Source of the DNA: a virus
Length of the DNA stretch: 25,805 nucleotides
Reading direction: 5' to 3' (one strand)
IMG/VR virus record: IMGVR_UViG_3300049259_000062
Coordinates: 1-25,805 of that record
Below the pieces are notes generated by a model, which had not been told where the DNA came from, did not search any database, and worked only from the letters and a program-made list of their open reading frames with translations. Numbering within the stretch: the stretch's first letter is position 1; each line of letters opens with the position of its first letter. Position numbers and translations under genes: made by a program. This document shows, piece after piece, positions 1 to 25,805 of the stretch.

Positions 1-248
1 CACTGCGGAAATCCATCCCACTCGCCCGTTTCGACAACAGTCAAATCAGTGAAGCCATCGCTCGGTAGAGAAAGGTCGTCAAGTCGTTCAGCAACACATT
101 CATTGACTAGATCATAATCATCACTGCCGACCATGCCGTTCAATATTTGAGTGATAAAAAGTGAGTACTCGCCTTTCTTCGGATCGCAACCGCCCTCGGT
201 AAAGATTGAAACCACAAAGCGGTTTTTATCATTCTCGTTGGTGCTCAT
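1..248 (-). CDS. Hypothetical protein, 3' end outside window
   Basis: The frame opens with ATG at 248 and stays open to the left edge (82 codons), so the C-terminus is missing. The start overlaps the stop of the upstream gene as ATGA, and an AGAGG ribosome-binding site lies about five bases before it. The protein begins MSTNENDKNRFVVSIFTEGG and is acidic, with no membrane segment. I do not recognise a family. It is the last visible gene of a leftward operon of small coupled genes, which suggests a leftward early, accessory role. Confidence 0.6.
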   Translation of the reverse strand, partial: MSTNENDKNRFVVSIFTEGGCDPKKGEYSLFITQILNGMVGSDDYDLVNECVAERLDDLSLPSDGFTDLTVVETGEWDGFPQ

Positions 249-577
249 GACTGCCTCTCAGCTGCATCTACAGCTGGACCAAGCTCTGCAAGAATGTCAT
301 TCACTGGACGGCACCCGCCGATATCTTCTTCAGCAGCATCAACTGCACTGCAAAGCTCGGAGGCGAGTCCGAGCACGAGCAGCAAGGATTCGCGCCCCGC
401 ATCAAACGCGTAATTCATGTGATCGCAGATATCTTCTGTTAGTTCCTTGTCCGCGAAGCTCTGGCCGATCTCTGTTTCGTCATCTCCATGACCACTAACA
501 ACAGTCCAGTACGTGCCACGATTGCAGTGCTCACACTCACTACCATTGTCAATTTTCTCAACGCGATAATTACTCAC
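245..577 (-). CDS. Hypothetical acidic protein with N-terminal CxxC
   Basis: This 110-residue protein starts at GTG 577, preceded by GGAG with an eight-base gap, and the GTG overlaps the stop of the gene before it. It has an early Cys pair (SECEHCNRGTYW, about residues 14-25) that could bind zinc, followed by an acidic, mostly helical body (SFADKELTEDICDH) that ends in two copies of the word AVDAAE. No known family is evident. Tight coupling on both sides supports translation, and its role in the leftward operon is unknown. Confidence 0.6.
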   Translation of the reverse strand: MSNYRVEKIDNGSECEHCNRGTYWTVVSGHGDDETEIGQSFADKELTEDICDHMNYAFDAGRESLLLVLGLASELCSAVDAAEEDIGGCRPVNDILAELGPAVDAAERQS

Positions 578-741
578 TTGCTCAACTCCAATTTCGCGCG
601 GTGATAGGCACAGCGCCCCGTGTTTTTATCATTGGGCACAGTGCCCGCGGTGCAGTCGATGCAGCCATAATCGATGCGCATCTCGAGCTGCATATTTTTT
701 GTCCCAATCTGTTCCATAACTTTTTCTGCAAAAATCATCAT
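574..741 (-). CDS. Small Cys-containing protein, 55 aa
   Basis: The short frame from ATG 741 to TGA 574 is joined to both neighbours: its ATG overlaps the stop of the repeat-protein gene (ATGA) and its stop overlaps the GTG of the next gene. A GGAG lies five bases before the ATG. The C-terminal half has Cys27-x2-Cys30, then Cys44 and His47 (GCIDC ... GRCAYH), a spacing compatible with one zinc knuckle. The function is not recognised. A second ATG directly follows the first, so the start is uncertain by one codon. Confidence 0.6.
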   Translation of the reverse strand: MMIFAEKVMEQIGTKNMQLEMRIDYGCIDCTAGTVPNDKNTGRCAYHRAKLELSK

Positions 742-1535
742 GGGCGCTCCAACTTAGATACGTGATCCTGCGCTTGTGTCGGTGAGTCCACCGCGATCAT
801 TGCGCGTAGCAGTTGCAACGCAGATTGTTGTAGCCATTCTGTAGTTGGTTTGAGAGCGGCCCCAGCAGCGGCCCCAGCAGCGGCCCCAGCAGCGGCCCCA
901 GCAGCGGCCCAAGCAGCGGCCCAAGCAGCGGCCCAAGCAGCGACCCCAGCAGCGGCCCCAGCAGCGTCCCCAGCAGCGGCCCAAGCAGCGGCCCCAGCAG
1001 CGGCCCCAGCAGCGGCCCAAGCAGCGGCCCAAGCAGCGGCCCCAGCAGCGGCCCCAGCAGCGGCCCAAGCAGCGGCCCAAGCAGCGGTTGTGTCTTTTTG
1101 TGCCAGACGCACCTTCTCACCTGCGGCCACAGCGCCGGCCATATCTGCAATCTCATCGAGCGCGCGAAGTTCTTTGGCGCGTGCATGCAACGATGGAACG
1201 AGATCAAGCCACTTCGGTGTATGCACGCGAATCAGCCAATCAAGTGCGAGATATGAGCGCCTCTCTTCTACCGCCGCAGTGGAGCGCGTGCCGATGAGAT
1301 CAGCAATGACTGGCTTTAGTAGTCGGTCGCGTGATTCATTGTCTAGAAGACCATCATTCCAACTACGACAGAAGCTTGCGATCACTGGTGATACGCATGC
1401 CGGGTTATCGCTCCATGGCTCACCGGCGACATACCCAACGGCCTCCATCACGCAGGCTTCACGCTGCTTTTCTTCGTGTGAACCTTTGTACAGCGTCCAC
1501 TGCATCACTTCTGCCAATCGTGCTGATATCGCCAT
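738..1535 (-). CDS. Alanine-repeat protein of a conserved uncharacterised family
   Basis: The first 120 residues (VMEAVGYVAGEPWSDNPACV, then SFCRSWNDGL and IGTR ... ALDWLIR) match, from memory, a family of uncharacterised phage and bacterial proteins in which this block precedes an alanine-rich repeat. Residues 153-228 are 19 tetrapeptides, each WAAA or GAAA with three variants, and a 37-residue helical tail follows. I place the start at ATG 1535 because GGGAG lies nine bases upstream. The frame is also open from TTG 1613, which would add 26 residues but has no ribosome-binding site and overlaps the upstream gene. The function is unknown. The stop overlaps the next gene's ATG. Confidence 0.72.
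   Translation of the reverse strand: MAISARLAEVMQWTLYKGSHEEKQREACVMEAVGYVAGEPWSDNPACVSPVIASFCRSWNDGLLDNESRDRLLKPVIADLIGTRSTAAVEERRSYLALDWLIRVHTPKWLDLVPSLHARAKELRALDEIADMAGAVAAGEKVRLAQKDTTAAWAAAWAAAGAAAGAAAWAAAWAAAGAAAGAAAWAAAGDAAGAAAGVAAWAAAWAAAWAAAGAAAGAAAGAAAGAALKPTTEWLQQSALQLLRAMIAVDSPTQAQDHVSKLERP
852..1079 (-). repeat. 19 x 12-bp in-frame tandem repeat
   Basis: Nineteen 12-bp units lie wholly inside the coding region of the alanine-repeat protein. Plus-strand units read AGCAGCGGCCCM with M = C or A. On the coding strand that base makes the first codon GGG (Gly) or TGG (Trp), so units read GAAA or WAAA. The order along the protein is WWGG WWGG W GGG WWW GGGG. Three units carry one further base change, giving GDAA, GVAA and the terminal GAAL. 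Gain or loss of units keeps the frame. Confidence 0.95.
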
Positions 1536-1581
1536 TTCTAATCGCTCCCGTGGTGGCTGCCGATCTATTGCTGATTCGAAT

Positions 1582-1782
1582 TCATGGCGAGTGTTTCGCC
1601 ACAGAAGCGGCAATAAGCTTTTCGTCGATCAAGTCGATTATTTGAACTGGTACTGAGCCATTTTTTTGAGATCGAAAACGCGTGGTGCTGGCGAGATGAG
1701 CATAGACCAAGCCCTCGCGTCGCACGCCCAGACCTAGCACTCGCCAGGTGTCGCCATCGAGTTCGATTGTCTTGGTCTGCAC
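1582..1782 (-). CDS. Hypothetical protein, first gene of leftward operon
   Basis: About 66 residues (TIELDGDTWRVLGLGV ... VQIIDLIDEKLIAASVAKHSP) with a predicted beta-rich N-terminus and a helical C-terminus. An ATG at 1788 is directly abutted by GGGAG, which is too close to work. The GTG at 1782 sits six bases from the same GGGAG, so I prefer it. No family is recognised. It is the first gene downstream of the divergent control region, where lambdoid phages often keep immunity or leftward early genes, but it shows no helix-turn-helix and is not a CI-type repressor. Confidence 0.55.
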   Translation of the reverse strand: MQTKTIELDGDTWRVLGLGVRREGLVYAHLASTTRFRSQKNGSVPVQIIDLIDEKLIAASVAKHSP

Positions 1783-1834
1783 TGTCATCTCCCGATGGTT
1801 GCCGTTCTGCTGTGGGATGTAAATTAGCGCAACT

Positions 1835-1861
1835 CATTGCACAATGCAATAGCTTGCAATG
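1835..1861. promoter_or_regulatory. Putative operator in divergent control region
   Basis: A perfect inverted repeat ATTGCA-CAA-TGCAAT (1836-1850) is followed by a third half-site TGCAATG at 1855-1861, exactly ten bases after the second. The stretch lies between the leftward operon and the Cro-like gene. A TATATT at 1865-1870 could be the rightward -10. A weak leftward promoter (TTGCAT 1849-1844, 17-bp gap, TAATTT 1826-1821) would overlap the same half-sites. This arrangement fits binding by the adjacent helix-turn-helix protein. The promoter boxes themselves are poor matches and uncertain. Confidence 0.55.
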
Positions 1862-1888
1862 AAATATATTTAGGCGCATAGTTCAATC

Positions 1889-2065
1889 ATGCGAACACTG
1901 TCACAGCTTGAGCGAATAATCGTTCACATCGAACGCTACGGCATCTCGGAGATGCACCGGCGCACAAAAATATCGTTGCGTACTCTGGCATACCTCAAAA
2001 AAGGCGAGTACAAACCGTCTTACGAGACGCTCGAAAAGCTCCTCAAAGACATGCGTAAGCCGTAG
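1889..2065 (+). CDS. Cro-like helix-turn-helix regulator, 58 aa
   Basis: This small basic protein runs from ATG 1889 to TAG 2065. Residues 18-53 (YGISEMHRRTKISLRTLAYL, then KKGEYKPSYETLEKLLKDM) have the layout of a Cro/XRE-type DNA-binding domain: a short helix, a turn, the recognition helix around SLRTLAYL, and the KPSYETLEKL stretch typical of the fourth helix. It is the first rightward gene, opposite a leftward operon and next to a three-half-site operator, so autoregulation and control of the early switch are likely. No CI-type partner is visible. The upstream ribosome-binding site is weak. Confidence 0.75.
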   Translation: MRTLSQLERIIVHIERYGISEMHRRTKISLRTLAYLKKGEYKPSYETLEKLLKDMRKP

Positions 2066-2085
2066 CCGTATTAGGGTTAACTGCC

Positions 2086-2523
2086 ATGACAGCAATCAAT
2101 ACACGTTTGGGTAGGTGTAATTTCCCCTGTAACGTCCTACGCGCTGCGTTTGTTCTAGTTCCCTTAATTGTGGCTATGGCAAACGCTCAAACGGTTACGG
2201 CCTACATCGACATCAAAGTCGTGTCGCTACCGACGGAAGGCGTGAATCCCGATGGCACGACGGTGCCGCTGGGTGCGATTGCGTGCCTGAATCTCGAGCG
2301 CGGCTTAAAGGATGACGGCTCGGACATGGGCTTTTATGCGCCGCTGCAGTCGTGTCCGCCGAAAGGTGTGCCGGGTGTCGTCAGAGACACCACGGTGAAG
2401 CCTGGCGAGCGCTGGTGTTACCGGGCCTATGTGGTGACGGCTACCAATGGCACGCCCTCCAATATCGTCTGCAAGCCTGCAATCACGATTGTGGTCAAAG
2501 CCAAAGCGCCGGTCCTGCTGTGA
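2086..2523 (+). CDS. Putative secreted Cys-rich protein
   Basis: A 145-residue protein with an apparent Sec signal peptide: a basic start with Arg7, Arg10 and Arg19, hydrophobic core AAFVLVPLIVAMANA, and likely cleavage after Ala34 (ANA|QT). The mature part has four cysteines (67, 90, 111, 129), suited to two disulfides in the periplasm. Its end (GERWCYRAYVVTATNGTPSN) resembles the last strands of a fibronectin-III/Ig-like fold. The exact family is not recognised. It is in the early operon just after the regulator, where phages often carry host-envelope or superinfection genes. That role is inferred from position only. Confidence 0.7.
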   Translation: MTAINTRLGRCNFPCNVLRAAFVLVPLIVAMANAQTVTAYIDIKVVSLPTEGVNPDGTTVPLGAIACLNLERGLKDDGSDMGFYAPLQSCPPKGVPGVVRDTTVKPGERWCYRAYVVTATNGTPSNIVCKPAITIVVKAKAPVLL

Positions 2524-2675
2524 TGAGTACCGAGGCGGAACGCGCATTACTGATCCAGCATGCCGAGAATGCCCTCAATGTGCCGTCGTGCTGGTCATGC
2601 GCTTTTATTGCGGTGGTCCTGACGCTGACGGCGGTCGGGCTCGCCTTTGTCGGCGTGCAGTGGTGGATATCGTGA
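2523..2675 (+). CDS. Small single-pass membrane protein, 50 aa
   Basis: ATG 2523 shares a base with the stop of the secreted-protein gene (TGATG). The 50 residues have a polar helical start (MSTEAERALLIQHAENALNV), two cysteines (CWSC) at the membrane edge, then one hydrophobic helix (FIAVVLTLTAVGLAFVGV) and a short WWIS tail. The function is unknown. Coupling to a secreted partner suggests that the two act together at the envelope. It is too far from any lysis gene to call it a holin. Confidence 0.6.
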   Translation: MSTEAERALLIQHAENALNVPSCWSCAFIAVVLTLTAVGLAFVGVQWWIS

Positions 2676-2712
2676 TTTATCTTTATGCCTACCTGTTTGA
2701 GCCGAGCGCGAA

Positions 2713-3300
2713 ATGATCGCAGCGCTCTTCATCCAACGCGGTGGGGTGTACTCAAATCTCCATGGCGTCGATGCCTGGGACGAATCTCGAGACGCTCGCA
2801 AGTATGCTGGACCCTATCCAGTCATCGCACATCCGCCATGCTCCCGCTGGTGCCAGCTCGCCCATATCAATCAAAAGCGCTACGGCCACGTCGTGGGCAG
2901 CGATGGCGGATGTTTCGCGCATGCCCTCGATTGCGTGCGCCGCTTCGGTGGAGTGTTAGAACACCCGGCCTTTTCATATGCATGGCATGCATTTCATCTC
3001 CAGCGCCCACGTCGCGGCTCCTGGCAGTACACAGCAGAGGGAGCTTGGGTCACTGAGGTATCCCAAGGCCGCTACGGCCACCGCGCTCGTAAGCGCACCT
3101 GGCTCTATTACGTGGGAGCTTTCCCGCCCGCGCTCGATTGGACCGAGGTCACGCCATCGGCGCAAATCTCGTGGTGCAAGAATCACGGTAATTCGCCATT
3201 GCCGCGGCTCTCGAAAAAAGAAGCAGCGGCGACGCCAGTTCCATTTCGCAATTTACTAATTGGGCTCGCTTCAAACACGGCGCTCAAGGTGGCTGCATGA
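2713..3300 (+). CDS. PPC-motif methyltransferase-fold-like phage protein
   Basis: The 195 residues belong, as I recognise it, to a common phage family of unknown activity. Motifs resemble parts of cytosine-C5 methyltransferases in the same order: HPPCSRW (40-46) like the catalytic PPC of motif IV, GGVLEHP (79-85) where motif VI (ENV) would be, YGHRARKRTWLYYVG (121-135) like motif VIII, and TPVPFRNLLIGLA (174-186) like motif X. There is no FxGxG SAM-binding motif I, because the protein begins only 40 residues before PPC. Activity is therefore doubtful unless SAM is bound differently. The next gene's ATG overlaps its stop. Confidence 0.65.
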   Translation: MIAALFIQRGGVYSNLHGVDAWDESRDARKYAGPYPVIAHPPCSRWCQLAHINQKRYGHVVGSDGGCFAHALDCVRRFGGVLEHPAFSYAWHAFHLQRPRRGSWQYTAEGAWVTEVSQGRYGHRARKRTWLYYVGAFPPALDWTEVTPSAQISWCKNHGNSPLPRLSKKEAAATPVPFRNLLIGLASNTALKVAA

Positions 3301-3482
3301 GACGCACTATCTACCGCTGCCAGTACCGCCTTGAAAGCGGCCCGGGCGTGGGGCAGCTATGCAAGAAAGAAGTCTACCAAGCTTTGTACAACGCGCCTGA
3401 CAGCTCGCGCTATTGCGTAGAGCACACCCTCAAGCTCGATGAGGAAGCGCGCAAACAGCTCCTGCGGAGCTTGTCCGCATAA
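3297..3482 (+). CDS. Small Cys/His protein, 61 aa
   Basis: ATG 3297 overlaps the TGA of the upstream gene (ATGA). The protein has Cys8, Cys22, Cys40 and His43 (YRCQY, QLCKKE, RYCVEH), which could form one zinc site, followed by a charged helix ([14 protein letters not shown]). The family is not recognised. It sits between two methyltransferase-like genes. Confidence 0.6.
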
Positions 3483-3955
3483 TGAAAGCTCCTGTGGTCA
3501 TCGGCAACGCCACGCTCTATCACGGGGATTGCATCGAGATATTGCCGACCTTACCCAAGGTCGATGCGGTCGTAACTGATCCACCGTATGGCATCGGTGA
3601 ATCATCGAAGAATCACCAGAGCCGTAACCGAGTTATCGGCGGCAAGCCGATTATTTCGACTGATTACGGTCACTCGGATTGGGATGATAGGCCGGCGAGC
3701 TTAGAGCAAATCAGTTCGACTATAGCGGCCGCTAAGTTCGCCACGATCTGGGGTGGCAACTATTTTGGTCTACCAGCCGCCTCAAAATGGCTCGTATGGG
3801 ACAAGGAAAATAGCGGCGATTTTGCCGACTGTGAACTTGCATGGACGAACCTTCCTGGTACTCTCTGCGCGGGCCGCGCCCTCTCTTGCACAGCTCTGCC
3901 CCTCCCGACCACAGCCGGCAGATCGTTATCTGCGCGGCTCGAGCTCACACGATGA
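3482..3955 (+). CDS. Truncated N6-adenine DNA methyltransferase
   Basis: The N-terminal 125 residues match phage beta-class N6-adenine methyltransferases: [20 protein letters not shown], catalytic DPPYGIG (33-39), [40 protein letters not shown]. In the family the chain then continues to HPTQKP and a C-terminal DPFxGSGT SAM-binding motif, for a total near 220-240 residues. Here homology stops after AWTNLPG and a 31-residue unrelated tail ends at 3955. No remnant of the lost part is visible in any frame before the next gene. Without the SAM motif it is probably inactive. The stop overlaps the next ATG (ATGA), so the junction is settled rather than a raw sequencing error. Confidence 0.8.
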
Positions 3956-4671
3956 GCTATACGCCACTTTTCGATTCTCTCACCAAGGGCACGTTGTGCG
4001 GCCGATGGCCCGATATTGGCTTGTGGCCGATCGTGCTCTCGCTTGCCGATCGACATGGTGTTGTAGATGCGCACCCAGCTTTTATTTCTGGCATCACTGG
4101 ATTGCCGGTAGATGACGTAGCGGCATGCATGAAGAGGTTTTGCGAGCCGGACCCTCTGAGTCGTTCGGAGGCATGCGCTGGTGCGAGACTCGTGTTGTTG
4201 GATACCCATCGTGATTGGGGGTGGCGGGTGGTCAACCATGCCTCTTATCGAGAGCGGGCAAGGTTGCTGTCGCAGAACGCCACCCAAGTCGCTGACGGTA
4301 GAAATGCCAAGAAAGTTAAGAGGTACAAAGAGAGACACCGCAGGACACCCGCAGGACACCCGGAGACACCCACTAACACCCTCTCAGACTTAGACTTAAA
4401 CTCAGACAAGAATAAGAAGGCGGTTACACCGCCGTTGGTCGATGGTTTAGACCCGGAAGCCTGGCAGCGTTGGGAGACCTATCGACGATCCATTGAGAAA
4501 CCAATCAAGCCTCAGTCGATGGAGGCCGCACAGCGCAAGCTGGTCGGATTTGGCACTACGCAAATGGCCGTCGTGGAAAACTCAATCGCTGAGGGATATA
4601 CGGGCTTGTTCCCTGCGAAAACCTCCGGGAACGGCCACCTACGCCACGACCCCTACCGAGGTGCAATGTGA
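3952..4671 (+). CDS. Phage replication-initiation-like protein
   Basis: This 239-residue protein starts at ATG 3952, which overlaps the methyltransferase stop. The N-terminal half ([20 protein letters not shown], then [16 protein letters not shown]) looks like the winged-helix region of phage replication proteins that load the helicase. A low-complexity polar linker follows (about 125-160). The C-terminal part ([20 protein letters not shown], later AQRKLVGFG and [10 protein letters not shown]) is a segment I recognise from the ends of phage replisome-organiser proteins. The DnaB-like helicase two genes downstream is the expected partner. Origin sites were not identified within the gene. Confidence 0.65.
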
Positions 4672-4982
4672 ACCTCCCGTACAACCTCGAACGCTTGAAT
4701 TTATTCCGCCGCAACGGTCAGGTACCGAAGTTCGCGGTGTTCGTGACCAATCACTGGCGCCTGGTCGAGACGATGAACGAGATTGGCGCGATGGCGATAC
4801 ACGTTCGCCCCGAAGATGCCAGCCTCGATTGGAGCTCGATGGGGGGGGTGGATGTGATTTTGGATGTCCCTGACACAGATCGTTGGACGCCGCTCATGAT
4901 TGCGATTCGAGATGCAAAGCCCAGGCGCTTTCGCGTATTTGCAGATGGCGTGTTGGGCACGCTGTGGTACGGCCACGCATGA
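4668..4982 (+). CDS. Hypothetical protein between replication genes
   Basis: A 104-residue protein starting at GTG 4668, which overlaps the TGA of the initiator-like gene. It begins [20 protein letters not shown] and has an alternating strand/helix pattern without signal or membrane segments. I do not recognise it. Coupling on both sides to replication genes suggests co-expression with them. Confidence 0.6.
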   Translation: MNLPYNLERLNLFRRNGQVPKFAVFVTNHWRLVETMNEIGAMAIHVRPEDASLDWSSMGGVDVILDVPDTDRWTPLMIAIRDAKPRRFRVFADGVLGTLWYGHA

Positions 4983-5935
4983 ACGCCGTAACGCCGATTT
5001 TGCTGCGTGAATCGACCATCGAGTGGGACCGTTATCTGCTCAGCGATGAGGATGTTTCGCGCTTCGTGTCGCCCAACACTCTGGTGCAAAAAATCAGCGA
5101 TATCGCACACGGCCGCGGTGCGCTCGAAGGCTGTTCTTTGCCGTGGGGTGGCTTGAACGATCTAGTGCGGTTGAAGCCTGGGAAGCTAAGCTTATGGGCG
5201 GGAATCAATTTCCACGGCAAGACGGCGATGCTGAAGCAAATGGCGCTGCATCTCGCACGCAGCGGTCACAAGGTTTGCATTGCGAGCCTTGAGGAAAGCG
5301 TTGAGGAAACTATGCACGACCTGGTGCAACAGGCGCTTCCGCACACCGACATTCGCGAGAGTGATGAGTGGATCGACATCGTTTGCAATTGGGCACATGG
5401 AAAACTGTGGCTCTACAACCAGACGCGAATGATAGACCCCAATCGTGCGCTTGCCTTGATCGCCTATGCAGCACAGGAAAAAGGCTGCACACATTTCATT
5501 CTCGATTCGCTGATGCGCACAGGCTTGCCGCAGGACGACTACGAAGGCCAGCGCGTGTTTATCAATCGCCTGTCGAACTACGCACGCCAGCTCGGCATTC
5601 ACATCCATCTCGTGCATCACATCGTGAAGGTCGATGAATCGAACGTGCCGGGACGCGAAAGCATTCGTGGAGGGGGCGCAATCCAAGATCAGTTCGACCA
5701 TATCTTCATTGTGTGGCGCGATGTGAACGAAGAAAAAGATTGCGATGCGCCCGATGGAATGCTGGTCATCGCAAAGAATCGCGGTATCCGCCCGGCTAAC
5801 TACATCGGCAAGGTGAAAATGTGGGTGCACAAAAGTGGCCAGTTCATGCGAGCCAAGACACACGCGCCAATGGAGTTCATTTCCCTGAACCGCTCCCCGA
5901 TCACATCTGGATTTGGCATGGATTCGAGGAATTAG
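4979..5935 (+). CDS. DnaB-like replicative helicase (RecA-fold ATPase)
   Basis: The 318 residues form a RecA-fold ATPase of the DnaB/T7-gp4 type. Walker A is GINFHGKT (75-82), SLEES (103-107) is the strand after the first helicase motif, Walker B is HFILDSL (172-178), IHIHLVHH (207-214) matches motif H3, GRESIRGGGAIQDQFDHIF (225-243) matches motif H4, and AKNRG (265-269) matches the arginine-finger loop. The primase-binding N-terminal domain of full DnaB (about 450 residues) is replaced by about 50 residues. The start is ATG 4979, overlapping the previous stop. An upstream extension in the same frame has no support. Role: unwinding the phage fork. Confidence 0.85.
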   Translation: MNAVTPILLRESTIEWDRYLLSDEDVSRFVSPNTLVQKISDIAHGRGALEGCSLPWGGLNDLVRLKPGKLSLWAGINFHGKTAMLKQMALHLARSGHKVCIASLEESVEETMHDLVQQALPHTDIRESDEWIDIVCNWAHGKLWLYNQTRMIDPNRALALIAYAAQEKGCTHFILDSLMRTGLPQDDYEGQRVFINRLSNYARQLGIHIHLVHHIVKVDESNVPGRESIRGGGAIQDQFDHIFIVWRDVNEEKDCDAPDGMLVIAKNRGIRPANYIGKVKMWVHKSGQFMRAKTHAPMEFISLNRSPITSGFGMDSRN

Positions 5936-5937
5936 AG

Positions 5938-6021
5938 ATGGTGATGAAATACAATCTAGACATATTCGCACCGAGCACGCTGGCTCGCGTACTTACCTGG
6001 CGCGAGCGTCAAAAATCATGA
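5938..6021 (+). CDS. Micro-ORF, 27 aa
   Basis: ATG 5938 follows AGGA by seven bases and lies two bases after the helicase stop. The peptide is basic (MVMKYNLDIF ... TWRERQKS). Its TGA overlaps the ATG of the next micro-ORF. The short length makes function uncertain, but the ribosome-binding site and the coupling favour translation. Confidence 0.4.
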   Translation: MVMKYNLDIFAPSTLARVLTWRERQKS

Positions 6022-6107
6022 CACTCGCTTATTGTGAGGCGCATCGGAATCAGCAGACGGTCGCGGCCTTTAAAAACGCTTGGAACAATCAGACAGCAGG
6101 AGAATGA
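6018..6107 (+). CDS. Micro-protein with QTVAAFKxAW motif, copy 1
   Basis: A 29-residue frame coupled to both neighbours: its ATG overlaps the stop of the 27-residue ORF and its TGA overlaps an ATG at 6104. It contains HRNQQTVAAFKNAW. A second micro-ORF at 6537-6590 has HKQTVAAFKEAW and starts with the same M-[TS]-[LI]-A. Sixteen bases (6052-6067) are identical in the two copies while the following codons differ mostly by substitutions that keep the peptide, so selection on a peptide is plausible. The function is unknown. Confidence 0.5.
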   Translation: MTLAYCEAHRNQQTVAAFKNAWNNQTAGE

Positions 6108-6109
6108 CT

Positions 6110-6337
6110 ATGGAAACAGTGGATTCGACAAGTGATCAACGTACGGTCAACAACACTATGCGTCATGCATATCGTGTTCTTGGCGATGAAGAGAAGGCTG
6201 CGATGCAAAAGATCAAGGATCTTGGCCTTGAACTGCATACGTATTTCGAAGGCATGGGTACTAGCCGCGAATTGTCTTTGGCGAAAACCAAAGTCGAAGA
6301 AGCGGTAATGTGGGCAGTTAAGCATTTAACGAGGTGA
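6110..6337 (+). CDS. Acb2/Tad1-hairpin-family candidate (anti-defence)
   Basis: A 75-residue helical protein. AGGAG at 6098-6102 is seven bases from ATG 6110, so I prefer this start to ATG 6104. The conserved words AYRVLGDEEKAAM, KIKDLGLEL and, above all, SRELSLAKTKVEEAVMWAVK match, from memory, the small phage family now grouped as the Acb2/Tad1 hairpin domain. Acb2 and Tad1 bind cyclic nucleotide signals and so block CBASS or Thoeris immunity. Whether this divergent branch binds any signal cannot be told from sequence. It follows the replication genes and precedes the SEC-C gene. Confidence 0.6.
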   Translation: METVDSTSDQRTVNNTMRHAYRVLGDEEKAAMQKIKDLGLELHTYFEGMGTSRELSLAKTKVEEAVMWAVKHLTR

Positions 6338-6340
6338 GTC

Positions 6341-6532
6341 ATGGACCCCGGCACAGGAAAGATTCATTTCGTCGACGATGAGCCTGCCGCAAAGAAGGCC
6401 GCAAAGAAGCGCGGGCTAGTGCCGATCATGCGCGACCTCACTGCGAAAGAGCATATGGAAATGCAGATCCAGCTCTATTCGCCATGTGGCTGCGGTAGCG
6501 GCAAGAAGTTCAAATTCTGCTGCAAGACGTAA
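6341..6532 (+). CDS. SEC-C motif zinc-binding protein
   Basis: A 63-residue protein with a Lys/Ala-rich front (AAKKAAKKRG) and a C-terminal SEC-C zinc motif, CGCGSGKKFKFCC (49-61), with the CxC and CC pairs intact. In SecA and other proteins this motif binds zinc and can contact partner proteins. As a free small phage protein its role is unknown. ATG 6341 has a GAGG about eight bases upstream. The gene follows the Acb2/Tad1 candidate after three bases and was probably co-transcribed with it. Confidence 0.8.
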   Translation: MDPGTGKIHFVDDEPAAKKAAKKRGLVPIMRDLTAKEHMEMQIQLYSPCGCGSGKKFKFCCKT

Positions 6533-6536
6533 CAGC

Positions 6537-6590
6537 ATGAGTATCGCCCATAAGCAGACGGTCGCGGCGTTCAAGGAAGCGTGGCAATGA
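6537..6590 (+). CDS. Micro-protein with QTVAAFKxAW motif, copy 2
   Basis: A 17-residue frame (MSIAHKQTVAAFKEAWQ) whose TGA overlaps the ATG of the nuclease gene at 6587. It repeats the core of the 29-residue ORF at 6018-6107, with a shared 16-base block at 6553-6568. It has no clear ribosome-binding site and begins four bases after the SEC-C stop, so it may be translated by reinitiation. It could be a true micro-protein or a coupling leader derived from a duplication. Confidence 0.45.
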   Translation: MSIAHKQTVAAFKEAWQ

Positions 6591-7018
6591 AAATGCCCGG
6601 CCTCAATATCGATCGCATCCACACGCTGCGACGGACGCGCCCGCTCAAAGCGCTGATCCCGACCGAGCATCAGGATCAAGTGGCCCTATTCGCCTGGCTA
6701 CGGGCGCGCTACGGCGACTCGCCGCTGTATTGGGCTACTCCCAATGCTGCCAAGCGTAGCCCACGCCTAGCGGCCCATATGAAGGCTGAGGGCATGCGTG
6801 CTGGTACCCCGGACCTCGCCATCATGGTTCCACGTGGAACCTATCACGGCTGTTTCCTGGAGCTCAAACGCCGGGGCAGCACCAAAAGCGCAGTGCTCAC
6901 CTCGCAAAGTAAAGCGCTCGCGGCCTTAAGTGATATAGGCTATTACGCTACATGGGCGGCTGGGTTCGATGAGGCACAGCGAGTGATTGCGGCGTATCTG
7001 CAGGACTGGCACGCATGA
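6587..7018 (+). CDS. VRR-NUC domain nuclease
   Basis: This 143-residue protein is a standalone VRR-NUC (PD-(D/E)XK) nuclease. Visible features in order are the helix EHQDQVALFAWLR (27-39) with its Glu, PNAAKRSP, the GMRAGTPDLAIM block with catalytic Asp76, FLELKR (90-95) with the E-x-K pair, Gln107, and the terminal GYYATWAAGFDEAQRVI. Related phage enzymes act on branched DNA or assist recombination and packaging. The start at ATG 6587 overlaps the micro-ORF stop. A GTG at 6581 would add two residues. The next gene's ATG overlaps its TGA. Confidence 0.88.
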   Translation: MKMPGLNIDRIHTLRRTRPLKALIPTEHQDQVALFAWLRARYGDSPLYWATPNAAKRSPRLAAHMKAEGMRAGTPDLAIMVPRGTYHGCFLELKRRGSTKSAVLTSQSKALAALSDIGYYATWAAGFDEAQRVIAAYLQDWHA

Positions 7019-7302
7019 GTTCTTTCAAAAAAGGCCAGAAGGAACGCATTAAGCAACAACTGTTTGTCGAACAGTTCGGACTGTGTTGGCTATGCGACTT
7101 TCCAATGCGCTTGCCTGCGAGCAAGCACAAGGATTCGGCAACGGTGGATCATGTTATTCCAGTCTCCAAGGGCGGCACCAATGCACGCGCGAATCTGCGG
7201 CTAGCACACAGGCGTTGCAACACCCTGCGCTCCAACAACGAAGGCATAGTCGTAATATGGCGTCCAGATCTGGCGAAGCAAACGCACACGGTGATGCCGT
7301 GA
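7015..7302 (+). CDS. HNH endonuclease
   Basis: A 95-residue HNH nuclease of the compact phage type. Zinc ligands are Cys24 and Cys27 (LCWLC). The catalytic core DHVIPVSKGGTN (45-56) contains the first His, and Asn60 and HRRCN (65-69) complete the HNH and the second zinc half. All expected residues are present, so it should be active, probably as a nicking or cleaving enzyme. Many phages keep such a gene near terminase and need it for packaging. Here terminase is 2.2 kb downstream. ATG 7015 overlaps the VRR-NUC stop. Confidence 0.9.
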   Translation: MSSFKKGQKERIKQQLFVEQFGLCWLCDFPMRLPASKHKDSATVDHVIPVSKGGTNARANLRLAHRRCNTLRSNNEGIVVIWRPDLAKQTHTVMP

Positions 7303-7460
7303 TCCCCAAACCTCCACTCATGGCCATCTGCGACAATGTGCGTTGCCCGCGCAATGGCAAGCCCTACGAGATGTGGAGCGCAGCGCTGAAGAGCTCCAAG
7401 CATCATTACTGTTCTGCGAGCTGCGCCGGTGATGCGCGGAGCCGGAGTTATCCGCGATGA
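7299..7460 (+). CDS. Small Cys-rich protein, 53 aa
   Basis: The frame opens at GTG 7299, which overlaps the HNH stop (GTGA), and ends on the TGA that overlaps the next ATG. Two Cys pairs (ICDNVRCP and HYCSASC) suggest one structural zinc ribbon. A further ATG at 7320 would shorten it by seven residues. No family is recognised. Confidence 0.55.
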   Translation: MIPKPPLMAICDNVRCPRNGKPYEMWSAALKSSKHHYCSASCAGDARSRSYPR

Positions 7461-7645
7461 GGGCTAAAGTTAGCCGCCATGTGCTGAAGAGCTCTTTCGG
7501 TCAGATCGCGCAGCCTGTGGAATTTATTCGCGCACTCCCATCGAATAAACGCATCGAGATGATTTTGCGCTTTAGCATTCCTTACGGCATCACTCGGAAC
7601 AACAGGGTGCTGGTGCTCGAGCGTGGCCAGTGGATACCGCTGTGA
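7457..7645 (+). CDS. Hypothetical basic protein, 62 aa
   Basis: ATG 7457 overlaps the upstream stop (ATGA). The 62 residues are basic and mixed alpha/beta (RALPSNKRIEMILRFSIPYG, then NNRVLVLERGQWIPL). No motif is recognised. It was translated as part of the coupled middle-gene string. Confidence 0.55.
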   Translation: MRAKVSRHVLKSSFGQIAQPVEFIRALPSNKRIEMILRFSIPYGITRNNRVLVLERGQWIPL

Positions 7646-7896
7646 GCACCCTAGAGCCCATTATCTACATCGAGCCAGTGCGCAAGTACGCCGAGTCACC
7701 CGCGCTCGATATCCCAACGCCCGCACGCTCCATAGAGCACTACGCCCGTGAGGTGGAACTGATTCTCGAGGCCCGCGACCATTACGCCCCCGAACCGCAC
7801 CTAAGCCTCGTAGACCGCTATCCGAGATTAAGCATGGTGGTACTGGCGGGTATTGCCCTGGGCGTGCTGTGGCGAGCGTATGAGCGTTTCAAGTGA
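7642..7896 (+). CDS. Small membrane-anchored protein, 84 aa
   Basis: I take GTG 7642, which overlaps the previous stop (GTGA). A GTG at 7630 would add four residues. A Pro-rich acidic cytoplasmic part (SIEHYAREVELILEARDHYA) is followed by one C-terminal hydrophobic helix (LSMVVLAGIALGVLW) and a short basic end, as in tail-anchored proteins. The function is unknown. A role in lysis is conceivable, but there is no partner nearby. Confidence 0.55.
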   Translation: MSTLEPIIYIEPVRKYAESPALDIPTPARSIEHYAREVELILEARDHYAPEPHLSLVDRYPRLSMVVLAGIALGVLWRAYERFK

Positions 7897-8071
7897 GGGT
7901 AAATGGCGCCTGCGGGCCCGCGCCTTTACGGCTCAAGGCGGCATCTGCGAGCGCTGTTGGACGCCCATGATCTTGGGCGCACCGAAGACCCTGGGACCGT
8001 TGCATGCGACGTTCTTGGGCGGCAGGACTAAGAGAAAGCTGGTGCATCAGAAGTGCCAGGGCGATAACTGA
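7880..8071 (+). CDS. HNH-like treble-clef protein, probably degenerate
   Basis: A 63-residue frame starting at ATG 7880, overlapping the previous gene by 17 bases. It begins with a helix (KWRLRARAFTAQGG), then ICERCWTPM, a shortened middle (PLHATFLGG) and KLVHQKCQ. This has the zinc CxxC and a final HxxC of an HNH/treble-clef fold, but the DHIxP catalytic segment and the Asn are not recognisable. It may be a DNA-binding zinc finger descended from an HNH nuclease. Confidence 0.5.
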   Translation: MSVSSEGKWRLRARAFTAQGGICERCWTPMILGAPKTLGPLHATFLGGRTKRKLVHQKCQGDN

Positions 8072-8083
8072 GGGTTCAAAACA

Positions 8084-8224
8084 ATGAGTGCAGTGATATC
8101 CACGCTCGTGAGTGCGCGACCAATACGTCAACAGAAATTGGTGAGACTCAAAGATAAAGATGGTCGTATGAGCAGGCGATTAATGGGCGGTATCGGCACC
8201 AAATATGGAAACGCAATTGGATGA
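8084..8224 (+). CDS. Small basic protein, 46 aa
   Basis: ATG 8084 follows AGGG by nine bases. The peptide is strongly basic (RPIRQQKLVRLKDKDGRMSR, then RLMGGIGTKYG). Its TGA overlaps the next ATG. It could bind nucleic acid, but nothing specific is recognised. Confidence 0.45.
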   Translation: MSAVISTLVSARPIRQQKLVRLKDKDGRMSRRLMGGIGTKYGNAIG

Positions 8225-8322
8225 TTGTCTGGCAGTGCATTTTTTGGCTAGGTGCGCCTCCGGCCGCAATTGCATTGATTGCAAGCATATGGCGATTCTG
8301 TGCATTGGCAATTTGTAGTTGA
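8221..8322 (+). CDS. Hydrophobic micro-protein, 33 aa
   Basis: ATG 8221 overlaps the stop of the 46-residue gene, and its TGA shares a base with the ATG of the Q-like gene (TGATG). It is almost entirely hydrophobic with one predicted membrane helix (LGAPPAAIALIASIW). It may be an integral membrane micro-protein or mainly serve to couple translation into the Q-like gene. Confidence 0.4.
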   Translation: MIVWQCIFWLGAPPAAIALIASIWRFCALAICS

Positions 8323-8684
8323 TGGGCGCCGTGATAGCGATGAGTTCGCAGCCCATTAGTAGCGATCATGAGTTCGCTCGCAATCGCCTGAGAGAATGGG
8401 GGCGCTGGAATCAGGAGCGATTGAGTGGCTATCCAATCTGTTCATGGGTCATTGATTTCTATGGCTCACGCCAACGAACCCCCCTCGCGATCCCCATTGA
8501 AGTCGAGCAGATAGATGGCATCGTGATGCGTGCCGAGATCACCGATAAGCTCGTGCTGATTAGCTGGTATGTGAAGCGCCAGGGTCTTGGGCACATCGGT
8601 AGGCAAATGGGCATCAACCATCAAAAGACCCGCCGCTTGTTGGATTCTGCCGAAGTCTATGTATCGCATGAACTTTTTTCTTGA
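8322..8684 (+). CDS. Antitermination Q-like late regulator
   Basis: About 120 residues, resembling the phage antitermination-Q family: the family word LREWGRW (23-29) near the start, EVEQIDGIVMR (61-70) in the middle, LISWYVKRQGLGHIG (79-93), and a C-terminal helix-turn-helix (GRQMGINHQKTRRLLDSAEV). Family members bind near the late promoter and let RNA polymerase read through early terminators. It is the last gene before a strong promoter with the late operon beyond, which is the expected place for Q. The start may be ATG 8322 (coupled) or 8340. Confidence 0.65.
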   Translation: MGAVIAMSSQPISSDHEFARNRLREWGRWNQERLSGYPICSWVIDFYGSRQRTPLAIPIEVEQIDGIVMRAEITDKLVLISWYVKRQGLGHIGRQMGINHQKTRRLLDSAEVYVSHELFS

Positions 8685-8709
8685 CACTCACAATTGTATG
8701 CATTACAAA
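8681..8709 (+). promoter_or_regulatory. Predicted sigma70-type late promoter
   Basis: A perfect -35 box TTGACA (8681-8686) is separated by 17 bases from TACAAA (8704-8709), four of six matches to the -10 consensus. It lies on the last bases of the Q-like gene and points into the late operon. It is the best promoter match I found in the window. A Q-dependent late promoter would be placed just here. Confidence 0.65.
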
Positions 8710-8719
8710 GTATTTAAAT

Positions 8720-8732
8720 GGGGAATTTCCCC
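8720..8732. promoter_or_regulatory. Perfect palindrome at predicted late start site
   Basis: GGGGAATTTCCCC is a perfect inverted repeat (six bases each side of one T), beginning about four bases after the start site predicted from the promoter at 8681-8709. It could be an operator, a pause hairpin used by Q, or both. No T tract follows, so it is not an intrinsic terminator. Confidence 0.45.
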
Positions 8733-8823
8733 TTTGCCCACCCACCCGCAATGCTCTTTAGCGCCGCACTTTATGCGATAGGCGGTGAAGCGGTGGGCAC
8801 CCTCATCCATCAAGGTCAAAGCA

Positions 8824-8955
8824 ATGCCAGAACCGGCGAAGGGCGAGACGCTTTCTAGCTTCATGGGGCGTTATATGAAACCCGGCGAAGCACCAAAGAA
8901 GCCCCGTGCTGCAGCCGCGCTTGCCGAATTCAAAGAGCATAAGAAACGCAAATGA
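8824..8955 (+). CDS. Small basic protein, first late gene, 43 aa
   Basis: The first frame after the late promoter, from ATG 8824 to TGA 8953-8955. An AGG lies about nine bases upstream. It starts MPEPAKGETLSSFMGRYM, which resembles the opening of small head-associated phage proteins (PKKGES..DFxxRC), and ends in a Lys/Arg tail (EFKEHKKRK). The 139 bases before it are untranslated leader and promoter. The function is not established. Confidence 0.5.
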   Translation: MPEPAKGETLSSFMGRYMKPGEAPKKPRAAAALAEFKEHKKRK

Positions 8956-9146
8956 ACAAAAATCTAAGTGATGCGGCTATTGCTGCAAAGGCTCTAGCCA
9001 TCCTTGGAAAACGACTGGTCTTTGAAGCTGAATCTCAGCCAGAAACGATCATCGTTAACTGGCGGATGCGAATAAAATTCGCGATTATAGATCTGAGGAT
9101 ACGGCTAGGCGAATGGATTGCTGGCCGCAGGTTTGATGACGAATGA
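8952..9146 (+). CDS. Hypothetical protein, 64 aa
   Basis: ATG 8952 overlaps the TGA of the first late gene, and its own stop overlaps the GroES-like start. It is helical and amphipathic (DAAIAAKALAILGKRLVF, then FAIIDLRIRLGEWI), with no motif that I recognise. Confidence 0.5.
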   Translation: MNKNLSDAAIAAKALAILGKRLVFEAESQPETIIVNWRMRIKFAIIDLRIRLGEWIAGRRFDDE

Positions 9147-9532
9147 GCCAAGGGACCACGATTGAGCATCGCACGACCGATTTTATCCCTGCCGCAGCCA
9201 AGATCCGCCCCCTCGGCGATCGCATCTTTCTCAAACCGCTCGACTGGGACGCGAGCAAAATTGTCATTGCCATCCGTGAAGGCCGGCCGGTACGGGGAGA
9301 AGTCAAAGCCGTCGGTCCCGGGGCCTATCGTAAGCGTTACAACAAAGACCGCTCGAAAATGTATGAGACCAACGCCTATGTCCCCACCACCGTCAAAGTC
9401 GGTGATCTAGTGGAGCTGGGCGGCCTCAATATATTCGATGGCCTGGGCTACAGCTTCCAGGAAGTCATGTGGGGCGATGAGCGTATGCTGGTCGTTACCG
9501 AGCGGGATATTTGCGGGGTGGTGGAGCAATAG
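9143..9532 (+). CDS. GroES-like co-chaperonin
   Basis: A 129-residue protein with the co-chaperonin pattern: IRPLGDRIFLKPL (21-33) is the first strand, ASKIVIAI (37-44) sits where GroES has its mobile-loop IVL contact with GroEL, RGEVKAVGPG (51-60) is the diagnostic strand-turn, VKVGDLVELGG (84-94) follows, and RMLVVTERDICGVVE (114-128) is the C-terminal strand. It is about 30 residues longer than GroES, mainly from an N-terminal extension and a charged insert (61-83). It would form a cap on host GroEL, probably for folding the capsid protein. T4 gp31 is the classic precedent. It lies in the late operon ahead of terminase. Confidence 0.85.
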   Translation: MSQGTTIEHRTTDFIPAAAKIRPLGDRIFLKPLDWDASKIVIAIREGRPVRGEVKAVGPGAYRKRYNKDRSKMYETNAYVPTTVKVGDLVELGGLNIFDGLGYSFQEVMWGDERMLVVTERDICGVVEQ

Positions 9533-10027
9533 ATGGCTCGCCCCAGCGCATATAGGTCACTGTTCGCCGAACAAGCATTGAAGCTGTGCAAGTTAGGAGC
9601 TACCGATAAGGAGCTGGCTGATTTCTTCAGCGTCACCGAGAAGACGATCAATACATGGAAGATCAACTTCCCTGAATTCCTACAGTCCTTAAAGCGGGGT
9701 AAGCAAGAATCTGATGAGCGGGTGGAGCAGTCTTTGTACCGCCGAGCGCTCGGCTATTCGCATGATGCTGTAAAGATATTTCACGACGCAGCAGGAACAA
9801 CTGCAGTTCCCTATGTAGAGCATTATCCGCCAGATACTACGGCTTGTATCTTCTGGTTGAAGAATCGTAAGCCGGGCGAATGGCGAGATAAAATTGATGT
9901 CGACACCGGTCTCAGTCGAGATCGAGTCACAAGACTTCTCGAACTTGTCGAAGGCCGACTTAACGAGCTTGAGCCGACATCTGCGACAACGGCTGAAGGT
10001 CCTGGACTCGTATCACCAACTCACTGA
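9533..10027 (+). CDS. Terminase small subunit
   Basis: A 164-residue protein starting one base after the co-chaperonin stop. The N-terminus FAEQALKLCKLGATDKELAD (11-30) with SVTEKTINTWK is a helix-turn-helix for binding the packaging site. Then come RVEQSLYRRALGYSHDAVK and HYPPDTTACIFWLKNRKPGE (98-117), words found in a broad family of phage small terminases. The C-terminal helix probably contacts the large subunit or the procapsid. The last 131 bases overlap the large-subunit gene. Confidence 0.88.
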   Translation: MARPSAYRSLFAEQALKLCKLGATDKELADFFSVTEKTINTWKINFPEFLQSLKRGKQESDERVEQSLYRRALGYSHDAVKIFHDAAGTTAVPYVEHYPPDTTACIFWLKNRKPGEWRDKIDVDTGLSRDRVTRLLELVEGRLNELEPTSATTAEGPGLVSPTH

Positions 10028-11372
10028 ATATAAGCCATACACCAAACAGCTCGAGTTCCATGCCGCCGGCAAGCTGCATCGCGAACGCTTATTGATGGCA
10101 GGCAATCAGCTCGGCAAAACACTTTCTGCCGGCGCTGAAACCGCTATGCATGTGACCGGTCGTTATCCAGATTGGTGGACAGGCCTAGTCAAAGACAAGC
10201 CATTCCATTGTTGGGTGTCCGGCGTCACCGGCGAGTCAACGCGTGATAATCCGCAGCGCATCTTATACGGCCCGCTAGGCTCTCCGGGAACGGGCATGAT
10301 CCCGAAGGATGCTATCAAGGATACGAGTCCGCGTAGAGGCTTAGCGGATGCGCTGGATACGATGGTCGTGCGCTTTGGTGGGGGCGGGGATATCCAGGCT
10401 GGTGATTGCCTCATAGGCTTCAAATCATACGATCAAGGCCGTGAGAAATGGCAAGGTCCTACGCTTGGGCTGGTATGGTTCGATGAGGAGCCGCCAGAGG
10501 ATATCTACAGTGAGGGCATGACGCGCACGAACGTGGGGCTATGCCCGGTCTATATCACTTTTACGCCACTGCAAGGCATGTCGAATGTAGTGCGGCGCTT
10601 TTACCCGACCGCATCTGCAATGCCTGGAACCCATGTGACGCAGATGACGATTGACGATGTGGCGCATTACACGCCTGAGCAACGCGCTGCCATCATCGCG
10701 AGCTATCCGGCATTCGAGCGTAACTCGCGCACCAAGGGCATCCCGCAACTGGGCTCTGGTCGCGTCTTCCCGATCGATGAGGATGAAGTCGGCTGCGTGC
10801 CCTTTGAGATCCCGAAGCACTGGGTGCAATTGGGCGGCATGGACTTCGGCTGGGATCATCCGAGCGCGGGTGTGCGACTCGCGTGGGATCGCGACGCAGA
10901 TATCCTATATGTGATTGCAGCGCATCGCGCTAAGGCACAGACGCCTGCGATGTTCGCCGCTGCGGTTAGGCCTTGGGGCGACTGGCTGCCATGGGCATGG
11001 CCGCATGATGGTTTGCAACATGATAAGGGCTCCGGTGAGCAGCTAGCCGCGCAATACAAAGCGCAGGGTTTAAAGATGCTGCCGCAGCGCGCCACCTTCG
11101 AGGACGGCTCCAACGGGCTAGAGGCTGGCATTATGGAGATGTTCGATCGCATGCAGACGGGCCGACTGAAGGTGTTCAGTCATCTGCGTGATTGGTTCGA
11201 TGAATTTCTGACCTATCACCGCAAAGATGGACTGATTGTGAAGCTCGCCGACGATCTCATGTCAGCGACGCGTTACGCGATGATGATGCGGCGCTATGCG
11301 GTAGTGCAGAACAAGGCAGTCCAACAGACAGTCAAGCGCCAGATGGGCAATCAAGGTTCTTGGATGGGCTAA
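9897..11372 (+). CDS. Terminase large subunit (ATPase-nuclease)
   Basis: A 491-residue packaging motor. The ATPase half has Walker A AGNQLGKT (68-75), Walker B GLVWFDEEP (191-199) with the catalytic Glu, and coupling motif TFTP (221-224). The nuclease half has GGMDFGWDHPSAG (313-325) with the first metal-binding Asp, WPHDG (368-372), and a late Asp in ADDLMSATRYAMM. ATG 9897 lies inside the small-subunit gene. Earlier family members have a similar 40-residue N-terminal helix, and the next in-frame ATG falls inside Walker A, so a long overlap is needed. TTG 9894 or an internal TTG are other possible starts. Confidence 0.93.
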   Translation: MSTPVSVEIESQDFSNLSKADLTSLSRHLRQRLKVLDSYHQLTEYKPYTKQLEFHAAGKLHRERLLMAGNQLGKTLSAGAETAMHVTGRYPDWWTGLVKDKPFHCWVSGVTGESTRDNPQRILYGPLGSPGTGMIPKDAIKDTSPRRGLADALDTMVVRFGGGGDIQAGDCLIGFKSYDQGREKWQGPTLGLVWFDEEPPEDIYSEGMTRTNVGLCPVYITFTPLQGMSNVVRRFYPTASAMPGTHVTQMTIDDVAHYTPEQRAAIIASYPAFERNSRTKGIPQLGSGRVFPIDEDEVGCVPFEIPKHWVQLGGMDFGWDHPSAGVRLAWDRDADILYVIAAHRAKAQTPAMFAAAVRPWGDWLPWAWPHDGLQHDKGSGEQLAAQYKAQGLKMLPQRATFEDGSNGLEAGIMEMFDRMQTGRLKVFSHLRDWFDEFLTYHRKDGLIVKLADDLMSATRYAMMMRRYAVVQNKAVQQTVKRQMGNQGSWMG

Positions 11373-11630
11373 ATGAGTTACGACATACAAACAGATCAAC
11401 AGCCGAAGCGGCGCGGGCGGCCCCCGAAGGCGAGACCGGCCGAAGTGACGCCACTTGTGCCGATTGCTGCTGATGATTATCGGCAGTTCATGCAGCACTG
11501 CGCATTGCGGCTAGAGCTCGCACTCAAGCTCAAGCCAGGCGTGATGGATAGCGAGAGCCGACACCTCGAGCTTGCCAATCAGTTGCGTGAGATCGTGCAA
11601 TCGGTTGCGGATGAGTTGCGCTCTGCATGA
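11373..11630 (+). CDS. Small basic protein between terminase and portal
   Basis: An 85-residue protein that begins directly after the terminase stop. An AT-hook-like KRRGRPPKARP (12-22) suggests DNA binding. The rest is helical (LRLELALKLKPG ... LANQLREIVQSVADELR). Its TGA overlaps the portal ATG. Small genes at this position are common in podoviruses, but I do not know this one's function. Confidence 0.6.
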   Translation: MSYDIQTDQQPKRRGRPPKARPAEVTPLVPIAADDYRQFMQHCALRLELALKLKPGVMDSESRHLELANQLREIVQSVADELRSA

Positions 11631-13762
11631 GCGATTTGCTCGACCGAGATCAAGACGCAAAAACAAACGACGATATTTTTCTGGAAGCGTCCGAGCGCCT
11701 GAAAATCGCTGATTCAGCGGAAGGCCAAGACAGGGGCGAGGCCATAGAGGATTTGATGTTCGCCAATGGCGAGCAATGGCCGACGGATATCAAGAATGAG
11801 CGCACGCTGGATCAGCGCCCGGCACTCACTATCAACCACGCGAACACCTTCGTTCGTCGCGTAGTGAACAATCTCAAACAGCAGCGCCCTCGTATTAAGT
11901 GCCACCCGGTGGGGGATGGCGCAGATATCGATATGGCCAATGTGATCAATGGCCTCATCCGCCACATCGAGAACATTAGTCAAGCCGAGGTCGCTTATGA
12001 CGCCGGCGTAGAATCGGCGGTGAGAATTGGATGGGGCTATTGGCGTATCGCATCTGAATACATCAGCTCCGATAGCTTTGATCAAGAGCTCAAGATTCTG
12101 CCGATTCGCAATCCATTCGTGGTCTATATCGACCCAGCCGCAGTGATGCCGGACGGCTCCGATATGGGGTGGTGTATCATCACGGAGAAGATGAAGCGCA
12201 CCGAGTACAAGCGCAAATATCCACGCGCTGACAATGCCGAATGGCAATCCGATGGCGCCGGTGATCAGGGCTTGGATTGGGAGAGCAAAGAAGAATTGCG
12301 CTTGGCCGAATATTTTCGCATCTGCGAAGAGAAGGATATGCTCTTCAAGATGAGCGATGGTTCGGTGCGCTATGGCTCGCAAATGCCGAGTCAACAGACG
12401 CTGACGGCGATGGGATTGACCATTGCAGTCGGCAAAGATGGCAAAGCGATCAAGCGCCCCACCTCACGCCGGCAAGTCGAATGGTATCGATTGAACGGCA
12501 AGCAGGTCATCGACAAACGCATCATCCCCGGCGAATGGATCCCAGTTGTGCGTTGCGAGGGCAATGTGATCGATATCAATGGGCAGGTGCGCCGTAAAGG
12601 GATGATTCGCGATCTGAAGGATCCGGCGCGCATGTACAACTATTGGCGCACCTCCGAGACCGAGCGCTATGCACTGGCGCCAAAAGCCCCGTGGGTGATG
12701 GCTGAGGGTCAAGCAGATGGTCATCCGGAATGGGATGACGCTAATCAGCGCTCTTATTCGCGGCTGGTTTATAAGCCCGTGGAGACGATGGGCGGATCCC
12801 TATTGCCGCCGCCGCAGCGGCAGGCACCGGTGCAGGTCGAAGCCGGCATGGCGGAGGCTGCACAGGGCGCAGAGCATGACTTGATGGCAGTGGCCGGCAT
12901 GCCGCATGAGCCCGGACAAGATAGCCCAGGCCAAGTGATCTCAGGCAATGCGATTCGACGCCGGCAGGCAATCAGCGATATCTCGCACTACCAGTATTTC
13001 GATAACGAAGTGCTGGCGCAGTCGCATACCGGGCGAATTCTCTTAGGCCAGATCCCGTACTACTACGACACGCAGCGGATGCAACGCATCATCGGGGATG
13101 ATGGCGTGCCAAGCATGCAAGAGATCAACGCGCCTGAGACGGATGAGAATGGCGCTGTGACGCGTGTGAAGAACGATCTCACCATAGGCCGCTATGACGT
13201 GGTGATGGATACCGGCCCCGGCTACCAGACGAAGCGCGAAGAGGGCGCTGAGGCGATGCTGAGTTTGCTCAGTACGCCGCTCGGTGAGCAAATTACCAAG
13301 GTGGGCGCCGATTTAGTGGTGCGCAATCTAGATTTTGCCGGCGCTGATGATCTTGCCGATCGCTTGGTGACAACGACGCCGGAAGGCATGCAGAAAGCCA
13401 TCGAAGGACTGCCAAAACAAGCCCAGACCATCGTGGCAACCATGCAGCAGCAAGTACAGCAGCTGCAACAAGCCAATCAGCATCTGCAGCTCGAGCTTAA
13501 ATATAGGGGCAGCATCGAGGAGATGAAGCAACAGGCTCAGACTGAGCGCACCCATATCCAGGCCACGACCGACGACAAGAACTCACGGCGTGATTTTCAA
13601 GGCTGGATGCATGACATCGATGTGAAATCGACGACGGCGCGTGATGTGGCTGAGATCCGAGTTACTGGCGAGCTCTTAAATACGCACGTCGAAGCCGAAC
13701 ACAACAAAGCCGCTGCAGATCGAATGATCAAGCAGGGCGAGCGCGATAGCGCCAAAGATTGA
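11627..13762 (+). CDS. Portal protein, P22 gp1-like
   Basis: A 711-residue protein, close to the 725 of the P22 portal. It opens with FLEASERLKIADSAEGQDRG, then LMFANGEQWP, RPALTINHANTFVRRVVNNL and RPRIKCHPVG, a pattern I recognise from P22-type portals. IRNPFVVYIDPAA and GSDMGWCIITEKM follow. A long Gln-rich coiled coil (about residues 590-650, MQQQVQQLQQANQHLQLE) corresponds to the C-terminal barrel. Twelve copies would form the DNA channel and bind terminase and the gp4-like adaptor. ATG 11627 overlaps the previous stop. Confidence 0.92.
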   Translation: MSDLLDRDQDAKTNDDIFLEASERLKIADSAEGQDRGEAIEDLMFANGEQWPTDIKNERTLDQRPALTINHANTFVRRVVNNLKQQRPRIKCHPVGDGADIDMANVINGLIRHIENISQAEVAYDAGVESAVRIGWGYWRIASEYISSDSFDQELKILPIRNPFVVYIDPAAVMPDGSDMGWCIITEKMKRTEYKRKYPRADNAEWQSDGAGDQGLDWESKEELRLAEYFRICEEKDMLFKMSDGSVRYGSQMPSQQTLTAMGLTIAVGKDGKAIKRPTSRRQVEWYRLNGKQVIDKRIIPGEWIPVVRCEGNVIDINGQVRRKGMIRDLKDPARMYNYWRTSETERYALAPKAPWVMAEGQADGHPEWDDANQRSYSRLVYKPVETMGGSLLPPPQRQAPVQVEAGMAEAAQGAEHDLMAVAGMPHEPGQDSPGQVISGNAIRRRQAISDISHYQYFDNEVLAQSHTGRILLGQIPYYYDTQRMQRIIGDDGVPSMQEINAPETDENGAVTRVKNDLTIGRYDVVMDTGPGYQTKREEGAEAMLSLLSTPLGEQITKVGADLVVRNLDFAGADDLADRLVTTTPEGMQKAIEGLPKQAQTIVATMQQQVQQLQQANQHLQLELKYRGSIEEMKQQAQTERTHIQATTDDKNSRRDFQGWMHDIDVKSTTARDVAEIRVTGELLNTHVEAEHNKAAADRMIKQGERDSAKD

Positions 13763-13807
13763 TTCCCGCACCGGACGGTATTCCGGGGTTATCTCAAAGG
13801 TGGAAGT

Positions 13808-14773
13808 ATGGTTAATGTCGTCACGAACGAGAATATCGCGCAGCTGATTGAAACAGGCAAGGTCGATCCTTATGTGCCTCCGGTAGCTGAAAAGCCGCAA
13901 GATGCACCGAAAGAAGAGATCAAGCCTGAAGTAAAAGCTGAAGTGACGCCGGAGACCAAGATTGAGGCTGAAAAGCCCGACGATGACAGCGATGAGCTGG
14001 GTGATTTGAAGTTAGATGACGCTGCACAGAAGCGCATTAATGCACGCATCAACAAGAAGCATGCACAGATGAAAGAGGCGGAAGAATTCGCCGAGCTTCA
14101 GTACAACGAGAAGAAATTGGCGGAAAAGCGGGCGGAAAACGCCGAGGCTCGATTGAAAGAGCTCGAGGCGAAGGTGCAGCCCCCACCTGAAGAAACGGTT
14201 GTCAAGCCAAAACCGACTCCCGATCAGTTCAAAGATGCATTTGAATACGCCGAAGCATTGGCGGATTGGAAAGTAGAGCAGAAGTTCGAGGCGAAAGTAA
14301 AAGAAGAGACTGAGGCGAAGCAGAAGGCGGAGCGCGAGCGCATCGATAGCGAGTTCGCTACGCGCGTGACCGAGATCATGAAGGAGTTTCCCGACTACCG
14401 CGAAGTAGTGGGGGCTGCTTCCGATATCATCATGCCGCCCTACATTACTCAGTTCCTTCTCGAAAGCACTTCGGGCCCACGGCTTTGCTGGCACTTCGCC
14501 AAAAACAAAAGCGAATTCGAACGCATCAACAAGCTCTCGCCCATCAAGGCGATTGCCGAGCTCGGGAAACTAGAGACGAAGCTGGAAAAACCAGCGGCCA
14601 AGGAAGCCGCAGCAGTTACAGCGACTGCAAAAACTGAAATCACTCGCGCCCCTGCGCCTATCCAGCCGATTGATGGTTCATCGACTCCGGTGGTGAAAGA
14701 TCCAGCGAAGATGAACTTCAAAGAGCTGCGTGAATACGAGCGGCAACGCGCCGCTGAAAGGCGGAGGCATTAG
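13808..14773 (+). CDS. Capsid scaffolding protein
   Basis: A 321-residue, highly charged, coiled-coil protein between portal and coat, the usual place of a scaffold. The N-terminus is Pro/Glu/Lys-rich and disordered. Residues 75-200 are nearly all Glu, Lys, Ala and Arg (AQMKEAEEFAELQYNEKKLA and following). The C-terminus ends MNFKELREYERQRAAERRRH, basic like the coat-binding tail of the P22 scaffold. P22 scaffold has 303 residues. The 45 bases before it hold a short inverted repeat (CCGGA/TCCGG) and an AGGTGGA-type ribosome-binding site. Confidence 0.8.
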   Translation: MVNVVTNENIAQLIETGKVDPYVPPVAEKPQDAPKEEIKPEVKAEVTPETKIEAEKPDDDSDELGDLKLDDAAQKRINARINKKHAQMKEAEEFAELQYNEKKLAEKRAENAEARLKELEAKVQPPPEETVVKPKPTPDQFKDAFEYAEALADWKVEQKFEAKVKEETEAKQKAERERIDSEFATRVTEIMKEFPDYREVVGAASDIIMPPYITQFLLESTSGPRLCWHFAKNKSEFERINKLSPIKAIAELGKLETKLEKPAAKEAAAVTATAKTEITRAPAPIQPIDGSSTPVVKDPAKMNFKELREYERQRAAERRRH

Positions 14774-14795
14774 CTTCCATCTTTAGGAGATTCCC

Positions 14796-16148
14796 TTGAG
14801 TAACACTTTGCTCAATACGAGCTATATCACTAACGAGGGCTTGATCGTCCTCGAAAACATGCTGGTGTTTGCCGGCAAGTGCGATCGTCAGTATTCGGAT
14901 GAGTTCGCGATCAAAGAGGCCAAGATTGGCGCTACGGTCAACGTGCGTCGTCCGCCTCGCTATTTGGGCACTTTCGGCCCCGCGCTGAACGTTGAAGATA
15001 CCAACGAGACTTACATTCCGGTCTCGCTCAATTCTCAATATCACGTCGATGTGCAATTCACGACAGCAGACCTGCTGCTATCAATGGACTTGTTCAAGAC
15101 TCGTGTGTTGGGTCCGATGATGAAGACCACGGCCAATCGCGTCGATTCTGATGGCTTGTACTTCGCTTATCAGAATACAGCGCTCTCGGTCGGCACGCCG
15201 GGTGTGGCACCGTCGAGCTATCTCACCTTTGCAACGGCTAATGCGCTGTTGGATAGTGAAGCGGCACCGGATGGCGATCGTTCGGTGCTTCTCGATCCGT
15301 TCTCAGCGGCCGCAGCGGTTGATGGCGTCAAGGGCTTGTTCAATCCGCAAGCGCAGATTGGCGACAGTATCGCGCGAGGCTTCATTGCGAAGAACTTCGC
15401 AGGCGGCGATTGGTATCGCGATCAGAACGTTGTGAGCTTCACTACGGGCGCGCAAGGTGGCACGCCTACGCTATCTGCCAATACGGGCGGTGCGTTCCTC
15501 ACAACTGGCTGGGCGCAGTCTGGATTCATTCAGACAACGGGGTGGACTGCCAGCACGGGCGTGATCAAGGTCGGCGATGTGATCCAGATTGCCGGTGTGT
15601 TCCCGGTGAATCCGCAGAGTCGTACGCAGTATGGCAATAGCTTGAAGCAGTTCGTCGTGCTGCCACCGGGTGGATATGTGCCACAGCCTTCAGGGGCTGC
15701 AGCGCCTGGATTGAACTTTGCCACTGCCGCACTCACGGCCGGCACGTTCAATGCGGCTACGGGTGTCTATACCTCATCCGGCACAGGCACATTGTCGTTG
15801 CTGATTGGCGAAGTGGTGATTACGGGCGGACAGTTCCAGAACGCCACTACTACTTCGGCCTTCACCTCGACTGCCGCACTCACCGTCAATGGCGGTACGG
15901 CAAATGCCTCCAAGGTAAGCCCGCAAGGCTTGTTCATGCAGAAGGATGCCTTTGCACTGGCGTTCGCTGATCTGCCACTGCCACGCGGCGTGGAATCGGC
16001 AGCACGTGCGAATGATCCAGATATTGGCATGAGCATGCGCATGGTCACGGCCTATACCATCAACAACGATGCAATGCCCACGCGTTGCGATGTGTTGTAT
16101 GGCTATTCCGGTCTTTATCGTCAAACGGCCGTGCGTATCGCAGGCTAA
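14796..16148 (+). CDS. Major capsid protein, P22 coat-like
   Basis: A 450-residue coat protein. The N-terminus (LNTSYITNEGLIVLENMLVF, VNVRRPPRY, QYHVDVQFTTADLLLSMD) and the C-terminus (VTAYTINNDAMPTRCDVLYG, then YRQTAVRIAG) match the P22 coat family. The middle (about 215-380) is Gly/Thr/Ala-rich and replaces the P22 insertion domain region. P22 coat is 430 residues. The start is TTG 14796, six bases after AGGAG at 14785-14789. No nearby ATG would keep the N-terminus, so the most abundant virion protein uses a TTG start. Confidence 0.92.
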   Translation: MSNTLLNTSYITNEGLIVLENMLVFAGKCDRQYSDEFAIKEAKIGATVNVRRPPRYLGTFGPALNVEDTNETYIPVSLNSQYHVDVQFTTADLLLSMDLFKTRVLGPMMKTTANRVDSDGLYFAYQNTALSVGTPGVAPSSYLTFATANALLDSEAAPDGDRSVLLDPFSAAAAVDGVKGLFNPQAQIGDSIARGFIAKNFAGGDWYRDQNVVSFTTGAQGGTPTLSANTGGAFLTTGWAQSGFIQTTGWTASTGVIKVGDVIQIAGVFPVNPQSRTQYGNSLKQFVVLPPGGYVPQPSGAAAPGLNFATAALTAGTFNAATGVYTSSGTGTLSLLIGEVVITGGQFQNATTTSAFTSTAALTVNGGTANASKVSPQGLFMQKDAFALAFADLPLPRGVESAARANDPDIGMSMRMVTAYTINNDAMPTRCDVLYGYSGLYRQTAVRIAG

Positions 16149-16160
16149 GGAGAAAGTATC

Positions 16161-16622
16161 ATGGCTAATACAAATCTAGGGCCTGCTGTTACGAACAACC
16201 CCAACACGGTTGCGGTGATTACGCCGGTCAGTACGGTAAACAACCCAGCCGTGCAAGGCGCGCAAGCCTTGCGCTTACTGGGCGTTGTTAAAGGATTGAG
16301 CGTCAATACGGTTGGTGATCCTGCGCTGATGACTATCATCAATGCCACCACTTGGGTGCCAACGCTGGTGATCACGGCGAATGCCAACGTCACCATGGCA
16401 ACTGCGACGGTGGGCCTATACACCGCCGCGGCGGCTGGCGGCACGGCCGTCTTGACCGTTGCGGCGCTCACTGGGCAGACAACCAACGGGTTTGTCTATG
16501 TGCGCGCGGCGACTGCAATCACGGCGGCGCAAACGGCGCAAAGCCTGTTTGTGAATGTTGGCGTGGCCGTCGCTACCGGTACAGTTGATATCTACTTGTA
16601 TGGGTATGATTTATCGGCATGA
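16161..16622 (+). CDS. Putative head decoration or minor capsid protein
   Basis: A 153-residue protein of short beta strands, rich in Ala, Thr and Val (TATVGLYTAAAAGGTAVLTV, then VDIYLYGYDLS), with few charged residues. AGGAGA lies about nine bases before ATG 16161. It directly follows the coat gene and ends before an intrinsic terminator, so it is probably needed in high copy like the coat. This makes a capsid-surface role likely. The assignment is by composition and position, not by a specific family. Confidence 0.6.
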   Translation: MANTNLGPAVTNNPNTVAVITPVSTVNNPAVQGAQALRLLGVVKGLSVNTVGDPALMTIINATTWVPTLVITANANVTMATATVGLYTAAAAGGTAVLTVAALTGQTTNGFVYVRAATAITAAQTAQSLFVNVGVAVATGTVDIYLYGYDLSA

Positions 16623-16664
16623 CCTAACCTGGATATAACGCCCAATTTCAATGCCTGGATTCAT

Positions 16665-16690
16665 AGGGCCTCTTCAGAGGCCCTTTTCTT
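16665..16690 (+). terminator. Rho-independent terminator after coat module
   Basis: AGGGCCTC (16665-16672), loop TTCA, GAGGCCCT (16677-16684), then TTTTCTT make a GC-rich eight-base-pair hairpin with a T tract. It falls in the 81-base gap between the decoration gene and the next structural gene. Part of late transcription should stop here, giving more coat than tail-vertex mRNA, unless Q-modified polymerase reads through. Confidence 0.85.
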
Positions 16691-16703
16691 TGGAGAATCA
16701 ATT

Positions 16704-17036
16704 ATGCCTGGCGCATCCGACATCCCCACCGGGAATATTCAGAATATTCTTTTGTTGCAAGCAACGCTTAGTCCTTCGATCGTCAATACGATCACGGCAC
16801 CCGAACAGACCTTCACTGTCAATGGCCTGTTGGTCGGCGATTTCGTGCAAGTGCAAAAGCCCACCGCTCAAGCGGGCCTTGGCATTGTGGGTTCACGCGT
16901 AACAGCCGCCAATACGCTTGGCATCACCTTCGTCAATCCCACGGCAGGCAACATCACACCTACCGCCAGTGAGATCTATTTGATCAAGGTGACGCGTCAA
17001 GAAAACCCTGGCTCGCTACCTACGGCGATTGTCTAA
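16704..17036 (+). CDS. Putative minor structural protein, 110 aa
   Basis: ATG 16704 is eight bases after GGAGA. The protein is neutral and beta-rich (ILLLQATLSPSIVNTITAPE, VNGLLVGDFVQVQKPTAQAG, GITFVNPTAGNITPTASEIY). The phrase on binding and timing of values (VQVQKPTAQAGLGI ... RVTAANTLGITFVN) is common in small virion proteins near the coat of many phages. It is the first gene after the terminator and is followed after three bases by another beta-rich protein. Confidence 0.55.
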   Translation: MPGASDIPTGNIQNILLLQATLSPSIVNTITAPEQTFTVNGLLVGDFVQVQKPTAQAGLGIVGSRVTAANTLGITFVNPTAGNITPTASEIYLIKVTRQENPGSLPTAIV

Positions 17037-17039
17037 TCC

Positions 17040-17981
17040 ATGACCATTCAATCCGGCACTGCATCGCAGGTACTGCTTAGCGGTCTATCGACGGACACTA
17101 AGCCGGTTGGCCCTAACTTACAGAATGCCACTTTCTTAGAGATAGATACCGGCAAAATCTATCAGTATTTGGGAAATGCCTGGGTCATCTCAAATACTCG
17201 AGCGCAATTTGCAGATGCCAAGGGAAACAATCTGCAATTTGTTGGAGCGCCCGGTGGTTATCAATTGCCGGTACTGCCGATCCCGACGATATTGATGTCG
17301 GACAACTTCAACGGCACCACCATCGATACGGTCAATCGCTGGCAGACGCCGGTGGTCGCCGGCAGCGGCACAATGACGCAAGCCGGTGGCAATCTAGTGA
17401 CTACCTGCGGCACGACGGCAAGCAATGCGGCCGCAATTACAACTATTGAATCTTTTGAATCGAACAATGATTTCTTCACGCCTGCTTTTAGTGTGCCGGT
17501 GCTTCAGCCGAGCACGCTCAATTTGCCGTTCGGCTTCCATTGTATCAATCACACAGTGGGCCCGGCCGGTGCCCCGACGTGGTCTACCTATGCCATAGGG
17601 GTGCTCGATGGTGGTGGCACTATCTCCACTGTCTTCAATGGGCAAACATTGTCCCGCGCGCGCACGCCTAACAAATTCATCAACATTAATGCCGTGAGCG
17701 TGGCGGCAGAGACAACGATCTGGACTCCTGCGAGCGGTAAGCGCTTTCGCCTCATGGGGTATGTGCTCGAGAGCGGCACCATCGGCGGCAATGTCATTCT
17801 CAAAGACAATACTGCTGGCACCGCGATTCTAACGATTCCGTTCGGTGCTGCGAATGGCGTGATTGTCTCGCCACCTCAGGGCAATGGCATTTTGAGCGTG
17901 GCCGCAAACAATGTGCTGACTGCGACCGGTACCGCGACCCAAACACTAAGTGGCTATGTGTTCGGCACTGAGGAGGGGTAA
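17040..17981 (+). CDS. Putative virion surface protein, beta-sandwich type
   Basis: A 313-residue protein. The start (NATFLEIDTGKIYQYLGNAW) is a short motif seen in many phage structural proteins. The middle (SDNFNGTTIDTVNRWQTPVV onward) looks like a concanavalin/LamG-like beta sandwich. The end (SGKRFRLMGYVLESGTIGGN, then TLSGYVFGTEEG) resembles a beta-domain found in head-fibre or decoration proteins. It is probably exposed on the virion and may bind carbohydrate. This is inference from fold-like patterns. Confidence 0.55.
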   Translation: MTIQSGTASQVLLSGLSTDTKPVGPNLQNATFLEIDTGKIYQYLGNAWVISNTRAQFADAKGNNLQFVGAPGGYQLPVLPIPTILMSDNFNGTTIDTVNRWQTPVVAGSGTMTQAGGNLVTTCGTTASNAAAITTIESFESNNDFFTPAFSVPVLQPSTLNLPFGFHCINHTVGPAGAPTWSTYAIGVLDGGGTISTVFNGQTLSRARTPNKFININAVSVAAETTIWTPASGKRFRLMGYVLESGTIGGNVILKDNTAGTAILTIPFGAANGVIVSPPQGNGILSVAANNVLTATGTATQTLSGYVFGTEEG

Positions 17982-17987
17982 TTCTCA

Positions 17988-18041
17988 GTGAGCACCGCGC
18001 TAAATCGTGCAGCCTTCCATGAAGTGGTGACAACTTGCTGA
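17988..18041 (+). CDS. Possible 17-aa leader peptide before gp4-like gene
   Basis: GTG 17988 is nine bases after AGGAGGGG (17971-17978), one of the strongest ribosome-binding sites in the window. The frame encodes STALNRAAFHEVVTTC and stops at 18039-18041, overlapping the TTG start of the next gene (TTGCTGA). The gp4-like gene has no ribosome-binding site of its own, so translation of this leader would deliver ribosomes to it. Confidence 0.4.
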   Translation: MSTALNRAAFHEVVTTC

Positions 18042-18982
18042 CCGCTAACGATCTCATCACCGGCGCGCTCAAGCGCATCAGCTCCTATGCGCCTGGCGAA
18101 CCACTGGCCGCGGTCGATGCACAAGACGCGCTGGACACGCTCAATGACTTGCTCGACTCATGGTCTACACAGGACAACTACGTGTATGGCAGTCTTGAAG
18201 ACATCTTCAACTTCGTCACCGGGCAGTATCAATACACTATCGGCAACTATGTTGGCGGCACCTTCACCGGCACACTAGTTGGAGGCTCTGCAGTAATTTC
18301 TGGCGTGACAGTTCCATCCAATATCACGGTCCTGGGTGACATCACGGCCGGCGCTGGAGTTGCGAGCGGGGCTACTGTGGCGACATTCAACGCAGGCGCA
18401 AATACCGTCACGATGTCACTGCCGGCAACCGTCACGGTTGCGACTCCGCAGCAGTTCATCTATACCATTCCGGGCAACTTCAAGGCACCGCGACCGCTGC
18501 GCATTACAAATGCCTTCACGCGCATCACGACTCAGTCGAGCGGCCTCGATTATCCGATTGAGATTGTCTCGCAGGGGCAATATACGCAAATCGGTTTGAA
18601 ATCGATTCAAGCACCATGGCCGATCGCGCTCTGGTATAACCCGGGCTATCCGCTCGGCATTTTATCGTTTTATCAAGCGCCTTCGACTGCTGGTGAGCTG
18701 CATCTCTTTGGTGATTTGATCCTCTCGAATCTCGCGAGCCTCACGACGCAGGTGAACTTGCCGCAGGGCTATTCGCGCATGATCAAGCTCAACTTGGCGA
18801 TCGAGCTTTCCATGGAGTATGGGCGCCCAGTTGCGCCAGCACTTGCAAAGCTTGCTAAAGAATCCGTTGACTTCGTCAAGTCGCTGAATGCAAATCCGGT
18901 CCCGGTGAGCAACTACGATGCCGATATCGTAAGCGCGAGACGCAGCGATGCTTCCTGGATTTTGCATGGGGGCTTCAGATAG
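18035..18982 (+). CDS. Head-completion/tail adaptor protein, P22 gp4-like, with inserted domain
   Basis: A 315-residue protein. The first 70 residues (TANDLITGALKRISSYAPGE, ALDTLNDLLDSWSTQ) and 142-315 (FKAPRPLRI, YPLGILSFYQAP, LPQGYSRMIKLNLAIELSME) match the gp4-like adaptor family. The family motif YTIGxGGxFxxxRP is split: YTIG at 67-70, then about 70 inserted residues rich in Gly, Thr and Val, then YTIPGNFKAPRP at 143-154. The adaptor closes the portal and receives the tail. The start is TTG 18035 by overlap with the leader. CTG 18038 is possible. Confidence 0.85.
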   Translation: MLTANDLITGALKRISSYAPGEPLAAVDAQDALDTLNDLLDSWSTQDNYVYGSLEDIFNFVTGQYQYTIGNYVGGTFTGTLVGGSAVISGVTVPSNITVLGDITAGAGVASGATVATFNAGANTVTMSLPATVTVATPQQFIYTIPGNFKAPRPLRITNAFTRITTQSSGLDYPIEIVSQGQYTQIGLKSIQAPWPIALWYNPGYPLGILSFYQAPSTAGELHLFGDLILSNLASLTTQVNLPQGYSRMIKLNLAIELSMEYGRPVAPALAKLAKESVDFVKSLNANPVPVSNYDADIVSARRSDASWILHGGFR

Positions 18983-20712
18983 TGGGCGCTGATTTCGGAT
19001 TTTGCGGACAAAGTTACGCCGCGCCCGATATCTATCAAGACCGCCAAGTCTGCATAAATTTTTACCCGGAAGTATCACAGTCGATCAATTCAAAGGGTGA
19101 GCAGCAAGGTGGCACATCGGGCTCTAAAGGTGCGGTGATCGCGCTCTTAGGCTGCCCGGGCCTGCTCTCGATCACGACATTGCTCGCGAATGCCGAGGTA
19201 CGCGGCTGCTGGGTGTTGCCGGGTAATACGCAGGCATTATTTGTAGCGCAGAACAAGTGCTACGTGATGACGGTCACGGTGCCGGCAACACAGACAAGCT
19301 TGCCGCAATTCAGTGTCGTGCAAGTCGGAACACTGCTCACGAATAACGGTCAGGTTTGCATTAGAGACAACGGTGCCGGTGGCTATGCGGTGATCGTCGA
19401 TGGACCGTACCTGTATTACTACCGCATCGCCGGCGCGGGGACCGTGACATTTACTGGTGGTGTGACCAACACCAGCACCACGATGAGTGTTGCCGCGCCG
19501 CTGCCGGCCGCATTGATTATTGCACCGTCCGTGACGCTCACGGATAGCTCAGGCTTCATCCTGGCGGGCACGACGATTACGAATATCAACTACAATACGC
19601 CAAGCCTCACGCTCTCAGCGGCCGCGACCGGCACGAATGCGGTTGATACGATCACACTCAACATTGCGCAGTTCGGTCAGATCACCGATCCAGGATTCTT
19701 AGGCGCGAACAAGATCGCCTTTATCCGTGGCTTTTTGATCTTCAATAAGCCGAACTCGCAAACGTTCTTTATCAGTCAAAACTATGGATTGAATTTCAAT
19801 CCGCTTGATTTCGAGTTGAACGATGGATCGAGTGATAATCTCGTAACGCTGATCGAGAACAAGAATGAGCTGTGGTTGATTGCTGAGCGCACCACGCAGC
19901 CCTGGTATGATTCAGGCGGCACGTTTCCGTTTGCTCCGATCGATGGCGCTGCCCTGCAAGTGGGTTGCTCGGCAATGAATACGATTGCGCGCATGGATAA
20001 TGATCTCATTTGGCTCGGCTTCTCGGAGCGTGGCCAGAATGTGATTGTGAAGACCAGCGGATATCAAATCGAAAACATCTCAACACGTGCAATAGAGCAT
20101 GCGATTTCTCAATATCCGCTGGTCTCAGATGCCTTTGCCTATACCTATCAGGAAGACGGCCACGGCTTCTATGTGATTACGTTTCCGACGGCGGACGTTA
20201 CCTGGGTCTATGATGGTTCTACCAAGATGTGGCATGAGCGCTTGTCGTTTGATTCAGTGGGCGGCATCTATCATCGCCACCGCAGCAATTGCTATGTGAA
20301 CTTTGCCAATGTGCGCATGGTCGGCGACTATCAGAACGGCAAGGTCTATGTGATGTCGCGCAACTATTATACCGATGATGGGCAACCATTGATTGCACGG
20401 CGCGTGACGCCGTATGTATGGGATGGCGGCGCGCGTGAACGCATTGCGCACAACTTTTTGCAAATCGAGTTCTCGCCCGGCGTCGGACTAGCATCGGGTG
20501 CGTCGCAAGATGTTGATCCATACATCATGGTCTCTTGGATCGATGAGAACGGCCAGAGCAACCAGCATCTAGTACCCATTGGCAAGATCGGACAAGCGCG
20601 CAATCGCGCAATCAAGCGCCGCTTAGGGCTCGCAAGAGCACGCGCCTATGATGTGAGCATTTCCGCTGCCGTGAACCGCGACATTGTCGGCGCAACGCTG
20701 GATGCCTCATGA
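18982..20712 (+). CDS. DNA-stabilisation/portal-vertex protein, P22 gp10-like
   Basis: A 576-residue protein, longer than P22 gp10 (472). GTG 18982 shares a base with the previous TAG. Family words are INFYPE near the start, GCPGL, AFIRGFLIFN, FNPLDFE, TQPWYDSGGTFPFAPIDG, AYTYQEDGHGFYVITFPTAD and TWVYDGSTKMWHERLS. This is the beta-propeller protein that plugs the vertex after packaging. Between YLYYYRI (144-150) and FGQITDPGFLGANKIAF (231-247) lies an 80-residue beta-rich insert (151-228) that resembles the insert in the gp4-like protein. Confidence 0.88.
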   Translation: MGADFGFCGQSYAAPDIYQDRQVCINFYPEVSQSINSKGEQQGGTSGSKGAVIALLGCPGLLSITTLLANAEVRGCWVLPGNTQALFVAQNKCYVMTVTVPATQTSLPQFSVVQVGTLLTNNGQVCIRDNGAGGYAVIVDGPYLYYYRIAGAGTVTFTGGVTNTSTTMSVAAPLPAALIIAPSVTLTDSSGFILAGTTITNINYNTPSLTLSAAATGTNAVDTITLNIAQFGQITDPGFLGANKIAFIRGFLIFNKPNSQTFFISQNYGLNFNPLDFELNDGSSDNLVTLIENKNELWLIAERTTQPWYDSGGTFPFAPIDGAALQVGCSAMNTIARMDNDLIWLGFSERGQNVIVKTSGYQIENISTRAIEHAISQYPLVSDAFAYTYQEDGHGFYVITFPTADVTWVYDGSTKMWHERLSFDSVGGIYHRHRSNCYVNFANVRMVGDYQNGKVYVMSRNYYTDDGQPLIARRVTPYVWDGGARERIAHNFLQIEFSPGVGLASGASQDVDPYIMVSWIDENGQSNQHLVPIGKIGQARNRAIKRRLGLARARAYDVSISAAVNRDIVGATLDAS

Positions 20713-21044
20713 GTCAGCAAATCCCGCATCAATCGATTCCGGTTGCAGGCCAAGTGCCAATGACGCGTGAATGGTTCGGCTATCTCGCCAAGCAATATCG
20801 CCAGCTAGGCGGGCAGGGAGAGGCGCTACAGCCTGTAACGGTCGGAGCCTCTCCCTACATCTATCAGGCGCAAACCAATGGCTTGCTGATTATCTCTGGC
20901 GGTACGGTGAGCGCTATTGCCTATAGCCGCGACCGGACAGCTTTTTACACGCTCGGCCAGACTTCGGGACTGTTTCCACTATTCGCGCTCGATTACATCC
21001 GCGTCACTTATACGGTGCTGCCGGTATTGGTCTTTGCGCCGTGA
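20709..21044 (+). CDS. Small virion-associated protein, 111 aa
   Basis: ATG 20709 overlaps the gp10-like stop. The N-terminus is polar (PVAGQVPMTREWFGYLAKQY), followed by a beta domain (GLLIISGGTVSAIAYSRDRT, FPLFALDYIRVTYTVLP). I have seen this pattern in genes after gp10-like proteins in other podoviruses, where its role is not assigned. It is probably part of the portal vertex or a baseplate-like connector. Confidence 0.55.
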   Translation: MSQQIPHQSIPVAGQVPMTREWFGYLAKQYRQLGGQGEALQPVTVGASPYIYQAQTNGLLIISGGTVSAIAYSRDRTAFYTLGQTSGLFPLFALDYIRVTYTVLPVLVFAP

Positions 21045-21559
21045 AGCGGCTATTTTTTATCTTTTGTCTGCCACGTTCGGGTAGTGCCTGGTTGTCGCTG
21101 TTTTTGAGTGGCAACGATAGCTTTTGCTTTCATGACCCATTAGGCGATCAGGGCGCGCTAACGGAGCGCATGTATAACCGCAAAGAGAGCGTGGTAGGCG
21201 CGATTGATAGCGGCGCCTATCGAATGTCAGCCGCTATTCAAACCGCATTGCCGTGCGCGCGCTATTTCGTATTGCGCCGCGATCCACAAGAGATCCAGCG
21301 CTCGAGCGACAAGTTCGGCGTGAAGTTCAATGCAGTACAAGAGAGCAGTATTCTGGATGGTTTGGAGCATTTGCAGCTCTATTCGAGCATGTTCGGCGAT
21401 CTCGATTATCTCGAATTTCTATGGCGCATGATCACTGAACTACCGTTCGATCGCGAGCGCGCCAAGATCATGAGCGAGATGCGCGTAGAGCGCGATGTGT
21501 ATCGTTATTTCAGCAACCGTCCACACTTGCCGAATCCGCTGCGTGCAAGCTGGAATTGA
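21041..21559 (+). CDS. Sulfotransferase-like protein (PAPS-binding motifs)
   Basis: A 172-residue protein starting at GTG 21041 (GTGA overlap). LPRSGSAWL (10-18) is the 5'-phosphosulfate loop of PAPS-dependent sulfotransferases, and FVLRRDPQEIQRS (76-88) fits their 3'-phosphate-binding motif with Arg and Ser. FCFHDPLGD at 28-36 supplies a possible active-site His. Cellular sulfotransferases are about 250-300 residues, so this is a short phage form. The acceptor could be a virion part, host glycan or small molecule. It is coupled to an oxygenase-like gene. Confidence 0.72.
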   Translation: MKRLFFIFCLPRSGSAWLSLFLSGNDSFCFHDPLGDQGALTERMYNRKESVVGAIDSGAYRMSAAIQTALPCARYFVLRRDPQEIQRSSDKFGVKFNAVQESSILDGLEHLQLYSSMFGDLDYLEFLWRMITELPFDRERAKIMSEMRVERDVYRYFSNRPHLPNPLRASWN

Positions 21560-22166
21560 GCTGTTGCCGTATCGGTTCGATATCGAGCCGCTGAAGACAG
21601 AACTGAATGCGCATCCTGAGCTATGGGATGACTTCGACCTGCGGACTAATCATCCGCAGTCCCCGCACCGCGAGCTCTCGGATATTTTTGTGCGCTACAA
21701 CGCACGCGCGAACTTCACCGGCGATCGGCATGCATTCAACGAAGCACACGCCCCAGTGTGGTGGCCGACCGCTGAGCTTTTGCCCACGGCAAAGAGCATC
21801 GCCTTAGATCTGCAAAGCATGCTTGGCGGGGCACTCGGTATGGTGCTGGTGACGAAGATCCCGGCGCATGCACAGTGCTATCCACACATCGATGTTGGTT
21901 GGCATGCACGCACCTTCGTGAAGTACGCAGTGCAGATCGCTTCTAGCGAAGGGCAAGCGTTCCACGTGGAACAAACAGCGCTCTCGGCTAAGCCGGGGGA
22001 GTGCTACTGGTTTGATAACTCACGACTGCATCATGTGATCAATGACTCAGACGAGGACCGTATGACACTCATCGTTTGTATTGCGGCAGGCCAAAAATGG
22101 GCACATGTCCATAACATCGGAGGCGCTAGCTCGGTTGTTGAAAAACAATTAGAACTAGTGGGTTAG
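21543..22166 (+). CDS. Aspartyl/asparaginyl beta-hydroxylase-like oxygenase
   Basis: About 207 residues. YPHIDVGWHARTFVKYAVQI (113-132) holds the HxD half of the iron site, AFHVEQTALSAKPGECYWFD (139-158) is the jelly-roll core typical of the beta-hydroxylase family, HHVINDSDEDRMTLIVCI (163-180) has the distal His and an Arg suited to 2-oxoglutarate binding. The fold therefore looks complete. The substrate is unknown. GTG 21543 overlaps the sulfotransferase gene by 17 bases. No good ribosome-binding site is seen, and TTG 21564 or CTG 21561 are alternatives. Confidence 0.75.
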   Translation: MQAGIELLPYRFDIEPLKTELNAHPELWDDFDLRTNHPQSPHRELSDIFVRYNARANFTGDRHAFNEAHAPVWWPTAELLPTAKSIALDLQSMLGGALGMVLVTKIPAHAQCYPHIDVGWHARTFVKYAVQIASSEGQAFHVEQTALSAKPGECYWFDNSRLHHVINDSDEDRMTLIVCIAAGQKWAHVHNIGGASSVVEKQLELVG

Positions 22167-22294
22167 TCACGCCGGTTGGATGGGTTGCAGCGGGTGCCGC
22201 CGTATTAGGCGCGGGCGCATCTATCTATTCGTCGAATCAAGCCGCTAACGCACAGACCTCTGCAGCTAATAGCGCGAACGCAACGCAGCAGGGC

Positions 22295-23242
22295 ATGTTC
22301 AATCTTAGCCAGGGCCTGCAGCAGCCCTACATGCAGTCCGGCTATGGTGCGCAGACGGTGCTCAACCAATTGCTAGGTATTGCACCGCAGACTGCGGCCG
22401 GCAACACGCCGACGGCTGCTAAAGAACCAGATGTCCAGATTGGTAATGCAACGCTGCCTGCGGGCACCACCACGCGCCTAACCCGCAGCGACAGAAGCGG
22501 CACCTATGGTGATGTCATCGATGCGAGCGGCCAAGTCATTGGCACGATTAGCCCGGGCGGTAAGGCGGGCATCTTCAGATCCAATGGCCGCACGCCCGCC
22601 ACTCAAGCCACGACGCCCGCCAATACCGCTCCGAACGGAGGGGCCAATGTTGCCGGCGGCGGAAGCACTTTAACCAGTGACGGCGTACAGCAAGGATTGC
22701 AGACCGGACCAAGCACGGGAACGCCACTTTCCAACATGAACGGTGTCTCCGGCACGGGACTACCCGCAGGCTACCTGACACAGCAATTTGGGCGACAGCA
22801 GTTTCTCGACAATGTCGATCCCGGCTATGGCTTCCAGCTACAACAGGGCAACACCGCGCTTGAGAATCGTCTCTCCGCCGGCGGCAGCACCTTGGGCGGT
22901 GCCGGCCTACGCGCCTTAGCGGGCTACAACCAAGACTATGCAAGCACGGGTTACAACAATGCCTTCAATCGTTTTGAGACACAGCAAGGCAACATCTTCC
23001 AACGGCTCTCCGATGTGGCTAATCGCGGTCAGAATGCCGCTGCGGGCGTTGGGCAGAATGCCATCACCACCGGCTCTAACATTGGTGCAAATACAGTAGG
23101 TGCTGGCAATGCGCGAGCGGCAGCCGATGTGGCTACTGGCAATGCAATCGGCAATCTCGGTAGTAATCTTGCTACGTATTCATATTTGAATCAGATGGGC
23201 AAGGCTCAAACACCAACAGTTCCTGCTACTGGTAATACCTGA
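22295..23242 (+). CDS. DNA ejection / internal virion protein, gp7-like
   Basis: At least 315 residues, rich in Gly, Asn, Gln and Ala (QQGMFNLSQGLQQPYMQSGY ... GAGLRALAGYNQDYASTGYN), like internal virion proteins that form the ejection channel. ATG 22295 is the first standard start, but the frame is open from 22142. The codons for TPVGWVAAGAAVLGAGASIY and the helix up to ATG 22295 look like the family's own membrane-active N-terminus. No ATG, GTG, TTG or CTG lies in that stretch. The only near-cognate codons are ATT 22148 and ATC. I report the ATG and treat upstream coding as likely. Confidence 0.7.
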   Translation: MFNLSQGLQQPYMQSGYGAQTVLNQLLGIAPQTAAGNTPTAAKEPDVQIGNATLPAGTTTRLTRSDRSGTYGDVIDASGQVIGTISPGGKAGIFRSNGRTPATQATTPANTAPNGGANVAGGGSTLTSDGVQQGLQTGPSTGTPLSNMNGVSGTGLPAGYLTQQFGRQQFLDNVDPGYGFQLQQGNTALENRLSAGGSTLGGAGLRALAGYNQDYASTGYNNAFNRFETQQGNIFQRLSDVANRGQNAAAGVGQNAITTGSNIGANTVGAGNARAAADVATGNAIGNLGSNLATYSYLNQMGKAQTPTVPATGNT

Positions 23243-24720
23243 TGCCGATCGACAGCTCAATTCCCCTGCAAGCACATTCGCCGAGCGCTGGTGAGACGCT
23301 GCAGAACTTGTCTTCGATGCTGGGGCTTAGACAACAGCAGCTAGCGCTTAAGGGCCAAGCGGCACAGGTTCAGCAGGAGCAACAGACCGCCAAGCAACGC
23401 TCGGCCTTGGCTGATTTCGATGTATCGAAAGTCATCGGAGAGGATGGAACCATAGATCTAAACAAGATCCCCGGGAGCGGTTTGCGCGAAGCCGCTGGTG
23501 ATGCGTTCCCGGATGTGCTTGCGAAATATATGGGCGTCAAACAGCAGCAACTTGCTGCGAAGACTCAGCTAGTACAGCTCAAGGATACGCAGCGCAATTC
23601 CTTTGGCCAAATGATCGGTGCTTTGCGTAGCGATGATGATGTGACTCACGACACACCGCAAGGAAGGCAGAAGGTAGTGCAGGCACTCGGACAGTACGGG
23701 CAAATGTATGGCCCCGATGTGCAGAATGTATTGCAAGCCTATGCCGCGCCGATCGCACAGGCACCGCCCGGAAAACTGAGTCAAGTACTGCAAAATATTC
23801 AACTGCAAGCGGTAGATGCGGGGACGCAAGCCGAGAAGCAGCGGCCAAATTATGGTTTTGTCGATACTGGCGCTCGAGATATTCGCACACAGAACAATGC
23901 GCTTGCACCCGGTGGGGCTAACATGCCTACAGAAGTGCAGCATGAAGTAGGCCCTAGCGCTGATGTGTTGCAAGACCCAAGAAGCGGCAATTTCTACCGC
24001 TTCAATCGTCAAAACAACACAGTCACCCCAGTGGGTGCAGGGGGCGGTTCTCAGGCCGCGCCTAATGCCCCACCGGTGATGAATCCCGGCGAGGCCGCAA
24101 CTATTCATGCGGATGTCGGGAAAGGTGCAGAAATGGCATGGGCCAACCGCAATGCTGCCGCTGTCGCAAAAGTGAATCGCGATGCCTTGAGTAAGATCGA
24201 GGATCTCGCCGATAAAGCACAAACCGGGCCCGGCTCACAGGAATTTGCAGCGCTTAAGTCCGCGGTGGGTGGGTTTACCGGCATCAAAGGCGCATCCAAT
24301 TCCGCAACCAATGTGAACGAGCTCACAAAACTCTTGGCGCAGGTCGGGGTGCAGCGTGCCGTAGCGCTCGGCATGGGCGGCTCCGATGCCCGCCTGGGTG
24401 AGATTGAAAAATCACTACCCTCGGCAAAAGCCGATCCGGAGGCGCTCAAGTATGCCGCGCAGTACAACCGCGCAATCGAACATGCCGCCGAGGCCAAGGG
24501 CGATGCACAATCGAAATGGTACGAAGAGCATGGCCAGAACTATGCAACACATGGACAGTTCGAGGATAAGTGGCGGCAATCTGCCGATCCGCATGTATTT
24601 CAGGCATTAGAGATGCCAGACGAACAAGCGGCGAAGTTTTACAAGGGGCTCTCTGCAACCGACAAATCGAAGTTCAAAGCGAGCTATGAGAAACTGAAGG
24701 CATTGGGAGCGGTGCAATAG
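23242..24720 (+). CDS. Internal virion protein / DNA ejection protein, gp20-like position
   Basis: A 492-residue protein with ATG sharing a base with the preceding TGA. A helical Gln-rich N-terminus (LRQQQLALKGQAAQVQQEQQ) is followed by a low-complexity middle (about 195-290, Pro/Asn/Gly) and a helical C-terminus with MGGSDARLGEIEKSLPSAKA. The layout fits P22-type ejection proteins that leave the capsid ahead of the DNA. No catalytic motif is visible. It lies between two other ejection-type genes. Confidence 0.65.
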   Translation: MPIDSSIPLQAHSPSAGETLQNLSSMLGLRQQQLALKGQAAQVQQEQQTAKQRSALADFDVSKVIGEDGTIDLNKIPGSGLREAAGDAFPDVLAKYMGVKQQQLAAKTQLVQLKDTQRNSFGQMIGALRSDDDVTHDTPQGRQKVVQALGQYGQMYGPDVQNVLQAYAAPIAQAPPGKLSQVLQNIQLQAVDAGTQAEKQRPNYGFVDTGARDIRTQNNALAPGGANMPTEVQHEVGPSADVLQDPRSGNFYRFNRQNNTVTPVGAGGGSQAAPNAPPVMNPGEAATIHADVGKGAEMAWANRNAAAVAKVNRDALSKIEDLADKAQTGPGSQEFAALKSAVGGFTGIKGASNSATNVNELTKLLAQVGVQRAVALGMGGSDARLGEIEKSLPSAKADPEALKYAAQYNRAIEHAAEAKGDAQSKWYEEHGQNYATHGQFEDKWRQSADPHVFQALEMPDEQAAKFYKGLSATDKSKFKASYEKLKALGAVQ

Positions 24721-25805
24721 TGGCCAATCTCGCGGCACTGATTGCAAACGACGAGCCCCAAGCACCGCCGCCCTCCAAGCTTGCCAGCATCATTGCTGCC
24801 GATGAATCACCCGAAGCGCCCGCATCAACGGCGTCGCCCGCGACCTGGGTCGATAAGTTCAGTCGCAACTTCATGAGTCCCGTGCGCGGTGCGGGTGAAC
24901 TCATGCAGCATGCCTTACCTGATTCGGTAATGAATGTCGCCCGGCAAGCGGGCGCAAGCATGGCCGCGCCTTTTGTCTCGCCGGAGACCACCCAAGACAT
25001 TGCAAGGCCCGTATCGACGCAAGAATACGAGGACATGACCAAGCGTGGCGCGAGCGAATACGATGCCGCATTCAAGGCGTCCGGCGCTCCAGAGCCAAAG
25101 CTATTGCATCCCTCTACTTGGAGTGCGCCGTCGATTGCAGGGGCTGTTACAAGTCCCATGAACTGGATAGCGCCCGGGGGTCCCGCTTCTTCAGCGCTTG
25201 GCAGAATTGCACAATCTGCAAAGATTGGTGCAACCACTAGCCTATGGCAACCAACGGAGGGAGATGGCGATTATTGGTCTACCAAAAAAGGCCAACTTGC
25301 CACCGGCGCGGCGGCTGGCGGGGTGTTTGCCTCTGCCTCTGAACTGATGGCGCCAGCGCTCAGTTATGCAAGCCGCACGATTGGCAAGATGTTCGGGCGT
25401 GATTCGGGAGCGATTCCGGCAGCGGTCGATAAAGCAACCGACGACATTATTGCCCAAACCGGGATTAAGCCACAGGACTTGCCGCCGACCTTTGTTCAAT
25501 CCGTCAAGGCGGAGGCCGCACATGCAGCGGCAACGGATACGGCTATCGATCCGGCTGCTATTGTTCGCCAGACGCGAGCCGCTTCAGTGGGCCTAAAGCT
25601 TACTCGAGCACAGGCTACGCAAGATTCGCTATTGTATGGCGAGGAACAACGTCTACGCGCAGTCAATGCGGGTGCGCCCATTACACAGCTTGAAGGACAG
25701 AATCAGAAGGCGATTCTGCAGCGATTGTCCGAATGGGGCGCAGGTGGCGTCAATAACATCCCAAGGGCGCCCGATACTTACACCATGGGACAGGCGGCGA
25801 TCGGG
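24720..25805 (+). CDS. Large internal virion/ejection protein, 5' part (runs off window)
   Basis: GTG 24720 shares a base with the TAG of the previous gene, and the frame stays open for 362 codons to the right edge. The N-terminus carries two related units, LAALIANDEPQAP and LASIIAADESPEAP. Then come a membrane-active-looking Ala/Gly stretch (about 195-215), helices and NVARQAGASMAAPFVSP. Family recognition is by general composition and place at the end of the ejection cassette, like P22 gp16. The C-terminus and any lytic domain are outside the window. Confidence 0.65.
   Translation, partial: MANLAALIANDEPQAPPPSKLASIIAADESPEAPASTASPATWVDKFSRNFMSPVRGAGELMQHALPDSVMNVARQAGASMAAPFVSPETTQDIARPVSTQEYEDMTKRGASEYDAAFKASGAPEPKLLHPSTWSAPSIAGAVTSPMNWIAPGGPASSALGRIAQSAKIGATTSLWQPTEGDGDYWSTKKGQLATGAAAGGVFASASELMAPALSYASRTIGKMFGRDSGAIPAAVDKATDDIIAQTGIKPQDLPPTFVQSVKAEAAHAAATDTAIDPAAIVRQTRAASVGLKLTRAQATQDSLLYGEEQRLRAVNAGAPITQLEGQNQKAILQRLSEWGAGGVNNIPRAPDTYTMGQAAIG

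Follow-up and report, generated by a model that had tools for sequence, protein, structure and literature searches.

The window, the whole stretch of DNA analysed here, comes from IMG/VR and is a virus fragment 25,805 bases long. It encodes a terminase, a P22-like portal, an Hc3 head-closure protein and a DNA-ejection protein (phrog_598). Two overlapping enzyme-like genes lie between the head-closure and ejection genes. The first-pass annotation had described them as a sulfotransferase-like and a beta-hydroxylase-like gene within a virion module, and the portal, Hc3 and ejection protein of that module bear out the placement. The features of the locus are as follows.

18982-20712, plus strand: head-closure protein Hc3 (P22 gp10-like), the upstream border of the enzyme slot (phrog_578, E=1.4e-86)
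20709-21044, plus strand: small needle/plug-like protein of 111 residues, between Hc3 and the enzyme cassette (position; conservation with similar proteins in relatives)
21041-21559, plus strand: compact sulfotransferase-like protein of 172 residues with a GTG start (motifs, phrog_10855, AF2 fold)
21068-21091, plus strand: 5'-phosphosulfate-binding (5'-PSB) loop LPRSGSAW, residues 10-17, with P11, R12 and W17 invariant
21278-21304, plus strand: 3'-phosphate-binding (3'-PB) motif R80...S88, with R80 invariant and S88 almost so
21543-22166, plus strand: 2OG/Fe(II) hydroxylase (PF05118) of 207 residues from GTG 21543 (PF05118, comparison with the relative L012, AF2/Foldseek)
21885-21893, plus strand: iron ligands H115-x-D117, invariant in 73 aligned sequences
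22029-22061, plus strand: third iron ligand H163 and 2OG-binding R173, invariant in the same 73 sequences
22169-23242, plus strand: DNA-ejection protein A (IVPa; phrog_598 DNA ejection, E=4e-16; alignment with L012), MPVGWVAAGAAV
23242-24720, plus strand: second putative ejection protein (IVPb; position and synteny with relatives)

The needle/plug name of the 111-residue protein, which matched no Pfam or PHROG family, is a tentative one. IVPb had no Pfam family above cut-off and no informative PHROG. A plasmid search returned no DNA match, and a search of a defence library returned nothing meaningful.

The sulfotransferase-like protein does carry both PAPS-binding motifs. The 5'-PSB loop and the 3'-PB Arg/Ser pair of the PAPS sulfotransferase superfamily are present in the window protein and conserved in 30 aligned relatives, among which P11, R12, W17, H31 and R80 are invariant and S13, G14 and S88 almost invariant. 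Family scoring by itself is weak. The window protein scores 19.3 bits against Pfam Sulfotransfer_3 (PF13469), below the cut-off of 27, and 13 of the 30 relatives match that family at E<0.01. With a score under the Pfam cut-off, the family name thus rests on motif and fold. The protein also matches phrog_10855 in a PHROG search (E=7e-13). Its AlphaFold (AF2) model, with a pLDDT of 92.8, has the P-loop sulfotransferase fold, and the best PDB matches of the model in a structure search are tyrosylprotein sulfotransferases (TPSTs; E=5.7e-5, TM 0.64 by query length, 13% identity). The P-loop fold and both motifs are common to the window protein, TPST and Sulfotransfer_3, but the window-type proteins have ~156-183 residues as against ~270-330, and the window protein is about half the size. 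Sulfuryl transfer from PAPS is the predicted activity. The specificity cannot be inferred from the TPST likeness of a predicted fold.

The single sulfotransferase protein, used as the query in an IMG/VR scan, found no match; the alignment found 143 relatives. The sequence alone had no match in a PDB sequence search, and a search of the PDB with the profile gave just weak matches to SULT loops. Relatives are also encoded by siphophages of the Pseudomonas Bradleyvirinae (L005, L006) outside the virion module, and in Ab18, of the same group, the relative lies beside DNA-metabolism genes. The label hydrolase or NTP hydrolase that several Bradleyvirinae records give these relatives is probably wrong.

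The second gene encodes a protein that scores 33.8 bits against PF05118, above the curated cut-off of 22.6, and all 73 aligned hydroxylases match the family at E<0.001. The HxD...H iron site reported by the first-pass annotation is complete, and H115, D117, H163 and R173 are invariant throughout the alignment. Loss of active-site residues was looked for in the homologues of both enzymes, and the catalytic residues were found invariant instead. The AF2 model (pLDDT 91.3) has the double-stranded beta-helix fold, and its top PDB matches are 2OG hydroxylases. A Foldseek search returned L-proline cis-4-hydroxylase, AspH, proline 3-hydroxylase and PHD2 with a best E of 3.6e-10, and proline hydroxylases are the closest solved folds. 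The window-type hydroxylases share HxD...H, the 2OG arginine and the predicted fold with PF05118 and with the proline hydroxylases (L-Pro cis-4-hydroxylase, 4p7w; Pro 3-hydroxylase, 1e5r); unlike these they are phage-borne and ~180-200 residues long, and their identity to 4p7w/1e5r-type enzymes in structural alignment is 11-17%. Human AspH is described as acting on EGF-like domains (PMC7251097). An N-terminal Pro, not Asp or Asn, is the substrate proposed for the PF05118 hydroxylase here. By fold and motif both proteins are enzymes and are presumably catalytically active. Relatives of the hydroxylase also occur on chromosomes of Rhodobacteraceae and other Alphaproteobacteria (L174, L176, L177, L178, L180), in what is apparently a non-phage gene cluster.

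The first-pass annotation had the two genes coupled by an overlap. The overlap is real, and its length needs correction. The hydroxylase frame is open from ATG 21495, a start that gives a 65-nt overlap with the sulfotransferase gene. In the closest relative, L012 (79% identical), a stop closes the upstream frame immediately before the matching GTG. GTG 21543 is thus the most likely start, which shortens the overlap from 65 nt to 17. Gene overlaps in relatives are mostly 1-20 nt. A short overlap is consistent with translational coupling. Both enzyme genes are clearly under purifying selection, with dN/dS of 0.02-0.24 wherever dS is unsaturated.

At least 500 relatives of the hydroxylase were found in IMG/VR, and gene neighborhoods were counted at 110 distinct loci. 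An adjoining sulfotransferase gene is present in 44 of the 110, upstream of the hydroxylase in 35 and downstream in nine, so that the adjacency recurs in other phages in either gene order. Other partners are a cupin (26 loci), a downstream GNAT (13), a glycosyltransferase (one) and a GNAT plus a cupin (one), and no such partner is found in the remaining 25. The partner types almost never occur together at one hydroxylase locus, and at least 23 changes of partner are needed on the hydroxylase tree. Conversely, 52 of 86 distinct sulfotransferase genes, a set partly found through the hydroxylase, have an adjoining hydroxylase. The sulfotransferase stands alone in the slot before the ejection genes in L097, L098, L111 and L118, and it is apparently at the same place in the more distant podoviruses L130 and L151. 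The two enzymes thus do not form a fixed pair: the hydroxylase often has no partner or has a cupin or GNAT in that role, and the sulfotransferase can occur by itself.

What is constant is the position. The cassette lies between the Hc3/needle genes and the IVPa gene, normally directly upstream of the latter, and the IVPa profile finds an ejection gene downstream of it in 84 of the 110 hydroxylase loci. In a survey of Hc3-containing contigs, which were chosen without regard to cassette enzymes, 60 of 91 loci had a cupin, GNAT, hydroxylase or sulfotransferase in the slot. The slot GNATs belong to phrog_1249 acetyltransferase. Bacterial loci with a hydroxylase, a GNAT and phage-type neighbors in Burkholderiales, Sphingomonadales and Rhodanobacter are probably prophages.

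The slot also holds less familiar genes. A protein of 291-308 residues with a cupin-like N-terminal part is encoded at L242:3334-4209, L250:7782-8708 and L335:2868-3743; the L242 protein has a weak SET-domain match (PF00856, E=4e-4), and the counterpart in Rhodoferax phage P26218 is annotated as similar to tail fibre protein. DUF6445 proteins with a 2OG-oxygenase-like HxD lie before the ejection gene at L265:7090-7746 and L275:7066-7668, a family that PHROGs labels minor coat protein. At L080:7189-7974 a glycosyltransferase-like gene (PF13524) replaces the sulfotransferase upstream of the hydroxylase, and the next gene starts MPW. A conserved uncharacterised protein occupies the slot at L286:5305-5760 (phrog_21390) and L305:4964-5422, and proteins similar to it come after the sulfotransferase in L142 and L159. 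HNH endonuclease genes are found repeatedly in or beside the slot (L007, L038, L058, L095, L118).

The N-terminus of the ejection protein encoded next to the cassette follows the type of enzyme. In IVPa the column differing most by the presence of a hydroxylase is residue 2, which is Pro in 98% of hydroxylase-positive and 33% of hydroxylase-negative phages. When starts were assigned by a rule that ignores residue 2, Pro2 was found in 75 of 80 loci that have a hydroxylase without a GNAT; in the five non-Pro loci the N-terminus is unreadable, the start having been placed inside the gene. The same rule gave Val2 in 13 of 17 loci with a hydroxylase and a GNAT, three of the others being unreadable. 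When the eight loci with an unreadable N-terminus were removed after inspection, the counts became Pro2 in 76 of 76, including one locus with GNAT, cupin and hydroxylase, and Val2 in 13 of 13 with hydroxylase and GNAT. The loci behind these Pro2 counts had been collected through their hydroxylase or sulfotransferase; no hydroxylase locus without a GNAT was present in the sample chosen by Hc3. Where a GNAT is alone residue 2 is Ala (six of nine) or Cys (two of nine). HxH cupin loci have Pro2 in nine of 11, also without a hydroxylase, so Pro2 is not exclusive to the hydroxylase; non-HxH cupin loci have Thr or Ser in 81%. In sulfotransferase-only phages residue 2 is Pro, Gly or Ala, and with such a mixture the sulfotransferase substrate is not readable from it.

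The association is confined to the tip of the protein and holds across lineages. Measured against cassette class, the excess mutual information of a residue peaks at 1.24 bits for residue 2 and is 0.59 for residue 3, 0.81 for residue 4, 0.33 for residue 5 and ~0.05 for residue 20. To control for phylogeny, independent pairs were compared on a tree that leaves out the first 20 residues: 10 of 12 change in the same direction and none in the opposite one (median p 0.002); when HxH cupins are counted as a Pro-type cassette the result is 13.6 versus 0 of 16 (p ~1e-4). Residue 2 of Hc3 and of the gene after IVPa, used as control genes, is not fixed by cassette class. A start MPW or MPA is also seen in seven downstream genes whose divergence puts them beyond the IVPa profile, and Pro2 is fixed across hydroxylases that are just ~45% identical while residue 3 may be W, F, L, V, I, A or G. 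Within the hydroxylase, the iron and 2OG residues are constant and the Pro and Val classes are told apart at W73, W120, K127 and C179, an observation that is supportive only, the Val class being almost one clade. Among individual annotated phages, Pseudomonas phage PfAn1 of P. fluorescens (hydroxylase XRX11816.1 and GNAT acetyltransferase XRX11817.1; ejection protein XRX11818.1, MVAAAV) and ctXG1253 (hydroxylase alone; MPWAAA) fit the pattern. The divergent phage DC33, with hydroxylase and GNAT, goes against it, its putative ejection protein being MGVTAA with Gly2.

In the window itself, the IVPa start codon, aligned with relatives, is ACG, and CCG at 22172-22174 is the conserved Pro2. The frame has no ATG, GTG or TTG until 22295. 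Positions 22169-22174 read ACGCCGGTT, where L012 has ATG; the ACG is either a rare start or a sequence error. The Pro-first peptide for the N-terminus of ejection protein A is PVGWVAAGAAVLGA.

The sulfotransferase/hydroxylase pair would then be one version of an exchangeable protein-modification cassette carried by podoviruses upstream of ejection protein A. Methionine aminopeptidase removes Met before nearly all of the residue-2 types seen; thus residue 2 would be the mature N-terminus, exposed once the start Met has been cleaved off in the host. The 2OG/Fe(II) hydroxylase would act on this exposed end, normally on Pro and in the lineage paired with a GNAT acetyltransferase on Val. The partner enzyme, a sulfotransferase here and a cupin or acetyltransferase elsewhere, would make a second change at or near the tip. 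Candidate acceptors for the sulfotransferase are hydroxyproline, the N-terminal amine or a Tyr elsewhere, and its target is the weakest link of the proposed mechanism. The modified end would be hydrophobic and rich in Gly and Ala, and would probably enter a membrane in DNA delivery. Judged from sequence comparison, the cassette enzymes may well modify the N-terminus of ejection protein A after Met removal, a reading given about even confidence, and for the hydroxylase this candidate role is well motivated. The first-pass annotation had proposed that one enzyme hydroxylates and the other sulfates a residue of a virion protein. A virion-protein substrate gains ground from the covariation of residue 2 of the adjacent ejection protein with enzyme type. 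An obligate hydroxylate-then-sulfate chemistry is made less likely, because the sulfotransferase and the hydroxylase are each found in the slot without the other.

The main rival to N-terminal modification is that the slot is a recombination or insertion hotspot at which the first codons of the ejection gene hitchhike; the residue-2 correlation would then be linkage and the enzymes would act elsewhere. HNH endonucleases insert at the slot too, chemically varied genes occupy it and the correlated codons lie very near the cassette, all as hitchhiking would have it. However, the signal has all but vanished 20 residues in, a distance far shorter than typical exchanged tracts, Pro2 stays fixed across divergent hydroxylases despite the variable residue 3, and a few enzyme families dominate the slot even in the unselected survey; hitchhiking is accordingly considered unlikely, if a serious contender. 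It is still less probable that the target of the enzymes is internal, a residue within the ejection protein, the needle or Hc3, with Pro2 unrelated or a recognition element. The constant placement within the virion module and the TPST-like fold of the sulfotransferase would suit an internal target, but the strongest hydroxylase-linked column in the ejection-protein comparison is Pro2 itself, and needle proteins with and without the enzymes show no obvious specific acceptor residue. The needle protein as a target of Tyr sulfation was rejected, there being no obvious residue particular to sulfotransferase-bearing phages.

Two further readings take the enzymes away from virion-protein chemistry, and both are very improbable. 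In one, they are auxiliary metabolic genes whose target lies in the host: a surface lipid or glycan, its metabolism or its translation. The window hydroxylase weakly matches the lipid A hydroxylase LpxO, presumably a distant relative, but its score against the LpxO model (NCBIfam equivalog) is 14.8 bits where the cut-off is 500, and LpxO identity and lipid A modification were rejected on that score. The enzyme genes are neighbors of the ejection gene within the structural operon and not members of early modules, although in Pseudomonas Bradleyvirinae the distant relatives of the sulfotransferase are found outside that operon. Phage 2OG oxygenases and sulfotransferases are usually classed as auxiliary metabolic genes (PMC10580990, PMC9602691), a classing that would agree with a host target. 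Nothing found in the analysis pointed to host-surface or capsid glycans, the other target that the first-pass annotation had raised. The last reading, given marginally the least credence, is that the proteins retain enzyme folds but work as structural or chaperone parts of the virion. In PHROGs, tail fibre protein is indeed the label on relatives of the slot cupins, and minor coat protein that on the 2OG-like DUF6445 protein. Against this, the invariant residues in both families are the catalytic motifs, and the fibre name may have been propagated from a similarity note like that of Rhodoferax phage P26218 gp30 rather than marking the slot cupins as plain structural tail fibres.

Modification of virion proteins by phage-encoded enzymes has precedents, among them virion glycosylation. 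N-terminal modification by the cassette, as proposed, would resemble these systems in that late genes covalently decorate structural proteins. It would differ in that several unrelated chemistries alternate in one ejection-gene slot and covary with residue 2. Val, Ala and Cys N-termini can be N-acetylated, and N-terminal Pro is a poor substrate for N-acetylation. The slot GNATs, of the superfamily that includes RimI-like N-terminal acetyltransferases, go with Val, Ala or Cys at residue 2, whereas the hydroxylase/sulfotransferase version goes with Pro. Beta-hydroxylases have been annotated in Limnohabitans phage DC33 (PMC12195039), pelagimyophages (PMC7029224) and cyanomyophages (PMC3037559), and sulfotransferases in OM43 phages, where the function is stated to be unclear (PMC10580990). 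These are the same enzyme classes, but they are reported as single genes, listed as auxiliary metabolic genes (PMC12195039, PMC10580990, PMC7029224, PMC3037559, PMC9602691). The DC33 record (L004, PQ492659.1), with a genome of 39 kb, is filed under Inoviridae, which looks like a taxonomy error. A search of literature readable without subscription found no description of the pairing, of its slot beside the ejection gene or of the covariation at residue 2.

Genes for 2OG oxygenases, GNATs, cupins and sulfotransferases abound in phages, where they are mostly classed as auxiliary metabolic genes without an assigned role. The residue-2 covariation points to a concrete candidate substrate, the N-terminus of the neighboring ejection protein. 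A broader proposal, put forward tentatively and with less than even confidence, is that podoviruses carry exchangeable N-terminal finishing enzymes (hydroxylase, sulfotransferase, acetyltransferase, cupin, SET-like), each co-evolving with the exposed first residue of the neighboring ejection protein, whose chemically adjusted tip would be needed for DNA delivery. On this view the hydroxylase would have N-terminal prolyl hydroxylation as its task, and no sulfotransferase before this one would be known to act on a virion ejection protein. If N-terminal modification of the ejection protein is true, it would explain a large set of such genes in podoviruses and would add N-terminal hydroxylation, and possibly sulfation, to phage biology. 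The crossing of the cell envelope by podoviruses would then depend on a modified protein tip.
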